Assembly (NCBI RefSeq): GCF_001969365.1
Contig: NZ_CP019312.1
Coordinates: 3,038,001 to 3,102,000 of the forward strand
Direction: 5' to 3'
Source: Tateyamaria omphalii
Lineage (GTDB): Bacteria; Pseudomonadota; Alphaproteobacteria; Rhodobacterales; Rhodobacteraceae
DNA: 64,000 nt
The number at the start of each line of letters is the position of its first letter. The stretch's first letter is position 1. The notes under the pieces were generated by a model, which saw only the letters and a list, made by a program, of their open reading frames with translations, did no database searches and was not told the origin of the DNA. The translations under genes were made by a program, and so were the position numbers. Below, piece by piece: positions 1 to 64,000 of the stretch.

Positions 1-720
1 CTGCATCCGCAGCTGCCGTTTCACTTCTGTAACGCGCTGGGGCAGGACCATGCCCAGCGCGCGTTTCTGGCCCTTAATCTCGACCATGCCGGAAATGACC
101 GAGATGATCTGCCCGCGCCCGTTCTTGTGGGTGAAGACCGGCGCGCCGGAGGAGCCGAAGGTGACGTCGCAATCAAAGAGCATCGCGTCGCGGGCCCGGT
201 CCAGCAATTGGCATTCCTTTTGCCGGGACTGCGCGTTTTCGCGGCCGCGGCCATAGCTGACAACACTGACGGGGCCGCGCGGCACCGCGCCCTCGTGAAT
301 ATAGAAAGGCGGCACATCAAAGGTCGAGACGGGGTCCGCCAGCCGGATCAGGGCCACGTCGTAGCTTGCATTCTCTGCCGTCAGCGGGCCAACCGCATCA
401 AAACGGTCATGCGCAGAGGCGTCGGTCGCGCGGCGGGTGGCCGCGGCGTCGCCGTTTCGAAAACCGGCGCGGAAGCGGATCGTGTCAGTCGGCCAAAGCT
501 GGTCGGTGCCGGGTTGGTAAAGACAATGCGCCGCCGTCAGCACCAGGTCGCGAGCAATCAGCGTGCCGGAGCAAAAACCGCGCCCACCGCCGAATTCGAT
601 GCGCCCGACAGCCTTCCAGCTGGCGGCGGAGTAGTCCGTGTCGAGCGTGCGCAATTGCGAGGTCTGCGCCTGCGCGACCGGAGCCAGCACAAGGGCCAGG
701 ATCAGCGCCAGCGCCTTCAT
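1..720 (-). CDS. Trypsin-like serine protease, secreted (3' end beyond window)
   Basis: A minus-strand frame is open from the ATG at 720 to the window edge, giving 240 residues without a stop. The first 19 or so residues form a signal peptide ending in a Q-A-Q region. The chymotrypsin-fold triad is visible: LTAAHC (His about 65), NASYDVALI (Asp about 121) and TFGSSGAPVF (Ser about 191). It is probably a periplasmic or exported endopeptidase of family S1; the substrate cannot be inferred. Its ATG overlaps the TGA of the upstream paralogue as ATGA, so the two are co-translated. The missing C-terminus is due only to the window boundary. Confidence 0.88.
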   Translation of the reverse strand, partial: MKALALILALVLAPVAQAQTSQLRTLDTDYSAASWKAVGRIEFGGGRGFCSGTLIARDLVLTAAHCLYQPGTDQLWPTDTIRFRAGFRNGDAAATRRATDASAHDRFDAVGPLTAENASYDVALIRLADPVSTFDVPPFYIHEGAVPRGPVSVVSYGRGRENAQSRQKECQLLDRARDAMLFDCDVTFGSSGAPVFTHKNGRGQIISVISGMVEIKGQKRALGMVLPQRVTEVKRQLRMQ

Positions 721-1517
721 GGTTTGATGAACTTCGCGCCGGTGTCGCGGCGCATCCCGCCCGAGATGCGCGGGCTGATGTCATCGCGCTGTGCGACAAG
801 TTCCGCCTGCAACCGGGCCAGCGGCGCGCCAAGTGAGGTGCCCAGCGACACGGCCTCGCCCTCGACCTCGGCCTTGGCCGACACGACCGACACGATCTGT
901 GCGCGGCCCTCGTCGATGACAAAGATCGGGGCGCCGGAACTGCCGAACTCGACCGTGCAAGAGGTGACAAGCAGGCCGTCCTGTTGCGCCAACACGCGGC
1001 ACAGCTCTTGCAGCGACGGTGCCTCGGACCGGCCTGTCGCGTAACTGACAACCCCCACCGTTGCGCCGCGTGGCGGGCGGGCGGCGGTGTCGAAGGGCAG
1101 GATCTTGCCATCGCGGATGGGGTGTTCAAGCTCAAGCAGCGCAAGATCATTGCGCACGCCGTCGGATTTCACATGGCCCGCATAGCTGTAATCCGGATGC
1201 ACCACCGCGCGGCGCACGTTGCGATAGGCCGATGCGCGCCCATTGCGCCACCCGGCCAGAAACTCGACCTGCGTGTGGTCGATCCGGTCGCCCGTTGTTT
1301 TGTCAAACAGGCAGTGCCCCGCCGTCAGCACCAGATTGGGCGCGATCAGCGCACCGGTGCAAAAGCCCGTGCCGCCGATGTTCAGCCGCCCGACCGCTTC
1401 CCATCCGGCCGCATCGGCGCCGGAATTGAGGCTGCGCAGCCGCCCATCCTGGGCCACCGCCGCAGTCGTGATCACCAGGGCCAATACCGAAAGGGCCATC
1501 CATCGGCGCATACTCAT
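717..1517 (-). CDS. Trypsin-like serine protease, secreted
   Basis: A 266-residue S1-family protease with an N-terminal signal peptide (hydrophobic stretch about residues 7-22, cleavage near AVAQ). Triad motifs: LTAGHC (His about 68), RNDLALLEL (Asp about 124) and EFGSSGAPIF (Ser about 194). It is a clear paralogue of the next gene downstream, with the same VGR..GG..FC.G.LIA framework and the same GSSGAP serine motif, so the pair arose by tandem duplication. I chose the ATG at 1517, which has GGAGA just upstream; a GTG directly before it and an ATG at 1511 are alternatives. The four-base ATGA overlap with the downstream gene indicates one transcript. Substrate unknown. Confidence 0.9.
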   Translation of the reverse strand: MSMRRWMALSVLALVITTAAVAQDGRLRSLNSGADAAGWEAVGRLNIGGTGFCTGALIAPNLVLTAGHCLFDKTTGDRIDHTQVEFLAGWRNGRASAYRNVRRAVVHPDYSYAGHVKSDGVRNDLALLELEHPIRDGKILPFDTAARPPRGATVGVVSYATGRSEAPSLQELCRVLAQQDGLLVTSCTVEFGSSGAPIFVIDEGRAQIVSVVSAKAEVEGEAVSLGTSLGAPLARLQAELVAQRDDISPRISGGMRRDTGAKFIKP

Positions 1518-1587
1518 CACTCTCCGATCCCAGGGGTTGGGACGGGTTTAGGTGCGAATGGGGGCGAAATTAGGGCAAAGGTGCAAT

Positions 1588-2901
1588 TTAGCGCAAAATC
1601 GGCACATCATTTGGGTGCCGGTCCAGCGCGGGCGGATGCGGCCCTCCGGTCGCCCAATCCAGCAGCTCGACCGTGTGCACGACGGGCACCCCAGCCGCCG
1701 ACCCGATCTGCATCATGCAGCCGATATTGCCAGCGGCGATGATGTCGGGGTTCTTGGCCTCAAGCGTGCGCACCTTGCGCTCCTTGAGTTGTTGCGAAAT
1801 CTCGGGCTGCATCAGGTTGTAGGTCCCGGCCGATCCGCAGCACAAATGGCTGTCGGCAGGTTCGACGACGGTGAACCCTGCATGTTTGAGCAGGTCCTTG
1901 GGATACGTCTTGATCTGTTGGCCATGCTGTAGCGAGCAGGCCGCGTGGTAAGCGATGGTCATGTCTTGCGGCGCCCCTTCAGGCAGGTCCAGCTTCATCA
2001 GCACCTCGCTCACGTCCATGGCGATGCCTGCGACGCGCGCGGCGTCTTCGGCCAGCGCGTGATTGCGAAACATGTGGCCGTAATCCTTGACCGTCGTGCC
2101 GCAGCCAGAGGTGTTGATGACAATGGCGTCGAGGCCCTCGCCGTCCATCTCCTTGGCCCAGGCGTTGATGTTCTTGGCCGCTGTGGCGTGGCTTTCATCG
2201 GCCTTGCCCATGTGGTGGGTCAGCGCCCCGCAGCAGCCCGCGCCCTCGGCCACCACAACCTCGCATCCCAGCCGAGTGAGCAGGCGGATGGTGGCATCGT
2301 TGATGTCGGTGTTCAGCGCCCGTTGCGCGCAGCCGGTCATCAAGGCGACACGCATTTTCGTCGGCGCCTCGGGCGCAAAGCTCTGCGGATCGTCATTGCG
2401 GCTGACAGGCGGGATGTGGTCCGGCGCCATCTCAAGCATGGCACGCAGGCGGGCGTCGGGCATCAGTCGCGCAAAGGGCCGCCCGATCTTGGCGCCCAGA
2501 AGCGCCACGCGAAACCGCATCGGATAGGGCAGGATGCGCGCCAGCACCCAGCGCAACGCCCGGTCCGTGAACGGGCGTTTGTAGCGGTTTTCGATGTATT
2601 CCCGTGCATGGTCCACAAGGTGCATGTAGTGCACGCCCGAAGGGCAAGTCGTCATGCACGCCAGGCAGGACAGGCACCGGTCGATATGCTTGACCACCTT
2701 CTCATCCGGGTCGCGGTCATTCTCCAGCATATCCTTGATCAGGTAGATGCGGCCCCGCGGGCTGTCCAATTCATCGCCCAGCACCTGATAGGTCGGGCAC
2801 GTGGCCGTGCAAAACCCGCAATGCACGCAGTTGCGCAAGATCTCGTTCGACCGTTCGATCTTCGGGTCGGTCAGCTGTTCTGGAGTGAAGGTGGTCTGCA
2901 T
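1588..2901 (-). CDS. glcF: Glycolate oxidase iron-sulfur subunit GlcF
   Basis: 437 residues, normal length for GlcF. The N-terminus carries two ferredoxin-type [4Fe-4S] motifs, CVHCGFCTATCP (about 25-36) and CLSCLACMTTCP (about 77-88). The C-terminal half has the paired CCG domains seen in GlcF/HdrB/LldE proteins (GAGCCGAL and LCCGSAG). With GlcD and GlcE it forms the membrane-associated glycolate oxidase that turns glycolate into glyoxylate and passes electrons to the respiratory chain. It is the last gene of the locus, starting one base beyond the stop of the small membrane-protein gene upstream. GAGG precedes the ATG. Identification is firm. Confidence 0.96.
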   Translation of the reverse strand: MQTTFTPEQLTDPKIERSNEILRNCVHCGFCTATCPTYQVLGDELDSPRGRIYLIKDMLENDRDPDEKVVKHIDRCLSCLACMTTCPSGVHYMHLVDHAREYIENRYKRPFTDRALRWVLARILPYPMRFRVALLGAKIGRPFARLMPDARLRAMLEMAPDHIPPVSRNDDPQSFAPEAPTKMRVALMTGCAQRALNTDINDATIRLLTRLGCEVVVAEGAGCCGALTHHMGKADESHATAAKNINAWAKEMDGEGLDAIVINTSGCGTTVKDYGHMFRNHALAEDAARVAGIAMDVSEVLMKLDLPEGAPQDMTIAYHAACSLQHGQQIKTYPKDLLKHAGFTVVEPADSHLCCGSAGTYNLMQPEISQQLKERKVRTLEAKNPDIIAAGNIGCMMQIGSAAGVPVVHTVELLDWATGGPHPPALDRHPNDVPILR

Positions 2902-2902
2902 C

Positions 2903-3256
2903 TTACCTCGCCATCATTTGGGCCGCGGCAAAGCCGAACCACGGCACGGTTGTGCCCATTGCACCTGCGGCACGAACAAGGCGACGCGCACGCGGCGTTG
3001 AAACGGCCTGTCGCAAGGCACGCGCGGCCAGCACCATCACCACCACCCAGCCCAGCCAAATGAGGGTCACGCTTAGAAACACGCGCGTGGCATCCACGGG
3101 AAAGGTCAGATAGGCATCGCTGCGCAGCACAAAGCTCGCCAGCACCAGCAGCGACGCGACAAAGGCCAAGGGCCAGTGCCGCTCGGCCACGCGGTCCAGC
3201 AGAAAGAAGAGGCCGGGACCGACGACAAACGCCATGACAAAAAGGATCACAACCAT
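2903..3256 (-). CDS. Small inner-membrane protein within the glc locus
   Basis: 117 residues with about three hydrophobic segments (roughly 1-20, 28-45 and 60-82) and a basic stretch (RARRLVRAAG) near the C-terminus, so an integral membrane protein with no signal for export beyond the membrane. I do not recognise a named family. It sits between glcE and glcF: its ATG touches the last base of the glcE stop region and its TAA ends just before the glcF ATG. This tight spacing means it is transcribed with the oxidase and could anchor the soluble GlcDEF subunits or link them to quinone. That role is inference from position only. Confidence 0.8.
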   Translation of the reverse strand: MVVILFVMAFVVGPGLFFLLDRVAERHWPLAFVASLLVLASFVLRSDAYLTFPVDATRVFLSVTLIWLGWVVVMVLAARALRQAVSTPRARRLVRAAGAMGTTVPWFGFAAAQMMAR

Positions 3257-4365
3257 CAGGCAGCCATCAGTCCAGGGTTGAGGATGCCATTGGGGTCAAA
3301 GCGCTGCCGCAAGGACGCGGTCAGCGCTGCGACACCCGGTGCCTCAGGCTGGAACACCGGAACGGCGGCGCGCACCGCCTCCGGCCCCTTGATCAGCGTC
3401 GCATGGCCGCCCATCCCGGCCACCATTGCCTGAACCTGTGCGTGGGTCGCAGCAACATCGCCACCGGACATACCGGCCCAGACAAGGCCACCGCCCCAGT
3501 CCATCAGCGCATGGGCATCCTCGGGCAAGGCCGCAATCACGGCAGGCCCGTCACTCGGCTTGACCGAGATGCGCCACACGGCCTCCGCCCCATGGAGCGG
3601 CACGGCATCGCGCACGGTCGTCCAATCCGCATCAACCTCGGCACTGTCGCCAAACCCGGCCAGCAGCTGCTTCAACTGCCCGGCGCGGTAGGCAACGGAG
3701 CCTTCAAACCCCTCAATCCGCAACCAGACCTGACCTTGCACCCAAGCGGCACCCGACACCTCGAATGGTGAGCCAAGCGCACGGCTCATCGCCTTGACCG
3801 CCTGTTCGGCATCCAGACCTTCAATAACCAGCGTCACCTCCGCCTCCACCGACGGCAACACCTTCAAACTCACCTCCGTCAACACACCCAAGGTGCCCCA
3901 CGACCCGCTCATCAGCTTGACCAGATCATAACCGGTCACGTTCTTCATCACCCGACCCCCGTTCTTGACGACCTTCCCCACGCCATCGACAAAACGCACG
4001 CCCAGCGCAAAGTCCCGCGCCGCCCCCGCCATGATACGGCGCGGCCCGCTGGCGTTGGTGGCAATCACCCCGCCAATGGTCGAGGCGCCGCTGGTCCCCA
4101 GAAGTCCGGCCAGATCATAGGGTTCAAAGGCCAGGCGCTGGTTCTCTGCGGCCAGCGTCGCCTCAATCTCAGCCACTGGCGTGCCCGCCTGCGCCACAAG
4201 GGTCAACGCGCCGGGTTCATAGAGCGTCACACCGGACAGGCCCGACACGTCCAGCACCTCGCCCACCACGGGGCGGCCCACGGTGCGCGTCCCGCCACCG
4301 CGAACAACCAAGGGGCCCTTGGCCTCTGCCACCGCCTGCGCAACTGCCTCTTCTGTTCCAAGCAT
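3256..4365 (-). CDS. glcE: Glycolate oxidase FAD-binding subunit GlcE
   Basis: About 369 residues of FAD_binding_4 (PCMH/vanillyl-alcohol-oxidase) type: VVRGGGTRT and GRPVVGEVLDVSG near the N-terminus, GTIGGVIATNASGP-like motif (seen as ASTIGGVIATNASGPRR) and KNVTGYDLVKL, all typical of GlcE. It ends with the FDPNGILNPG motif shared by GlcD/GlcE. It pairs with GlcD in glycolate oxidation. The open frame extends upstream to 4455, but GAGAAG lies six bases before the ATG at 4365, so I start there; the ATG at 4371 is the alternative. Downstream of glcD and translationally tight with the small membrane gene. Confidence 0.92.
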   Translation of the reverse strand: MLGTEEAVAQAVAEAKGPLVVRGGGTRTVGRPVVGEVLDVSGLSGVTLYEPGALTLVAQAGTPVAEIEATLAAENQRLAFEPYDLAGLLGTSGASTIGGVIATNASGPRRIMAGAARDFALGVRFVDGVGKVVKNGGRVMKNVTGYDLVKLMSGSWGTLGVLTEVSLKVLPSVEAEVTLVIEGLDAEQAVKAMSRALGSPFEVSGAAWVQGQVWLRIEGFEGSVAYRAGQLKQLLAGFGDSAEVDADWTTVRDAVPLHGAEAVWRISVKPSDGPAVIAALPEDAHALMDWGGGLVWAGMSGGDVAATHAQVQAMVAGMGGHATLIKGPEAVRAAVPVFQPEAPGVAALTASLRQRFDPNGILNPGLMAA

Positions 4366-4429
4366 GTCCATCTTCTCTGGTTCAAAAAATCCCGGGGGTG
4401 AGGCGCGCTGCGCCGAGGGGGCTGGCCCC

Positions 4430-5878
4430 CTACTCCGCCGCCAACCGCGCCCCACGCCGCGGCTCTGACACCGCCAGCGGAAACACTTTTGCGGGGTTCA
4501 ACAGCCACGTGTCGTCAAACACGTCCTTGACCGCCATCTGCGCCTCAAGATCGGCTGGCGCATATTGATGTGTCATCAGATCGCGCTTCTCGATGCCCAC
4601 GCCATGCTCGCCTGTCAGACAGCCGCCCACCTCGACACAGAGCTTCAGCACCTCGGCCCCGAATTCCTCGCACAGCTCCAGATCACCGGGCTTGTTGGCG
4701 TCATAGCAGATCAGCGGATGCATGTTGCCATCGCCCGCATGGAACACGTTGCCAACGGGCAGGCCGTATTTTTCCGACATCTCGCCGATGCGGCGCAGGA
4801 CATACGGCAGTTCCGACACCGGGATCGTCCCGTCCAGACACATGTAGTCGCTGATGCGCCCGATGGCCGAAAACGCCGCCTTGCGCCCGGCCCAGATCCG
4901 CGCGCTTTCATCCGCCGATGCACTTTCGCGCAAGGCCACCGGATTGTGACGCTTGGCGATGTCGGTGATCAGGGCAAGCTGCGCGTCAATCTCCGCGTCC
5001 GATCCTTCCACCTCGACAATCAGCAGCGCGCTGCATTTGGGATAGTCGGCCTTGGCAAAATCCTCGCACACCTCGATCAGCATCTTGTCCATGAACTCGA
5101 TGGCGACGGGCAACACGCCCGCCTTGATGATGTCGGCCACGCAAGCGCCTGCCACCTCGGCACTGTCAAAGCCCATCAGTACGGGCCGCGCGCCCTCGGG
5201 CTTATGCAGAATGCGCAGGGTCGCCTCGGTCACGACACCCAACTGCCCTTCGGACCCGCAGATGACACCCAGCAGGTCAAGGCCCCCGACATCCAGATGC
5301 GCGCCGCCAATCTCGACCACCGTGCCGTCCATCTGGACCATGGTCACGCCCAGCAGGTTGTTTGTGGTCACACCGTATTTCAGGCAATGCGCCCCGCCCG
5401 AATTCATCGCGATGTTGCCCGCAATGGCACAGGCCAACTGACTAGAAGGGTCCGGGGCGTAAAAGAACCCGTCCGCCTCAACCGCCCCCGTCACGCTCAG
5501 ATTGGTGCGCCCGGTCTGCACGCGAATAAAGCGGTTGTCATAATCCGTTTCGATCACGTCATTCATGCGCGCCACACCCAGGATCACGCAATCAGCGGTG
5601 GGCAAGGCGCCCCCGGCCAGCGACGTGCCCGATCCGCGCGGGACAACCGGCACGCCCTCGTCATGACAGATGCGCAACACGTCCGACACTTCGGCTGTGG
5701 TCGCAGGCAACACCGCCACCATCGGCGGGCAGCGATAGGCAGTGAGGGCGTCGCATTCATAGGCGCGCGTCTGTGCCGGGTCGTCGATGACGGCATCGCC
5801 GGGCAGCACACCGCGCAAGCGTTCGACCACACGCGCCTTGCGCGCCAGCACATCAGAATCGGGAATGGGCATTTCCAT
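4430..5878 (-). CDS. glcD: Glycolate oxidase FAD-linked subunit GlcD
   Basis: 482 residues, the usual size. N-terminal FAD_binding_4 domain with VPRGSGTSLAGGALP (about 74-88) and the ACAIAGNIAMNSGG motif; C-terminal FAD-oxidase domain with GNVFHAGDGNMHPLI and LTGEHGVGIEKR, both diagnostic for GlcD and D-lactate dehydrogenases. It oxidises glycolate to glyoxylate using bound FAD. The ATG at 5878 is supported by GGAGGA six bases upstream; the frame stays open to 6079 but that part lacks similarity to GlcD. It heads the glcD-glcE-membrane-glcF locus and is divergent from a DUF599 gene. A D-lactate role is less likely given GlcE and GlcF beside it. Confidence 0.96.
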   Translation of the reverse strand: MEMPIPDSDVLARKARVVERLRGVLPGDAVIDDPAQTRAYECDALTAYRCPPMVAVLPATTAEVSDVLRICHDEGVPVVPRGSGTSLAGGALPTADCVILGVARMNDVIETDYDNRFIRVQTGRTNLSVTGAVEADGFFYAPDPSSQLACAIAGNIAMNSGGAHCLKYGVTTNNLLGVTMVQMDGTVVEIGGAHLDVGGLDLLGVICGSEGQLGVVTEATLRILHKPEGARPVLMGFDSAEVAGACVADIIKAGVLPVAIEFMDKMLIEVCEDFAKADYPKCSALLIVEVEGSDAEIDAQLALITDIAKRHNPVALRESASADESARIWAGRKAAFSAIGRISDYMCLDGTIPVSELPYVLRRIGEMSEKYGLPVGNVFHAGDGNMHPLICYDANKPGDLELCEEFGAEVLKLCVEVGGCLTGEHGVGIEKRDLMTHQYAPADLEAQMAVKDVFDDTWLLNPAKVFPLAVSEPRRGARLAAE

Positions 5879-5962
5879 GAAGCGTCCTCCGTCGATTGGT
5901 AAAATAATATGACCAATTTCACCGGGATGCAATCTGAAATGCTGCGGTGTAAGACCGCAGCC

Positions 5963-6661
5963 ATGACATGGCTTGACCGGATCACCCTTTTCACCCCGCT
6001 CGATTTCGCAGCTGTCGGCCTCTTGCTCCTGGGCTGGCTGGTGATCGGCTGGCGGATCGAACACCCCGCGGCCAAGCATCCCTCGACCTCGCAGATCATG
6101 GCCGGGTTCCGGCGCGAGTGGATGCAGCAGATGATCACGCGCCAGCCGCGCATCTTTGACGCCCAGATCGTGGCCAGCCTGCGGCAGGGCACGGCGTTCT
6201 TCGCCTCAACCTCCATGATTGCCATCGGCGGCACGCTCGCGCTGATCGGCAATGCGGAACGGCTGACCGGCATCGCAAACGATCTGATCTTGACGGAAAC
6301 CCCCGCCTTCGTGTGGGAGATCAAGATGCTGATGGTCGTGCTGTTCCTGACGAACGCGTTTTTGAAATTCGTCTGGGCCAACCGGCTCTTCGGTTATGCC
6401 GCTGTGGTCATGGCCGCCGTGCCGAACGACACCGATGACCCGGTCTGCACCCCCCGCGCGGCGCAAGCGGCAGAGATCAACATCACCGCCGCCCGATCCT
6501 TCAACCGCGGCCTGCGGTCGGTCTATTTCGCCCTCGCCTGCATCGCCTGGCTTGCCGGCCCACTCACATTGATCGCCGCAACGCTGTTCACGCTGGCAGT
6601 GATCTGGCGGCGAGAATTCGCCTCAAACTCACGTACCATCCTGTTGGGCACAGACACGTGA
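5963..6661 (+). CDS. DUF599 family integral membrane protein
   Basis: 232 residues. Transmembrane segments lie near the N-terminus, around the SMIAIGGTLALIG stretch, around EIKMLMVVLFLTNAFLKFVW, and in the last 50 residues (YFALACIAWLAGPLTLIAATLF). The REWMQQMI..QPRIFDAQI region and the NRLFGY / RSFNRGLRS motifs match the DUF599 family as I remember it. Function is unknown. I start at the ATG at 5963, which places LDRITLFTPLDF at the N-terminus; ATGs at 5909, 5927 and 5939 in the same frame are possible. Divergently transcribed from glcD with about 85 bases between them. Confidence 0.8.
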   Translation: MTWLDRITLFTPLDFAAVGLLLLGWLVIGWRIEHPAAKHPSTSQIMAGFRREWMQQMITRQPRIFDAQIVASLRQGTAFFASTSMIAIGGTLALIGNAERLTGIANDLILTETPAFVWEIKMLMVVLFLTNAFLKFVWANRLFGYAAVVMAAVPNDTDDPVCTPRAAQAAEINITAARSFNRGLRSVYFALACIAWLAGPLTLIAATLFTLAVIWRREFASNSRTILLGTDT

Positions 6662-6697
6662 CATGACAACACAATGGCACCGCCCTAACCTGCGCCC

Positions 6698-7054
6698 ATG
6701 AAATACTTTATCCCCCTCCTGCTGCTCGCCACACCCGCCCTCGCCGAAGACCCGGTGATCGAAAACGTCGACATCGCCAAAACTGGCACGGACACATACC
6801 GCTTCTCCGTCACGATCAGCCATCCGGACACCGGTTGGGACCACTACGCCGACGGCTGGCGGGTGCTCGACATGGACGGCAACGAATTGGGCATGCGCGT
6901 GCTGCACCACCCCCATGTGGACGAACAGCCCTTCACCCGCTCCTTGAGCGGCGTGACCATCCCCGAAGGCACAACACGGGTCCAGGTCCAGGCCCGCGAC
7001 CTGCCCGCAGGCTGGAACGAGGGTACGACAATCGTCACCCTGCCAACAGACTAA
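6698..7054 (+). CDS. Secreted hypothetical protein
   Basis: 118 residues beginning with a clear signal peptide (MKYFIPLLLLATPALA, cleaved near residue 16). The mature domain of about 100 residues is beta-rich, with repeated hydrophobic/polar alternation and a WDHYADGWRVLDMDG segment. Similar small periplasmic proteins occur widely in Rhodobacterales, but I cannot name a family with confidence. No catalytic motif is visible. It follows the DUF599 gene by 37 bases on the same strand and may be co-transcribed. A short GC-rich hairpin lies just after it. Confidence 0.78.
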   Translation: MKYFIPLLLLATPALAEDPVIENVDIAKTGTDTYRFSVTISHPDTGWDHYADGWRVLDMDGNELGMRVLHHPHVDEQPFTRSLSGVTIPEGTTRVQVQARDLPAGWNEGTTIVTLPTD

Positions 7055-7088
7055 GGGCTTCTTCTCTTTCCAAATACGGCGGGGTGTT

Positions 7089-7107
7089 CGAGGGGCAGCG
7101 CCCCTCG
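7089..7107. terminator. GC-rich hairpin, weak terminator candidate
   Basis: Perfect 8-bp inverted repeat CGAGGGGC / GCCCCTCG with loop AGC, placed between the convergent hypothetical gene (ends 7054) and rlmH (ends 7149). The base run after it on the plus strand is GTCAGAAAAAA rather than a T-tract, so it is not a classical intrinsic terminator in either direction. Confidence 0.4.
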
Positions 7108-7148
7108 TCAGAAAAAATGAATCGCGTCGCCGCAAGGCGGCCTTTGGA

Positions 7149-7619
7149 TCACACCCGATGATAAGGCGCCCCCGCCAGGATCGACGCAGCACGATAGAGC
7201 TGCTCCGCCAGCATCACCCGCACCAACATATGCGGCCAGACCATCGCTCCGAAAGACAACAGATGATCCGCCTCCGCCCGCAGGCCAGGATCAATCCCAT
7301 CCGCCCCCCCGATGACAAAGGCGACATCGCCGCGCCCCGCATCCCGCCACCCGGCCAGCCGCCTGGCAAAGGCGGGCGAGCCTTCGACCTTGCCCCGCTC
7401 GTCCAGACAACAGATCAGCGCGCCCTTGGGCAGCGCACGGCGCAGCAGGGCAGCCTCGGCAGCCATGCCGCCGCCCTTGCGGTCCTCAATTTCGGTAAAG
7501 GCCAGAGGCCCCAGGCCCAACGCCCGGCCCGTGCGGTCAAAGCGGGTGACATAGTCGGACACCAAATCGCTCTCTGGACCGCCACGCAGGCGGCCCACCG
7601 CACAGATATGCACACGCAT
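7149..7619 (-). CDS. rlmH: 23S rRNA pseudouridine-1915 N3-methyltransferase RlmH
   Basis: 156 residues, standard for RlmH, a SPOUT-class methyltransferase that methylates pseudouridine 1915 in helix 69 of 23S rRNA. Visible signatures: MRVHICAVGRLR at the start, CLDERGK (about 86-92), FVIGGADGID (about 116-125), and the C-terminal MVWPHMLVRVMLAEQLYRA and PYHRV ending, which form the SAM-binding knot. It follows rsfS by 14 bases on the same strand, the common rsfS-rlmH pairing in alphaproteobacteria. Confidence 0.97.
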   Translation of the reverse strand: MRVHICAVGRLRGGPESDLVSDYVTRFDRTGRALGLGPLAFTEIEDRKGGGMAAEAALLRRALPKGALICCLDERGKVEGSPAFARRLAGWRDAGRGDVAFVIGGADGIDPGLRAEADHLLSFGAMVWPHMLVRVMLAEQLYRAASILAGAPYHRV

Positions 7620-7633
7620 GGATGCGCGTCAGA

Positions 7634-7996
7634 TCAGTTGGCCGCGGCAGCGCTCGGCTGCCACATCTTCTCCAGCTGATAGAACTCGCGCACCTCGGGG
7701 CGGAACACGTGAACGATCACGTCGCCCGTGTCGATCAGGACCCAGTCGCCGGTATCCTTGCCCTCGATCCGGGTCGAAATGCCGAAGGTCGCCTTCAACC
7801 GCTCCACCAGCTTTTCCGAGATCGCAGCCACCTGGCGCGACGACCGGCCCGAACAGATCACCATGTGATCGCCCATGGCCGTCTTGCCGCGCAGATCAAT
7901 CTGCACGATATCTTCGGCCTTGTCGTCACCTAGGGAAGACAGCACAGCCGCAAGGATACCCTCGCTTGTGGCTTGCGTTTTGGGGGCGGCCATCAT
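7634..7996 (-). CDS. rsfS: Ribosomal silencing factor RsfS
   Basis: About 120 residues from the ATG at 7996. Core motifs of the RsfS/Iojap family: DDKAEDIVQIDLRGKT, MGDHMVICSGRSSRQV, WVLIDTGDVIVHVF and REFYQLEKMW. RsfS binds ribosomal protein uL14 and blocks 30S-50S joining in stationary phase or starvation. The frame is open to 8110, but the extra residues do not resemble the family; GGAG sits eight bases before the 7996 ATG. A second ATG follows at once. Forms an operon with rlmH. Confidence 0.93.
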   Translation of the reverse strand: MMAAPKTQATSEGILAAVLSSLGDDKAEDIVQIDLRGKTAMGDHMVICSGRSSRQVAAISEKLVERLKATFGISTRIEGKDTGDWVLIDTGDVIVHVFRPEVREFYQLEKMWQPSAAAAN

Positions 7997-8139
7997 GGCC
8001 GCGGCTCCATCAGCGGCTTGAACCGCCTCAGCAGAGAATGACAGGACATCGTCCTCCTTTGTCAGCGCGCCGCCAAAACCCGCGACGCCAAGGTAGGGTA
8101 ATGGTAGCAACGCTGACGTGACATTTCAATGAAACGCGG

Positions 8140-8667
8140 TCACGGGCAGATCTTCAGCTCTTCCAGTGCCGCCATTTCCAGCGCCTCCGCCAAGGGCGCA
8201 TCGCGCAGCAAGGGCAGAAAGGCCCCACCCGCAGCAAGGCGGATATCCACCGACACGCGGGCGGTGTCGGGAATGTCAGCGGTGTCCCCGCAGGGATCAA
8301 AGTCGACACTCAGACTGCCTTTGACACCATCCGGATCGGCCGCTCTCCACGCGCGGATCTCGGCCTGCAAGGCGCGCAGGTCCGCGTGCGCGGCGGGCGC
8401 CACCTGCAACACATCGCCCACCATGATGACCGGATAGCTGCCGAACAATTCGGACCCGTCGGCGCGGCGGGCCTGCAATTCAAGGCGACCGGAGCCCGGC
8501 AACAGCCCCAAACTCTCCGGCAGATCCACCCGCAATGCGATGTCGGACGGATCGGCAGACAAAGGGTCAAGCCCGCGCATCTGGTACAGGGTGCTGGGCA
8601 CAACGGTCGAACAGGCGCCCACGCCCATGGCCACGACCAACAGCGCGGCCAGAACAATCTCTTTCAT
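8140..8667 (-). CDS. Putative lipoprotein of unknown function
   Basis: 175 residues with a lipoprotein signal peptide: MKEIVLAALLVVAMGVGAC, with lipobox VGAC placing the lipidated Cys at about residue 19. AAGGA lies nine bases before the ATG. The mature part contains a beta-rich region around VMVGDVLQVAPAA and DFDPCGDTADIPDTARV with one further Cys. I do not recognise a family. Divergent from the DUF2975 gene at 8738 across a very AT-rich 70-base spacer. Confidence 0.75.
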   Translation of the reverse strand: MKEIVLAALLVVAMGVGACSTVVPSTLYQMRGLDPLSADPSDIALRVDLPESLGLLPGSGRLELQARRADGSELFGSYPVIMVGDVLQVAPAAHADLRALQAEIRAWRAADPDGVKGSLSVDFDPCGDTADIPDTARVSVDIRLAAGGAFLPLLRDAPLAEALEMAALEELKICP

Positions 8668-8737
8668 CGGAATTTATCCTTTCGAATTAATTTTTATTGT
8701 TTTACAGTAATTTTTAGTAACGTGATAGGAAACACAG
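8668..8737. promoter_or_regulatory. AT-rich divergent promoter region with AGTAA repeats
   Basis: The 70 bases between the lipoprotein gene and the DUF2975 gene are strikingly AT-rich for this chromosome and contain AGTAATTTTTAGTAA, i.e. two AGTAA units nine or ten bases apart, within 40 bases of the DUF2975 start. This is a plausible binding site for the small XRE regulator encoded two genes along. No -35/-10 pair is assigned with confidence. Confidence 0.4.
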
Positions 8738-9271
8738 ATGCAAGAGACTTTGATTGCAAAGCGCGCACGCCAGTTCGAATGGGCCACAATCGGCCTGCTT
8801 GTGGTTCTGGCTCTTGCCGCCATCATCGCCATTGCCGATGGCGGCCTGTCGGTCGCGGATCTGCGGGACGATTACGACATCAAGAACTTCCCCGACACAC
8901 CAACGCTCTGGGCCATCACCCTGTGGCGCGTCATTGAAATCGCGTCGTACATTTTACTTCTGTGGGTGCTGTGGTCTGTGCGCGGTTGGCTTGCGGCCTG
9001 CGCCAACGGCGACACGTTCCAGCTCGACACGGCGCGCCGCGTGTTGCGCATCGGTCAGGGCCTGCTCGCCCTCGCCGTGGTCGAGATATTGGGCAACACC
9101 ATCATCATCCTCGCCGTGACCTGGAACAATCCGGCGGGCGAACGCACGCTGTCGATCGCACTGGACGGGTCCGGCCTGTTCACCTTGCTGGCCGCCGCCC
9201 TGCTCACGCTTTTTGGCTACATCCAGTCCGAAGCGGCCCGGCTCATGGCCGAAAACAGGGAGTTCATCTAA
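8738..9271 (+). CDS. DUF2975 family membrane protein
   Basis: 177 residues with four predicted membrane segments (about 15-35, 63-83, 108-130 and 148-166), the layout of DUF2975 proteins. A central LAACANGDTFQLDTARRVLRIG stretch resembles the F..a..LR.iG core of the family. Function unknown; such proteins are usually paired with a small HTH regulator of YozG/XRE type, exactly as here. Its TAA overlaps the ATG of that regulator by one base (TAATG), so the two are translationally coupled. Confidence 0.82.
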   Translation: MQETLIAKRARQFEWATIGLLVVLALAAIIAIADGGLSVADLRDDYDIKNFPDTPTLWAITLWRVIEIASYILLLWVLWSVRGWLAACANGDTFQLDTARRVLRIGQGLLALAVVEILGNTIIILAVTWNNPAGERTLSIALDGSGLFTLLAAALLTLFGYIQSEAARLMAENREFI

Positions 9272-9489
9272 TGGGAATCATCGTCCGCCTGGACGTGATG
9301 ATGGCCCTGCACAAGGTGAAGGGCCGCGATCTGGCCGCCCAGATCGGGATCACGGAACAGAACCTGAGCCTGCTCAAATCAGGCAAGGTCAAGGGCATCC
9401 GGTTCGAAACACTGGCCAAGTTGTGCGCGGCGCTGGAATGTCAGCCGGGCGACCTGCTCGAAGCGGTGCCGCACGACGGCGCTGACTGA
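9271..9489 (+). CDS. Small XRE/Cro-type transcriptional regulator (YozG-like)
   Basis: 72 residues, a stand-alone helix-turn-helix: MIVRLDVMMALHK-type start, then GRDLAAQIGITEQNLSLLKSG with the recognition helix around residues 28-40, and a C-terminal ECQPGDLLEAV typical of YozG-like regulators. Its start codon shares a base with the stop of the DUF2975 gene. Probably regulates the pair itself through the AT-rich divergent spacer upstream; this is inference from the family's habit. Confidence 0.9.
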   Translation: MGIIVRLDVMMALHKVKGRDLAAQIGITEQNLSLLKSGKVKGIRFETLAKLCAALECQPGDLLEAVPHDGAD

Positions 9490-9501
9490 CCTGCATCAAA
9501 C

Positions 9502-9529
9502 AAAAGGGGGCGCCAAGAGCGCCCCTTTT
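9502..9529. terminator. Bidirectional intrinsic terminator
   Basis: AAAAGGGGGCGC, loop CAAGA, then GCGCCCCTTTT: a GC stem with one bulged G flanked by an A-run on one side and a T-run on the other. It lies between the convergent XRE gene (stop 9489) and the flavoprotein gene (stop 9534), so it can serve both transcripts. Confidence 0.85.
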
Positions 9530-9533
9530 CCAG

Positions 9534-10205
9534 TCACCAACCGTCTTCGGTGACGATGTTGTCACTGTTCACACCAATCTCGCCCAGCGCATCCCGCATC
9601 GCATCCACATAGCCCTGCGGCCCGCAGATATAGAACATCTGCCCGGTGTCCTTCACATGCTGACGCAGAAACGCGGCATCGACATGCCCGTGATGAAGCC
9701 CATCGACCTTCTCCTCCGCCAGCACATGATCGACGGTCAGATCCTTCATCCCGTCCCATTCATCGCGCAGGATGATATCCTTGGCGTGGGTGTTGGAATA
9801 GATCAGATGGCAGCCTTCAAGAGCGCCCTGCCGCGCACGGTTGCGCAGGATCGCAATGAACGGCGTCACCCCCGCGCCTGCGGCCAGAAAGACGCCCGGC
9901 CCGTTGTCCTCGATCGCGCCGAACGGCCCGTCTAATTCAAACACGGTGCCCGGTTTGATGTCGGCCAGTTCGTCGGTCACACCCTTCTTTTCGGGATAGA
10001 CCTTGATGACAAACTCAAGCTGATCGTCATCGGGCAGCGAGGTAAAGGTGAAGGGGCGCGGCGCGTCCTTCCATCCGTCACGACAGATGGTCAGTTCAGC
10101 CGCCTGTCCGGGTTCAAAATCGAAATTGGCCGGACGGCCAAAGACATAGCGGTTGGTGTCATGGGTCAGCGGCGCGACTTCCCGCAGGGTCAGTGTGTGT
10201 GGCAT
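9534..10205 (-). CDS. Ferredoxin reductase-like FAD/NAD(P)-binding oxidoreductase
   Basis: 223 residues. FAD-binding barrel with RPFTFTSLP (about 49-57, the RxYS/T-type flavin motif), then the NAD(P)-binding domain with VFLAAGAGVTPFIAILR (about 104-120) and the terminal YICGPQGYVDAM motif. No [2Fe-2S] domain is present, so it is a bare reductase module of the FNR superfamily; partner and physiological role are not evident. I start at the ATG at 10205, preceded by AAAGGAGA; the frame opens farther upstream at 10244 without similarity. Convergent with the XRE gene. Confidence 0.88.
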   Translation of the reverse strand: MPHTLTLREVAPLTHDTNRYVFGRPANFDFEPGQAAELTICRDGWKDAPRPFTFTSLPDDDQLEFVIKVYPEKKGVTDELADIKPGTVFELDGPFGAIEDNGPGVFLAAGAGVTPFIAILRNRARQGALEGCHLIYSNTHAKDIILRDEWDGMKDLTVDHVLAEEKVDGLHHGHVDAAFLRQHVKDTGQMFYICGPQGYVDAMRDALGEIGVNSDNIVTEDGW

Positions 10206-10265
10206 TGAATGTCTCCTTTGAACACCCAACGCGAGGCCCCGCATCCTGTTCCCCTGCCCCTCTGG

Positions 10266-10931
10266 TCAGGTCAGCGTCGCCGCAAACTGAACAAAGCGCG
10301 CCCCATCCACCGCAGGCCCATGACCAAAGGCGACCCGGCGTGGCGCCAACCCAGCCAGCTTGCGGATCGAGGCGCGGGCGGCCTCCATGTCCCACGTGGC
10401 GATGTCCAAGGGCAGGCCCAGCCGGGGCACGGTCGTGAACAGGTTCATGCCCACGGCGGCGTCCCCGGCAATCAGCACGCCATCGGACGCCCGCCAGAAC
10501 GAGATATGGCCCGCCGTATGCCCCGGCGTCTCGACCACCTCGAACCCGCCCACCTTGTCGCCCTCGACCAGCGTGCGGGCCACCGGGTACCCCTCACCGG
10601 CAAAGAACCGTTGCTGCATCCGCGCCATCAACGATGTCGGGTTGGGAAAGGACCCCAGGACATAGCCCGTCTCGGCCGCCTCACGCTCGGCCCCGTGGCA
10701 CATCAGCGGCAGGTTCAGCGCGCGGCAGACCTCGGCCGTGGCCCCCTGATGGTCGGGGTGCGCGTGGGTCAGCACATGGCCCCCCACCGCCTTGCCCCGC
10801 AGCGCCGCCAGCAACTTGTGCCCCGACCGCCTGATGCCCGCATCTACCAATACGTCCCCCAGCAGATAACAATTGACCGATTGGCGCGGCATCACCGGGA
10901 TCTGCCACGCCCCTTCCCCGATCTGGATCAT
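10266..10931 (-). CDS. MBL-fold metallo-hydrolase
   Basis: 221 residues of metallo-beta-lactamase fold. Zinc motifs: HAHPDHQG (HxHxDH, about 56-63), GHTAGH (third ligand, about 137-142), GDAAVG (Asp bridge) and a C-terminal FGHGP. Length and the early VNCYLLGDVLVDAG suit the glyoxalase-II-like branch, but the substrate cannot be told. Its ATG overlaps the TGA of the MscS gene upstream as ATGA, indicating one transcript. Confidence 0.9.
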   Translation of the reverse strand: MIQIGEGAWQIPVMPRQSVNCYLLGDVLVDAGIRRSGHKLLAALRGKAVGGHVLTHAHPDHQGATAEVCRALNLPLMCHGAEREAAETGYVLGSFPNPTSLMARMQQRFFAGEGYPVARTLVEGDKVGGFEVVETPGHTAGHISFWRASDGVLIAGDAAVGMNLFTTVPRLGLPLDIATWDMEAARASIRKLAGLAPRRVAFGHGPAVDGARFVQFAATLT

Positions 10932-12337
10932 GTCCCGTCGTCCTGTTGCCCGTCCCTGTCCAACAACCGCACCTCGCGCTGCGGGAAGGGGATAGAGATG
11001 TCGTTTTCCTTAAAAGTATCCCACAACGCCAGATACACGTTGCCGCGAATATTCGTCAGACCGCCCGTGGGGTCGGTGATCCAGAAGCGCAGGATGTAGT
11101 CCACCGAACTGTCGCCGAAGCCCACGATGTGGCAGACGGGCGGGCGGCTGGACAGCACCCGCTCAACGCTCTTGGCGGCCTCAATGGCCAGCTTGCGCAC
11201 GGAATGCGGATCGCAGCCATAGGATGTGCCGAAATAGATATCGAGGCGGACAAACTCGTTCGAATGTGACCAGTTCACGACCTGACCGGTGATCAGATCC
11301 TCGTTCGGGATCAGGTATTCGCGCCCGTCCCGCGTCACCACACTGGCATAGCGCGCGCCCAGCGTCTGAATCCACCCGAACGTGTCACCCAGGGAAATCA
11401 CGTCGCCCGGCTTGATAGACTTGTCGAGCAGGATAATCACGCCCGACACAAGGTTCGACACCACCTTCTGCAAGCCAAAGCCGAGACCCACACCAATGGC
11501 ACCCGACAGCACGGCCAGACCCGTCAGATCAATGCCCAGCGCCCGCACGCCCGCGTAAAAGGCAATGGCATAGAACACGATCTGCACCACCTTGACGATC
11601 AGCACCCGCATCGAGGGCGAGATATCCTCGTTCGACTGCACCCGGCTCGACGTGGTGACGGTGACAAAGCGCGCCAGCGCCAAAAGGCAGCCGATGATGA
11701 CGACGCCCTGCACGATGAGCAGGGCGGAAATGCGCATCTCGCCAAAGCTGACGGCCGCGGCGTCCAGCAGCTCCGCCGCCTCGTCCACGACGCCCAGAAT
11801 ATAGAGCGTGACGTAGATCGACGCGCCATAGCGCACCATCCGGCGCAGGAACAACGACCGGATCAGCCGCGTGGCAAAGACAACCAGCAGCCACGCCGTG
11901 GCCAGGGTCGCGATGATGCCCAGCACATAGGACCGCGACGGCCACGTGACCTCGCGCATGAACCAGACCACCAGCCACACCAGCACGACAAAGAAAATCG
12001 CCCGCAACCGCTGATGCGCCACCACCAGCACACGCATGCGCCATTTCGGCCAGCCTTCGCGGGTGCCCATCCACTCCCGGATGCGCGGGCCCAGCACACG
12101 GCGCAGCAGGGCAGCCGCCAGAAAAACGACCAGCGCAATGCCAAGCTGATACGCCACCCACGGGCGCAACAGCGACGACAGCAACGTCTCGGCCTGGCCC
12201 AGCAGCAGCGTGCCCAGGGACGTGACCACCTCAAGCAGCGTCTCGCCCTCCTGGGTTTCGCCCAGCGTCGCCGCCTCTGCCGCCGAATTCAGCGCATCCG
12301 CAATCCCGTTGCCCGCGCCTTCGGTGTGGTTGCTCAT
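10928..12337 (-). CDS. MscS-family mechanosensitive ion channel
   Basis: 469 residues from the ATG at 12337, which has GGAGG six bases upstream. Several membrane helices in the N-terminal half (around WVAYQLGIALVVFLAAALL, FFVVLVWLVVWFM and YVLGIIATLATAWLLVVFA), then the pore-lining helix and beta-domain of MscS: LAVLSGAIGVGLGFGLQKVVSNLVSG-like region, GDVISLGDTFGWIQTLGARY and IPNEDLITGQVVNWSHS. It acts as a tension-gated channel in the inner membrane during hypo-osmotic shock. Longer than E. coli MscS, so of the larger YbdG/YnaI-like type. Divergent from leuC. Confidence 0.93.
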   Translation of the reverse strand: MSNHTEGAGNGIADALNSAAEAATLGETQEGETLLEVVTSLGTLLLGQAETLLSSLLRPWVAYQLGIALVVFLAAALLRRVLGPRIREWMGTREGWPKWRMRVLVVAHQRLRAIFFVVLVWLVVWFMREVTWPSRSYVLGIIATLATAWLLVVFATRLIRSLFLRRMVRYGASIYVTLYILGVVDEAAELLDAAAVSFGEMRISALLIVQGVVIIGCLLALARFVTVTTSSRVQSNEDISPSMRVLIVKVVQIVFYAIAFYAGVRALGIDLTGLAVLSGAIGVGLGFGLQKVVSNLVSGVIILLDKSIKPGDVISLGDTFGWIQTLGARYASVVTRDGREYLIPNEDLITGQVVNWSHSNEFVRLDIYFGTSYGCDPHSVRKLAIEAAKSVERVLSSRPPVCHIVGFGDSSVDYILRFWITDPTGGLTNIRGNVYLALWDTFKENDISIPFPQREVRLLDRDGQQDDGT

Positions 12338-12574
12338 CCTGCCCCTCCGCTCGGACGCAGCATGCAATGCCAATCGCACACGATCAATCGCGCTTGCTTG
12401 ATCGGCGCACGGAATCCCGCTATCTGCCTCTTCATGACCCGCCTCTTCGACATGGATGACCGCGCCCGTCTGCGCGAACGCTTTTTCGGGGCGACGCACA
12501 CGGTGCTGGCGCGCCTATAAGGCGGCCCACCCTCCATCCATCTCGAACACAGCCAATCCAAGGGAGAGGACCGC

Positions 12575-13978
12575 ATGTCCCCCAAGACGCTCTATGATAA
12601 AATCTGGGATGCCCACGTCGCGCACGAGGCCGACGATGGCACCTGCCTGCTCTATATCGACCGCCACCTGGTCCACGAAGTGACCAGCCCGCAAGCCTTC
12701 GAAGGGCTGCGCATGGCGGGCCGCCCGGTCCGCGCCCCCGACAAGACCATCGCCGTGCCGGACCACAACGTGCCCACGACGGCCGGGCGCGAAGACCCCA
12801 AGAACATGACCGAGGATTCAGCCATTCAGGTCGCCGCCCTCGACAAGAACGCGCGCGACTTCGGCATCCACTACTATCCGGTGTCCGACGTCCGCCAGGG
12901 CATCGTCCACATCGTCGGCCCCGAACAGGGCTGGACGCTGCCGGGCATGACGGTCGTGTGCGGTGACAGCCACACGGCGACCCACGGTGCATTCGGCGCG
13001 CTCGCCCACGGCATCGGCACATCCGAAGTCGAACACGTGCTCGCCACCCAAACGCTGATCCAGAAGAAATCGAAGAACATGAAGGTCGAGATCACGGGCA
13101 AACTCCGCCCCGGCGTCACGGCCAAGGACATCACCCTGTCCGTCATCGGTGAAACAGGCACCGCAGGCGGCACCGGCTACGTCATCGAATATTGCGGCGA
13201 AGCCATCCGCGACCTGTCGATGGAAGGCCGCATGACCGTCTGCAACATGGCGATCGAAGGCGGCGCACGCGCGGGCCTCATCGCACCGGACGAAAAGACC
13301 TATGACTACGTCAAGGGCCGCCCCCACGCCCCCAAGGGCGCGCAGTTCGAAGCAGCCCTTGCGTGGTGGAAAACCCTCTACTCCGACGACGACGCCCACT
13401 GGGACAAGGTCATCACGATCAAGGGCGAAGACATCGCGCCGGTCGTCACATGGGGCACCTCGCCCGAGGACGTGCTGCCGATCACGGCCACCGTGCCATC
13501 GGCGGATGACTTCGAAGGCGGCAAGGTCGGCGCGGCGCAACGCTCGCTCGACTATATGGGCCTGACCCCCGGCACACCGCTCTCGGATATCGAGATCGAC
13601 ACCGTCTTTATCGGGTCCTGCACCAACGGTCGGATCGAGGACTTGCGCGCCGCCGCCGAAATCCTCAAGGGCAAGAAGATCAAGGTCAAACGCGCCATGG
13701 TCGTCCCCGGCTCGGGCCTCGTCCGCGCGCAGGCCGAGGAAGAAGGGCTTGCAGACATCTTCAAGGAGGCCGGTTTCGAATGGCGCCTTGCGGGCTGTTC
13801 CATGTGCCTCGCGATGAACCCGGACCAGCTGGCCGAGGACGAGCGCTGTGCCTCCACCTCCAACCGCAACTTCGAAGGGCGGCAGGGCTACAAGGGGCGC
13901 ACGCACCTCGTGTCCCCCGGCATGGCGGCGGCGGCGGCAATCACCGGCAAGCTGACGGATGTCCGCGAACTGATGTGA
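12575..13978 (+). CDS. leuC: 3-Isopropylmalate dehydratase large subunit LeuC
   Basis: 467 residues, full length. Aconitase-superfamily motifs: [57 protein letters not shown] and [11 protein letters not shown]; the Cys of GSCTNG and the two of GCSMC ligate the catalytic [4Fe-4S] cluster. With LeuD it isomerises 2- to 3-isopropylmalate in leucine biosynthesis. GGAGAGGA lies a few bases upstream of the ATG. leuD is separated from it by a patatin and a DUF2945 gene and leuB lies farther on, so the leucine genes here are a loose cluster rather than a strict operon. Confidence 0.98.
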
Positions 13979-14101
13979 GGCAGCATATAGCGGCGCCACG
14001 CAACACGCACGAGCCACTCGTAAAAGTTGCATGACGCCGCCAATCGCCTACGGTGACGCGCATTGAAATTTGCACATTGCGCATCACGAAGGAGTTCACA
14101 C

Positions 14102-15103
14102 ATGGTCTTCAAAGTCTTGTCCTGCGACGGCGGCGGTATCCGCGGATACATGACCGCCCGCATCATCGACGCATTGAACACGCAAACCTATGGCCAGCTT
14201 CTGTCCGAGGTCGACGGCCTGTTCGGCACATCGACCGGCGGGCTGGTGTCCATCGGCCTTGCCGTGGGCATGACACCGGAACAACTGCGCGAAGTCTACC
14301 GCGATCAGGCGGGCACGATCTTTACACCCAACGGCATCTTCGATGCGTCATTGGGCAGCGGGCCGGGGATTTTCGAATGCCAATACGTGGCGACTGGCCT
14401 GCATGACGTCATGTACGCCTATACGCAGGACACGACATTCGGCGCCCTCTCCACAGACAAGCTCCTGTGCGTGAACACGGCGCAATTGCAGGACACGACG
14501 CTGCCGCACCCGCGCTGGCAGCCCAAGACGCTGAACAACCGGGGTATCGACACGCCCGCATCGGTCAAGCTGATCGACGCGGCACTCGCAACCTCGGCCG
14601 CGCCCACCTATTTCCCGCCGCACCTGATCGACGGCATGGGGTATTTTGCGGATGGCGGCACCTTCGCCAACAATCCGCTGCTCAACGGGATCAACGTCGC
14701 CCAGCGCGCGCACCTGATCAGCGACATCGCACAGGTCAGTGCCATCTCCATCGGCACGGGCGTCTTGAAAACCGGCATCGCCCAAGACGCCGTGCCACCC
14801 CCGCTGGACTGGGGCGCGTTGCCCTGGCTGCGCCCGCGCGAGGCGGATGACGTAATCCCGTCCACCGCACTTTTGAACCTCGCGCTTGATTTGTCGGCGG
14901 GCAATATCAGCGCGCTGGCCGCTGGGCTGATGGGGGACAAGGTGATCCGGTTGGACCCCGTGCTCGACACGCCAGTGCCGCTCGACGGCTATTCGATGCA
15001 GGATTTCACCACCATGGACACTGCGGTGGACGCTCTCATCGCATCGCAAGAGTTCGAGGACGCGAAAAACGCGGTCCTGCAATGGAAGGCGTCAGCGCAA
15101 TGA
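14102..15103 (+). CDS. Patatin-like phospholipase
   Basis: 333 residues. Patatin signatures: oxyanion loop CDGGGIRG (about 8-15), nucleophile elbow GTSTGGL (Ser of GxSxG at about 43) and the catalytic Asp in YFADGGTFANNP (about 184-195). Predicted to hydrolyse acyl chains of phospholipids or related lipids; no signal peptide, so cytoplasmic or membrane-face acting. GAAGGAG precedes the ATG by seven bases. It lies between leuC and leuD with no obvious link to leucine synthesis. Similar stand-alone patatins can be housekeeping lipases or defence effectors; nothing adjacent suggests a signal-activated (CBASS-type) arrangement. Confidence 0.92.
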   Translation: MVFKVLSCDGGGIRGYMTARIIDALNTQTYGQLLSEVDGLFGTSTGGLVSIGLAVGMTPEQLREVYRDQAGTIFTPNGIFDASLGSGPGIFECQYVATGLHDVMYAYTQDTTFGALSTDKLLCVNTAQLQDTTLPHPRWQPKTLNNRGIDTPASVKLIDAALATSAAPTYFPPHLIDGMGYFADGGTFANNPLLNGINVAQRAHLISDIAQVSAISIGTGVLKTGIAQDAVPPPLDWGALPWLRPREADDVIPSTALLNLALDLSAGNISALAAGLMGDKVIRLDPVLDTPVPLDGYSMQDFTTMDTAVDALIASQEFEDAKNAVLQWKASAQ

Positions 15104-15120
15104 CCGCGATGATGACCCGC

Positions 15121-15336
15121 CTACGACGCCTTGCGCACCTCGCTGTCGGACTTCAGCACCTCGTCGCCGTCCTCCTGCGCGATCTTGTAGGCCGGTTCAT
15201 CCTCGCTCGCGTCGCGGGTCACGTCGCTGCCCTTGATCTTGAGCGTTGTCTTCTGGGTATAGACCTTGACGATCTTGCCGGTCCCCGTGCCGTTGCCCCA
15301 GTCCCATTCCACCTGCGTGCCTTCGCTGTATGACAT
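15121..15336 (-). CDS. DUF2945 (HVA1 / TUDOR-like) small protein
   Basis: 71 residues. The sequence MSYSEGTQVEWDWGNG-GTGKIV, TLKIKGSDVTRDASEDEPAYKI and the acidic/polar C-terminus match the DUF2945 'hypervirulence-associated protein' family, small SH3/TUDOR-like proteins of unknown function. The ATG at 15336 has GGAG six bases upstream; an in-frame TTG at 15342 is less likely. Oriented against its leucine-gene neighbours and sharing the 15337-15522 intergenic region with leuD. Confidence 0.85.
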   Translation of the reverse strand: MSYSEGTQVEWDWGNGTGTGKIVKVYTQKTTLKIKGSDVTRDASEDEPAYKIAQEDGDEVLKSDSEVRKAS

Positions 15337-15412
15337 GACCAACTCCGTTTTTCATAGCGTCGGCACTCAAACGTCAGGGGCCCGCATCGGGTTCCGCTCT
15401 CCACCGGTGTAC

Positions 15413-15450
15413 GGCCTGTGCACAGGTTGTGCATACATTGTGCACAGGCC
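15413..15450. promoter_or_regulatory. 38-bp dyad upstream of leuD
   Basis: Perfect 12-bp inverted repeat GGCCTGTGCACA / TGTGCACAGGCC separated by 14 bases that themselves contain another TTGTGCA unit. It lies 73 bases before the leuD ATG. It has no T-run after it, so an operator or RNA structure is more likely than a terminator. Confidence 0.6.
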
Positions 15451-15522
15451 CTCCGCTGCGCCGCACCACAAGATGTAGGGTGGGGGTTCACCCTGCCGCA
15501 AACCTCCGAAAGGTTAACAGAA

Positions 15523-16128
15523 ATGGACAAATTCGAAACACTCACAGGGATCGCGGCGCCCATGCCGCTGGTGAATATCGACACCGACATGATCATCCCC
15601 AAGCAATTCCTGAAAACGATCAAGCGCTCCGGCCTTGGCGCGAACCTCTTTGACGAGATGCGCTTTGACCGTCAGGGCAACGAAATTCCGGACTTCGTGC
15701 TGAACCAGGACGCCTACCGCAACGCCGAGATTCTGGTCGCTGGTGACAATTTCGGCTGCGGCTCGTCCCGCGAACACGCGCCGTGGGCGATCAAGGATTT
15801 CGGCATCCGTTGCGTCATATCCACCTCATTTGCCGACATTTTCTACAACAACTGCTTCAAGAACGGCATCCTGCCCATCGCCCTGCCACCCGAAGCCGTC
15901 GACGTGTTGATGAAGGATGCCGAGAAAGGGGCCAACGCCCGCATGACCGTCGATCTGGAAAAACAAACGGTGACGACCTCGGATGGCGAGAGCTTCAGCT
16001 TCGAGGTGGACGCCTTCAAAAAGCACTGCCTGCTGGAAGGTCTCGATGACATCGGCCTGACCATGGAAAAGGCCGCAAGCATCGACACGTTCGAGGCGCA
16101 AGCGGCCCAGGCACGTCCGTGGGTGTGA
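15523..16128 (+). CDS. leuD: 3-Isopropylmalate dehydratase small subunit LeuD
   Basis: 201 residues, normal length. Motifs: [16 protein letters not shown] near the N-terminus, [21 protein letters not shown] (in pieces around residues 77-96) and [17 protein letters not shown]. It supplies the swivelling substrate-recognition domain to LeuC. The ATG at 15523 is preceded by GAAAGG nine bases upstream; the frame is open to 15418 through the dyad region, which is not coding in homologues. Confidence 0.98.
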
Positions 16129-16132
16129 CCGC

Positions 16133-16150
16133 GCATTAACCAGTTAATGC
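16133..16150. promoter_or_regulatory. Perfect palindrome after leuD
   Basis: GCATTAAC-CA-GTTAATGC, 8-bp arms with a 2-bp centre, four bases beyond the leuD stop. It holds two TTAA half-sites four bases apart, so it is not the standard CtrA spacing. Could be an operator for the downstream membrane gene or a short transcript-end structure. Confidence 0.4.
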
Positions 16151-16180
16151 TATCAAAGAGGCTGCGGCTATGCCTCTCTC

Positions 16181-16208
16181 GGGGCGCAAACACAACATCT
16201 TGCGCCCC
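16181..16208. terminator. Stem-loop downstream of leuD
   Basis: GGGGCGCAA, 10-base loop, TTGCGCCCC: a perfect 9-bp stem about 50 bases after the leuD stop. No T-tract follows (GCCAAAATCC), so if it ends leuD transcription it is an atypical terminator. Confidence 0.45.
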
Positions 16209-16272
16209 GCCAAAATCCCGCCGTAGAAATGATGCACAAACGCACCACACCCACCCTCAAAAAGCCAGATCA

Positions 16273-16287
16273 TTAACCTTTGATTAA
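16273..16287. promoter_or_regulatory. CtrA-type binding site TTAA-N7-TTAA
   Basis: TTAACCTTTGATTAA matches exactly the alphaproteobacterial CtrA consensus TTAA-N7-TTAA. It lies 80 to 150 bases upstream of the candidate starts of the membrane-protein gene that follows. A single consensus match can occur by chance, but in a GC-rich genome it is uncommon. Confidence 0.5.
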
Positions 16288-16366
16288 CCCTGAGCTTGAG
16301 ACACCGGGGCAATCACGGCACAAATGTGTCGAGAATGAGGCACCCGCCTGACCCGGTGGGATCAAG

Positions 16367-17260
16367 TTGGAACAAGTACGCGGCAACGTATCGCGGCTGG
16401 CCAGTTTGAAGGGATCGAGAAACGTGATTGCACGAATGTCAGGCGCTGTGATGCGCGGATTATTGGTGGCTTTGATGATCGCCATACCTGGGCTTGTCGT
16501 GCCGGGTGTGTCGATGGACGCATCACAAGCCACTGTTTTGATTGCGCTTCTTGCTGCGATCATGACCTTCATCGAATACAACGCGCGCAGCCCCAGCATC
16601 GTGGAGTTCCGCGATGCCGCCCCGTTCAACCGCCTTCGTTTCGTGGCGTTGCTGACGACCGTTTTCCTGCTCAGCATGATCTGCCGGGGCAAGACAGACC
16701 CGACGCTCCTGACCAATGCACTGACCTCGGTCGGCACGATCATCGGCAACAGCATCGACTTCCCCTACAGCCCGGTGCGGCTGGTGGTTCTGATGCTGCC
16801 ACAGGACTCGCATGACAGCATCGTGCAGTCGGTCCGCACCGCCGCTGGCCTCTCCTACCTGATCTCCCTGACCGCCATGGCGATGTTCCTCTTCCTCGTC
16901 CGCGTGCTGGGATGGCCGTCCCGCAATGGCTCCTTCAACGTCTGGGTCAACCTGCCCCTCTTCGACCCAACAGCGGGCGGCGATGTGCTTTACCGACTGA
17001 ACCGCGACGCGCGGATCAACATCGCACTCGGGTTCCTCTTGCCCTTCCTCATTCCGGCGGTGGTCAAGATGGCCGCAGACCTGCTAAACCCGATCACGCT
17101 TGAGAACCCGCAAACCCTGATCTGGACGATGAGCGCATGGGCCTTTCTTCCCGCCAGCATGATCATGCGCGGCATCGCGATGCAGCGGATCGCCGACATG
17201 ATCAAGGACCAGCGCAAGCGGGCCTACGCCAACGCCGACGCGGATATGCTGCTGGCCTGA
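16367..17260 (+). CDS. Multi-pass membrane protein, unknown function
   Basis: About 297 residues if the TTG at 16367 is used. The N-terminal LASLKGSRNVIARMSGAVMRG is followed by membrane segments around residues 31-47, 52-70, 92-106, 158-180 and 213-235. The central part has the motif YNARSPSIVEFRDAAPFNR. I recognise it only as a conserved-looking rhodobacterial membrane protein. Start uncertain: GTG at 16424 and ATG at 16436 are alternatives, but the segment before them looks protein-like. Its end abuts the EEP gene with 11 bases between, suggesting co-transcription. A CtrA-type site lies upstream. Confidence 0.8.
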   Translation: MEQVRGNVSRLASLKGSRNVIARMSGAVMRGLLVALMIAIPGLVVPGVSMDASQATVLIALLAAIMTFIEYNARSPSIVEFRDAAPFNRLRFVALLTTVFLLSMICRGKTDPTLLTNALTSVGTIIGNSIDFPYSPVRLVVLMLPQDSHDSIVQSVRTAAGLSYLISLTAMAMFLFLVRVLGWPSRNGSFNVWVNLPLFDPTAGGDVLYRLNRDARINIALGFLLPFLIPAVVKMAADLLNPITLENPQTLIWTMSAWAFLPASMIMRGIAMQRIADMIKDQRKRAYANADADMLLA

Positions 17261-17271
17261 TCGCAGCCTTC

Positions 17272-18294
17272 ATGGCCCTCGCAGCGGGGGCCATGGCGCA
17301 AGCGGACACGATCCGCATCGCGACGTACAACACCGAATTGCAACGCGACGGACCGGGCCTGTTCCTGCGCGATCTTGCGCGCGGCGAGGATGATCAGATC
17401 GACGCGGTCCTGGCTGTCATTGCCCGCGCAGACGCCGATGTGCTGGCCCTGCAAAGCATTGACTATGATCTGACGGGCGAGGCGCTCAGCCGCTTTGCCA
17501 AGGCTGCCGGATACCCCCACCATTTCGCCCTACGCCCCAACACCGGCTTGCCAACCGGCCTCGACATGGATGGCGACGGACGGCTTGGCGGACCGCGTGA
17601 CGCGCAGGGCTATGGTCGTTTTTCCGGTCAGGGTGGTATGGCGATCCTGTCCCGGTTTCCGTTTGATCCCAACGGGGTACAGGATCTGTCGCCCCTTCTG
17701 TGGACAGACCTGCCCGAAGCCTTGCTTCCTGAGGTGAACGGCGCACCATTCCCGTCCGCAGAGGCGCAAGCCGCCCAGCGCCTGTCGACCACGGGGCATT
17801 GGATCGTACCCATCCAGACGACAAGCGGCCGGTTCGACCTGATGACCTTCCACGCCAGCCCACCGGTTTTTGACGGACCCGAAGATCGCAACGGCAAACG
17901 CAACCATGACGAAATCCGCCTGTGGCAGCACATGCTGGACGGCACCGTCGGCACCGCGCCCACGGGCCCGTTCATCATTGCGGGCGACGCCAACCTCGAC
18001 CCAAATGACGGCAGCGGGCTGAAGCCGGCCATACGCACCCTGCTGGCCGATCCGCGCCTCACCGATCTGTCCCCGCGGGGACACGCGGGCACGGACACCG
18101 TCGATTGGACCGATCCGGTTCCGGGCGACCTGCGCGTCAGCTATATCCTGCCCTCGACCCATTGGCGCGTGGTGGACAGCGGTGTGCTATGGCCGGACCC
18201 CGACGATCCCTTTGCCGAAACCGTTGCCACGGCCAGCCGTCACCGCCTTGTTTGGGCCGACCTGGCCCTTGACCCTGCGGGCGGTGGTGAGTAG
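17272..18294 (+). CDS. Endonuclease/exonuclease/phosphatase (EEP)-fold exported protein
   Basis: 340 residues from the ATG at 17272, opening with a short hydrophobic export-type segment (LAAGAMAQA). EEP-fold landmarks are present: RIATYNTELQ (first strand), IIAGDANLDPNDG (GDxN, metal/substrate Asp and Asn), and ASRHRLVWADL (C-terminal His). Three usual acidic positions look changed: LALQS where LALQE is normal, RVSYILPS where RVDYVLPS is usual, and SRH in place of SDH. It may therefore be a divergent hydrolase or catalytically weak. The start is uncertain because the signal segment is unusually short. Probably co-transcribed with the membrane gene before it. Confidence 0.82.
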   Translation: MALAAGAMAQADTIRIATYNTELQRDGPGLFLRDLARGEDDQIDAVLAVIARADADVLALQSIDYDLTGEALSRFAKAAGYPHHFALRPNTGLPTGLDMDGDGRLGGPRDAQGYGRFSGQGGMAILSRFPFDPNGVQDLSPLLWTDLPEALLPEVNGAPFPSAEAQAAQRLSTTGHWIVPIQTTSGRFDLMTFHASPPVFDGPEDRNGKRNHDEIRLWQHMLDGTVGTAPTGPFIIAGDANLDPNDGSGLKPAIRTLLADPRLTDLSPRGHAGTDTVDWTDPVPGDLRVSYILPSTHWRVVDSGVLWPDPDDPFAETVATASRHRLVWADLALDPAGGGE

Positions 18295-18327
18295 GCGAAA
18301 CCCCAAGCAATCAAAGGAGTTTCGCCC

Positions 18328-19431
18328 ATGTCCAATCCGTCGATCTTGATCCTGCCCGGCGACGGCATCGGCCCCGAAGTCATGGACCAGGTGGTGCGTG
18401 TCATCGACTGGTACGGCGCGAAACGGGACCTGGCATTCGACGTGTCCACGGACCTTGTGGGCGGAGCGGCCTATGACGCGCATGGCGTGCCGCTGCACGA
18501 CGACACGATGGCCAAGGCACAAGAGGTCGACGCGGTTCTGCTGGGTGCGGTGGGCGGCCCGAAATACGACGATCTGGATTTTTCGGTTAAGCCAGAGCGC
18601 GGCCTGCTGCGTCTGCGCAAGGAAATGGACCTGTTCGCCAACCTGCGCCCCGCGCAGTGCTTTGACGCGCTGGCCGACTTCTCGTCCCTGAAAAAGGATG
18701 TCGTCGCCGGCCTCGACATCATGATCGTCCGCGAGTTGACCTCAGGCGTCTATTTCGGTGAGCCGCGCGGCATTTTCGAGGAAGGCAACGAACGCGTCGG
18801 CATCAACACCCAAAGATATACGGAAAGCGAGATTGAGCGCGCCGCCCGCTCGGCATTCGAACTGGCAATGCGCCGCAACAAAAAGGTCTGCTCGATGGAG
18901 AAGGCCAACGTGATGGAAAGCGGCATCCTGTGGCGTGAGGTCGTGACCAAGGTGGGCGAGGACTACCCCGAGGTCGAACTAAGCCATATGTATGCCGACA
19001 ACGGCGCGATGCAGCTGGTGCGCGCGCCCAAGCAGTTCGACGTGATCGTGACTGACAACCTGTTTGGCGACATCCTATCCGACTGTGCCGCCATGCTGAC
19101 CGGATCGTTGGGCATGTTGCCGTCTGCAAGCCTTGGCGCACCGATGGCCAATGGACGCCCCAAGGCGATGTACGAACCCGTCCACGGCTCGGCCCCGGAC
19201 ATCGCCGGGCAAGGCAAGGCGAACCCGATTGCCTGCATGCTCAGCTTTGCCATGGCGCTGCGCTATTCCTTTGACCAAGGTGACGAGGCTGCGCGACTGG
19301 AACAAGCCATCGAAACGGTGCTGGCAGATGGCGCACGCACGGGCGACCTGATGGGACCGGAGGGCGGCACACCCTTGTCCACCGCAGAGATGGGCGACGC
19401 GATCCTCGCCGCCCTCGACGCAAGCCTGTAA
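18328..19431 (+). CDS. leuB: 3-Isopropylmalate dehydrogenase LeuB
   Basis: 367 residues. Motifs of the isocitrate/isopropylmalate dehydrogenase family: [40 protein letters not shown], and [20 protein letters not shown] with the metal-binding Asp residues in [11 protein letters not shown]. The C-terminal [20 protein letters not shown] is the NAD-binding loop. It oxidatively decarboxylates 3-isopropylmalate to the leucine precursor. AAAGGAG lies eight bases before the ATG. Confidence 0.98.
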
Positions 19432-19615
19432 CACTTGGCTCGGCGCGCGGTAGGTTTTCCGTGCGCCGCGCCGACCCACCGAACCGGGCCGCCCGCGCGA
19501 TCCGGGCTGAATTTTGAGCAAAGGGCGGTTTCTCACCCAGCGCAGGGTCCGCACGTGTGGACAATCCCTCTGGTGTCGCTATTGAACCAGAGAAACCACC
19601 AAAGAAACCATCGCC

Positions 19616-20599
19616 ATGTCCGCAAATGCCAAAGGGGCCGTGCTGGCCCTGATCGCCTTCGGGCTGTTTTCAACGCACGACGTGTTCATCAAAACACTGG
19701 GCGCGACCTATTCGCCGATCCAGATCGTGTTTTTCAGCGTGCTGCTCAGCTTTCCGCTGGCCACCATCATGCTGATGCGGGACGCCAAGCCCGGCACGCT
19801 GGTGCCGGTGCATCCCTGGTGGATGGCTGTTCGTACGATTGGCGCGGTGATCACCGGCGTATCGGCGTTCTATGCCTTTTCCAACCTGCCGCTGACGCAG
19901 ACCTATGCGATCCTCTTTGCAACGCCCTTGTTGATCACGGTTCTGTCTATTCCGATCCTTGGGGAAAAGGTGCGGCTGCCCCGCTGGCTGGCGGTGATCG
20001 TCGGGCTGTTGGGCGTCATGGTGGTGCTGCGCCCCGGCACGACCGATCTGACCCTGGGCCATGCAGCCGCCATCGTCGCTGCATTCTCCGGCGCCTTTGC
20101 CTCTATCGTCGTCCGCAAGATTGGGGCCGAGGAACGCACGGTCGTTTTGCTGCTCTATCCGATGGTCGGGAATTTCCTTGTGATGGGGGTTGCCCTGTTC
20201 TTTGTCTACCAGCCGATGCCCGGCGAGCACCTGGCCATGCTGGCCGTCATCTCCGTCATGGCGTGGATCGCCGGACGGTTCATCATCGCAGCCTACCAGA
20301 CGGGCGAGGCGGCGATTGTCGCGCCCATGCAATATTCACAGATCCTGTGGGCGACGGCCTATGGCCTGATCTTCTTCGACGAGACACCAGACATCTATAC
20401 CGGCATCGGCGCGGCGATCATCATCGCCTCGGGCCTGTTCATCGTGTTCCGCGAAAGCACATCCGGAAACTCCGAAAACACGCCCGTGTTGCGCACGCGC
20501 AGCCGCATCGGGACGCCCGGCACGTTCCGGGTCAGCAGCCTGATGACCAGCGGACGGTTCCGCGACAAGCCCCTTGCCAACGAACGCCTGCCAGAGTAA
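19616..20599 (+). CDS. DMT-superfamily (EamA) transporter
   Basis: 327 residues with ten predicted membrane helices and the two EamA repeats: first repeat MSANAKGAVLALIAFGLF to VVLRPG, second from GHAAAIVAAFSGAFASIVVRK to IASGLFIVFRE. The ETPDIYTGIGAAIII motif is typical of rhodobacterial DMT exporters. The last 45 residues are hydrophilic and probably cytoplasmic. Substrate unknown. It stands alone, followed by tRNA-Pro on the same strand. Confidence 0.92.
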   Translation: MSANAKGAVLALIAFGLFSTHDVFIKTLGATYSPIQIVFFSVLLSFPLATIMLMRDAKPGTLVPVHPWWMAVRTIGAVITGVSAFYAFSNLPLTQTYAILFATPLLITVLSIPILGEKVRLPRWLAVIVGLLGVMVVLRPGTTDLTLGHAAAIVAAFSGAFASIVVRKIGAEERTVVLLLYPMVGNFLVMGVALFFVYQPMPGEHLAMLAVISVMAWIAGRFIIAAYQTGEAAIVAPMQYSQILWATAYGLIFFDETPDIYTGIGAAIIIASGLFIVFRESTSGNSENTPVLRTRSRIGTPGTFRVSSLMTSGRFRDKPLANERLPE

Positions 20600-20614
20600 T
20601 TCGCCCGGCACGGT

Positions 20615-20691
20615 CGGAGTGTAGCTCAGCCTGGTAGAGCACTGTCTTCGGGAGGCAGGGGCCGGAGGTTCGAATCCTCTCACTCCGACCA
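20615..20691 (+). tRNA. tRNA-Pro (anticodon CGG)
   Basis: 77 bases including the encoded CCA. Acceptor stem CGGAGTG pairs with CACTCCG; D-arm GCTC..GAGC; anticodon stem CTGTC/GGCAG around loop TTCGGGA, giving anticodon CGG; T-arm GGAGG-TTCGAAT-CCTCT. All four arms fold without mismatch beyond G-U pairs. Confidence 0.97.
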
Positions 20692-20761
20692 TATCCTCAG
20701 ATACTAATGTCCGTGACTGTCCGGCTTACTGTTGCAGCACGTTGGCCAAACAGCGCGCCGC

Positions 20762-22195
20762 TCACAGCGACCGGGCGACGTAGGATCGCAGCATGTGCGC
20801 ATCGTAGAGCGGCATCGCGACCACTTCGTCTCCGATCTCGCTCACGGCAGGCGACAGGTAGCGGATGTTCGGGGCCGATGTCCGACACCCTGCCCCGACC
20901 TGAAGGCCACCGCCCACATGGCTGCGCGACAGTAGCCCGTGGGCAAGCATGTCTTCCGTCAGCGGGTCAAAGCGGGATCCGGGCCCGGCGCCCGCGCAAT
21001 TGACCACGAAGCCGGTCTTGATCTGCTGCTTGTTGCCGCCTTCATCCGTCACGACAACCTCCGCGCCGCGGTCCAGGGGCCGGACTTCCTGAACCAGCCC
21101 TTTGACCACGCGCGCTTTGCCCTCGCGTACGAAACGGTTCATGTCCTGGATCGTGTCGCGTGTGCCGCCGCGCAACCAGAAACGCAGCGCACCGGGCACC
21201 TTTCGGGCCTCTTCGACATCGGGCAAGTAGCCCGACAGAGGGTTCTGCAGGAAGTGCGCGCGGAACCCGGCACGGATTTCGCGCATTTCATCGCCCTCTG
21301 CCAGCGCCTTGTCGATTTCGCGCCGCACCTCGGACAGGAATGTCTCAGCGGTCTGGTGGCCGCTGCAGAACTCCGGGACGGTCAGCTTGCGCGGCAAGCG
21401 CGGCACAAGCGGTGTGGGTATTTCACCGTCGGGCGCACAGGCGACGAACTTCAATTCCTCTTCGGGGATCAGGCTTTGACACAGCCGCAGCACATCGAGC
21501 ATCGCGGCGTTGCCGCCGATGCAGAAGATCTCGGTCCCGGCCTTGATATGTTCCGCGATACGCGCCTCAAACCCGAAGACCGAGGGCGTGCTGAAAGGGC
21601 CATCGTCCCCCTTGATGCGCATCGTCGACGGCCCGCCGGGCGCCACGTCGACCGACTGCGCGCTCAGTTCGCGCCCGCTTTGCGTGGTGATTGTCACCCG
21701 ATCCTCTGCCACGTTCAACGCTGTCGCGACATCGTCCATCAGCGTGACACCAACACCACGCGCATCAAAGGCCGAGATCAGGTTGCGCGCCTGCTCTTCC
21801 ATATAATCGCCATAAAACTCGCGCGGGGCGTTCACCCCGTACAGATCATCGTTTTGCACGAGAGGGGCCGCTGCCCCCAACCAATCCGGTGAACGGTTTT
21901 GCATCTGTTCCGAGATGGCGTCCCAGCGGTTTGCCAGCCACTTGGCAAATTGCGGATCAATGTCGTCGGCCGGTGAATTGAGCAGATAGGCAAAGCGCCA
22001 CGGCGTGTCCGCCTCACCCTTCGCATAGGCCGCACCGCGTCCGAGCTCCGCCGCCTGTTTGCCGACGACTATGATTTGATCAAAATTTCGCTTCTGCGCC
22101 GCCTCGAGAAAGGCGAGCGCAGTGATGCCATCGCCCACAATAACATGGGTATGGTCGCCTTTAGGGCGCGGAAAACCTTGCTCAATTTTGGACAT
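20762..22195 (-). CDS. FAD/NAD(P)-binding protein
   Basis: About 477 residues. N-terminal dinucleotide-binding segment HVIVGDGITALAFLEAA (about 17-33), then PWRFAYLLNSPADDIDP and APREFYGDYMEEQARNLI, which resemble the NAD_binding_9 family (FAD/NAD(P)-binding proteins of unknown substrate). A second dinucleotide motif FCIGGNAAMLDVLRL lies mid-protein and NCAGAGPGSRFDPLT near the C-terminus. Function not assignable beyond flavin-dependent oxidoreductase or hydroxylase-like. ATG at 22195 chosen; an in-frame GTG at 22204 is possible and neither has a good ribosome site. Divergent from the methylamine-type operon. Confidence 0.85.
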   Translation of the reverse strand: MSKIEQGFPRPKGDHTHVIVGDGITALAFLEAAQKRNFDQIIVVGKQAAELGRGAAYAKGEADTPWRFAYLLNSPADDIDPQFAKWLANRWDAISEQMQNRSPDWLGAAAPLVQNDDLYGVNAPREFYGDYMEEQARNLISAFDARGVGVTLMDDVATALNVAEDRVTITTQSGRELSAQSVDVAPGGPSTMRIKGDDGPFSTPSVFGFEARIAEHIKAGTEIFCIGGNAAMLDVLRLCQSLIPEEELKFVACAPDGEIPTPLVPRLPRKLTVPEFCSGHQTAETFLSEVRREIDKALAEGDEMREIRAGFRAHFLQNPLSGYLPDVEEARKVPGALRFWLRGGTRDTIQDMNRFVREGKARVVKGLVQEVRPLDRGAEVVVTDEGGNKQQIKTGFVVNCAGAGPGSRFDPLTEDMLAHGLLSRSHVGGGLQVGAGCRTSAPNIRYLSPAVSEIGDEVVAMPLYDAHMLRSYVARSL

Positions 22196-22287
22196 CGCAC
22201 GCACATGTCACGAGAGCATCTGCCAAGTCAACTCTTGCCGTATGGAGGTCGAAGGGTCGCATCCAAACATACCGGTGTCGTGAAAGC

Positions 22288-22307
22288 ACTGGACAGCACT
22301 GTCCAGT
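22288..22307. promoter_or_regulatory. 20-bp palindromic operator candidate
   Basis: ACTGGACAG-CA-CTGTCCAGT, a perfect palindrome with 9-bp arms, 46 bases before the start of the dimethylglycine-dehydrogenase-like gene and in the divergent interval with the flavoprotein gene. Size and symmetry fit a TetR-family operator; the TetR gene at 26285 is the natural candidate regulator. Confidence 0.65.
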
Positions 22308-22353
22308 ACGGCCCACGGTGAAGGCGCGGCATAGAGAATCCAAAGGGGTTGGC

Positions 22354-24759
22354 ATGAACTCACAGTATCGCGTTGTGGTGATCGGGGGCGGCGTTGTCGG
22401 CGCATCGGTGCTGTACCACCTGGCCAAGATGGGATGGACGGATGTCGCGCTGATCGAACGATCAGTGCTGACGGCAGGGTCAAGCTGGCATGCCGCGGGC
22501 GGCATTCACGCCCTAAACGCCGATCCGAACATGGCCGCATTGCAGGCCTACACCATCGACCTCTTGTCCGACATCCAGGAAGAGTCGGGTCAGAACATCG
22601 GCCTGCACATGACAGGGGGCCTGACGCTGGCAGGCACGCCCGAGCGTTGGGAATGGTTGCAATCCGCCTACCGGGTGTTTCAGTCCATCGGTATTGAGGA
22701 TTGCGAGCTGCTTACACCGCAACAAGCGCAGGACCGCTGCCCGATCATGTCGACAGACGGTGTGCTGGGCGCGATGTGGGCGGACCGCGAGGGGTATGTA
22801 GACACCACCGGCACCGTCCACGCCTATGCCATCGCGGCGAAGAAACGCGGCGCGCGCGTTTTCGAGCACACCAAGGTCGAAGCGCTGGAGCAGGTGCATG
22901 ACGGCTGGATCGTGAAGACGGACAAGGGCGACGTCCGCTGCGAACACGTGGTCAATGCCGCAGGCCTGTGGGCCAAGCAGGTGGGGCGCATGGCAGGGAT
23001 CGAACTGCCTGTCTCGCCACTCAAACACCATTACCTGATCACCGATCAGATCCCGGAAGTCGCCGCGCATGACTTCGAAATGCCCATGACCGTCGACCTC
23101 GAAGGGTTCACGTATATGCGACAGGACCAGAAGGGCATTCTGATCGGCATTTACGAGCTGGAGCATCAGCACTGGGCCATGGACGGCGCGCCGTGGAACT
23201 ACGGGATGGAGCTGTTCCAGGAAAACCTCGACCGGATCGAAAACGAGCTGATGCTGGGTTTTGCCCGCTATCCGTCCGCTGAAAATGTAGGGATCAAGAC
23301 CTGGGTCAACGGCGCCTTCACCTTCTCGCCCGACGGCAACCCGCTGGTGGGCCCGGTGCCGGGCAAGAAAGGCTACTGGTCGGCTTGCGCTGTCATGGCC
23401 GGGTTCCTGCAGGGGGGCGGTGTGGGCAAAAGCCTTGCTGAATGGATGATCGAGGGCGAACCGGAGGCGGATGTCTTCTGCATGGACGTCGCCCGATACG
23501 GCAAGTTTGCCGAGAACAAACAGTACATCAAGGAAACCACCGGCCAGTTCTATTCCCGCCGGTTCGTGATGTCCTACCCGAACGAACAGCTGCCTGCAGG
23601 TCGTCCGCTCAAGATGGCCCCGGCCCACGACGCAATGACAGCGGCCGGGTGCCGCTGGGGATCAAGCTGGGATCTGGAAACACCGCTTTACTTCGCACCG
23701 TCAGCGGATTTCGAGGAGAACCTGACCCTCAAACGTTCAAACGCCTTTGACATCGTGGCCGCCGAGTGCCGGAACGTGCGTGAGAATGTGGGTATGGTCG
23801 ACATCACCGGCTTTTCCCGCTTTGAGGTTAGCGGACCAAATGCCGAGGTCTGGCTGAACAACGTCATGGCCTCGAAACTGCCTGCCCCCGGTCGCGCCAA
23901 GCTGGCGCCAATGCTGGGCGAGGACGGGCGGCTTAAGGGTGACCTCACCATCCTGAACTGGGGGGACGGCACCTGGTGGATCATGGGGTCCTACTACCTG
24001 CGCGCATGGCACATGCGCTGGTTCGACGACCATATGATCGACGGTGTGAAATTGCGCGATTTGGGCGAGGAAATGTGCGGTTTCGCCCTCACCGGTCCTA
24101 ATTCGCGCAAGGTAATTGAAAAACTGTGCCATCAGGATATCGGCGCGCTGAAGTTCATGGGGTGCGGTGCGTTCGATGTCGGCATGGTCCGGGCCAAGGT
24201 GGCGCGCATGTCCGTCGCGGGCGAGTTGGGATACGAGATCAACTGCCGTTATGGCGACCATATCAAGCTGCGGCGCACGTTGCTGGAGGCGGGCGAAGAG
24301 TTCGGGATGCGGGAATATGGCTTCAACGCCATGCTGTCGCTTCGGCTTGAAAAGTCTTTTGGCATCTGGTCGGCAGAGTTCACCCAAGGCTACACGCCCG
24401 GAATGACCGGTATGGATCGCTGGATCGACTGGGACAAGGCGTTCGTGGGCAAGGCCGCCGCCCAGGCCGAGCGCGATGGAAACGGCCCGGCGCAACGCCT
24501 GGTGACACTGGAAATTGATGCCCAGGATGCGGACGCCAGCGGCTACGAACCTGTCTGGAACGGGGATGGGCGTGTGGGTTTCGTGACCTCTGGCGGCTAC
24601 GGGCACACGGTGCAAAAGTCGCTCGCCATGGCATTGGTGGACACCGATTATGCCGACCCGGGCACCGAGTTGAAGGTCCATGTCGTGGGGATCGAGCGCG
24701 GGGCGCGCGTCATCCCGCCCTCACCCTATGATCCGGCGGGCAAGGCCATGCGGGGATGA
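22354..24759 (+). CDS. Dimethylglycine/sarcosine dehydrogenase-like FAD-GcvT fusion
   Basis: 801 residues. N-terminal FAD-dependent DAO domain with VVVIGGGVVGASVLYHLAKMG (in the first 30 residues) and SSWHAAGGIHAL, where His is the usual covalent flavin site in this family; the C-terminal half is a GcvT-like folate-binding domain (VDITGFSRFEVSGP, GELGYEINC, SLRLEKSFGIWSAEFTQGYTP). Such enzymes remove N-methyl groups from methylated glycine or similar amines, passing the C1 unit to tetrahydrofolate. AAGGGG precedes the ATG at 22354. It overlaps the MttB-like gene as ATGA, pointing to a joint role in methylated-amine catabolism. Exact substrate unknown. Confidence 0.92.
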   Translation: MNSQYRVVVIGGGVVGASVLYHLAKMGWTDVALIERSVLTAGSSWHAAGGIHALNADPNMAALQAYTIDLLSDIQEESGQNIGLHMTGGLTLAGTPERWEWLQSAYRVFQSIGIEDCELLTPQQAQDRCPIMSTDGVLGAMWADREGYVDTTGTVHAYAIAAKKRGARVFEHTKVEALEQVHDGWIVKTDKGDVRCEHVVNAAGLWAKQVGRMAGIELPVSPLKHHYLITDQIPEVAAHDFEMPMTVDLEGFTYMRQDQKGILIGIYELEHQHWAMDGAPWNYGMELFQENLDRIENELMLGFARYPSAENVGIKTWVNGAFTFSPDGNPLVGPVPGKKGYWSACAVMAGFLQGGGVGKSLAEWMIEGEPEADVFCMDVARYGKFAENKQYIKETTGQFYSRRFVMSYPNEQLPAGRPLKMAPAHDAMTAAGCRWGSSWDLETPLYFAPSADFEENLTLKRSNAFDIVAAECRNVRENVGMVDITGFSRFEVSGPNAEVWLNNVMASKLPAPGRAKLAPMLGEDGRLKGDLTILNWGDGTWWIMGSYYLRAWHMRWFDDHMIDGVKLRDLGEEMCGFALTGPNSRKVIEKLCHQDIGALKFMGCGAFDVGMVRAKVARMSVAGELGYEINCRYGDHIKLRRTLLEAGEEFGMREYGFNAMLSLRLEKSFGIWSAEFTQGYTPGMTGMDRWIDWDKAFVGKAAAQAERDGNGPAQRLVTLEIDAQDADASGYEPVWNGDGRVGFVTSGGYGHTVQKSLAMALVDTDYADPGTELKVHVVGIERGARVIPPSPYDPAGKAMRG

Positions 24760-26285
24760 CCGAAAACCCGCGCCGTCGCCGTGGACGGGGTGCGCCACCG
24801 CAAAAGTCGCGCACCACCAACTACCGCAACCTGCGTAACCCATTCCCGCTCATGGCCGTGTTTTCCGACGACCGGATCGCGGCCATCCACGACGCGTCGC
24901 TCGAAGTGCTGGAGCGTTTGGGGATCAAGGTGCTGCTGCCAGAAGCGCGGGCGCAATTCAAAGCAGGCGGCGCGCGCGTCGATGACAGCACCGAGATGGT
25001 GCATATCGGGCGGGACATGGTCGAGGCGGCGCTGGCGACTGCCCCCAAATCCTTCCCTTTGATCGCGGGCAATCGGGATCGGGACCTGGTGATGGAACTG
25101 GGTTCGATGATCTTCCAGCCTGGTGCGGGATGCCCCCATGCAACCGACCTTGAACGAGGACGCAGACCCAGCACCGAACAGGACTTTCGCGAACTGATCA
25201 CGCTGACCCAGCATTACGACGTGCTGCATATGATCCCGCCGCTGGTTGAACCGCAGGACGTGCCCATTCACCTGCGCCATTACGCGATGACAAAGGGGCA
25301 GATGGAACTGACGGACAAGCTGCCCTTCATCTTTTCCCGCGGCACAGGGCAGGTTGAGGAGTCGTTCGAGATGCTGCGCGATTTCCGGGGGCTCTCGGAT
25401 CAGGACTTCGCTGCGCAGTCGCATTGTTACACCATCATCAACACCAACTCGCCACGACAGTTGGACATCCCCATGGCGCTTGGCGTCATGGACTTTGCCC
25501 GCCACGGGCAAATGGCCATCATCACACCCTTCACGCTGATGGGGGCGATGGCCCCGATTACGGTCGCCGGGGCCATGACACTCAGCCATGCAGAGGCTTT
25601 GGCGGCCATCACTTTGGGCCAATTGGTCAATCCGGGTGCGCCCGTTTGCTATGGCACCTTCACGTCGAATGTGGACATGAAATCCGGCGCCCCCGTCTTT
25701 GGCACGCCGGAGCATTTCAAGGCATCGCTGGCTGCCGGGCAACTTGCCCGCCATATCGGCCTGCCGTGGCGCTGTGCATCCGGGTCAGCCGCCAACCTGG
25801 GGGATGTGCAGGCCGCCAATGAAACACAATTCGGCACATGGGGCTGCCTGCTGGCTGGTGCGACCGTGACACTGCACGCCGCCGGGTGGCTTGAGGGTGG
25901 GCTGACGATATCCTACGAAAAGCTGGTGACGGATGTAGAAGTGTTGCAGATGATGGCCGAACTTTGCACCGCGACCGCCGCAAACGCCGATGAGATCGCG
26001 CTTGGCGCGCTCGAAGAGGTGCAGCCGGGCGGTCATTTCTTTGGCGCGGGCCACACGATGGAACGCTACGCGACCGAGTTTTATGAGCCAGTTGTTGCAG
26101 ATTTTGCGAATTTCGGAACCTGGCAAGAGCGCGGCAGCGTTGACGCAACAACGCGCGCGACCGGCATTTGGCAGGGCATTTTGCGCGACTTCACTCCTCC
26201 AACCACTGACGGTGACCGGATCGACGCGCTGCACAAATACATCGCAGACAAGACGGCGGCCGGCGGCTGCGCACCGGTCAGCTGA
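24756..26285 (+). CDS. MttB-family (trimethylamine methyltransferase-like) methyltransferase
   Basis: 509 residues. Recognisable MttB/TIM-barrel features: VFSDDRIAAIHDASLEVLERLGIKV, GSMIFQPGAGCPHATDLE, GTGQVEESFEMLRDF and HPVGAG-type C-terminal GGHFFGAGHTMERY. There is no in-frame amber codon, so it is a non-pyrrolysine member, the kind known to demethylate quaternary amines such as glycine betaine, proline betaine or carnitine. A basic arginine-rich N-terminus precedes the domain. Coupled by ATGA to the dehydrogenase upstream and by TGATG to the TetR gene downstream. No corrinoid protein or corrinoid-activating gene is in the window. Confidence 0.9.
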   Translation: MTENPRRRRGRGAPPQKSRTTNYRNLRNPFPLMAVFSDDRIAAIHDASLEVLERLGIKVLLPEARAQFKAGGARVDDSTEMVHIGRDMVEAALATAPKSFPLIAGNRDRDLVMELGSMIFQPGAGCPHATDLERGRRPSTEQDFRELITLTQHYDVLHMIPPLVEPQDVPIHLRHYAMTKGQMELTDKLPFIFSRGTGQVEESFEMLRDFRGLSDQDFAAQSHCYTIINTNSPRQLDIPMALGVMDFARHGQMAIITPFTLMGAMAPITVAGAMTLSHAEALAAITLGQLVNPGAPVCYGTFTSNVDMKSGAPVFGTPEHFKASLAAGQLARHIGLPWRCASGSAANLGDVQAANETQFGTWGCLLAGATVTLHAAGWLEGGLTISYEKLVTDVEVLQMMAELCTATAANADEIALGALEEVQPGGHFFGAGHTMERYATEFYEPVVADFANFGTWQERGSVDATTRATGIWQGILRDFTPPTTDGDRIDALHKYIADKTAAGGCAPVS

Positions 26286-26959
26286 TGAGCGATCCCATTT
26301 TACACCGTGACGATCCGGCCAAGGATCCGCTGATCGGCAACGTCAAAGTCACGCGGCAGGATTGGCTGAACGCTGCCCTATCGGTGCTGAAATCCGGCGG
26401 AGTAGAAGCGGTGAAGGTCGCGGACCTGGCAAGCGGCATGAATGTCTCACGCTCCAGCTTCTACTGGTACTTCAATGGTCGCACTGACCTGCTGGATGCA
26501 CTTCTTGACCATTGGGAGCGCACCAACACAGCCGCCATGGTGGCACAGGCCAACGCCCCGGCGCGCACGATTACCGAAGCGTGCTGCAACATCTTTCGCT
26601 GCAACATCAACACTGCCCTCTTTGACAACCGGCTCGACTTTGCCATCCGCGACTGGGCGCGCCGTGCGCCGCGTGTGAATGCCGTCTTGAAAGCGGGGGA
26701 TGAAGCGCGGCTGGAGGCGCTGACGCACATGTTCCTGCGTTTTGAGTATCCGCAGCTTGAAGCAACGGCCCGCGCCCGCGTCATCTATTATATGCAGCTT
26801 GGCTATGATGACGCAAACCTTGGCGAAACCCTCGATGACCGGCTGGCCATGGTTCCGGGTTATCTCGTCGCGTTCACCGGCAGAGTACCGACCGCGGCGG
26901 AAATTCAATCCTTCGCCAGCTATGCCCGGGACGTGACCGACGCCGACCGCTCGTCTTGA
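26285..26959 (+). CDS. TetR-family transcriptional regulator
   Basis: 224 residues. N-terminal HTH: WLNAALSVLKSGGVEAVKVADLASGMNVSRSSFYWYF (in two parts, residues about 25-61), with the classic recognition helix SRSSFYWYF. The C-terminal ligand domain is unlike well-known regulators. Its ATG overlaps the MttB-like stop by one base, so it is the third gene of the operon. It probably autoregulates the operon through the 20-bp palindrome upstream of the first gene; pobA follows 44 bases later and may share control. Confidence 0.93.
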   Translation: MSDPILHRDDPAKDPLIGNVKVTRQDWLNAALSVLKSGGVEAVKVADLASGMNVSRSSFYWYFNGRTDLLDALLDHWERTNTAAMVAQANAPARTITEACCNIFRCNINTALFDNRLDFAIRDWARRAPRVNAVLKAGDEARLEALTHMFLRFEYPQLEATARARVIYYMQLGYDDANLGETLDDRLAMVPGYLVAFTGRVPTAAEIQSFASYARDVTDADRSS

Positions 26960-27003
26960 CCGAACCGGTGTGACCTGTGACAAACCTCCGCGGGGAGGAT
27001 GCA

Positions 27004-28173
27004 ATGCGCACTCAGGTCGTCATCGTTGGCGGCGGGCCATCGGGCCTGCTGCTGGGCCAATTGCTGCACAACGCGGGCATCGAAAGCGTCGTGCTTGAGC
27101 GCCAGTCCCGCGCACACGTGCTGGGCCGTATCCGCGCCGGTGTTCTGGAGCGCGGATTGGTCGACCTTATGGCGCAAGCAGGGGTCGACACACGCATGAA
27201 GGCCGAAGGGTTCGTGCATGATGGCACCCTCATTGCCTACGACAATGATATGTTCCGCGTCGACTTCGCGTCACACACGGACGCGACGGTTCTGGTCTAT
27301 GGACAAACCGAAGTGACGCGCGATCTTTATGATGCACGCGATGCGACGGGCGGCGACACCCACTTCGACGTCAAAGACGTCATGATCCACGACGCCCGCA
27401 CCGATACCCCCTGTGTCACCTTCAGTCAGAACGGGCAGAGCCACCGGATCGCCTGCGACTTTGTCGCCGGGTGTGATGGTTTCCACGGTGTCAGCCGCAA
27501 AACCATTCCGGAAAGTGTGCGCCATGAATATGAAAAAGTGTATCCCTTTGGCTGGCTTGGCATCCTGTCTGAAACACCTCCGGTCAATGATGAACTCATC
27601 TATGCCAATTCGGATCGTGGGTTTGCCCTATGCTCGATGCGCAATGCAAACCTCAGCCGCTACTACATCCAGTGCGACACGTCGGACGACCCTGCGAACT
27701 GGAGCGACGACGCGTTCTGGGACGAATTGCGACGCCGCATTCCGCCACCGGCTGCCGAAGCACTGATCACCGGCCCCAGCATCGAGAAATCCATCGCACC
27801 CTTGCGCAGCTTTGTCTGCGAGCCGATGCGGTGGGGGCGGCTGTTTTTGTGCGGGGATGCCGCGCATATCGTCCCGCCCACGGGCGCAAAGGGGCTGAAC
27901 ACCGCCGCGTCGGATGTCCATTACCTGAACCAGGGTCTGCGCCAGTTTTACTCGGATGGCGACAGCGATGGTATTGATCGATATTCGGAACGCGCGTTGT
28001 CCCGCGTCTGGAAAACCCAGCGGTTCAGCTGGTGGTTTTCGACCCTCATGCATCACTTTCCCGGCCAAACAGCCTTCGACAAGAAGATGCAACTGGCGGA
28101 ACTGTCCCTTTTGCGAGACAGCCGCGAGGCGCAGGCGGCGATGGCGCTCAGTTATGTAGGCCTGCCATACTGA
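27004..28173 (+). CDS. pobA: 4-Hydroxybenzoate 3-monooxygenase PobA
   Basis: 389 residues, matching PobA (about 390). Class A flavin hydroxylase motifs: VVIVGGGPSGLLLGQLL (FAD, residues 5-21), LERQSRAHVLGRIRAGVLE, the DG motif in VAGCDGFHGVSR (about 159-170) and the GD motif in LFLCGDAAHIVPPTGAKGLN (about 283-302). It hydroxylates 4-hydroxybenzoate to protocatechuate with NADPH and oxygen. GGGGAGG lies five bases upstream of the ATG. No pca genes or PobR are adjacent; its position directly after a methylamine-type operon is unusual. Confidence 0.95.
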   Translation: MRTQVVIVGGGPSGLLLGQLLHNAGIESVVLERQSRAHVLGRIRAGVLERGLVDLMAQAGVDTRMKAEGFVHDGTLIAYDNDMFRVDFASHTDATVLVYGQTEVTRDLYDARDATGGDTHFDVKDVMIHDARTDTPCVTFSQNGQSHRIACDFVAGCDGFHGVSRKTIPESVRHEYEKVYPFGWLGILSETPPVNDELIYANSDRGFALCSMRNANLSRYYIQCDTSDDPANWSDDAFWDELRRRIPPPAAEALITGPSIEKSIAPLRSFVCEPMRWGRLFLCGDAAHIVPPTGAKGLNTAASDVHYLNQGLRQFYSDGDSDGIDRYSERALSRVWKTQRFSWWFSTLMHHFPGQTAFDKKMQLAELSLLRDSREAQAAMALSYVGLPY

Positions 28174-28189
28174 CGGCGTCACCGTTACG

Positions 28190-29015
28190 GGCTCTGTTGC
28201 ATTGGTTACCGTGGGCCAAGGAACTGCTGTTTGGCTGGTGCACTATGCCGCCTTTTCGAAGAGAGCTGCCACAAAGGCCACCTCGTTGAGTACCCCTGGC
28301 TCGTTGTTTGCGAAGTGACCCTTTTTGATAGAGCGGTGAGTTTCGATCCCTTTGAGTGTGTTCTTTGCCGAGGTGAGTTTTCGGAAGCCCCGCTTGGGCT
28401 TGAGCAGTTGTTTCAAGGCGCCATGATCCCCTTCAATGCGATTGTTCAGATGCTTGCGGTCGACATGAACAATCCTGTCATCGGGTCCGTTCGGAACGTT
28501 CACCTCGCGGATGACCTTGGCGTAGCTATGGGCCTTGTCCGTAATGATTGTCATCGGTTGACAGCACCGGACGGCATCGCAGGCTTGCTTCATGAATGCC
28601 CTTGCGGCCTTAGCGTTTCGACGCGCAGTAAGGCGGAAATCGATCAGCTGACCGCTTTGGTCTATATCTCGCCAGAGGTAGCACCACCGACCACTCACAC
28701 GGACACAGGTTTCATCCACATACCACCGCATCCCGCGCCATGATCCATGCAGTCCATATGCACGTCTACGGAAGTCCGGTCCAAATTTTTGGACCCACCG
28801 ATGGATCGCTGCATAGTCTATTTAATACCGCGTTCGGCCAACAAGTCAGGAACGTATCGATAAGAAAGGGCATACCGGCAATACCAATGGACGGCCAAGA
28901 GGATCACATCTTACGGAAAACGATGATGCTTGAAGGGAACGCGGCGTACCATCGGAGGCTCCTTACATGATGTCCTCAAAACATCCGTCTGCGCCTAGAT
29001 TAATGCAACAGAACC
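28190..29015. mobile_element. Decayed IS6-family insertion sequence
   Basis: Terminal inverted repeats GGCTCTGTTGCATT (28190-28203) and AATGCAACAGAACC (29002-29015) match at 13 of 14 positions and enclose an IS6-type transposase, total 826 bases. The flanking eight bases differ (CCGTTACG versus ATATTTCT), so no target duplication survives. The right end sits inside a sterol-desaturase coding sequence. Confidence 0.88.
28243..28952 (-). pseudogene. IS6-family transposase pseudogene
   Basis: Starting from the ATG at 28952 (GGAG upstream) the frame reads MVRRVPFKHHRFP and hits TAA at 28911-28913 where IS6 transposases have Glu. It resumes as DVILLAVHWYCRYALSYR, then loses one base in the AAATAGAC run near 28818-28828; the following KFGP and the catalytic part (VDETCVRVSGRWCYLWR, TDKAHSY, NNRIEGDHGALKQLL) continue in another frame to 28243. 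The DDE residues (first Asp in VDE, second in TDKA, Glu in IEGDH) are present, but the nonsense codon and frameshift make the gene inactive. Confidence 0.88.
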
Positions 29016-29718
29016 ATATTTCTACACCTTCACCAAACAGGGCCAGACGCTGAAATACGGCCCGCGTCCGCTGATGAAGAACGGACGCCAGTTCACACTG
29101 GGTGGGCAGATCAGGGACAACATGTTCTGGACAATCGCCAGCGGCGTGATGGTCTGGACGGCCTACGAGGTACGGTTGTTCTGGGCCATGGCCAACGGCT
29201 ATGCGCCTGTGCTGAAATGGGCTGCAAACCCTGTGTGGTTTATCGCGCTGTTTCTTCTGATCCCGGTGTGGGAAAGCTTCTATTTCTGCTGAATCCACCG
29301 CTTTTTGCACATTCCATTCTTCTGTAAGCATGTTCATGCGCTCCATCATCGCAACATCAACGTCGGCCCGTGGTCGAGCATTGCTGTGCATCCGGTGGAA
29401 CATCTGATTTTACTCGGCTGGGTCTTGATCCACTTCGTTGTTGCCGCTCACCCGGTGCATATCCTGTTTCATCTGCAATACTACGCACTGACAGCGGCCA
29501 CGACGCACACAGGTTTTGAAGGCATGGTGGTGAAGGACAAGAACCGGCTGAAGCTCGGCACCTTTCACCACCAGATGCGCCACCGCTACTTTGAGTGTAA
29601 CTATGGCTCGCTGGAGCTGCCGTGGGACAAGTGGTTCGGCTCTTTCCATGACGGCACGCCGGAAAGCGATGCCAAAATCCGTGAGCGACGCAAGAAATTC
29701 ACGAACGGAGCCACTTAA
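29016..29718 (+). pseudogene. Sterol desaturase / fatty acid hydroxylase family, truncated and interrupted
   Basis: From the IS6 right end the plus frame reads YFYTFTKQGQTLKYG and continues as a membrane hydroxylase with the histidine boxes HRFLHIPFF-CKHVHALHHR and HHQMRHRYFECN that bind the di-iron centre. The N-terminal part is missing, cut by the IS. A TGA at 29290-29292 replaces a Trp expected just before the first box (VWESFYFC-stop-IHRFLH), so even a re-initiated product would be split. It would have been an integral-membrane lipid or sterol C-H oxidase. The remnant ends at 29718. Confidence 0.88.
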
Positions 29719-29977
29719 GTGCCTGGCATGAGAGGAAAGAATCTGGAGGTCGCTATGTTAAGAAACACTCTTTTAGCAAGTTGACCTATTTGCACCCATA
29801 AGTGCTGATGTCAGACATCATGGCGTTTGCCGGATGGCGCGGTTTAGCCGCCTTTATTGGCAGATGGTTGCAGTCTTTTGCCAACACGCAAGTCTGGCTG
29901 CGGTGACCTTATTCCATCTCAGCCTTTCCGCCTCTGGCATCTGTTGTTGCTTCGACAGCGGCGTTGACGGGCGGGGA

Positions 29978-30550
29978 TCATGCCAATTCAAGTATGATGC
30001 CGGCCGCGGTTTCTGTGACCATGTGATCAGGAACGGACAGGTATTCGTCTTGCGATGCACCGGCAACGCCCATCCCGGTCACATCAAACACCGACGCGTG
30101 GCGCTCCCGCTGATCCGTGCAGGCGAATGGCGCCAAAGGATCACCCGTCAGCCCCACGGCACTCCCCCGATGTGTGCAGAGCAAATTGACAACAAAGTAC
30201 CGCGGGTCCTGAACCGTGCCTTCGCGATCATTAGCCTCGCCAAAAGCGATCTGATCTTCGGTCCGATGATGGACCGCCACATATTGTGTCATTCCGGTTT
30301 CTGAATATTCCGGATCATCCGTCGGGCGTGCAATCACTGCGATCTCGCCCGGTCGCAATTCGGTCAGGTCGATCTCTGCCAGCCCGGGCGCGACCTCGAT
30401 CAATCGATCCTCACCGATCGGTTGGTCTGTGGGAATGTCGCCCCAGTCACGTGCCAGGTTGGTTTGCGCGTTCAGGATTGCCGGGCAAAACAGGGCGGTT
30501 GTCGCGCCGGTTAGTCGCGCAATGACATGGCGTCGTGTCAGTTTATGCAT
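29978..30550 (-). CDS. Rieske-type [2Fe-2S] protein, exported, atypical cluster motif
   Basis: 190 residues. The start carries a twin-arginine-like signal (KLTRRHVIARLTG...ALFCPAILNA) as in cytochrome bc1/arsenite-oxidase Rieske subunits. Box I is CTHRGSAVG (Cys and His ligands; the disulfide Cys is Ser). Box II reads CTDQRERHASVFD: the Cys and His ligands are six residues apart rather than two, as if four residues had been inserted into a C-x-x-H-ASVFD motif. It overlaps the cytochrome b561 gene by eight bases, so the two probably form a small membrane redox unit. Cluster assembly with this box II is uncertain. Confidence 0.85.
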   Translation of the reverse strand: MHKLTRRHVIARLTGATTALFCPAILNAQTNLARDWGDIPTDQPIGEDRLIEVAPGLAEIDLTELRPGEIAVIARPTDDPEYSETGMTQYVAVHHRTEDQIAFGEANDREGTVQDPRYFVVNLLCTHRGSAVGLTGDPLAPFACTDQRERHASVFDVTGMGVAGASQDEYLSVPDHMVTETAAGIILELA

Positions 30551-31082
30551 GATCTTGGTCCTTTCTGGGTTGGAATGTCATCCTGGAGAAGGTGCCGTCG
30601 CGGTCGAAGAATGCATGTTTCAGCGAGGCAGCAATGTGTACTGTAAGAAGTGCCAGCAAGACCCACTTCAGCGTAAAATGCGCATCAAGAAACATCTCAC
30701 CCAAGTCTGACCGCGCGGCTGTGCGGTCAATCGGGAGGGCCAGCGCTGTCTCACCAAGCGCTGAAGCGGCGACATAGCCGGTCAGCGTCAAGGCGATCAG
30801 ACAGAGATAAAGGCTCAGATGGACAATGATTGCCAGTCCGCGCTCCCAAAAACTGTGCACGGCACCGACCGTGACACGTGGACCAACCACGCGCATGATG
30901 ATCCGCCCAGCAAGTACGAGTATCAGTGCCTGACCAGAAATCTGATGGCCGGTAATTGCGGCCTTACCCCAAAGGTCATTGGTATAGGCAAACCCGGTCA
31001 CCAGCATCACACCAACCAAGGCTGCGGTGAGCCAGTGGAAGATCACCTGAGGTTTAGTATATACCGCAACTGTATCGGTCAT
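30543..31082 (-). CDS. Cytochrome b561-like di-heme membrane protein
   Basis: 179 residues with four membrane segments (about 15-31, 50-67, 84-107 and 135-153) and paired histidines on them: FHWLTAA, TGHQISGQ, VHLSLYLC and AHFTLKW / VHIAASLKH. This is the YodB/CybB-type b561 family, which moves electrons between quinol and a periplasmic partner. It is directly followed, with overlap, by the Rieske gene, which supports a quinol-to-periplasm electron path. Member of the six-gene minus-strand cluster controlled by the adjacent two-component system (inferred). Confidence 0.9.
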   Translation of the reverse strand: MTDTVAVYTKPQVIFHWLTAALVGVMLVTGFAYTNDLWGKAAITGHQISGQALILVLAGRIIMRVVGPRVTVGAVHSFWERGLAIIVHLSLYLCLIALTLTGYVAASALGETALALPIDRTAARSDLGEMFLDAHFTLKWVLLALLTVHIAASLKHAFFDRDGTFSRMTFQPRKDQDHA

Positions 31083-31157
31083 CGACTTCGCTCCGGTTCG
31101 ATGTTGGCAGATACGACAAAATGGTAAGGCCGCACGCGATGGGGACTTGCGATGTCG

Positions 31158-31802
31158 TTATTGGATCGTCAGACGACACAGCACGGTGTTGTCGCGCTCA
31201 AGATCAGGGCCCCAGATGAACTGCGCAGTGCCCGACCAAGTAATTCTGTCATAGCCATCTTTTGGATCAACGGATTGTGCCGTGTGTACAGTGGCTTGGG
31301 GCCATTCGGCGTCGTCGAAGTCGGGTAACTTCCAGCCGTTGGGTTCTTCGGTAATTTCGAATGCACATGTGCCTTCGCCTGCGACTGGATTGCTTGAGCT
31401 TTCGCATGATCGGTCGACCGGGGCGGTGTGCACAACAAGACAGCGCATCGCCTGGTCGGTGACAGTCACGAGATCACCCGTTTCAGCATTGCGAAATTGC
31501 GCAATCAGGCCGCCATCACCCATTTGTTGGCGTTGTGTCCCGATATATTCAAGTCCGGTGTCGTTCTCTTTGAAGTCCATCGCTTTGATCGCCACAGTCA
31601 TCGGTAATTCGGCCGAGAATGTCACCGTTTCGGCATTGAAGGATCGTTCGGTGGTGATCGGAACAGAGTCCTCAAGTACCGATGTGCCGTTCACCGACAT
31701 CTGGAACCAGTTGTCGGCCCAGACGTCGGCAGTGAGCGTGAGTGGCTCGGCGGATACTTGAGTGGTGGCGAGGGCTAGGGTAACGGCGAGAAGGTTGCGC
31801 AT
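31158..31802 (-). CDS. Secreted beta-sandwich protein, unknown function
   Basis: 214 residues with a signal peptide (MRNLLAVTLALATTQVSA). The mature protein is beta-rich and has two telling parts: DNWFQMSVNGTSVLEDSV near the N-terminus and PDFDDAEWPQATVHT near residues 165-180, both like jelly-roll galactose-binding-like domains. Four Cys in the C-terminal half (CLVVH, CESS, CAFE, CRLT) could form disulfides. Reading that as carbohydrate or ligand binding is inference. It lies between the PEBP-like gene and cytochrome b561 on the same strand. Confidence 0.8.
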   Translation of the reverse strand: MRNLLAVTLALATTQVSAEPLTLTADVWADNWFQMSVNGTSVLEDSVPITTERSFNAETVTFSAELPMTVAIKAMDFKENDTGLEYIGTQRQQMGDGGLIAQFRNAETGDLVTVTDQAMRCLVVHTAPVDRSCESSSNPVAGEGTCAFEITEEPNGWKLPDFDDAEWPQATVHTAQSVDPKDGYDRITWSGTAQFIWGPDLERDNTVLCRLTIQ

Positions 31803-31845
31803 TGAAGGATCCTCGGTTTCGGCGGTAAGCTAGGACCGCGGCAGT

Positions 31846-32391
31846 TTAGTTCACAAAAGTCAGTTCTGTGCTGGCGATGATCCGATTGTCGATTGCAGCG
31901 ATCATCGCGGCCCAATCTGTCATCGGGTCATGGTGCGTCGGGAGACTGTGCGGAGATCCCGCCAGTGCAAAAAAGGTTGTGGTATAGTCGTGCAGCGCTG
32001 CGCCAGGAGAACAAGGCGGGGTGTAGCCCGTATCTCGGCCATCCTTGTCTGCACCCTCAATACCGATAGACCCAGGATTGCCGATTGGGATTTCTGAAAT
32101 CGTGACGGGTACATTCCACAGAAGCCAGTAGTGGCTTGGCAAATTCACTGTTTCACCCGTTGCACGCAGGTAGTGATACATGCCAATTGCAAGGCTTTCA
32201 GTACCCTCAGGCACGCCTTGCCACATCAACGGTGGCGAAAGGCCGGTCCCGCCATCCCGCGTGCATTTCAGACTATCCGAAAGTATACCGTCAGCATCCC
32301 ATGCGCGGCTCGTCAGGACAAAGGTATCCTGCGCGGTGGCAGCGCCTGTGAGGTTTGAATTAACAGGCAGGGCTATCGCGGCCCGTCTCAT
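31846..32391 (-). CDS. PEBP / YbhB-YbcL family protein
   Basis: 181 residues. PEBP-like (Raf-kinase-inhibitor-like) features: SPPLMWQGVPEGTESLAI (ligand-pocket strand), HYWLLWNVPVTISEIP, and GYTPPCSPGAALHDYTTTFFAL, where the usual GP.P....H.Y motif appears. A hydrophobic N-terminus (RRAAIALPVNSNLTGAATAQ) may be a weak signal peptide. The family binds small ligands; no enzymatic role is established. Its ATG overlaps the YHYH-gene stop as ATGA. Confidence 0.9.
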   Translation of the reverse strand: MRRAAIALPVNSNLTGAATAQDTFVLTSRAWDADGILSDSLKCTRDGGTGLSPPLMWQGVPEGTESLAIGMYHYLRATGETVNLPSHYWLLWNVPVTISEIPIGNPGSIGIEGADKDGRDTGYTPPCSPGAALHDYTTTFFALAGSPHSLPTHHDPMTDWAAMIAAIDNRIIASTELTFVN

Positions 32392-33383
32392 CGACAATAC
32401 TCCCCCGTTACCACCTCTCCACCATTCGTAATTGTGCGGGTCTCGAAGTTGTAGCAATTCGAGGTGCCCGAGGGGGTGTAGCGGATATAGTAATCCTCGC
32501 CTTGATAGGCATAGTTCATGCTGCGGGTCCCGTTCTCGTCTTCAGTAAAAACAAGGCCTTCGACCCCACCCCGCGGCGGTCGTCCGGGCGCAATGCCATC
32601 CCCGGTCGCGGCATTAGACAGTGGCGAGATGCGGGGCAGCTGCCGAATATCGGCGACCTCACCCATGATACATTGGATAATGTAAGGTGCGTCGTCGGAT
32701 GTGTGGTAACGATAGCCAAAGGTCGCGTCCATTTGGCCGTTACAAACGTCAAGCGCGTTTTCTGTAATCGCACTACCATCGGGATTTTCATCGCCGTAAA
32801 TCGGAAAACCGTCGAACGCCCAACCGATGATGGCGGCGGGTCCGGCATTTTCCATCTCGGCAATCATGCAAACGGGTTTGACGTGATAGTGGTAGTCATC
32901 ACCCCGTCCCGCATGGCCACCACATATGTCAAGCTGCTGGGTCTGGAGGGTGTCGTGCTGTGCTTGGTAGTGCGCGAGGTCGGCTTCGGTCATTTCGCCG
33001 CCCGCCGTATAGTCAAAGATCGGCACACCGTTGACCGCCACACCGAGCGCTGAATCGCGGGTCTGAGGCGTGTCACCAAGCACCGGGGCCAATGGGATCG
33101 GTGCGGCATATCCGGGCGCTGGCACTGGCACTTGCTCATTCGTGCCGACGATGCCGGTCATCAGGTCATGATCGGGATAAGTGTCTGACGATATAATAGC
33201 CGCCCCGCCTTCGCACGTGACCGTGACGTCATCGGAAAACCCCGCGTCTGCGACTGAGGCCATGACGGCTTCGCAATGCTCTTCCGTGCCATGTGCAAAG
33301 ACAACGACGGGAAGCAAGCCGGCAAACAGCGCCACGGCGTGGAGCATGGACCGTCTTGCTGATGTTTGGAAACGTATGAGCAT
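32388..33383 (-). CDS. YHYH-domain exported protein
   Basis: 331 residues from the ATG at 33383, with AAGGAAG upstream. Signal peptide about residues 1-30 ending at VVVFAHG. The YHYH signature appears as RGDDYHYHVKPVCM, preceded by DICGGHAGRG and followed by GWAFDGFPIYGDEN and the second YRYHTSDDAPYI box. These His-rich motifs suggest metal binding in the periplasm. YHYH proteins often sit next to PEBP-like and EF-hand genes, as here, but their function is unknown. Confidence 0.9.
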   Translation of the reverse strand: MLIRFQTSARRSMLHAVALFAGLLPVVVFAHGTEEHCEAVMASVADAGFSDDVTVTCEGGAAIISSDTYPDHDLMTGIVGTNEQVPVPAPGYAAPIPLAPVLGDTPQTRDSALGVAVNGVPIFDYTAGGEMTEADLAHYQAQHDTLQTQQLDICGGHAGRGDDYHYHVKPVCMIAEMENAGPAAIIGWAFDGFPIYGDENPDGSAITENALDVCNGQMDATFGYRYHTSDDAPYIIQCIMGEVADIRQLPRISPLSNAATGDGIAPGRPPRGGVEGLVFTEDENGTRSMNYAYQGEDYYIRYTPSGTSNCYNFETRTITNGGEVVTGEYCR

Positions 33384-33420
33384 TTGTCTTCCTTCTGCAT
33401 ATGGCGATGTGCTCGCGGGC

Positions 33421-33942
33421 TTACTCTGGAGGAGCAGACTGACCACGACGCAGCAAAGTCAGCGTGCCGTCACCATCACGGTCCAAACGTGACACCAGAC
33501 CCTCGAGACTGCGGTCAATCTCATCCGGCGCGATTTGCCCATCACCGTCTGCATCAATCTCCTGGAACAGGTCGACCATGCGCGACCGCGTGACAGAGCG
33601 GTAAAACGTATCGAACTCTTCAATGTTCAGGGCGCCGTCGCCTGAAGCATCAACCTCGGCAAGCTGCGCTGCGCGGTAAGCATCGATTTCTGTTGGCGTG
33701 ACCGTGTCGTTACCGTCCGCGTCAGCCGCATCAAAGACACCGCGAAATATCTCACCAATCGATGTCTGACCACGGCCATCACGTGTGCGCCCATTCTCCC
33801 GGGCGCTGCGCAAATCGGCGCGCATCGTTTCCGCCTGACCTGTAATGGGGGCGGTGGTGTCTTGCGCGTTGGTTAAAGGCGCTCCAATCACAAAGACACC
33901 TGTAGTGAGTAAGCTTACAGCGATGAAAGTCGTGCGTTTCAT
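33421..33942 (-). CDS. Exported EF-hand calcium-binding protein
   Basis: 173 residues with a signal peptide (MKRTTFIAVSLLTTGVFVIG). Four EF-hand loops are visible: DADGNDTVTPTEI, DASGDGALNIEEF, DADGDGQIAPDEI and a final DRDGDGTLT that is cut before its acidic end. Canonical Asp/Gly/Glu positions are present in the first three, so Ca2+ binding in the periplasm is likely. First gene of the minus-strand cluster; its promoter faces that of the response regulator. Confidence 0.92.
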   Translation of the reverse strand: MKRTTFIAVSLLTTGVFVIGAPLTNAQDTTAPITGQAETMRADLRSARENGRTRDGRGQTSIGEIFRGVFDAADADGNDTVTPTEIDAYRAAQLAEVDASGDGALNIEEFDTFYRSVTRSRMVDLFQEIDADGDGQIAPDEIDRSLEGLVSRLDRDGDGTLTLLRRGQSAPPE

Positions 33943-34043
33943 ATCGTCTTATCCTTTTCTGAGCACTGCTATGCCGTTGGGCCTGCCTTGATCTGAATAT
34001 GGCAGGCACATCGTGAAAAGGTTTGTCAGAAAGTGGACGAGTT

Positions 34044-34091
34044 TGTCGCAACCTGTCGCAAGCCAAGCGCTTGATACAATTTGCGACAAAC
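34044..34091. promoter_or_regulatory. Tandem OmpR-type repeats in the divergent promoter
   Basis: TGTCGCAA occurs at 34044-34051 and 34054-34061, a direct repeat with exactly 10-bp period, and inverted as TTGCGACAAAC at 34081-34091. A related GTTTGTCAGA lies 20 bases earlier. One-turn tandem repeats are the usual binding pattern of OmpR-family regulators. The site lies between the EF-hand gene and the response regulator, 75-122 bases before the latter's ATG. Confidence 0.65.
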
Positions 34092-34165
34092 AAAACTGCG
34101 CGCAGACTCGGATCGAGAAAACGACAGCGCTAGAAAAGCAAATCGCGTGCGGCTACGGAGCAAAT

Positions 34166-34879
34166 ATGAACGACACGGCCCCACAGATTCTGATCGTGGA
34201 TGATGCCCGCGATATTCGCGAACCGCTGGAGAAATACCTGCGGCAGCAGGGATTCCGCACGCTGTTGGCCGCAAATGCGACTGAGGCCCGCAGTCAGCTC
34301 GAGACCAGCAACCCAGCGCTGGTGGTGCTCGACGTGATGATGCCCGGCGAAAATGGGCTTAGCTTGTGCCGTTGGTTGGTCGCACATGGCGGCCCACCGG
34401 TCATCTTGCTCACAGCGATGGCGGGGGACACCGATCGGATTGTTGGCCTTGAACTGGGGGCCGACGACTATGTGGTCAAACCCTTTAATCCACGCGAACT
34501 CGTGGCGCGAATACGTGCCGTATTGAGGCGGACACCACCGCCACCGCCAAAGCCAGCAACTGCCATTCGACGCTTTGGCTCGTGGTTGCACGATCCGGAC
34601 GTGCCCGAGGTGCGCCATGCAGATGGTCACAGGCGGGCGCTCACATCTGGCGAAAATCGGCTGTTGGGCGTGCTTCTCGATCACCCCCAAACGATCATGT
34701 CGCGTGACCGACTGCTTGACCTGACAAAAGGGCGCGAATCCAAGGTCTATGACCGCGCCATCGACAATAGTATTGGCCGTCTTAGACGGAAAATCGAAAC
34801 CGATCCCGCAAACCCCCGCTTGATTGTGACCGAATGGGGTGGCGGGTACCGACTGGCAACTGAGGTGGAAGATTTTTGA
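34166..34879 (+). CDS. OmpR-family response regulator
   Basis: 237 residues. Receiver domain with the acidic pocket at ILIVDDARD, phospho-acceptor Asp in LVVLDVMMPGENG (about 60), Thr in VILLTAMAG and Lys in DDYVVKPFNPREL. The C-terminal winged helix starts around residue 150 with LTSGENRLLGVLLDHP and ends GGGYRLATE. It probably activates or represses the divergent EF-hand/YHYH/PEBP/redox genes, since its repeats lie between them. CGGAG lies five bases before the ATG; the upstream open frame is not used. Overlaps the kinase start. Confidence 0.95.
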   Translation: MNDTAPQILIVDDARDIREPLEKYLRQQGFRTLLAANATEARSQLETSNPALVVLDVMMPGENGLSLCRWLVAHGGPPVILLTAMAGDTDRIVGLELGADDYVVKPFNPRELVARIRAVLRRTPPPPPKPATAIRRFGSWLHDPDVPEVRHADGHRRALTSGENRLLGVLLDHPQTIMSRDRLLDLTKGRESKVYDRAIDNSIGRLRRKIETDPANPRLIVTEWGGGYRLATEVEDF

Positions 34880-36228
34880 AAGCAATAAGACGCCTTTTGC
34901 CAGACGGGATCGCGGGGCGATTTGCGCTTTTGCTTATCATCTCACTGATCTGTGCAAACTTCTTGGCCCTTGCCGTGCTGTCATACGAGCGCAACCGTTT
35001 GGAACGCGCCACATTGGTTGCACGCGAAGAGGAAAGGATCGTCTCTCTGGTGCCGGCACTAGAGGCGGCCAGTCCATCGATCCGACCGCGAATGGCCGAG
35101 TTGACCTCAACCCGCTCGTCGGCAGTGACCGTCGAGAGGGCACCACTGATCATGGTTCAATCAGATGCGCCCCGGTCGCGCGCCCTTGCCGACGCGTTGA
35201 CGGAAACCTTGGGCGGGCGCGATGTCAAAGCTGCAATTCACCGCCGGCCTGACGACGACCGAAGCGACAGACGAGAGTCTGTCGCCGCATCTATCCTGCT
35301 TGAAACACCGGGGGGCGAGCCAAAACAATGGCTGAATATTCAGTCAAAGGGACCGCGCCCGCTGCCGCCGTTGATCGAAGAAGGCGCGTTTCTTCTAATT
35401 CTAGGGGCATCTCTGACCGCGGTGCTAGGTGTGGGGTTGGTCTTCGTGCGGCGGTTGACGCAGCCACTGACCGCGCTCGCGAAAGCGGCGCGCGCCGCGG
35501 GGCAAGGTGATCGCGCCGCGCGCGTCAGCACCGAAGGCCCACGGGAGATGCGCGACGCGGCTACAGCTTTTAACGACATGCAAGCCCGCATCGCCCAATT
35601 CGAAGCAGAGCGTATGCGAACGCTGGCCGCTGTTGGTCACGACCTGCGGACACCCCTGACCAGCTTACGTATCCGCGCGGAGATGCTTGGGACCGACGAA
35701 AGCGCTTCGATGATCCGCACTCTGGAGGAGATGACTGTGATGGCCGATGGACTGGTGGCCTATGCACGCGGTGCTCGTGAAAATGAAGATGTTACTTACA
35801 TTGATCTTGTCACGCTACTGGAGCAGGCTTCAGGCGACAGACAGGGGTGGTTTGAAGCAACAGAAGCGATCGAAGTTTCAGGGCGACCGGTCGCTCTTGG
35901 GCGCGCCTTTGGTAACCTGATTGACAACGCGATACGCTACGGAGGTAGCGCCAAGGTTACGGCAGAGCGAATTGGTGAAACTGCGCTCGTGACCATTGAG
36001 GATAACGGGCCCGGCATCCCAGATGAAAAATTGTCAAAGGTCTTTGAACCCTTTGTGCGCGGTGATGACAGCCGAAGCGCCGATACAGGCGGTGTCGGGC
36101 TGGGCCTCGCTATTTCGCGTGACATTGTCGTTGCGCATGGTGGGACACTGACGCTGAGTAACCGCCCAGGAGGAGGTCTGCGCGCTGCAGTTAGACTGCC
36201 TGTGACGACCGTAGCCGTCGCGGGATGA
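34876..36228 (+). CDS. Sensor histidine kinase (EnvZ-like)
   Basis: 450 residues starting at TTG, which overlaps the regulator's TGA as TTGA. Two membrane segments (about 17-38 and 168-192) frame a periplasmic sensor region of about 130 residues; then a HAMP domain, the H-box VGHDLRTPLTSLRIRAEML (phospho-His about 256), N-box NLIDNAIRYGG, G1 DNGPGIP and G2 GGVGLGLAI. It partners the OmpR-type regulator upstream. The signal sensed is unknown; a redox, envelope or metal cue is suggested only by the neighbouring genes. Confidence 0.94.
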   Translation: MKAIRRLLPDGIAGRFALLLIISLICANFLALAVLSYERNRLERATLVAREEERIVSLVPALEAASPSIRPRMAELTSTRSSAVTVERAPLIMVQSDAPRSRALADALTETLGGRDVKAAIHRRPDDDRSDRRESVAASILLETPGGEPKQWLNIQSKGPRPLPPLIEEGAFLLILGASLTAVLGVGLVFVRRLTQPLTALAKAARAAGQGDRAARVSTEGPREMRDAATAFNDMQARIAQFEAERMRTLAAVGHDLRTPLTSLRIRAEMLGTDESASMIRTLEEMTVMADGLVAYARGARENEDVTYIDLVTLLEQASGDRQGWFEATEAIEVSGRPVALGRAFGNLIDNAIRYGGSAKVTAERIGETALVTIEDNGPGIPDEKLSKVFEPFVRGDDSRSADTGGVGLGLAISRDIVVAHGGTLTLSNRPGGGLRAAVRLPVTTVAVAG

Positions 36229-37185
36229 CTCAGGAAATTGTTCGAGGGCGCCAAAAGGAACGCATTTCAATGCGGCAGACATCGCGTCATGTTCCAGCAC
36301 CGGCCGACACGAGCGGCTGCTTGACGTCGTGAACCACGATCGGTTTCCAAGGTAATTTTGAATGATCGCAATGGCGACATTTGCTGCGATGCAGTATTGG
36401 ATGTGCCGTCGCTGCGAACCCATGCTGCGTTAGCGAGGGCGGGAAATCCAAGGTCGGGTTTGTCCCACATAGCTGACCTTTCGCACCTGGTTTGTCTAAG
36501 ATATGCCTAACAGAAAGCGTCGGATGACCGGCCAGAGCCCAACCTGTGGACTGAGTTTTTATGCTCTGCGAGACTTGTTGCGGGAACATTTTTTTTGTGG
36601 TCTTAGGCTGGCGTTGCAGCCTTTCGCGAAGGGCGCAGCATAATTCAAATGCCGAATTTACACATGGCGGAACGAAGCGGCCGTCTTAGAGCCTGCTTCG
36701 ACCATTACGTGCACCTTAAGACGGTCGGTTGATCCGCTTGGCAGCCACATCGCCTATGGTCTTGGGATCGCCATTCTTGATTCAAAACATAACCCGTCGG
36801 TCAAATTTGAAGTCGTCACCGCATTGCGATGTCATAAGGCGCTAAACAGTCTGCGTTGATTTGCAAGTCTCGTTGGCAGCGGTTTCTCTTTCAACATCGG
36901 CGGAATGGCGTTCACTTCGTCAATAAGGATCACCGAAATGTGTTCGCGGTCACATAAAAGCCGGAGGTTCGCTGGCAGTCCTCTCTGAGGCCATGCGCCA
37001 AAACCGCGACAGGTCCCAGGTGAATATTCAACAGCACTTTGTTGCGCGGCTCGTCAGACCCATTGCCGCGCGAGCACACTCCTTATCCAGAATACGTCAA
37101 GCGGCCCCTTGGCCGAGGTGCCGGGATCAGGCTGCGGAAACGATGCAGTGTCATATTCTTGTAGTGAACTACCGGTACCCAATTG
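36229..37185. other. About 0.96 kb with no supportable gene
   Basis: Open frames here are short, overlap in several directions and lack convincing ribosome sites. On the minus strand around 36895-36933 one frame reads VILIDEVNAIPPM, which looks protein-like but is followed by a stop after about 25 residues and has no start; it may be a remnant of a mobile gene. No repeats long enough to call. The block separates the two-component island from the LacI-ABC operon and is probably decayed accessory DNA. Confidence 0.55.
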
Positions 37186-37199
37186 TGGAAACGTTTCCA
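37186..37199. promoter_or_regulatory. LacI-family operator (perfect 14-bp palindrome)
   Basis: TGGAAACGTTTCCA, perfectly symmetrical with the central CG pair typical of LacI/PurR-family operators. It lies 15 bases before the TTG start of the LacI gene that heads the ABC transporter operon, so autoregulation is likely. Confidence 0.85.
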
Positions 37200-37213
37200 G
37201 AAGGTGTGGTTCA

Positions 37214-38302
37214 TTGGAGTCCCGTCAAAAGATCACAATCAAGGATGTAGCCCGCAAAGCCGGCTGCGGGATCGCCACCGCCAGTCGGGTGCTCAACAAT
37301 TCTGGCCCAACCAGCGCGGACGCGCGCGAAAGAGTGAAAAAGGCGGCGCAGGATCTTGGGTTTTCCTTTAGCGCCATCGGCAGGGCCTTGCAGGGCGGAC
37401 GCAGCATGACGATCGGCTGTCTGGTGCCGTCGCTGGCCAACCCGGTCTTTGCCGAGGCGGTGCAGGGCGTACAGGAGGTGCTGTCCGGCGCAGGCTATCA
37501 GCTTTTGATTTCCAGTTCCAACTATGACGGCGATGCCGACAACGAGGCCATCGTGACCCTGACCGCCAAGGAGGTCGACGGGTTGATCCTGACGATGGTC
37601 GGCCCGGAGCGCAGCGCCGCCCTAAAGCAGGCGCGCGCGCGGGGCCTGCCGGTTTCACTGATGTTTCATGATCCGCTGGACGGGTTCCTGACCGCGCATG
37701 TGGACAATTTCGAAGCAGCGCGCGAGGTCGCACGGCGGTTCGCCGACCTTGGCCACACGCGCACGGCCTTTTTGTCCCTGCGCTTTGCAAGCTCTGACCG
37801 GTCGCGCAACCGATATGCCGGATTTCATGCCGAGTGCCGGGCGCGGGGCCTGCCGGACCCCGCCCTGATCGAACTGACCGAGGCCGAGGCGAATGACCCG
37901 GAATTGCTGGCAGGCATCCTGGCCACGCTTGGCGGGTTGACCGCGATTTTCGCATCGAACGACTTCTTGGCCATCGCGGTGCAGAAGGCCACGCGCCTGA
38001 TGGGCAAAAACGTGCCGCAAGACTTGTCGGTGGTCGGCTTTGACGGGATCGAGATCGGTCGCCTGCTCGACATGCCGCTGGCAACCATCGAGACCGCGCC
38101 CGATGCGATGGGCCGTCAGGCGGCGCAGACGCTTCTCAACATGTTGCAAGGTGACGCCTGCGTGCAGCGGCCGCCCTTGCCCTTTCATTTCCGTGCGGGG
38201 GCCACCCTTGCGCGTCCCCGCGCGGAAAGCCGTGACGACGACCAGGGTGCCACCTGGCCGCCGTCCGTTCACTCGCTCAAGACCGATCTCAAACAAGGAT
38301 GA
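37214..38302 (+). CDS. LacI-family transcriptional regulator
   Basis: 362 residues from a TTG at 37214 with AGAAGG upstream. N-terminal HTH ITIKDVARKAGCGIATASRVLNN (in two parts) followed by the hinge helix SAIGRALQGGRS; then a periplasmic-binding-like effector domain (TIGCLVPSLANPVFAEAVQG, VVGFDGIEIG). A hydrophilic tail of about 25 residues follows. It probably represses itself and the downstream binding-protein-dependent importer; the palindrome just upstream is its likely site. The gene ends four bases before the solute-binding-protein start. Confidence 0.94.
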   Translation: MESRQKITIKDVARKAGCGIATASRVLNNSGPTSADARERVKKAAQDLGFSFSAIGRALQGGRSMTIGCLVPSLANPVFAEAVQGVQEVLSGAGYQLLISSSNYDGDADNEAIVTLTAKEVDGLILTMVGPERSAALKQARARGLPVSLMFHDPLDGFLTAHVDNFEAAREVARRFADLGHTRTAFLSLRFASSDRSRNRYAGFHAECRARGLPDPALIELTEAEANDPELLAGILATLGGLTAIFASNDFLAIAVQKATRLMGKNVPQDLSVVGFDGIEIGRLLDMPLATIETAPDAMGRQAAQTLLNMLQGDACVQRPPLPFHFRAGATLARPRAESRDDDQGATWPPSVHSLKTDLKQG

Positions 38303-38306
38303 ACCG

Positions 38307-39302
38307 ATGAAACATACCGTTTTGGCAGCACTCTTCGCAACCGCGATCGCTGCACCGGCGCTGGCCGAGGATGCCATTTGCTACAACTGCCCCCCGCAAT
38401 GGGCGGATTGGGCGTCGATGCTCGAAGCTATTGATGAGCAACTCGACATCCAGATGCCGCATGATAACAAGAATTCCGGTCAGACCCTGAGCCAGCTTCT
38501 GGCCGAAAGGGCCAGCCCGGTGGCCGATGTCGCCTATTACGGTGTGACGACCGGCATCAAGGCGGGGAACGAAGGTGTGGTGGAACCCTACAAACCCGCA
38601 GGGTTTGACGACATCCCCGACGGCCTGAAGGACCCCGAAGGCAATTGGTTCGCCATCCATTACGGCACGCTGGGCCTGTTCGTGAATGTCGATGCGCTTG
38701 GCGGTGCACCGGTGCCGCAGTGCTGGGCCGACCTGACCAAGCCCGAATATCGCGGCATGGTCGGCTATCTCGATCCCTCGTCGGCCTTTGTCGGCTATGC
38801 GGGTGCCGTGGCCGTAAACATGGCAAATGGTGGTGATCTAGGCAATTTTGACCCGGCCATCGCTTATTTCAACGACCTGGCCGCAAACGATCCGATCGTG
38901 CCAAAGCAAACATCCTATGCCCGCGTCGTGTCCGGCGAGATCCCGATCCTGTTCGATTATGATTTCAACGCCTATCGGGGCAAGTACGAGGAAGACGGCA
39001 ATTTCGAGTTTGTGCTGCCCTGCGAAGGCTCTGTGCGGGTTCCTTACGTCATGAGCCTTGTCGCCAACGCGCCGAACCCCGAGCTGGGCAAGCGTGTTCT
39101 GGATTTCATCCTGTCGGATGAGGGGCAGGCGATTTGGACCAATGCCTATCTTCAGCCCGCCCGCCCCGTGGAATTGCCCGCCGATGTGGCGGACAAGTTC
39201 CTGCCGGCCTCGGACTACGAACGGGCCGTCGCGGTGGATTATGCCGAGATGGAGCGCGCACAGGCCGCTTTCGGTGAACGGTACCTGAACGAGGTCCAGT
39301 AG
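38307..39302 (+). CDS. ABC transporter substrate-binding protein
   Basis: 331 residues with a signal peptide (MKHTVLAALFATAIAAPALA). Iron/putrescine/phosphonate-type fold features include NKNSGQTLSQLLAERASPVADV, GYLDPSSAFVGYAGAVAVNMANGG and the C-terminal DFILSDEGQAIWTNAYLQPARPV, typical of the extracellular family that serves AfuA, PhnS or ThiB-like proteins. Binds a small solute in the periplasm for the two permeases downstream; the ligand is not evident but the terminal phosphoesterase suggests a phosphate ester. Confidence 0.93.
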   Translation: MKHTVLAALFATAIAAPALAEDAICYNCPPQWADWASMLEAIDEQLDIQMPHDNKNSGQTLSQLLAERASPVADVAYYGVTTGIKAGNEGVVEPYKPAGFDDIPDGLKDPEGNWFAIHYGTLGLFVNVDALGGAPVPQCWADLTKPEYRGMVGYLDPSSAFVGYAGAVAVNMANGGDLGNFDPAIAYFNDLAANDPIVPKQTSYARVVSGEIPILFDYDFNAYRGKYEEDGNFEFVLPCEGSVRVPYVMSLVANAPNPELGKRVLDFILSDEGQAIWTNAYLQPARPVELPADVADKFLPASDYERAVAVDYAEMERAQAAFGERYLNEVQ

Positions 39303-39365
39303 CCGTATTCGCCTGGCTGGGCGGGACAATCTCCTGCCCGGCCGTCCGCCGCATCGGAGATGCAG

Positions 39366-40169
39366 ATGTCGCAAAGCCAATTCCTGACGCTATGCTTGCT
39401 GCCGTTGGCGATTTTCACGTTGGCCTTTCTGGCCATCCCGCTCGGGCGGCTGATCCTTGCCGCGGGCGAGGGTGACGCGGGGTGGGCGATCTATCTGCAA
39501 ATCCTGCAAACCCCACGGTACCTGTCGACGCTGGTGCAGACCGTGCTGGTGTCGCTCGCCGTCACCATGGCGGCACTGGCAATCTCAACCACGGCCGGGC
39601 TTTACCTGGTGCGGAACCGTTTTTTCGGGCGCGACGCGCTGCTGTCGATCCTGACGCTCCCGCTGGCCTTTCCCGGTGTCGTCGTGGGGTTCATGATCAT
39701 TCTGCTGGGCGGGCGGCAGGGCCTTGTGAACTCCCTCACGCCGGGCCACGTGGTCTTTGCCTATTCGGTCTTTGGCCTGTTTCTGGGCTATCTCTATTTC
39801 TCAATCCCACGGGTGCTGCTGACGGTCATGGCGGCGGCCGAAAAGATCGACCCGGCGCTGGAAGAGGCGGCAAAGACGCTGGGCGCGCCGCCGCATCGCA
39901 TCGTCCTTGACGTGCTGTTGCCGGCGCTGGCGCCTGCGCTCATTGCGGCGGGTGCGATTGCCTTTGCCACCGCGATGGGGGCTTTCGGCACGGCCTTTAC
40001 GCTCGCGACCGATATCGATGTGCTGCCGATGGTGATCTACACCGAATTCACCCTGTCGGCCAATATCGCCATGGCCTCGGCGCTGTCGGTGGTGCTGGGG
40101 CTCGTGACGTGGGCGCTGCTGCTGATCGCGCGCAGCCTGTCCGGCACAACCGTTGCGGCGGGCGGATAA
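39366..40169 (+). CDS. ABC transporter permease
   Basis: 267 residues with about six membrane helices and the EAA loop EEAAKTLGAPPHRIVLDVLLP (split by position around 160-180) that contacts the ATPase. GGAG lies six bases before the ATG at 39366; ATG 39360 is an alternative. First of two permeases in the importer operon. Confidence 0.92.
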   Translation: MSQSQFLTLCLLPLAIFTLAFLAIPLGRLILAAGEGDAGWAIYLQILQTPRYLSTLVQTVLVSLAVTMAALAISTTAGLYLVRNRFFGRDALLSILTLPLAFPGVVVGFMIILLGGRQGLVNSLTPGHVVFAYSVFGLFLGYLYFSIPRVLLTVMAAAEKIDPALEEAAKTLGAPPHRIVLDVLLPALAPALIAAGAIAFATAMGAFGTAFTLATDIDVLPMVIYTEFTLSANIAMASALSVVLGLVTWALLLIARSLSGTTVAAGG

Positions 40170-40173
40170 AACC

Positions 40174-40962
40174 ATGAAACACATGACCAAATCCATCCCG
40201 CTGACTATTACCTTGCTGGCCTGTGCCTTTCTGTTGATCCCGATCATCCAGTCGGTCCTGGCCGGGCTGACCGTGAACTATTTTCGCGGCCTGTCTTCGG
40301 GGCTGACGCTGAAATGGATTGGCGAAGTCTGGGCGCTGTATTCAGGCAGCATCTTTTTGTCGATTGGCTTGGCGCTGGCCTGTCTGGTCGTCACCTTGAT
40401 CCTTGGAGTGCCGGCCGCCTATGCGCTGGCGCGCAATCCCGGCCGTGCCTCGCGCGTGCTGGAAGAGTTCATCTCGCTGCCGCTGGCCATTCCGGGTCTC
40501 GCGCTGGCCTTGGCGCTGTTGCAGCTTTATGGCGGTTGGAGCGACTTTCGCACCAGCTGGCTGTTCATTCTTGTGGGCCATGTCCTTTACACGCTGCCCT
40601 TCATGGTGCGGTCGGTCCTGTCGGTGTTGGCGGCCATCGACCTCAAGACGCTTGAGGAAGGGGCCGCATCCCTTGGCGCAGGACCTGCACGGCGGTTCAT
40701 CGACATCGTGGTGCCCAACGCGATGCCGGGTATCCTGGCTGGGGCGCTGACCGTGGTCACGTTGTCGATTGGCGAGTTCAACCTGACATGGATGCTGCAC
40801 ACGCCCCTGCTCAAGACATTGCCTGTGGGGTTGGCCGATAGCTATGCGTCGATGCGGCTGGAGGTGGCCTCGGCCTATACGCTGGTTTTCTTCGTGATGA
40901 TCGTGCCGCTTTTGATGGCCATGCAGTGGGCCAGCGCCCGGGCCCAAAGGATCATGCAATGA
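40174..40962 (+). CDS. ABC transporter permease
   Basis: 262 residues, six predicted membrane helices, EAA motif EEGAASLGAGPARRFIDIVVP about two thirds along. Paralogous in layout to the preceding permease. Its TGA overlaps the ATPase ATG as ATGA, so the products are made together. An ATG at 40183 is an alternative start. Confidence 0.92.
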   Translation: MKHMTKSIPLTITLLACAFLLIPIIQSVLAGLTVNYFRGLSSGLTLKWIGEVWALYSGSIFLSIGLALACLVVTLILGVPAAYALARNPGRASRVLEEFISLPLAIPGLALALALLQLYGGWSDFRTSWLFILVGHVLYTLPFMVRSVLSVLAAIDLKTLEEGAASLGAGPARRFIDIVVPNAMPGILAGALTVVTLSIGEFNLTWMLHTPLLKTLPVGLADSYASMRLEVASAYTLVFFVMIVPLLMAMQWASARAQRIMQ

Positions 40963-41990
40963 CACTGACCCTGACCAACATCGCCAAGACCTTTCCCGGC
41001 GGCACCAAGGCGCTTCTGCCCACGGATCTGGAGATTGCGAAGGGCGAGATCGTCTCGCTTCTCGGCCCCTCGGGCTGCGGCAAGTCCACGCTTTTGCGCA
41101 TCGTCGCGGGGCTGGAAACCCCCGATCCCGGTGCGAAGATCGTATTTGATGGTGAGAATGTAACGCAGCAATCGGTTGAGACCCGCAAGATCGGCATGGT
41201 GTTCCAGTCCTATGCGCTGTTTCCCAACATGTCGGTGCGCGGCAATATCGGCTATGGGCTGAAGATGCAGAAGCTGCCGCGCGCAGAGATTGATGCGCGG
41301 TTGGAAGAGGTGATCGCCTTGTGTCGCCTAGAGGCTTATGCCGACCGCGCCGTTACGGCCCTGTCGGGCGGCCAGCGGCAACGGGTGGCATTGGCCCGCG
41401 CCATGGCACCGCGCCCACGTGTGCTGCTGCTGGACGAGCCGCTGTCGGCGCTGGATGCCGCCCTGCGGGGGCAGTTGCGGGACGAATTGGCGATCCTGCT
41501 GCGTCAGTTCGGGATCACCGCGATCTTCGTCACCCATGATCAGGACGAGGCGATGGCGATCGCCGACCGCGTCGCGGTCATGAGCCAAGGTGAGGTCGCC
41601 CAGATCGGCACGCCCGAGGCGCTCTATCGCAACCCGGCCACCGGTTTCGTTGCGCGTTTTGTGGGCAATGCCATGCCGCTGTCTGGTCGCATCCACGCGG
41701 ACCAATTGCACCTGCCGGGTGGGGTGCTCGCCTTGCCGAGACACGCAGAGGGGCACGATGTTCTCGTGCGGGCGGAGGATATTCGCATCACTGCGCAAGG
41801 GCCGATCACGGCCCATGTCGAAACCGTAACCTTTCTTGGCACGCATTACCGCATCGCGCTGGCCGGGGCGAGTGACGCGCCGCTGTTTGCACTGCACACC
41901 GGTCTTTCGGCGCCCGCGCCGGGGGCAGAGGTGCGCCTGTCCATAGCGCCCGAGGCGCTGCTGATCCTACCCAGGGAGGTTTCCGCCTGA
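40959..41990 (+). CDS. ABC transporter ATP-binding protein
   Basis: 343 residues. Walker A GPSGCGKST (about 37-45), Q-loop VFQSYALFP, signature LSGGQRQRVALARAM, Walker B VLLLDEPLSALD and the H-loop VTHDQDEAM. The C-terminal 90 residues form a TOBE-like domain (ILPREVSA end). Belongs to the carbohydrate/putrescine/phosphonate importer group. Its last base is shared with the ATG of the phosphodiesterase gene (TGATG). Confidence 0.95.
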   Translation: MTLTLTNIAKTFPGGTKALLPTDLEIAKGEIVSLLGPSGCGKSTLLRIVAGLETPDPGAKIVFDGENVTQQSVETRKIGMVFQSYALFPNMSVRGNIGYGLKMQKLPRAEIDARLEEVIALCRLEAYADRAVTALSGGQRQRVALARAMAPRPRVLLLDEPLSALDAALRGQLRDELAILLRQFGITAIFVTHDQDEAMAIADRVAVMSQGEVAQIGTPEALYRNPATGFVARFVGNAMPLSGRIHADQLHLPGGVLALPRHAEGHDVLVRAEDIRITAQGPITAHVETVTFLGTHYRIALAGASDAPLFALHTGLSAPAPGAEVRLSIAPEALLILPREVSA

Positions 41991-42805
41991 TGCCCGGCTT
42001 TATCCAGATCACCGACACCCATATCGTCGCCCCCGGCGCGCTGGCTTACAGACGTTCGGACACGGCGGACGCGTTGCGCCGTGCCGTTTCGACCATCAAC
42101 GCCAAGCTGCCGCTGCTGGACGGCATTGACTGCGTCATCGTCACCGGCGACCTGACCGACCACGGCACGCCCGAAGAATACGCGCATTTCGCTGCGATCA
42201 TGGCCGACCTGGAACTTCCATGGCAGGCCGTACCCGGCAATCATGACCGGCGCGATGCGATGCGCGCCGCTTTTGCGCCTGCGCCTTGGATACCAGGGGA
42301 CGGGCCGATCCAATGGGTTCGCGATTTCGGCCCATTCTCGGTGATCGGTCTTGATACCCTGCTGGAGGGCGCGCATCACGGAGAACTTTCGCTTGACGGG
42401 GTCGGGTTTCTTGAGGCCGCCCTCGCGGCCATCGGGGCGCAACCTGTTGTCATCGCCACGCATCACCCGTGGATGCACAGCGGGATACCTGCGATGGATG
42501 CCGACAACCTGCATGGCGGTGCCACGCTGATGGCACGGCTTGAAGCGCATCCGGGGCCAGTGCGCATGATCTCTGGCCACGTCCACCGCGCCGTCACGGG
42601 CCAGATCGGTCGCGTCACGTGTCAGATCGCACCCGCCACCTGCCACGCGGTCATGACCGATCACCGGGTGGGCTGTGACCCGCAATTGACGTTCGAACCG
42701 GGCGGTTTCACGGTGTATCGCTGGAGGATTGAGCCGGAGCCGAGCCTGGTGTCTGATACCATACCGACAGGAAGCTTCTCGGGCCCGTGGCCATTCGCTG
42801 ACTGA
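41990..42805 (+). CDS. Calcineurin-like metallophosphoesterase (cyclic-nucleotide/glycerophosphodiesterase type)
   Basis: 271 residues with all five metal motifs of the class III phosphodiesterase family: ITDTHI (DxH), VTGDLTDHG (GDxxD), PGNHDRR (GNHD), IATHHPWMHSG and ISGHVHRAV (GHxH). Closest in pattern to GpdQ/Rv0805-type enzymes. Being the last gene of a LacI-ABC operon, it probably hydrolyses a phosphodiester brought in by the transporter, such as a glycerophosphodiester. No signal peptide, so cytoplasmic. Confidence 0.92.
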   Translation: MPGFIQITDTHIVAPGALAYRRSDTADALRRAVSTINAKLPLLDGIDCVIVTGDLTDHGTPEEYAHFAAIMADLELPWQAVPGNHDRRDAMRAAFAPAPWIPGDGPIQWVRDFGPFSVIGLDTLLEGAHHGELSLDGVGFLEAALAAIGAQPVVIATHHPWMHSGIPAMDADNLHGGATLMARLEAHPGPVRMISGHVHRAVTGQIGRVTCQIAPATCHAVMTDHRVGCDPQLTFEPGGFTVYRWRIEPEPSLVSDTIPTGSFSGPWPFAD

Positions 42806-43002
42806 CCGGCGGGAAGGGCGCCCCGACCTGTGCAAAACGGGGCACCGCAGATATGACGCCCATGAATGACCGGAGTGATGACGCACGCGTCGTTGCGACA
42901 ACACAGGTGCTGCGACTACGAACGCTTGCTGCGTCAGCGAAGTGCGAAAATCGAATGACGCGAAAATCCGCCCTGCCGACCTTAAACACCTGATTGGTCT
43001 AG

Positions 43003-43832
43003 GGTCAGGACCCATTGATTTCCGCTTTGCAGCGTGATTCACGGTTCGAAAACCGAGCGGTGAACATGTCTGATCTTTTCTGGCTGACGGATGCGCAGAT
43101 GGCGCGCCTCGAGCCCTTTTTCCCGAAGTCCCACGGCAAGCCACGGGTCGACGACCGGCGTGTGTTGAGTGGGATTATCTTCATCAATCGCAATGGCTTA
43201 CGTTGGCGCGATGCGCCTGCAGCATATGGCCCGCACAAGACCCTCTACAACCGCTGGAAGCGGTGGAGCGACAAGGGCGTCTTCGCACGGATGATGGCAG
43301 GTCTGGCTGCCGAGCACGGCGAACAGAAGACCGTCATGACCGACGCGACCTATCTCAAGGCCCACCGAACAGCGACCAGCTTGGGCGTGAAAAAGGGGGG
43401 CGTGGACGCCTGATTGGCCGGACCAAGGGCGGCATGAACACCAAGCTGCATGCCATCTGCGACAGCCAGGGCCGACCGCTCAACCTGTTCGTCACGGCCG
43501 GTCAGGTCAGCGACTACATCGGCGCACGGGCATTGCTGAGCAGCCTGCCTGACGTCGACTGGCTGCTCGGGGACCGCGGATATGATGCCGACTGGTTCAG
43601 AGATGCGTTGAAAGACAAAGGGATACGCGTATGTATCCCCGGCCGAAAACAGCGCAAGAAAACCGTCAAGTACGACAAGCGCCGATACAAACGGCGCAAC
43701 CGGATCGAGATAATGTTCGGCAGGCTCAAAGACTGGCGGCGTGTGGCAACCCGATACGACCGCTGTCCGAAGGTCTTCCTCTCAGCAATCGCTCTGGCTG
43801 CAACGGTCATTTACTGGCTATGAGTCCTGACC
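43003..43832. mobile_element. IS5-family (IS427-type) insertion sequence, copy 1
   Basis: 830 bases with imperfect terminal repeats GGTCAGGAC / GTCCTGACC and CTAG on both sides (42999-43002, 43833-43836), the duplicated target typical of the IS427 group. Contains an orfA/orfB transposase read through a frameshift. The second copy at 46375 has the same length and encodes identical proteins in inverted orientation. Confidence 0.93.
43066..43823 (+). CDS. IS5/IS427-type transposase (orfA-orfB by -1 frameshift)
   Basis: orfA runs from the ATG at 43066 to 43413 (115 residues, MSDLFWLTDAQMARLEPFF, DUF4096-like N-domain, KTVMTDATYLKAH with the first catalytic Asp). orfB continues in the -1 frame to 43823 (GRTKGGMNTKLHAICD, LLGDRGYDADWFRDAL with the second Asp, and RRNRIEIMFGRLKDWRR with the Glu). 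The AAAAAGGGGGG run at about 43390-43402 is the likely slip site. Intact in both copies, so transposition should still be possible. Confidence 0.92.
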
Positions 43833-43836
43833 CTAG

Positions 43837-44096
43837 GCTTCTTGGCAGCTCAAGTGAACTTTTCGTTTTCCGCTTTGCCATTCACAACTTTCTGTTCTTT
43901 GTTCGTCTCAGGTTAGCAACCCATGACAAACCTTAGAAAATTCTAGGGAGAGAGTAGAGGCGAACAGCGCAATAGGAAACACGTGCGCCAACTAATATTT
44001 AGCCTAACAGGCGAACACTGTCAGTTTTTCGAGAATCTTCCGAGACTCATGGCGGTTTACTCTCGTTTGCATCTTATACTAAGCACCATCGGAAAA
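43837..44096. other. Non-coding spacer between IS copy 1 and the toxin-antitoxin promoter
   Basis: About 260 bases, AT-richer than the chromosome. No frame of useful length with a start and ribosome site, and no strong repeat, is seen. It probably belongs to the imported segment that carries higBA and the protease pair. Confidence 0.5.
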
Positions 44097-44136
44097 TGTA
44101 TCATGCATTGACACATGCATCATCTGCTGATACACA
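44097..44136 (+). promoter_or_regulatory. higBA promoter and operator candidate
   Basis: A consensus -35 TTGACA (44108-44113) and a -10-like TACACA (44131-44136) are 17 bases apart. The region is framed by an inverted repeat TGTATCA (44097-44103) / TGATACA (44128-44134) and holds two ATGCAT boxes (44103-44108, 44115-44120), fitting autorepression by HigA. The predicted transcription start falls at or next to the higB ATG. Confidence 0.65.
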
Positions 44137-44142
44137 ACCTGC

Positions 44143-44424
44143 ATGATCCAAAGCACCAAGGGCAAACTCGCTGCCAATGCCGTTAAGGGCAAGTATGGCA
44201 AAGGCTTCCCGGGTGACTTGATGAAGCGCACGCGGGCTATGCTTTCGGCGCTGGATGCTGCGGTTGTTGTCGAGGATTTGCGTTTCCCGCCCGGCAACCA
44301 CCTGGAAGAACTGAAAGGGGATCGGGCCGGGCAACACTCCGTGCGGATCAACGGGCAATGGCGCATCTGCTTTGTCTGGACGCCGAACGGCCCCGCGGAT
44401 GTCGAGATTGTGGACTACCATTGA
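44143..44424 (+). CDS. higB: HigB-family toxin (RelE/HigB mRNA interferase)
   Basis: 93 residues. Hallmarks: DLRFPPGNHLEELKGDRAGQHSVRINGQWRICF (in pieces, residues 46-78) and the ending PADVEIVDYH, which match HigB toxins, ribosome-dependent mRNA endonucleases. It precedes its antitoxin by 12 bases, the reversed gene order typical of higBA. The promoter places the transcript start at the ATG, so the mRNA may be leaderless. Confidence 0.93.
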   Translation: MIQSTKGKLAANAVKGKYGKGFPGDLMKRTRAMLSALDAAVVVEDLRFPPGNHLEELKGDRAGQHSVRINGQWRICFVWTPNGPADVEIVDYH

Positions 44425-44436
44425 AAGGATACGCTG

Positions 44437-44727
44437 ATGAGCTTGCTTGAAGACCCGATGCACCCCGGTGAAGTCCTGAAGGAGCTTTACCTCGATCCCT
44501 TGGAGATGGGGGCCATCGCGTTTGCGCGGCGTCTTGGCGTGCCTCGGACGCGGATCGAGCGGTTGATCAAGGGTACGACGGGTATCACGCCTGACACAGC
44601 GCTGCGCCTCGCCCGTGTGTTCAACACGACTCCGGCTTACTGGGTGAACTTGCAGACGAACTACGACATGGCGCTAGCTGCTAAGGAGATTGACGTTTCG
44701 GATATTGAGCCGCTTGTGGCTGCCTAA
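44437..44727 (+). CDS. higA: HigA-family antitoxin (XRE)
   Basis: 96 residues. HigA signature at the start, MHPGEVLKELYLDPLEM, then an HTH with FARRLGVPRTRIERLIKG and TPDTALRLARVFNTTPAYWVNLQ. It neutralises HigB and represses the operon through the repeats upstream of higB. AAAGGA precedes the ATG. Together the pair stabilises the IS-flanked segment or defends it. Confidence 0.95.
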   Translation: MSLLEDPMHPGEVLKELYLDPLEMGAIAFARRLGVPRTRIERLIKGTTGITPDTALRLARVFNTTPAYWVNLQTNYDMALAAKEIDVSDIEPLVAA

Positions 44728-44814
44728 AATATTGACAGATAGCTCTACCAATTTGCAGGGTGGGTGGTGACCTGATCGATTAAACACCAAGTATTTTTGC
44801 GAAAGGAAAACACA

Positions 44815-45117
44815 ATGACCGACGAAGCCGCGGGAAAGTTCTTTATACAAGTGGCACCTTCAAGAGGAGCCGTAAGTCCGGAGGCCAATGCTGACGACTT
44901 CCTGGAGGCAACAGAAGAAAAACTCAAAGAAGTTTCGGAGCTTATTCGCAGAGGATGTGCAAATGTAGCCGAAGGAATGTTCGCCATAGCAAATCCCCCG
45001 GAAGAGATAGGTATGGAGTTTGGGATCGATGTGGGCGGTGAAGCTGGCATACCCTTTGTGACCAAGGGCACTATGAACGCCAATTTCAAAGTTAGTGTTG
45101 TTTGGCGAAAGGCTTGA
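44815..45117 (+). CDS. Trypco1-like (trypsin-co-occurring domain 1, CU044_2847-type) protein
   Basis: 100 residues. N-terminal FFIQVAPSRG, a middle helix ATEEKLKEVSELIRRG, and a C-terminal EIGMEFGIDVGGEAGIPF...NANFKVSVVW that matches the Trypco1 family as I know it (end pattern LEFGV-L...G-I...EANFKVTLTW). This family was named for co-occurrence with trypsin-like proteases in predicted biological-conflict systems. Here it sits six bases before a subtilisin-like protease gene. AAAGGA lies seven bases before the ATG. Likely a regulator or activator/substrate of the protease. Assigned from memory of the motif, not a search. Confidence 0.75.
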   Translation: MTDEAAGKFFIQVAPSRGAVSPEANADDFLEATEEKLKEVSELIRRGCANVAEGMFAIANPPEEIGMEFGIDVGGEAGIPFVTKGTMNANFKVSVVWRKA

Positions 45118-45123
45118 ATAGAG

Positions 45124-46374
45124 ATGGATTGCTTTTTGCCTGGACAAGTTGTCGTTGGACCTGGCCCTGAATGGTCACCCGAATTGGAAGGGACCATAAG
45201 TGAGGATCTCGGCTACGAGTTTGAAGTCCTACATGACGTTTTAGATTTGTTTCGCGTAAATGATATTCCAGTCCCTGACGGGTTAGATTGGAAAAAACAC
45301 AAATTTCCATTTGTCGCTCGAGTACCGGAGGGCACTGAAGAAAGAACGTCTGAGCTACTCAGCCGACAAGCATTCAGCAGAGGTCGTATTGGAGCTGCAA
45401 CCCCGGATTACCTTGTTCGCCCAAGTGCTTCGCTAAACATCGAACATCAAAATATCTCGGCAGCGACGTCCAGCGCCAAAGCGAACGCGTATCGTTCAGA
45501 GTGCGGCGAAAACTGCATCGTTGGAGTGATCGACTCCGGCGTCGAACCTTCTTTTCTTCAAAATCCGGGTTCGGTTTTGCATCGACAATTGAATGCACGA
45601 GACCCGGAAAACCCCGGAACTCCTTATCAGGACGCCACCGGACATGGTACGTTGGTCGCACACATCATTAACCAAATCGCGCCTTCTGCGAGGATTTTGC
45701 CTGTTAAAGCTTTTGATACAGACGGAGCTCTCAGTGACGTACTTGCCGCTTTATATATCGCCCATGCGGCCGGGCCTTGCGACATCATCAACCTGAGCTT
45801 GAGCATGAGTTGTGACGCCACATTTTGCGATGTGTGCACTGCGCCTCAAAATGCCTCGATGAACATAAGGCAGCTGAAGTTCTTCTTTTCGAACTTCCTA
45901 AATCTGGCAGGCGACGTGCTTCTCGTGGCAGCGGCTGGTAACAACCAGACGAGGGTTGCCAGCCCAGCAGCCTTCGAAAACGTTCTCGCCGTTGGCTCAT
46001 ACAATTTTAGAAGTCAAAACCCGCTGTCAAACTTTTCTGCTGTGCCAGTCGATCGGTTTATCTTGGGTCCGGACGGCACCAGGCAGATGGGTGAATGGCT
46101 CGCCAGTGTACCTGGTCGTCGGGCGAGCAAACCGCTACATGGCACGTCGTTCGCTACGGCTTTCGTGACCGGAGTAGCTGCCCAGATCGTTAGCGGACTA
46201 AAACGTGGTCCGTGCTTGTGTGAAGTGGGTGGGCCATGCCTCTATGCTATTCGCGACAATTCCAGCGCAAAAAATACAGAAATTGTCTTCGATACAATGC
46301 GTTCTGCCGCCGACACTACTTGGACCGGATTCGACCCTCAGCTGCATGGTCTTGGAAAACTACGCATGATCTAG
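45124..46374 (+). CDS. S8-family (subtilisin-like) serine protease
   Basis: 416 residues without a signal peptide. The first 120 residues are a non-catalytic domain (GPEWSPELEGTISEDLGYEF, ARVPEGTEERTSELL). The catalytic domain shows Asp in GVIDSGVEP (about 139), His in GHGTLVAHI (about 178), oxyanion Asn in AAAGNNQT and Ser in HGTSFATAFVTG (about 342). Cys-rich patches (CDATFCDVC, CLCEVGGPC) are extra. The TAG stop lies in the CTAG target of IS copy 2, so the native stop appears preserved. Cytoplasmic S8 beside a Trypco1 protein suggests a conflict effector. Confidence 0.88.
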   Translation: MDCFLPGQVVVGPGPEWSPELEGTISEDLGYEFEVLHDVLDLFRVNDIPVPDGLDWKKHKFPFVARVPEGTEERTSELLSRQAFSRGRIGAATPDYLVRPSASLNIEHQNISAATSSAKANAYRSECGENCIVGVIDSGVEPSFLQNPGSVLHRQLNARDPENPGTPYQDATGHGTLVAHIINQIAPSARILPVKAFDTDGALSDVLAALYIAHAAGPCDIINLSLSMSCDATFCDVCTAPQNASMNIRQLKFFFSNFLNLAGDVLLVAAAGNNQTRVASPAAFENVLAVGSYNFRSQNPLSNFSAVPVDRFILGPDGTRQMGEWLASVPGRRASKPLHGTSFATAFVTGVAAQIVSGLKRGPCLCEVGGPCLYAIRDNSSAKNTEIVFDTMRSAADTTWTGFDPQLHGLGKLRMI

Positions 46375-47204
46375 GGTCAGGACTCATAGCCAGTAAATGA
46401 CCGTTGCAGCCAGAGCGATTGCTGAGAGGAAGACCTTCGGACAGCGGTCGTATCGGGTTGCCACACGCCGCCAGTCTTTGAGCCTGCCGAACATTATCTC
46501 GATCCGGTTGCGCCGTTTGTATCGGCGCTTGTCGTACTTGACGGTTTTCTTGCGCTGTTTTCGGCCGGGGATACATACGCGTATCCCTTTGTCTTTCAAC
46601 GCATCTCTGAACCAGTCGGCATCATATCCGCGGTCCCCGAGCAGCCAGTCGACGTCAGGCAGGCTGCTCAGCAATGCCCGTGCGCCGATGTAGTCGCTGA
46701 CCTGACCGGCCGTGACGAACAGGTTGAGCGGTCGGCCCTGGCTGTCGCAGATGGCATGCAGCTTGGTGTTCATGCCGCCCTTGGTCCGGCCAATCAGGCG
46801 TCCACGCCCCCCTTTTTCACGCCCAAGCTGGTCGCTGTTCGGTGGGCCTTGAGATAGGTCGCGTCGGTCATGACGGTCTTCTGTTCGCCGTGCTCGGCAG
46901 CCAGACCTGCCATCATCCGTGCGAAGACGCCCTTGTCGCTCCACCGCTTCCAGCGGTTGTAGAGGGTCTTGTGCGGGCCATATGCTGCAGGCGCATCGCG
47001 CCAACGTAAGCCATTGCGATTGATGAAGATAATCCCACTCAACACACGCCGGTCGTCGACCCGTGGCTTGCCGTGGGACTTCGGGAAAAAGGGCTCGAGG
47101 CGCGCCATCTGCGCATCCGTCAGCCAGAAAAGATCAGACATGTTCACCGCTCGGTTTTCGAACCGTGAATCACGCTGCAAAGCGGAAATCAATGGGTCCT
47201 GACC
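46375..47204. mobile_element. IS5-family (IS427-type) insertion sequence, copy 2 (inverted)
   Basis: 830 bases, same length and same encoded proteins as copy 1 but in the opposite orientation, flanked by CTAG at 46371-46374 and 47205-47208. With copy 1 it frames higBA and the Trypco1-S8 pair. Its right edge lies in the relaxase gene and supplies new codons to it. Confidence 0.93.
46384..47141 (-). CDS. IS5/IS427-type transposase (orfA-orfB by -1 frameshift), copy 2
   Basis: orfA from the ATG at 47141 to 46794, orfB in the -1 frame to 46384; residue for residue the same as copy 1 in both parts, including the DDE positions. The equal copies point to recent transposition or to movement as one composite unit. 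Confidence 0.92.
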
Positions 47205-48717
47205 CTAGCTGTCCCTCAATCTCTCGGCGGCGGCTTTCGCTAAGGTCAAGCTCTGCTGCAAATTCTCGTCCAGCGTCTTGTAGCTCGCCTCGTCGTTCAG
47301 CAATCCGTTCAAGGCCTTCATGGATGCGGCTTGTGAACGAATGAGCAAGGTCACGCAGTCTTTCAAGCCAGCCAGCTCCCGCTCGATCCTGCCGGTCGAG
47401 CGTTTCTCCAAGGCGGTCAAGTCCTTCGCGGAGGCCTCTGAGGCCGTCACCAACCGCTCGACGCAGGCGAGCAAGTCGCGTTCCAAGGCTGTCAGTTGGG
47501 TCATCTAATCCTCCTCGATCCTGATGCAGGTGACGTGCCTCTCGCCCATCATGCAGGTCCTGAGCCGCGTCTTCGAAGGGTCCAGGATCAGCCATGTCCC
47601 CTCTGGTCTTTCGATCCGTGTCAGGCCCATCTCCGTCAGCTCCGAACGCGTCAGATGCACCGTCCAGAAGTAGCTCGCGGCCATCATCAAGGCGGTCCCC
47701 GTCAGCACCATCGCCGCAATCAGCCAGGGCGAGATCGTCAGCCAGAGGCGGATCGACCTCAGGCGCGTCTCGAACAGGCTCGCTGTCTCGGTCTGGAAGC
47801 GGCGCGTATCGCTCGCGATGGTATGCTTCGCGGCGCCCACAATGTTCTTCAAATCGATCCTGAAGGTCTTGAGCTGGGACGAGATCGAGGCGACGTGTTC
47901 GGCCCTGATCGTGTCGAGTTCCGCGTTCAGTTTCTCGCTCAGCCGGGTCGGCTTGCCAATCCTCATGGAAAATCTCTCCTTTCAACCGCCAGCGCTCGCC
48001 CGTGTCGGGATCGCGGGCAGTGATATAGGCTTTGCCGGTGCGTGGGAGGTCGAAGCCTGCGTCGGTGAGCGCATCGATCATGGTTGCGCGGTCGGTGATC
48101 AGGCCCAAATCGATCTGGTCCTGTATCCAGGCGTGCAGCTCGTCGCGGCCTTGCGCGCGGGTTGGGGTCTCGATGGTGTCGCGGACCTCTTGGGTGCGCT
48201 CCAGCTCCATCGGATCGGCCCAACCGTGGCGTTGGTTCATCACGTCGCGCAGGCTGTCATAGGCGTCCTGGTAGCCCGGCGGCGCGATGTTGAGGCTCTT
48301 GCCCGTGGTCAGCTCCAGGCGCGGCGTGCAGAAATGAAGCTCGACCCGGCCTTCGTGGCGATGGCGGACCCAGAGCACCTCATATTGCTCAGGGTCCAGC
48401 CCCGCGAAGGCCAGCCGCTCAAACCCGTCCATGACTTCGGCCTGCTGGTCCTCGGTTGGGGCGTCGGTGGCGGCAAAGCTGATCACACCCGCGCGGTAGG
48501 TCCATTGATGGCGGCTGGCATCGATCAGGGCTTCGGTACGTTCGGGATTGCCGCGCAGGACTTCGGGCAGGGGATCGCGCGTTACGGTCACGGGCGCGCC
48601 GTCGGCGTCGCGGATCTGGTCGCGGTTGCCGTCATAGGCCAGCACGCGCTCGGCCACGAGGTAGCCGACCGGCCCCGCGCCTGCGCCTTTGCCGTTGGGG
48701 AAGAACTTGATCAGCAC
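47170..48717 (-). CDS. Mobilisation relaxase (ColE1 MbeA-like, HEN type), C-terminus replaced by IS
   Basis: 515 residues from a GTG that overlaps the mobC stop. The relaxase domain shows LWVRHRHEGRVELHFCTPRLEL with the H..E.HF pattern and GKSLNIAPPG, as in ColE1-group relaxases that nick oriT. The rest is an Asp/Arg-rich hydrophilic tail. The last 11 or so codons (GSGPIDFRFAA) come from the IS end at 47204, so the native C-terminus is lost or changed. Two small genes lie inside it in other frames. Probably mobilises only with a helper conjugative system. Confidence 0.87.
   Translation of the reverse strand: MLIKFFPNGKGAGAGPVGYLVAERVLAYDGNRDQIRDADGAPVTVTRDPLPEVLRGNPERTEALIDASRHQWTYRAGVISFAATDAPTEDQQAEVMDGFERLAFAGLDPEQYEVLWVRHRHEGRVELHFCTPRLELTTGKSLNIAPPGYQDAYDSLRDVMNQRHGWADPMELERTQEVRDTIETPTRAQGRDELHAWIQDQIDLGLITDRATMIDALTDAGFDLPRTGKAYITARDPDTGERWRLKGEIFHEDWQADPAERETERGTRHDQGRTRRLDLVPAQDLQDRFEEHCGRREAYHRERYAPLPDRDSEPVRDAPEVDPPLADDLALADCGDGADGDRLDDGRELLLDGASDAFGADGDGPDTDRKTRGDMADPGPFEDAAQDLHDGREARHLHQDRGGLDDPTDSLGTRLARLRRAVGDGLRGLREGLDRLGETLDRQDRAGAGWLERLRDLAHSFTSRIHEGLERIAERRGELQDAGREFAAELDLSESRRREIEGQLGSGPIDFRFAA
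47205..47504 (-). CDS. Nested mobilisation-type coiled-coil protein (MbeB/MbeD-like position)
   Basis: 99 residues, rich in Leu/Ala/Glu heptads (ALERDLLACVERLVTASE, LKDCVTLLIRSQAASMKALN), consistent with a coiled coil. It lies wholly inside the relaxase gene in another frame. Start support is strong: GAGGAGG five bases before the ATG, directly after the stop of the other nested gene. Its TAG falls within the CTAG target of the IS, so the stop is probably native. Position recalls MbeB/MbeD in ColE1, which also overlap mbeA; the sequence similarity is not established. Confidence 0.72.
   Translation of the reverse strand: MTQLTALERDLLACVERLVTASEASAKDLTALEKRSTGRIERELAGLKDCVTLLIRSQAASMKALNGLLNDEASYKTLDENLQQSLTLAKAAAERLRDS
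47505..47966 (-). CDS. Nested mobilisation-type membrane protein
   Basis: 153 residues with one membrane segment (about 76-98, LTISPWLIAAMVLTGTALMM), an N-terminal helical region and a C-terminal soluble domain containing two Cys pairs' worth of residues (RTCMM, VTCIR). Wholly inside the relaxase gene, out of frame. AAAGGAGAG lies seven bases before the ATG, a strong internal ribosome site. Like MbeB/MbeC-type accessory proteins it may tether the relaxosome to the membrane; inferred from position. Confidence 0.75.
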   Translation of the reverse strand: MRIGKPTRLSEKLNAELDTIRAEHVASISSQLKTFRIDLKNIVGAAKHTIASDTRRFQTETASLFETRLRSIRLWLTISPWLIAAMVLTGTALMMAASYFWTVHLTRSELTEMGLTRIERPEGTWLILDPSKTRLRTCMMGERHVTCIRIEED

Positions 48718-49184
48718 CGCCGCGCCTCATCGAGGAGCGCGGCAAGCTGGCGTTCGATGACCACAAGGCGGCGCGCGACGGTCAGCGTGTCGAGGTCGGT
48801 GCGCCCAACCTTCATGGTGTGGTTCAGCCAGCGGGCGATCTGGTTGAGGTTGCCACCAATGCGCCCGACGGCCAGCACCAGCGCAGGATCGACACGCGGG
48901 ATTGGCTTGCGGCGGCGGGCCTCGGTCAGGCCAAGCGCCTCGCGCAGAAGGGTCGAGGCGGGCAGGCCAGCGGCCTCGGCTTTGGCGCGCAGCTGGGCCT
49001 TCTCGGACGCGGTGCAGCGGAAGACGAAGGTCTCTGTCAGCGGCTCTTTGGCGGGGGCTTTGCCCGCGCCGGTGGGGTTCGAAGGGGAGGCTTGCCGCCC
49101 CTCGCAAGGTCCTGTGTCAGAAGCGTCAGCGTATGACATGGGTCGCCTTGCTGTTTGCGCTTCGGTGGGACCCGTTGCGCTCAT
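48711..49184 (-). CDS. mobC: MobC-like relaxosome accessory protein
   Basis: 157 residues. After a variable N-terminus, the conserved part runs FRCTASEKAQLRAKAEAAGLPASTLLREALGL (in two pieces) then VGRIGGNLNQIARWLNH, the MobC signature (ribbon-helix-helix oriT-binding protein of mobilisable plasmids). It lies before the relaxase with a seven-base overlap, and its ATG overlaps the stop of the HTH gene upstream (ATGA). It would help the relaxase open oriT. Confidence 0.9.
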   Translation of the reverse strand: MSATGPTEAQTARRPMSYADASDTGPCEGRQASPSNPTGAGKAPAKEPLTETFVFRCTASEKAQLRAKAEAAGLPASTLLREALGLTEARRRKPIPRVDPALVLAVGRIGGNLNQIARWLNHTMKVGRTDLDTLTVARRLVVIERQLAALLDEARRC

Positions 49185-50035
49185 GATCTGATGCCCGCCG
49201 CCTGGATTTGCGCCTGCGTCACCAGCTCTGCGGCCAACAGCGCGTCGATCTGGCCGGGCGTGATGTGGCGGCAAAGCGGATGCTTGTCCGTGACCCAGTT
49301 CGCCAATCCTGCCAGCATCTCGGCTTCCTTCGCCTTCGACTGTTCGCGGTTCACGGCGATGTCCTCGACATAGGCGCGCCAGCGCCCAGATTTGAACCAG
49401 TTGTCCGAGAAACAGACCTTCGACCGAGTAAAGCCCGCGCTCTCGGTCGCGTAGGCCTTCACGGCCTGCAACAGGTCCTCGACCTCTGTCCCGGCGTCCA
49501 GAATGTCCCTGATCCGCCCGAGACACTCAGCCTTCCCGCGCAAACGGTCGGGCGGATAGGCGGCCAAAATCTTCTCAGCCTCTTCATCCTCCGCCGCCTC
49601 GCGCTCGCGCGTAGGTGGTTTATGGATGGTTTTAGGGTGGTTTGGGGGCCGTGGTGGCCCCGGTAGCCCGGCCACTGTGGCCCCCGTTCCGGGTCCAGTC
49701 TGGACGGGGTCCACTGTGGCCCCCGTCTCGATCTCGGGCTCGGCGGTCAGTTCAAGCGCCTCGATCCTGGCCAGATCGATCCGATACACGACGGTGAAAC
49801 CGTTCTTGCAGGTGCGCGCGCCGGTCTCGACCAGGATGCCTTCCTTCAAAAACTCGCGCACTGTTCGTTTGACTGTGGTCTCGCCAAGCTCGGTATGTCG
49901 CTGGATCGTCCCCTTGGAGCACCAGATGCCCGAACCATCGTCAGACGCCTTGTCCGCCAGAAACATGATGATCTGCTTGCGCGTGGCACTGCCGAACTTG
50001 CGCTCCGCGCATGTGTTCGCGACCCGCCAGCTCAT
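49181..50035 (-). CDS. HTH-domain plasmid-type protein (possible replication initiator)
   Basis: 284 residues. N-terminal winged-helix region RKQIIMFLADKASDDGSGIWCSKGTIQRHTELGETTVKRTVREFLKEG (positions about 19-65, quoted in outline) followed by a Pro-rich linker (GPPRPPNHPKTIHKPP) and an alpha-helical C-terminus. This layout resembles replication or primase-associated HTH proteins of small alphaproteobacterial plasmids. First gene of the mobilisation module. Function as initiator is inference; a plain regulator is possible. Confidence 0.8.
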   Translation of the reverse strand: MSWRVANTCAERKFGSATRKQIIMFLADKASDDGSGIWCSKGTIQRHTELGETTVKRTVREFLKEGILVETGARTCKNGFTVVYRIDLARIEALELTAEPEIETGATVDPVQTGPGTGATVAGLPGPPRPPNHPKTIHKPPTREREAAEDEEAEKILAAYPPDRLRGKAECLGRIRDILDAGTEVEDLLQAVKAYATESAGFTRSKVCFSDNWFKSGRWRAYVEDIAVNREQSKAKEAEMLAGLANWVTDKHPLCRHITPGQIDALLAAELVTQAQIQAAGIRS

Positions 50036-50068
50036 TGGAAGTCTCCAAAAGGCGCAAAGACGTGCGAA

Positions 50069-50087
50069 TTTTGTACAGGTTTTGTAC
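50069..50087. repeat. Two direct repeats TTTTGTAC, 11-bp period
   Basis: TTTTGTAC occurs at 50069-50076 and 50080-50087, 34 to 52 bases upstream of the HTH gene start on the minus strand. A one-turn period suits iteron or operator binding by that HTH protein. Only two copies are seen. Confidence 0.45.
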
Positions 50088-50190
50088 GAGATTTATGCCG
50101 TTTCAGTAGAATTCGGCCCGAAAGCTCTCGGGAGTTTCTGCAAGCATCTGCACAAAGCCCTGTAAATAAGTCATATTTTTCAGGCAGTTT

Positions 50191-50267
50191 TGGCGACCCC
50201 GGCAGGATTCGAACCTGCAACCTGCCCCTTAGGAGGGGGCTGCTCTATCCAGTTGAGCCACGGGGCC
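50191..50267 (-). tRNA. tRNA-Arg (anticodon CCT)
   Basis: 77 bases with encoded CCA. Acceptor GGCCCCG / CGGGGTC with one G-U pair; anticodon stem GCCCC/GGGGC around loop CTCCTAA, anticodon CCT; T-arm GCAGG-TTCGAAT-CCTGC. Its 3' end faces the mobilisation module, the orientation used as an integration site by many elements, but no integrase or second att copy is visible in the window. Confidence 0.97.
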
Positions 50268-50394
50268 ACTTGGACACGGATCTACAGCGCCATACGCGCC
50301 TTGTCACCTGTTTCAGCAAGGTTCGGATCTTCCAAATACTTGAATCCCGATCAGTTTTAACGGTAACTCGAACCAAAGCCAGAAAGGACTGCCC

Positions 50395-51429
50395 TTGACT
50401 GATCGCCCTGCCCGCCCGCTGACCTTGCGCGATGTGTCTGCAGCCTCTGGCGTTTCCGAAATGACTGTTAGTCGCGTTCTTCGAAATCGGGGCGATGTAT
50501 CTGAAGCAACACGCAAAAAGGTGCTCGAAGCGGCTCAGACGCTCGGATACGTGCCCAATCAAATCGCAGGCTCGCTTGCATCTCAGCACGTGAACCTCGT
50601 CGCGGTCATTGTCCCCTCACTCAGCAACATGGTCTTCCCCGAAGTTCTGACCGGCATCAACCAAGTGCTTGAAGACACCCCACTGCAGCCCGTGTTCGGA
50701 GTGACGGATTACATGCGCGACAAAGAGGAGCGCGTGCTCTATGAAATGCTGTCGTGGCGGCCATCCGGCGTGATTATCGCGGGCCTCGAACACTCCGACG
50801 CGACCCAGGCGATGCTGCAAAACGCAGGTATTCCGGTGGTTGAGATCATGGATACCGACGGCAACCCCGTCGACAACATGGTGGGCATCTCGCACCGTCA
50901 GGCGGGCCTCGACATGGCCAAGGCGATCCTCAAACAGGGCTATTCCCGCATCGGCTTTATGGGCACATCCATGCCACGCGATCACCGTGCGCGTAAACGG
51001 TTCGAAGGACTAACCGAGGGCCTTGCCAAAGCGGGGATCGAGATCGAAGCACGGGACTTCTACGAAGGCGGCTCTGCCCTCGCGAAGGGGCGCGAGATGA
51101 CCAAGACGATGCTGGATGCAAACCCGGATCTCGATTTTCTTTACTACTCCAACGACATGATCGGTGCAGGCGGGCTGCTTTATCTGCTGGACGAGGGGAT
51201 CGACGTGCCGGGTCAGATCGGCCTGGCCGGGTTCAACGGCGTCGAATTGCTGCAGGGCCTGCCCCGTCAGTTGGCAACGACCGACGCCTGCCGGCTGGAG
51301 ATCGGGCGCGCCGCGGCCGAGATCATTCGCGACCGGAATGCCGAAGGTGCAGACCAATCGCCCAAGCATATCACACTGACGCCCACCATTTCCTACGGCG
51401 ACACGCTGCGCCGCGCCTTGCGGGCGTGA
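50395..51429 (+). CDS. LacI-family transcriptional regulator
   Basis: 344 residues from a TTG at 50395 with AAAGGA six bases upstream. HTH at LTLRDVSAASGVSEMTVSRVLRN, hinge VPNQIAGSLAS, then a periplasmic-binding-type effector domain (VNLVAVIVPSLSNMVFPEVL, GFMGTSMPRDH, LAGFNGVELLQ), close in style to GntR/IdnR sugar-acid repressors. Its GTGA overlap with the glycosylase gene downstream makes them a bicistronic unit. Confidence 0.93.
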   Translation: MTDRPARPLTLRDVSAASGVSEMTVSRVLRNRGDVSEATRKKVLEAAQTLGYVPNQIAGSLASQHVNLVAVIVPSLSNMVFPEVLTGINQVLEDTPLQPVFGVTDYMRDKEERVLYEMLSWRPSGVIIAGLEHSDATQAMLQNAGIPVVEIMDTDGNPVDNMVGISHRQAGLDMAKAILKQGYSRIGFMGTSMPRDHRARKRFEGLTEGLAKAGIEIEARDFYEGGSALAKGREMTKTMLDANPDLDFLYYSNDMIGAGGLLYLLDEGIDVPGQIGLAGFNGVELLQGLPRQLATTDACRLEIGRAAAEIIRDRNAEGADQSPKHITLTPTISYGDTLRRALRA

Positions 51430-52634
51430 CGCCGTTCACGTTGAACAACAGTCAGGCGCGCCGCGTCTTTCTGGACCGCCACGGCCTGTCAGACACCCCA
51501 TCAGGCGCCGCCCACGGTGCGGAATTGCTGGACACGATCACGCAGCTTGGCTTTGTCCAGCTCGACAGCATCAACACCGTGGCGCGCGCGCACGACCTGA
51601 TCCTGTTTTCACGCAGGCCGCGTTACCGCCCCAAGAACCTGAAAAACCTGTATGAGCGCGACCGTGCGCTGTTTGAACACTGGACCCACGATGCCGCCAT
51701 GATCCCGACGGCATTCTATCCCTACTGGCATCTACGTCGGGAACGTGATGCCGCGCGCTTGCGCGAGAAATGGAGCGCATGGCGCCGCGAGGGGTTCGAG
51801 GCCAAGTTTCAGACCGTCCTCGACCAGATCCGCGAACGGGGGCCGTGCTGTTCCGGCGACGTTGGCGAAGGCGAAGAGCGTGGGTCAGGCGGCTGGTGGG
51901 ACTGGCACCCGTCCAAGACGGCCCTTGAATACCTGTGGCGCAGCGGGGCTTTGCATGTGGTCAAGCGCAAAGGGTTCCAGAAGTACTACGACCTGACCGA
52001 GCGCGCCCTTGACCCGCGCACAATCGGCAACGCACCGGATACCGAGGAAACCATCGACTGGTGCTGCCGCGAGGCGCTGGACCGTCTGGGCTTTGCCACA
52101 CATGGCGAATTGGCGGCGTTCTGGGACCACATCAGCCCGGCAGAGGCAAAGACATGGTGCACGCAGGCTCTGGAAGCCGGGCGCATCATCGAGATCCAAA
52201 TTGCGAGCGCGGATGGATCTGTGCGCTCCGCCTACGCTTGGCCGTCGTTGCCAGAAGACCCGGGGATCGACCGCGAGCCAACGTCGCGCTTGCGCGTGCT
52301 CAGCCCATTCGACCCGGCCCTGCGCGATCGCAAGCGGGCCGAACGCCTGTTTGGCTTCTTCTACCGGATCGAGATTTTCGTGCCCGAGCCCAAACGCACC
52401 TATGGCTACTATGTCTTTCCCCTGCTCGAAGGCGACCGGGTCGTGGGCCGCGTCGACATGAAAGCGCACCGCGCCGACGATGTGCTGCGCGTCCGCGCGT
52501 TGTGGCCCGAGCGCAGGATCCGTTGGGGCAAGGGACGCCAAGCGGCATTCGAGGCAGAACTTGAACGTATCTGCCGGCTGGCTGGCGTCTCATCCATCGC
52601 TTTTGATGACGGGTGGCTGCACACTGCGCTTTAG
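51426..52634 (+). CDS. AlkX/YcaQ-like DNA glycosylase (HTH_42 family)
   Basis: 402 residues starting at GTG. The N-terminal motif GFVQLDSINTVARAHDLILFSR carries the Q-L-D triad (QxD) that in the AlkX/YcaQ family marks interstrand-crosslink glycosylases. Further family features: RPRYRPKNLKNLYERDRALFEHWTHDAAMIP (in outline), WDHISPAEAKTW, and the terminal LSPFDPALRDRKRAERLFGF and GRVDMKAHR. It would remove bulky or crosslinked purines by base excision. Coupled to the LacI gene; the pxp genes follow. Confidence 0.92.
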   Translation: MTPFTLNNSQARRVFLDRHGLSDTPSGAAHGAELLDTITQLGFVQLDSINTVARAHDLILFSRRPRYRPKNLKNLYERDRALFEHWTHDAAMIPTAFYPYWHLRRERDAARLREKWSAWRREGFEAKFQTVLDQIRERGPCCSGDVGEGEERGSGGWWDWHPSKTALEYLWRSGALHVVKRKGFQKYYDLTERALDPRTIGNAPDTEETIDWCCREALDRLGFATHGELAAFWDHISPAEAKTWCTQALEAGRIIEIQIASADGSVRSAYAWPSLPEDPGIDREPTSRLRVLSPFDPALRDRKRAERLFGFFYRIEIFVPEPKRTYGYYVFPLLEGDRVVGRVDMKAHRADDVLRVRALWPERRIRWGKGRQAAFEAELERICRLAGVSSIAFDDGWLHTAL

Positions 52635-52671
52635 CATTGCGCCTATGGTCACAGGGCTTACGCTGCCGCCA

Positions 52672-53421
52672 ATGAGACTTGATACCCAATACATCCCCCG
52701 TGTCCGCTCTGTCGGACTGGACGGTGTACTTGTCACTTTTGGCGACAGCGCAACCGATACTGCAAACCGCGCGGCCATCGCATTTCGCGGCGCTGTTGAT
52801 GCCCAGAATTGGGACATGATAACCGAAAGCAGCAGTACGCTTGTGTCGGCATTCTTTCGCATCGACCTTTCCGAACATCGGTTCGATGATATCGCTGATC
52901 GCCTTGAGGGCGTGTTAACCACGCAAAATTGGGAGGCTGCCCCGCTGCCCGCCGGGCGCGCGCTCTGGACCATTCCCGCCGTTTTTGGAGGAGACCGGGC
53001 GCCACAGCTTGCAGAGGCGGCAGAAGCGGCGGGGATTGGCGAAGCAGACGCGCTGCGCGACCTGACCACGGCTCGCCTGCGGGTCCTGACGCTCGGGTTT
53101 GCTCCGGGGCAGCCCTATCTCGGAACATTGGGCGAGACATGGAACATCCCTCGCCAGAAAGAGCTGACGCCAAATGTTCCCGCCGGGGCCCTGGTCGCGG
53201 CAGTCCGGCAAGTCTGCGTCTTTGCCAAGGACACGCCGACTGGCTGGCGCCACGTTGGCCAAAGCGCCTTTTCCTGTTTCCGTCCCCGCGGGGACACACC
53301 CTTTCCCCTCGCGCCGGGGGATGAAGTGCAATTCACAGAAATCACGGCCAAGGAACTTGCGCGGATCGAAGCGCAGGTGACCGACGGTACCGGCGGCGCC
53401 ACGCGCGAGGTGCTGGGATGA
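52672..53421 (+). CDS. pxpB: 5-Oxoprolinase subunit PxpB
   Basis: 249 residues. KipI/PxpB landmarks: VGLDGVLVTFGD at the start, LRVLTLGFAPGQPYLGTLGE (about 140-160), VPAGALVAAVRQVCVFAKDTPTGW and GD.V.F pattern at the C-terminus. Forms the ATP-dependent 5-oxoprolinase with PxpA and PxpC, converting 5-oxo-L-proline to glutamate. Start uncertain: ATG 52645 is also possible; neither has a clear ribosome site. Overlaps pxpC as ATGA. Confidence 0.94.
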   Translation: MRLDTQYIPRVRSVGLDGVLVTFGDSATDTANRAAIAFRGAVDAQNWDMITESSSTLVSAFFRIDLSEHRFDDIADRLEGVLTTQNWEAAPLPAGRALWTIPAVFGGDRAPQLAEAAEAAGIGEADALRDLTTARLRVLTLGFAPGQPYLGTLGETWNIPRQKELTPNVPAGALVAAVRQVCVFAKDTPTGWRHVGQSAFSCFRPRGDTPFPLAPGDEVQFTEITAKELARIEAQVTDGTGGATREVLG

Positions 53422-54440
53422 GGGCGATCCGTGTCCAGAAGGTCGGGCCCGGCGTCGCAGTGCAAGACCTTGGGCGCACAGGATTTTTGGAAAAGGGCCT
53501 GACTCGGGGCGGCGCCGCAGACCGGCTGGCTGTCCATGAAGGGGCCGCGCTTCTGAAACAAGCGCCGGCATGTGCCGTGCTCGAGATGGTGGGCACAGGC
53601 GGGACGTTTGAAGCGACGGAAGATGTCCGTATCGCGTTGACAGGGGCCGAGATGACGGCCCAGATCGACGGCGCAACGGCCACCTGGAACGCAAGTCATT
53701 TGGTGCCCAATGGCAGTGTACTGACCATCGGGCCAACGCGGGCCGGCACCTATGGCTACCTTCATGTGGGCGGCGGTTTGACGACGGACACCATATTGGG
53801 GTCGCGCGCAACGCATCAATCTTGCGGCTTGGGCGCCTTGGTCAGCGCCGGGGACGTGCTGCCAATTGGACAGGATCGAGGCGATCAAAGCGGCCTGACC
53901 CTTCCGCGTGACACGCGATTCAATGGCGGCACCGTGCGGATCGTGCCGAGCATGCAAACCGACGATTTCGCCCCGGACACACGAACGCGCTTTGAACAGA
54001 CAACATTTCGCCGTGACCCGCGCGCCAACCGGCAAGGCATCCGTATGAACAGCGACGGAGAAGGCTTCTCTGCCCCCGAGGCGCTCGGCATTGTCAGCGA
54101 GGTCATCGTGCCCGGCGACATCCAGATCACCGGCGACGGGACGCCGTTTGTCCTGATGGCCGAAAGCCAGACAACGGGTGGATACCCCAGGATCGGGACG
54201 GTCCTGCCCTGCGATCTGCCGCGCGTGGCCCAGGCACCCGTCGGGTCGGCCCTGCAATTCCAGTTCGTGAGTCTAGCCGAAGGCGCCGCCATAGAAGCAC
54301 GCGCACGAGCGGCGTGGGCCGCGCTGACCAAAAGCACCGCGCCCTTGGTACGAGATCCGGCAGACATACAGGATCTGTTGAGTTATCAACTGGTTGGGGG
54401 TGCCGTGTCAGCGACCGATGCCCGCCTGGACGAAGGATAG
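53418..54440 (+). CDS. pxpC: 5-Oxoprolinase subunit PxpC
   Basis: 340 residues. PxpC/KipA features: VQDLGRTGFLEKGLTRGGAADRLAVHEGAALL near the start, GRAGTYGYLHVGGGL-type strand (seen as TRAGTYGYLHVGGGL), LGSRATHQSCGLGAL, and MAESQTTGGYPRIGTVLPCDLPRVAQ (outline) near the C-terminus. It is the biotin-independent carboxyltransferase-like half. Second gene of pxpBCA. Confidence 0.95.
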   Translation: MRAIRVQKVGPGVAVQDLGRTGFLEKGLTRGGAADRLAVHEGAALLKQAPACAVLEMVGTGGTFEATEDVRIALTGAEMTAQIDGATATWNASHLVPNGSVLTIGPTRAGTYGYLHVGGGLTTDTILGSRATHQSCGLGALVSAGDVLPIGQDRGDQSGLTLPRDTRFNGGTVRIVPSMQTDDFAPDTRTRFEQTTFRRDPRANRQGIRMNSDGEGFSAPEALGIVSEVIVPGDIQITGDGTPFVLMAESQTTGGYPRIGTVLPCDLPRVAQAPVGSALQFQFVSLAEGAAIEARARAAWAALTKSTAPLVRDPADIQDLLSYQLVGGAVSATDARLDEG

Positions 54441-54444
54441 AAAC

Positions 54445-55212
54445 ATGCGAGTCGACCTGAACGCCGATATGGGTGAAAGCTTTGGCCCCTGGAAAATGGG
54501 CGATGACGCCGCGCTGCTCGAAACGGTGACATCAGCCAACATCGCCTGCGGCGCACATGCGGGCGATCCGGATGTGATGGCCACGACGATGGGTATCGCA
54601 CTGGACAAGGGTGTCGGGATCGGGTCACATCCGGGCTTTGCCGATATTCAGGGGTTTGGGCGACGGCGCATCGACATGCCACTGAATTCGCTCCAGAATT
54701 CAATCCGCTGCCAGGTCGGCGCGACGCTCGGCATGGCGAACGCGCTGGGGGCAAAGGTGCGGCATATCAAGCTACATGGCGCGCTTGGCAACATGACCTC
54801 AGAAGATGAAATGATGGCGCGCGCCTGTTACGAGGCAGCGCTATCCGCCCATCCCGACGCGATCATCATGGTGCTGGCCGCCACCGCGCAAGAGCGCGCT
54901 GCCAGATCTATGGGGGCACGTTTCGCATGCGAAATCTTTGCCGACCGTGCCTATAATGATGACGCCACATTGGTCGACCGGCGTCAGCCGGGTGCGGTTA
55001 TCCACGACGCTGATCTCGCCGGCAAACGGATGGTCGAAATGGTCAAATCCCAAGCGATCATTACCGACAGCGGCAAGCGAATCGAAACGCCCATTGACAC
55101 GATCTGCTGTCACGGAGACACGCCCGAGGCCGTGGAGATCGCTGCCTCGGTCCGACGCACGCTCGAGGGCGAAGGGATCGTGGTTCAGGCGTTCGAAGGG
55201 CGGACCGCGTAG
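54445..55212 (+). CDS. pxpA: 5-Oxoprolinase subunit PxpA (LamB/YcsF)
   Basis: 255 residues. Family start VDLNADMGESFGPWKMGDD, SANIACGAHAGDP, GSHPGFADIQGFGRR, HIKLHGALGN, EIFADRAYNDDATLVDRR and ICCHGDTPEAV are all diagnostic of LamB/YcsF proteins. GAAGGAT precedes the ATG at 54445. It completes pxpBCA for recycling of 5-oxoproline, a spontaneous glutamine/glutathione product. Confidence 0.96.
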   Translation: MRVDLNADMGESFGPWKMGDDAALLETVTSANIACGAHAGDPDVMATTMGIALDKGVGIGSHPGFADIQGFGRRRIDMPLNSLQNSIRCQVGATLGMANALGAKVRHIKLHGALGNMTSEDEMMARACYEAALSAHPDAIIMVLAATAQERAARSMGARFACEIFADRAYNDDATLVDRRQPGAVIHDADLAGKRMVEMVKSQAIITDSGKRIETPIDTICCHGDTPEAVEIAASVRRTLEGEGIVVQAFEGRTA

Positions 55213-55217
55213 CACGG

Positions 55218-55778
55218 TCAAATGGCGCGGGACACGAGGGTGAATATGGCCGCCTCGAACCGCGACGGATCACCCGCGGCTCGCGCCATGATCTGGGCAC
55301 CTTCGACCTGCGCCATGGCTGCCTGCGCCTCGGCGCGCGGATCGACAACCCGCTGCAGACTGCCATCGGACTGCCCCAGGCGGAACACCGCCTCAAGCCA
55401 TGCGGTCACATCCCGGTGAAACGCAACAATCTCGGCTATCGTTTCTTTGGGCAACGCTGCCTGGGTGACCGACAGGGCAACGCACAGGCACAGGCTTCGT
55501 CCCCCTTCGGACGCGATGCGATAAAGATCGAGAAGGCGCAAAAGCCGCGCACCCGCCGTGGGATGGGCCAACGATATGTCGTGCAGCCTTTCCATGAACA
55601 CCGCCCGGTAGCGCGCGATCAAGGCCTGAGACAGATCGCCCTTCGCTGGAAAGTGATAGTGGACCGACGCTTTACGAATGTCGGCGCCGGCGGCAAGGTC
55701 AGCAAAGCTGAACCCGTCAAAGCCGCGCTGCCGCGCCAAATGCTCTGCCTGATCCAGAAGATGCGTTCTTGTATCCAT
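55218..55778 (-). CDS. TetR-family transcriptional regulator
   Basis: 186 residues. HTH: ARQRGFDGFSFADLAAGADIRKASVHYHFPAKGDL, with the recognition helix KASVHYHF. The C-terminal domain resembles AcrR-type ligand pockets. Divergent from the cupin-amine oxidase pair; a GCTTGTT-CCA-AACAAGC palindrome lies in the shared promoter. Confidence 0.93.
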   Translation of the reverse strand: MDTRTHLLDQAEHLARQRGFDGFSFADLAAGADIRKASVHYHFPAKGDLSQALIARYRAVFMERLHDISLAHPTAGARLLRLLDLYRIASEGGRSLCLCVALSVTQAALPKETIAEIVAFHRDVTAWLEAVFRLGQSDGSLQRVVDPRAEAQAAMAQVEGAQIMARAAGDPSRFEAAIFTLVSRAI

Positions 55779-55798
55779 GTATATCTACCTACTGATCG

Positions 55799-55815
55799 GC
55801 TTGTTCCAAACAAGC
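55799..55815. promoter_or_regulatory. 17-bp palindrome, TetR operator candidate
   Basis: GCTTGTT-CCA-AACAAGC, perfect 7-bp arms around three bases, 21 bases before the TetR start and near a TTGACA (55820-55825) that could be the -35 of the cupin gene. Fits repression by the divergent TetR protein. Confidence 0.6.
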
Positions 55816-55901
55816 ACAGTTGACAATTGACTCGGAATCCTTGCGTATTCAAGCTGTTTTCCCTACCAAATAGTAGACACCGCGATGAAAGGCCGATGAA
55901 C

Positions 55902-56573
55902 ATGGAACTGAACGCCGACTTTTCCCAAAGCGTGCGCGTCCTGAACGCTGACAATCCTTGGCGCGCCTCGCCCTCTGCCGGAGTTGAACGCAAGATGCTC
56001 GACCGGATCGGGGATGAGGTTGCACGGGCCACCACAATCGTGCGCTTTGCCCCCGACAGCGCGTTCGCACCGCACACCCATGACGGGGGCGAGGAGTACA
56101 TCGTGCTCGAAGGTGTCTTTCAGGACGAAGCCGGGGACTTCCCCGTCGGTACATATGTGCGCAACCCGCCCACATCGCGCCACACGCCCAGATCGAAGCC
56201 CGGAGCCACCATCTTTGTAAAGCTCTGGCAGTTCGACCCCGAAGACCGCCAGCACGTGCGCATCGACATGAATACGGTCGATACAACATCAGACCCGGCA
56301 CGGTCAGGCGTTGCGACAGCGACTCTGTTCACGGATGCGCAAGAACATGTCGCGCTTGAGGTGTGGCAGCCTGACATCACCCAAACGCTGGACACCTCAG
56401 GCGGGGCCGAAGTCCTGATACTCGAAGGGTCCGTGTCCGACGACGAAGCCACTCTAGGTCCGCGGGACTGGTTGCGCATATCACCCGGCAGCACCTTGGC
56501 ATTGACATCAGGTTCAGATGGCGTGCGGCTCTGGGTCAAAAGGGGCCACTTGCACCAAATGATCGACGCGTGA
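55902..56573 (+). CDS. Two-domain cupin protein (ChrR-like)
   Basis: 223 residues. First cupin domain: FAPDSAFAPHTHDGGEEYIVLEGVF, metal His-x-His-(x)n-Glu, and GTYVRNPPTSRHTPRS; a second less complete cupin follows from about residue 140. Resembles the cupin of ChrR-type anti-sigma and dioxygenase-like proteins. I use the ATG at 55902 with AAAGG nine bases upstream; ATG 55896 is the alternative. Overlaps the amine oxidase gene as GTGA. Confidence 0.85.
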   Translation: MELNADFSQSVRVLNADNPWRASPSAGVERKMLDRIGDEVARATTIVRFAPDSAFAPHTHDGGEEYIVLEGVFQDEAGDFPVGTYVRNPPTSRHTPRSKPGATIFVKLWQFDPEDRQHVRIDMNTVDTTSDPARSGVATATLFTDAQEHVALEVWQPDITQTLDTSGGAEVLILEGSVSDDEATLGPRDWLRISPGSTLALTSGSDGVRLWVKRGHLHQMIDA

Positions 56574-57622
56574 CCAGCGCATTGGTCCTTGGCGCGGGTC
56601 TGGCCGGTCTCGTTGCTGCGCGGCACCTGCATCTTGCGGGTCATTCCATAAAGGTGCTTGAAGCGCGAAACCGTATCGGTGGGCGGGCACTCACAATGTC
56701 GTTGAACGGCGGCGGCATTGATCTGGGTCCGGCCTGGATCTGGCCTGCCTACCAGCCAAATGTCATCGCGCTTCTCACGGAACTTGGTTTAGAAACGCTG
56801 CCTCAGGATGAAACCGGGGACTTCGTTCTCGAAACAGAGAATGGCATCCGCCGGGGCACATTTCCCAAACGCTACACCGACGCCGTCCGCATTCGGGGTG
56901 GCGTTCAAGCACTCGCGCACCGGCTTGCAGCAGCGTTGCCGAAGGATACAATCCTACTGTCGGAGGAGGTGAGCGCGCTTGATTTGCAAGGCCGTCCGCG
57001 CGCCATCACTGCTACACGGGCTTGGGATGCGAATGTCATAATCTGCGCTGTTCCGGGGCGAATTGCGGCCAAGTGGGACGTTAACCCAGGCTGGCCCGCG
57101 GTCGTGGCGCAAGATCTCGTGCGTTGGCCGACATGGATGGCGGCCCATGCCAAACTCGTCGTGCAATACGATCGCCCGTTTTGGCGCGACGCGGGCCTCT
57201 CTGGCGGCGCGGTCAGCCACATGGGGCCTTTGGTCGAGGTCGCCGACCAATCCGATCCCACGACGGGGGTGTTCGGTTTGTTCGGGTTCGTGGGAATACC
57301 CTTCCATACCCGCAGCGGTCAGGCAGAGATCGTGCGCCACTCGCTCACACAGTTGGTCCGCCTGTTTGGACCGGATGCAGCACACCCCATTCGGGTGGAG
57401 TTGATGGATTGGGCAGCAGAGCCGTTCACCGCCACCGCCATGGATCAGACGGCACCGCATGGCCATCCATCCTATGGCGCGCCCAGTTTGTCGGGTCCTG
57501 TGGACGGACGCCTTTTCTTTGCCGGAGCTGAGGTTTCCAAAACCCATGGCGGGCTGATCGAAGGGGCCATTGAAACGGGTGAACGCGCAGCGATGCTGGC
57601 CGCAAGGGCACTCGTCTCTTAA
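56570..57622 (+). CDS. Flavin monoamine-oxidase-like FAD-dependent oxidoreductase
   Basis: 350 residues starting at GTG. Rossmann FAD motif LVLGAGLAGLVAARHLHLAGHSIKVLEARNRIGGRA (residues about 4-39, in outline), and the C-terminal GRLFFAGAEVSKTHGGLIEGAIETGERAA motif of the amine oxidase family. Oxidises an unknown amine or related substrate. Coupled to the cupin gene; convergent with the UDP-sugar dehydrogenase, the two stops sharing TTAA. Confidence 0.9.
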   Translation: MTSALVLGAGLAGLVAARHLHLAGHSIKVLEARNRIGGRALTMSLNGGGIDLGPAWIWPAYQPNVIALLTELGLETLPQDETGDFVLETENGIRRGTFPKRYTDAVRIRGGVQALAHRLAAALPKDTILLSEEVSALDLQGRPRAITATRAWDANVIICAVPGRIAAKWDVNPGWPAVVAQDLVRWPTWMAAHAKLVVQYDRPFWRDAGLSGGAVSHMGPLVEVADQSDPTTGVFGLFGFVGIPFHTRSGQAEIVRHSLTQLVRLFGPDAAHPIRVELMDWAAEPFTATAMDQTAPHGHPSYGAPSLSGPVDGRLFFAGAEVSKTHGGLIEGAIETGERAAMLAARALVS

Positions 57623-58908
57623 AGGCGCAGATCACTCTCCTCCGGGCCAAATACAGCCTTCATATCAAACAAAACACCATTTTCCACCAACAGTGCGCGT
57701 AACCGCCCCGCCCCTTGCGCAACAAGATCATCATGGGGCACGGCAAGAACAATTGCGTCATACGCACCTGTATTCGGCAGAGCGTTTAGCAAGCCGATAC
57801 CGTGCTCCGCATGCACCTGTTGCCCGTCTGCCCAGGGGTCGTGAATCTCAATCTGCATCCCGTAGGTTTGCAACTCACCTATCATATCAACAACTTTGGT
57901 GTTGCGGATGTCGGCGCAATTCGGCTTGAACGTGATACCCAGGATCAGCGCGCGACCGCCATGCACCCGCACCTGACGGTGGATCATCGCCTTGACCAAC
58001 AGCGACACGGCATGTTGTGCCATGCCATCGTTGATCTCGCGCGCCATGCGAATGATGTCCGGGATGTGCCCGGCGGAGATCGACTTGTCGATCAGGTAGT
58101 AAGGATCAACGCCAATGCAGTGCCCACCGACCAGGCCCGGCGTGTAGCGATTGAAATTCCATTTGGTCGCCGCGGCATCCAGCACGGCGGTGGTGTCGAT
58201 ACCCAAGTGCGAAAAGATGATAGACAGCTCGTTGATCAGGGCGATGTTGACATCCCGCTGTGTGTTTTCGATCACCTTGGCCGCCTCAGCCACGCGAATG
58301 GTCGGGGCCAGATGCGTGCCCGCAGTAATGATCGTGCCATAAAGCGCGTCAATGACCCGCCCGGCCGCGGGCGTAGATCCGGAAGTCACCTTAATGATCT
58401 TCGGCAGCGGGCGCTCTTTGTCGCCGGGATTGATCCGCTCAGGGCTGTAGCCTGCATAGAAGTCGGTGTTCAGGGTCAGGCCCGACATTTTCTCGACCAG
58501 GGGCAGGCAGTCTTCCTCGGTCGCACCCGGATAGACCGTGCTTTCGAAGATAACGACATCGCCTCGTGCGATGACCTCGCCGACCATTCGCGCTGCGGCC
58601 AAAAGGGGGCCAAGATTGGGCTGGCGGTGACTGTCGATGGGGGTCGGAACAGCAACGATGTAGACATTGCAATCCGCGATGTCAGACAGGTCGCCAGTAT
58701 AGCGCAGGTGCGCCGCCGCAGCCAAATCGTCAGTTTCGCCTGTGCTGTCGGTGCCCGCCTTCAACTCGGCCACCCGCTCTGCGTTCAGATCAAAACCGAT
58801 GGTCTCGCGCTGTTTGCCGAACTCCACCGCAAGCGGCAGGCCCACATACCCCAGGCCAATCACGGCCACGCGCATGTCATCAAGGGTCGGCAGGGGGGCT
58901 GGGATCAT
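57619..58908 (-). CDS. UDP-N-acetylglucosamine 6-dehydrogenase-like nucleotide-sugar dehydrogenase (TviB/WbpA type)
   Basis: 429 residues. NAD motif VAVIGLGYVGLPLAVEFGK (about 13-31), VAVPTPID, ESTVYPGATEE, YSPERINPGD and the catalytic Cys in LVGGHCIGVDPYYLI (about 262-276). The pattern suits the TviB/WbpA group acting on UDP-GlcNAc or UDP-GalNAc more than Ugd, though UDP-Glc cannot be excluded. Supplies a uronic-acid sugar for surface polysaccharide. The oxidoreductase cluster lies upstream on the same strand. Confidence 0.93.
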   Translation of the reverse strand: MIPAPLPTLDDMRVAVIGLGYVGLPLAVEFGKQRETIGFDLNAERVAELKAGTDSTGETDDLAAAAHLRYTGDLSDIADCNVYIVAVPTPIDSHRQPNLGPLLAAARMVGEVIARGDVVIFESTVYPGATEEDCLPLVEKMSGLTLNTDFYAGYSPERINPGDKERPLPKIIKVTSGSTPAAGRVIDALYGTIITAGTHLAPTIRVAEAAKVIENTQRDVNIALINELSIIFSHLGIDTTAVLDAAATKWNFNRYTPGLVGGHCIGVDPYYLIDKSISAGHIPDIIRMAREINDGMAQHAVSLLVKAMIHRQVRVHGGRALILGITFKPNCADIRNTKVVDMIGELQTYGMQIEIHDPWADGQQVHAEHGIGLLNALPNTGAYDAIVLAVPHDDLVAQGAGRLRALLVENGVLFDMKAVFGPEESDLRL

Positions 58909-59016
58909 GTCATGCGCCTTTGTCTTTCGATGCCTTGCCTAGCTGTGCTGCACCACCGGTGCAATATGCAGGGCCAGGCACCCCCGGCACAAAGAGGTGA
59001 AGATCATCTGCTCAGA

Positions 59017-60024
59017 TCAGCCGACCGAAACGATTTGCCCCGAACCGGCTGCAGCCTTGATCGCCTCAATCACCTGCACCGCACGCAGACCATCAGCGGC
59101 ACTGACCAGCGGTTCGGCCTTGCCCCGGATCACTTGTGCGAAATGCTCAATCTGCGATTTTAGCGGATCCGACAACGGCACGGGCACGCGGGTCTGTTGG
59201 ATGGGCGCCCACCAATCCGGGCCATCGTGCTGCGTCCACAGGCTCAGGTTCGGTAAAGACAGGCTGCCCTTGGTGCCCCCGATCAGATAGCTGGACTGGT
59301 CCGTCTTGGGATAGGCGGGGTTCTCGCCCGCTGTCAGCTCCCAACTCCACGGGCCAAGCGCCACGTCAGACAGGTTAACGGTCCCCAGCACGCCGCTGGC
59401 AAAACGAAGGGTGGCAACGGTGACCTCTTCCGCTTCAGTCCCGCGCACAGCACTGCTTTCCATTGCCTGCACATGACTGATCAGCCCGCAGAGGTACATC
59501 AACAGGTCAATATCGTGGATCAAGTTGATGAACAGTGGCCCGGCCCCCGCCCGTTGCCGCCACGCCTGCGCATAGTAGCTTTCGGGTTTGGGCAACCAGC
59601 AGGTGCCCTGCACTGTGGTCACGGTGCCCAATGTCCCCTCGGCAATGATCTCATACGCCCTGGCCACGAGCGGATTATGGCGGCGGTGATGGCCGACAAG
59701 GATGGGCACGCCCGCGTTTTGCGCAGCGCGCACAACGGCAACGCCGTCGGCGGCGGTACCCGTCAAGGGCTTTTCAATCAGAACCGGGCAATCCGCATCA
59801 ATCAGCATCAACGCCATGCGCGCGTGCAGATGGTTCGGCACGGCAAGGATGACACCGTCTGAATGCGCCGCAAGTTCGGATAGGCTCTTAACGACAGGCC
59901 ACGCAACATCCTCTTTCAGCGCGGGATCAAACACCGCGGAAACGGTGACACCTTGGGCGCGTGAAATGGCATCAAGGTGTTGCCGCCCGATCAGGCCGAC
60001 GCCCGCAACCCCGATCCGGGTCAT
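59017..60024 (-). CDS. Gfo/Idh/MocA-family oxidoreductase
   Basis: 335 residues. NAD motif GVAGVGLIGRQHLDAI (about 4-19), then LIEKPLTGTAADG with the catalytic EKP Lys (about 93-95) and VGHHRRHNP. The C-terminal alpha/beta domain contains FINLIHDIDLLMYL. Acts on a sugar or inositol-type substrate with NAD(P). Its ATG overlaps the uxuA stop (ATGA). Confidence 0.93.
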   Translation of the reverse strand: MTRIGVAGVGLIGRQHLDAISRAQGVTVSAVFDPALKEDVAWPVVKSLSELAAHSDGVILAVPNHLHARMALMLIDADCPVLIEKPLTGTAADGVAVVRAAQNAGVPILVGHHRRHNPLVARAYEIIAEGTLGTVTTVQGTCWLPKPESYYAQAWRQRAGAGPLFINLIHDIDLLMYLCGLISHVQAMESSAVRGTEAEEVTVATLRFASGVLGTVNLSDVALGPWSWELTAGENPAYPKTDQSSYLIGGTKGSLSLPNLSLWTQHDGPDWWAPIQQTRVPVPLSDPLKSQIEHFAQVIRGKAEPLVSAADGLRAVQVIEAIKAAAGSGQIVSVG

Positions 60025-61214
60025 GTTTGCCCAGCCGCAACTGCGGCCATTATACCCCTCAACTCGGCCAAGCCCCGCATCCGGCCGATCAAAGGATATC
60101 CCGGCAGGCTCTCCCGGTCACGATCCATCAGCAGTTCCTGTCCATGGTCCGGGCGCATCGGAATGGCATGATCGGCACGCCCCTCTGCGCGGCGCCGCGC
60201 TTCCTCCTGCATGAGCGCAGCAATGGTCGCGACCATATCCGTGTCGCCTTCCAGGTGCGCCGCCTCGAAAAAGGCAGGGCGCGCAGGGTCAGGAGAGCTC
60301 AGCCGCTTAGTGTTACGAAGATGTACGAAATGGATCCGAGGCCCAAGGCGACGGACAAAACCGGCCGCATCAAAATCTGCCGCCACGCCAAGGGATCCCG
60401 TGCAAAGCGTTGCACCATTCGCTGGCGTATTTACCGCGTTCAGCACTGCTTCGTAATCTTCGGTAGAGGACATGACACGCGGCAATCCCAAGAGGGAAAA
60501 GGGCGGGTCATCGGGATGACAGCACAGCCGCAGGCCCAACCGTTCAGCCGCAGGCGCAACCTCCGCCAGAAAATCAATCAGATGCCGGCGCAGCGCATCC
60601 GCATCAATGCCGCGATAGGTATCCAGCCGTGCGCGCACGTCGTCCAGCGTCCAACCATCATTCGCACCGGGCAGCCCTGCGATCACAGTTCGGGTCAGCC
60701 GCACCTTGGCCGCGTCGTCCATCAAGGCAAAGGCAGCTCTTGCTGCCTCCTGCACCTCGGCTGAATAATCATCGACGGCTCCGGCCCGGTCCAGAATGAA
60801 CAGATCGAACGCGGCAAACTGGGCCAGATCAAACAGCATCGCCGTGCCGCCATGGGGCAGGGGCGCACGTGTTTCCGTGCGGGTCCAGTCCAGGATCGGC
60901 ATGAAATTATAGCAGATCGTGCGCACACCCGCCTCGGCCAAGGCCGACATGCTTTCGATATAGGCCGTCACATGTGCCGCCATGTCGGACCCTTGGGTCT
61001 TGATGGTTTCGGACACGGGCAGGCTTTCCACCACCTCCCAACGCAAACCCGCCGCCTCGATCATCGTCTTCCGGTCGGTAATGTCTTGCGCTGTCCAAGC
61101 CTCGCCGGGTGGGACGTCGTGCAAGGCGGTGACGACACCCGTTGCGCCAACTTGCGGTAAGTCGGACAATTGCGTCGGATCATCCGGCCCAAACCAACGC
61201 CAGCATTCAATCAT
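60021..61214 (-). CDS. uxuA: Mannonate dehydratase UxuA
   Basis: 397 residues, as in E. coli UxuA. Motifs: MIECWRWFGPDDP at the start, TGVVTALHDVPPGEAW, CYNFMPILDWTRT, GLRLCCHPDDPPFSLLGLPRV (outline) and HFVHLRNTKR and the ending MRPDHGQELL. Converts D-mannonate to 2-keto-3-deoxygluconate in uronate catabolism, using Mn/Fe. I start at ATG 61214 (ATGA with the upstream gene); ATG 61223 is an alternative. Confidence 0.96.
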   Translation of the reverse strand: MIECWRWFGPDDPTQLSDLPQVGATGVVTALHDVPPGEAWTAQDITDRKTMIEAAGLRWEVVESLPVSETIKTQGSDMAAHVTAYIESMSALAEAGVRTICYNFMPILDWTRTETRAPLPHGGTAMLFDLAQFAAFDLFILDRAGAVDDYSAEVQEAARAAFALMDDAAKVRLTRTVIAGLPGANDGWTLDDVRARLDTYRGIDADALRRHLIDFLAEVAPAAERLGLRLCCHPDDPPFSLLGLPRVMSSTEDYEAVLNAVNTPANGATLCTGSLGVAADFDAAGFVRRLGPRIHFVHLRNTKRLSSPDPARPAFFEAAHLEGDTDMVATIAALMQEEARRRAEGRADHAIPMRPDHGQELLMDRDRESLPGYPLIGRMRGLAELRGIMAAVAAGQT

Positions 61215-62254
61215 GGTTGCCATCCTTCGCGCATCGGGTGATCGGCGGGTATCGGCAGGGAAACACGCACCCCACGACGGTGGGACGCATAGATCGCGGT
61301 GACAAGCGCGATAGAGGCTGCACCATCCTCCAGAGTGACAGCAGTGTTCGGCATGCCAGCGATGGCGTTGCCCACTTCGCTCAGAAACCCGGCAAATCCG
61401 CCCAGGCCTGGCGCCATGTCGGCACAGACTGCATCGACATTGCCCTGTCGGTCCGGATCGCGCGCCACGAACTGCCAATCATCCTCACCCGGAGCATACG
61501 GATTCGTGTGCGATGTGGCCGTCAGATGCTCATAGACAAAACGCAACCGCGTTTCGTCCTTCGCAGCTCCAAGTGTCACACTGCTTGTCGCCAACGCGCC
61601 ACCTTGCAGGTCAAAGATCAGCGCGGCGCTGTCCTCGGTTTCGATCGGATTGACCAGCACGCTCAGCCTTGCGGTAACCGCCTCAATCGGCGCCATGAAC
61701 GTGGACAACAGGTCATGGGCGTGAATCGCATGGCCCAGGACCGCTCCACCCTGCTCACCCGCCCACGTGCCGCGCCAAGGAACGGCATAGTAATCCGCAT
61801 TCCGGTTCCAATGCGTCTCCAGCGATGCAGCACGCGGTGCCCCGACGAGGCCCGCGGCCCGAAGCGCCCGTAACTTGTCAAAGGCCGGACCAAACCGATA
61901 CTGAAACACAGGAAAGACCAACCTGCCCGCTTGCGCCGCTGCATCTGCAATCGCATCAACGTGCGCCAGTGAAGTCGCAAGAGGTTTTTCGCAGATCACA
62001 TGCTTGCCTGCCTCGAGCGCAGCAATGGCAACAGGCGCATGCAGATGGGGCGGTAGGCAAATGTCGATCAGATCGACATCCGCTTCGAACGCCTCTTCGA
62101 CCGTTGGCAAAGGCGTGATCAGATCCCCGCACAAGGCCGCGCGCCGGTCAGCATCCTGATCGGCCAGATGGGTCACGGCAAAGCCGTCCAGCCGATCATA
62201 GGCGGCAAGGTGCTGCGCCCCGATCCCGCCACCCAGAATGGCCACCCGGATCAC
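61211..62254 (-). CDS. Gfo/Idh/MocA-family oxidoreductase
   Basis: 347 residues. NAD motif VAILGGGIGAQHLAAYDRL, then DICLPPHLHAPVA, VICEKPLATSLAHVD with EKP at about 92-94, and FQYRFGPAF. A long C-terminal domain with GGAVLGHAIHAHDLL. Overlaps uxuA and the next upstream gene by ATGA. Sugar-acid or inositol substrate unknown. Confidence 0.93.
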   Translation of the reverse strand: MIRVAILGGGIGAQHLAAYDRLDGFAVTHLADQDADRRAALCGDLITPLPTVEEAFEADVDLIDICLPPHLHAPVAIAALEAGKHVICEKPLATSLAHVDAIADAAAQAGRLVFPVFQYRFGPAFDKLRALRAAGLVGAPRAASLETHWNRNADYYAVPWRGTWAGEQGGAVLGHAIHAHDLLSTFMAPIEAVTARLSVLVNPIETEDSAALIFDLQGGALATSSVTLGAAKDETRLRFVYEHLTATSHTNPYAPGEDDWQFVARDPDRQGNVDAVCADMAPGLGGFAGFLSEVGNAIAGMPNTAVTLEDGAASIALVTAIYASHRRGVRVSLPIPADHPMREGWQP

Positions 62255-63258
62255 GGCGACGCTCCTTCGGCCATCGCCTGCGCGCGCAAGGCCAACTCCA
62301 TGACCTTAAAACAATGTGCCTGCGACATCGCCGTCTCCGTGCGGTGGGCGATGTCATGGGCCAAGCGTGCGAAGTAGGGCAACCCTGCTTCCCGAGCATC
62401 CATCGCCTCGCATCTGTCCCCGTTGACCAGCAGCAGGTGATCTGTACCCGCTCGCCCGCCCACGTCCACATACTTGCGCAACTCGATGTAACCCTCGGTG
62501 CCCAGCAGCGTCAGACGGCCATCACCCCAGTTGGGCAAAGCGTCAGGCGTGTACCAATCCACGCGAATGTAGCCAGAGGCGTGATCGGACTGCAGCGCAA
62601 CTTCGCCAAAGTCTTGCAAACCGGGCTCGCTGCCGTTCGCATGGTTGGCAACATGCGCCATCGTCACCTGCGCATCAGTCGATCCGGTGAAGTGCAGAAA
62701 CTGGTCGATCTGGTGAGAGGCGATATCAGTCAGTACGCCACCGTATCTTTTGCGCTGAAAAAACCAGTCGGGCCGGGTCGGCCTGTTCAACCGATGCGGA
62801 CCCAGCCCCGTCGTATGCACGACGCGTCCAATGGCACCGTCTCGAACCAACATGTCGGCCAACGTCACGCAAGGCACCTCGAACCGCTCGGAAAAATTGA
62901 TTGACCAGATGCGCCCCGTCTCGGCGACGCACGCCTTGATCGCGTTCAGTTGATCCATCGACGTGCAGCCGGGCTTGTCCGTCATCACGTCATGCCCGGC
63001 CTGCATGGCCCGAATGGCAACAGCGGCCCGATCTGCGGGGATGTTCGACACCAAGGCCAGGTCGGCGCCCGCCGCCAGCGCCGCATCGAGCGTGTCAAAG
63101 CGATGCAGATCAGGGAAGCGTTTGATGTAACCCTCCAACGGTTGCGGATCGCCTTCCGTCCAAAAGCCAAGACAGCGGGCCCCTTGCGCGAGCATGTTCT
63201 CGGTCATGCCGTAAATATGCCGATGGTCCAGCCCTAGTGCGACAAAACTCAGTGTCAT
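62251..63258 (-). CDS. Gfo/Idh/MocA-family oxidoreductase
   Basis: 335 residues from the ATG at 63258. N-terminus LSFVALGLDHRHIYGM lacks a textbook GxGxxG, but DKPGCTSMDQL and the catalytic region VMTDKPG (DKP in place of EKP) mark the family; GGVLTDIASHQIDQFLHFTG follows. Overlaps both neighbours by ATGA. Divergent in the catalytic motif compared with its paralogues here. Confidence 0.9.
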   Translation of the reverse strand: MTLSFVALGLDHRHIYGMTENMLAQGARCLGFWTEGDPQPLEGYIKRFPDLHRFDTLDAALAAGADLALVSNIPADRAAVAIRAMQAGHDVMTDKPGCTSMDQLNAIKACVAETGRIWSINFSERFEVPCVTLADMLVRDGAIGRVVHTTGLGPHRLNRPTRPDWFFQRKRYGGVLTDIASHQIDQFLHFTGSTDAQVTMAHVANHANGSEPGLQDFGEVALQSDHASGYIRVDWYTPDALPNWGDGRLTLLGTEGYIELRKYVDVGGRAGTDHLLLVNGDRCEAMDAREAGLPYFARLAHDIAHRTETAMSQAHCFKVMELALRAQAMAEGASP

Positions 63259-64000
63259 TGAGCCACCTCGACCGTTGTTCCGGATCGCGCGGCGCGTTCC
63301 ATGGCGTCGATGACGGCATGCACGTGCAATGCCTCGGACGGCGGGGCAATTGGCGGTCTGCCTGCCGCAACCGAAGTCACGAAATCCTCGAGGATGGACT
63401 GATGCCACGCATGTGTGAACGCCATCGGGTCAGCCCCGCCTCCCGTCTCGCTTGCGGCTTCAGGCGACAGATCTTCGCGTTCACCTGTCAACCAGTCGAT
63501 ACGCAAATGGTCGCCCTCCAGATGTGCACGGCCCTTGGTCGTCGTCACTGTTATGCTCTCCGCCGCTCCGGGATAGGCGGTCGTGGTCGCGCTCAGCACG
63601 CCAGTTGCACCCGACCGAAACGTCAGTAAGGCGGCCGCGATATCCTCCGCTTCCATACGATGCAGGGCGCTCGTGCGCATCATCGCCTGCAAGGCGGCAA
63701 CAGGTCCAACCAGCCAAAGGCCAAGGTCCAACGTGTGGATCGCCTGATTGATCATAACGCCGCCGCCATCACGCGCATAAGTGCCACGGCCCGGTGCATC
63801 GTAGTACGCCTGCTCACGCCACCACGGCACGCGCAATTCGACATGAACGATGTCACCAAGTACGCCCGCGTCCAGCTTTGCTTTCAACACTTGCGCGGCA
63901 GCCCGCGTGCGGTGCTGAAAGCACAGCGCAAGCGGCACATTGGCCGATGCGTAAAGGTCAACAAGAGACCGCGCAGCATCAAGTTTGCGCTCGACCGGTT
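63255..64000 (-). CDS. Gfo/Idh/MocA-family oxidoreductase (5' end beyond window)
   Basis: The frame is open from 63255 to the window end, at least 247 residues, and lacks the N-terminal Rossmann motif, which must lie beyond 64000. Visible: LALCFQHRTRAAAQ, GGGVMINQAIHTLDLGLWLVGP and the C-terminal HAWHQSILEDFV, typical of the family. An internal GTG at 63938 is unlikely to be the start because the frame continues upstream as KLDAARSLVDLYASAN. Probably the first visible gene of the minus-strand cluster. Confidence 0.9.
   Translation of the reverse strand, partial: PVERKLDAARSLVDLYASANVPLALCFQHRTRAAAQVLKAKLDAGVLGDIVHVELRVPWWREQAYYDAPGRGTYARDGGGVMINQAIHTLDLGLWLVGPVAALQAMMRTSALHRMEAEDIAAALLTFRSGATGVLSATTTAYPGAAESITVTTTKGRAHLEGDHLRIDWLTGEREDLSPEAASETGGGADPMAFTHAWHQSILEDFVTSVAAGRPPIAPPSEALHVHAVIDAMERAARSGTTVEVAQ

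Follow-up and report, generated by a model that had tools for sequence, protein, structure and literature searches.

The window analysed here is a stretch of 64,000 nucleotides from the 4.3 Mb genome of Tateyamaria omphalii (contig NZ_CP019312.1, positions 3,038,001 to 3,102,000). Two adjacent genes of its positive strand are the subject of this study: one encodes a Trypco1 protein of 100 aa (44815..45117) and the other a subtilisin-type (S8) protease of 416 aa (45124..46374). As an earlier note on this DNA had described, six bases separate the Trypco1 stop codon from the ATG of the S8 gene, and both genes are read in the same frame. A search for sigma-70-like promoters between positions 43700 and 46600 found none, compared with 1.8 expected in shuffled sequences. 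The GC3 was 0.455 for Trypco1 and 0.496 for S8, against 0.64-0.77 in the seven neighbouring ORFs, and the segment holding the pair is GC-poor (about 0.475-0.545 in 400-base windows). The low GC3 shared by both genes suggests that they were imported together.

The pair is preceded by putative genes for a HigB-like toxin (44143..44424, positive strand; PF05015, 56.4 bits) and a HigA-like antitoxin (44437..44727, positive strand; TIGR02607, 98.2 bits), with GC3 values of 0.713 and 0.722, respectively (0.64-0.77 in the other five ORFs measured). All these genes lie between two copies of an insertion sequence located at 42999..43836 (positive strand) and 46371..47208 (negative strand). The copies are 838 nt each, inverted and 100% identical, and enclose 2534 nt, that is, two like copies around a cargo as in a composite transposon; their assignment to the IS5 family comes from plasmid matches in Phaeobacter, Paracoccus, Dinoroseobacter and the like. 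The segment bounded by IS copies and containing a toxin-antitoxin pair that had been proposed before is thus present, but the HigBA genes, being host-like in GC3 where Trypco1 and S8 are not, are probably neighbours separate from the Trypco1-S8 unit.

Each of the four IS edges carries the tetranucleotide CTAG, and the left CTAG of the right copy includes the S8 stop codon TAG (46372-46374). IS5 elements duplicate their target on insertion; if CTAG is such a duplication, as may be the case, the S8 stop codon would be native. As the right IS begins at this codon, genes that once adjoined S8 may also have been lost. The outer flanks of both copies look unrelated when compared by eye. Beyond the right copy there is a relaxase-like ORF (PF03432, 25.6 bits) whose C-terminus is provided by the IS; together with two more ORFs in other frames and, further on, an ORF weakly matching HTH_36 it occupies positions 47170-50035 on the negative strand, which looks like a broken mobilisation region. 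A tRNA-Arg (CCT) gene at 50191-50267, also on the negative strand, marks the right end of this region; it was considered as an integration site and discarded, since no repeat of at least 15 bases of its end region occurs elsewhere in the window. On the left side, a phosphodiesterase-like ORF (41990-42805, positive strand; named by eye) had no DNA match in 18 genomes of the same genus, so the left flank may be strain-specific as well.

The small protein was assigned to Trypco1 by the profile search that the earlier note had called for: it matched PF19493 with 59.1 bits (Pfam cut-off, 24.6 bits; E 7e-16) along residues 9-99 of its 100, covering positions 9-98 of the 98 of the profile, and a second profile, NF041216 of NCBIfam, with 59.4 bits. 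The AF2 model (mean pLDDT 68, residues 1-21 below 50) predicts a long helix (residues 26-56) followed by two strands (64-74 and 87-98). Comparison of this fold with the PDB gave 161 matches at E up to 10 and none at 0.001; the best had an E of 0.54, and the highest probability among the 50 matches listed was 0.15. A sequence search of the PDB returned nothing better than E 0.11, PADLOC had no match for the protein, and relatives were absent from phages (E up to 0.01) and from viral contigs. The stretch GGEAGIPFVTKGT is common to the window protein and cyanobacterial members, several of them caspase-linked, although the cyanobacterial loci with GGEAG(I/V)P(F/Y)VTKGT were selected by patterns containing part of that stretch. 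Regarding earlier work on the domain, the paper PMC7159879 is presumably that of Kaur et al. 2020. Trypco1 was originally defined there next to trypsins, in VMAP conflict systems, and it is termed an adapter in PMC10907252; in the accessible text of both papers its role is given solely as its neighbourhood or as 'adapter'.

The second protein belongs to the S8 family by its subtilase domain (PF00082, 96.8 bits, E 1.8e-27, residues 128-358), its Asp/His/Ser triad and its subtilisin fold. Residues D137, H174, N273 and S342 were invariant in two alignments, of 4 and 36 rows; we take D137, H174 and S342 to be the catalytic triad and N273 the oxyanion residue, so the full triad that had been read from the translation holds. 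The model of the catalytic domain consisted of blocks mostly with pLDDT 73-94 and dips to 42-66, and its best fold matches in Foldseek were subtilisins and a lanthipeptide protease, the latter on top. Three further features described earlier were borne out: a hydropathy scan revealed no hydrophobic leader (maximum 19-residue mean of 0.37 for starts within residues 1-25), in agreement with a protein devoid of signal peptide; ten Cys residues were mapped (3, 127, 131, 219, 230, 235, 238, 364, 366 and 372), accounting for the Cys-rich patches; and an extra N-terminal domain of about 120 aa precedes the catalytic one. Pfam gave nothing for this N-domain at E up to 1, and its blocks were modelled with pLDDT 28-53. 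We considered it as a propeptide, since its end (...TPDYLVRP) and the strand-helix-helix-strand-helix order in the low-confidence model were suggestive by eye. The idea found no support: hhalign, run against a profile built from the N-terminal regions of four cyanobacterial S8 proteins, returned a probability of 0.8%, and no Pfam family matched. A tblastn search of plasmids with residues 1-125 returned just two unrelated matches (E 0.09).

Searches of three genome sets gave partial matches to the S8 protein and no full-length relative: such partial matches occurred in eight of the 298 other phylum-draw genomes, one of the 294 other family-draw genomes and four of six cyanobacterial genomes. 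The plasmid search gave eight records, none covering 80% of the protein. In viral contigs at least 160 stretches encode an S8 relative, aligned chiefly over the catalytic region and none full-length; the best 80 were retained, and in these 80 loci (ORFs of at least 60 aa, flanks up to 3 kb) there was no match to the Trypco1 profile at E up to 1. The host genome itself holds three additional S8 matches.

Trypco1 is infrequent in the genomes searched. Counting the window genome, the class draw of 385 genomes contained 4 with Trypco1, the phylum draw of 398 contained 9 (8 of them scoring over the cut-off) and the family draw of 295 contained 3, and a further class draw of 48 genomes added no new locus; among Cyanobacteria it occurred in 26 of 146 genomes (25 over the cut-off). 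The whole genomes searched were those of Pseudomonadota and Cyanobacteria, Actinomycetota entering through plasmid matches alone. For the comparison of neighbourhoods we gathered 70 other Trypco1 loci, of which whole genomes supplied 55, plasmids 4 and a scan of genome contigs 11 distinct ones. This set is non-random; 12 loci were found by scanning with patterns built on the window protein and a Nostoc protein. Omitted from it were 3 of 48 cyanobacterial places (G754, G756:C13 and G692), two loci missed by the local profile (L053 and L098) and duplicates (L020 and L038-L041). The ORFs were called mechanically, and some loci end at a contig edge (e.g., L050 and L097).

Two main arrangements were observed, which bears out the proposed tie between Trypco1 and proteases. 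A close downstream ORF on the same strand (within 150 nt) was present at 28 of the 70 loci, and 17 of these 28 ORFs matched Trypsin_2 (E 0.001). At 27 loci a close divergent ORF lay upstream (within 200 nt); it contained a caspase domain in 21 cases (E 0.001) and nSTAND1 in 18. The 21 caspase-divergent loci were L015, L018, L023, L026-L029, L063, L067, L070, L072, L074-L076, L078, L082, L084, L086, L090, L093 and L094. A Trypco1 lineage thus sits divergent from caspase genes, mostly of the caspase-nSTAND1 type, so that 'trypsin-co-occurring' seems too narrow a name. The downstream trypsins carry fused nSTAND1, VMAP, EAD9, TIR-AAA or FGE parts, all of them of the kind found in conflict systems, which supports reading the window pair as a conflict module; short pairs consisting of Trypco1 and a trypsin-EAD9 protein also exist (L056 and L065). 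Other close neighbours were mixed, e.g., an amidase, a CobD-like protein, a transposase and a response regulator.

Some individual loci deserve description. At L077 (7889-9238) a single protein downstream of Trypco1 combines a trypsin, a TIR and an AAA-like domain. At L183, from the same family as the window genome, Trypco1 overlaps an FGE gene by four bases, and the N-terminal part of the FGE protein scored 26.3 bits with Trypsin_2 (cut-off, 27.6); two caspase genes, one of the caspase-FGE type, lie nearby (region 1999-9049 of L183). L051 and L052, from two alphaproteobacterial genomes, have a diverged Trypco1, and motif scans flagged no protease in their nearest ORFs.

The conserved co-occurrence of Trypco1 and S8 that the earlier note had anticipated did not appear: S8 was directly downstream of Trypco1 at none of the 70 other loci in a local search seeded with the window S8 (E 1e-5), which distant S8 proteins can escape, and it was not among the listed 25 of the 37 families matched by close downstream ORFs. 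Nor was there an S8 gene at L182 and L183, which lie outside the 70. The nearest approach was seen in two near copies, L075 and L076 (2 of the 70), in which a convergent S8 gene is about 0.5 kb away with another ORF in between. A Trypco1-S8 pair was not found described in the accessible literature on Trypco1. In the accessible text of PMC7159879 the word 'subtilisin' occurs once, concerning a different NucA-trypsin system; that of PMC10907252 lacks it and mentions an S8-WD40 gene beside a STAND-DGR locus. What is new here is an S8 protease in the position, directly after Trypco1, that trypsins often hold elsewhere, an arrangement seen once; the pairing of Trypco1 with proteases was already known.

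The relationship between Trypco1 proteins and their partners was inspected in trees, all of them built by a quick search on few columns and having long branches. In the tree of 72 rows, one branch with 99% SH-aLRT support split 21 caspase-linked from 18 trypsin-linked proteins. The caspase and trypsin labels required one change each in this tree, against a mean of 13.2 with shuffled labels (none of 500 shuffles was as low), a clustering that is aided by near copies. Labels were taken from Pfam for some rows and from motif scans and matching totals for the remainder; the trypsin label of L183 rests on its score slightly under the Pfam cut-off, L064 was labelled as other (its neighbour being an amidase) and L182 was left out. 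A previous tree of 73 rows, in which L064 was wrongly labelled, needed two changes for the caspase and three for the trypsin labels. A long branch leads to the window protein, which had no resolved place in the 73-row tree. In a reduced tree that kept all 18 trypsin-linked rows and 15 of the 21 caspase-linked ones it fell on the trypsin side of a branch with 97% support; an AU test did not reject its placement with the caspase lineage (p 0.278), and the GGEAGIPFVTKGT stretch, common to several caspase-linked members, points away from the trypsin side, subject to the selection by pattern mentioned above. We are unsure of the position of the window protein among the lineages as judged from these trees.

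The best reading of these data is that Trypco1 and S8 were acquired horizontally as a protease module with no recognised NTPase or sensor part. More specifically, we tentatively regard the pair, at somewhat short of even confidence, as a cytoplasmic Trypco1 conflict module in which S8 takes the place of the usual trypsin. The identities of both proteins, their tight co-orientation, the foreign base composition, the catalytic residues, the missing hydrophobic leader of S8, the same layout with trypsins elsewhere and the place on the trypsin side in the reduced tree speak for such a module. Against it stand the single instance, with none of the 70 other loci having S8 directly downstream; the trypsin partners elsewhere, which carry parts of the NTPase, EAD or TIR type when none was found in the window pair; and the result of the AU test, the lack of a promoter-like site in the search above and the IS at the S8 stop codon. 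As to function, we infer that defence, with Trypco1 gating the protease, is the likeliest role. Trypco1, encoded first, would probably be made together with S8 from a common transcript. It would most likely bind S8 and either keep the protease quiet or dock it to a trigger; upon the trigger, likeliest a phage or another invasion, S8 would be freed and would cleave cell proteins or one dedicated target, so that the cell would be stopped and the population protected.

Other explanations have to be weighed against the acquired module. The pair could be a remnant, cut down by IS5 insertions and rearrangement from a more extensive Trypco1 conflict locus, with the sensor or NTPase genes gone and the two proteins perhaps still made and no longer forming a system. 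The identical inverted IS copies that bound the segment, the right one beginning at the S8 stop codon, would fit this history, as would the adjoining relaxase-like ORF that takes its C-terminus from the IS, the low GC of the insert and the outer IS flanks that, by eye, are unlike two halves of one gene. We consider it unlikely, while giving it appreciable weight, because neither frame is interrupted and the catalytic residues are in place, short Trypco1-trypsin pairs exist elsewhere (L056 and L065), and the S8 stop codon would be native if the CTAG at the four IS edges is a duplicated target. Rather improbable is a unit that does not stand alone, in which Trypco1 as an adaptor joins S8 to a sensor NTPase whose gene lies at another site of the genome; this would agree with the term adapter used in PMC10907252 and with the proteases beside Trypco1 in other genomes, which frequently carry fused NTPase or VMAP parts, while the rarity of Trypco1 in the family (3 of 295, as above) speaks weakly against a fixed chromosomal partner.

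Transposition might also have put an unrelated S8 gene next to Trypco1 by chance, with no joint function. There is no second case in the 70 loci, no full-length relative of the window S8 was found and the host genome has S8 matches of its own (the three reported above); even so, the six-base gap in one frame, the matching foreign GC3 of both genes and the recurrence elsewhere of the order Trypco1-then-protease make a mere juxtaposition a poor candidate. Poorer still, and very improbable in our estimation, is a role in maturation, in which S8 would be a protease of the mycosin, QhpE or lanthipeptide-protease kind and Trypco1 its substrate or chaperone. NCBIfam did report mycosin (80.2 bits) and QhpE (62.4 bits) for S8, and the top Foldseek match is a lanthipeptide protease, but these scores are far under the cut-offs of 278.75 and 165, respectively, and inspection of the ORF list revealed neither a precursor peptide nor a modification enzyme beside S8.

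If the acquired-module reading is taken further, Trypco1 could be a gating or docking domain indifferent to the fold of the protease, with one lineage for trypsin-like and a separate one for caspase-like partners, and with S8 as a third, unrelated class in a minimal, two-gene, NTPase-free suicide or defence switch. We hold this extension as a whole to be doubtful. The window pair, with only two genes and a protease of unrelated fold, would offer a very small test bed for the function of Trypco1: if a subtilisin and trypsins alike are bound and held back by the domain, its function would be protease control, specific neither to trypsins nor to VMAP systems. The split between trypsin-linked and caspase-linked Trypco1 proteins supplies more pairs for such comparison.

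Among known systems, the closest in layout are the Trypco1-trypsin pairs, such as those of the ternary VMAP/MoxR-vWA systems, in which Trypco1 is likewise beside a serine protease gene according to the accessible text of PMC7159879. The window Trypco1 is directly upstream of its protease gene and on the same strand, as in the 17 of 28 close downstream pairs. Unlike those pairs, the window protease is an S8 protein: none of the eight window ORFs scanned with Pfam matched trypsin, so the locus is not a Trypco1-trypsin pair, and none matched VMAP, vWA or MoxR parts; in Trypco1 and S8 themselves Pfam revealed no NTPase, EAD, TIR or sensor domain. Trypco1 and caspase-like effectors have also been reported near clade 5A loci in the accessible part of PMC10907252. 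The cyanobacterial Trypco1-caspase loci resemble the window pair in having a protease class other than trypsin and, with the caveat that they were selected by pattern, the common stretch GGEAGIPFVTKGT; they differ in their divergent orientation, in the caspase often being fused to a STAND NTPase and in their separate Trypco1 lineage.

S8 proteases are known in other settings. The IetAS defence system consists of an S8 protease, IetS, and an ATPase, IetA. The window S8 has partial similarity to the S8 domain of IetS models (19.5 and 8.4 bits in PADLOC, where a generic subtilase model scored 36.2 bits; 14.1 bits in NCBIfam), far under the NCBIfam cut-off of 900, and it is not an IetS by these scores; its direct neighbours are Trypco1 and an IS, with no ATPase gene. 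The fungal HET-Q2 is an S8 protease of 388 aa, a size similar to the 416 aa of the window protein, that cleaves the gasdermin HET-Q1 in a cell death reaction, as described in the accessible part of PMC10989679. It differs in its fungal origin and in having gasdermin as its known substrate, and this cleavage provides a precedent for an S8 protease acting as a trigger of cell death.
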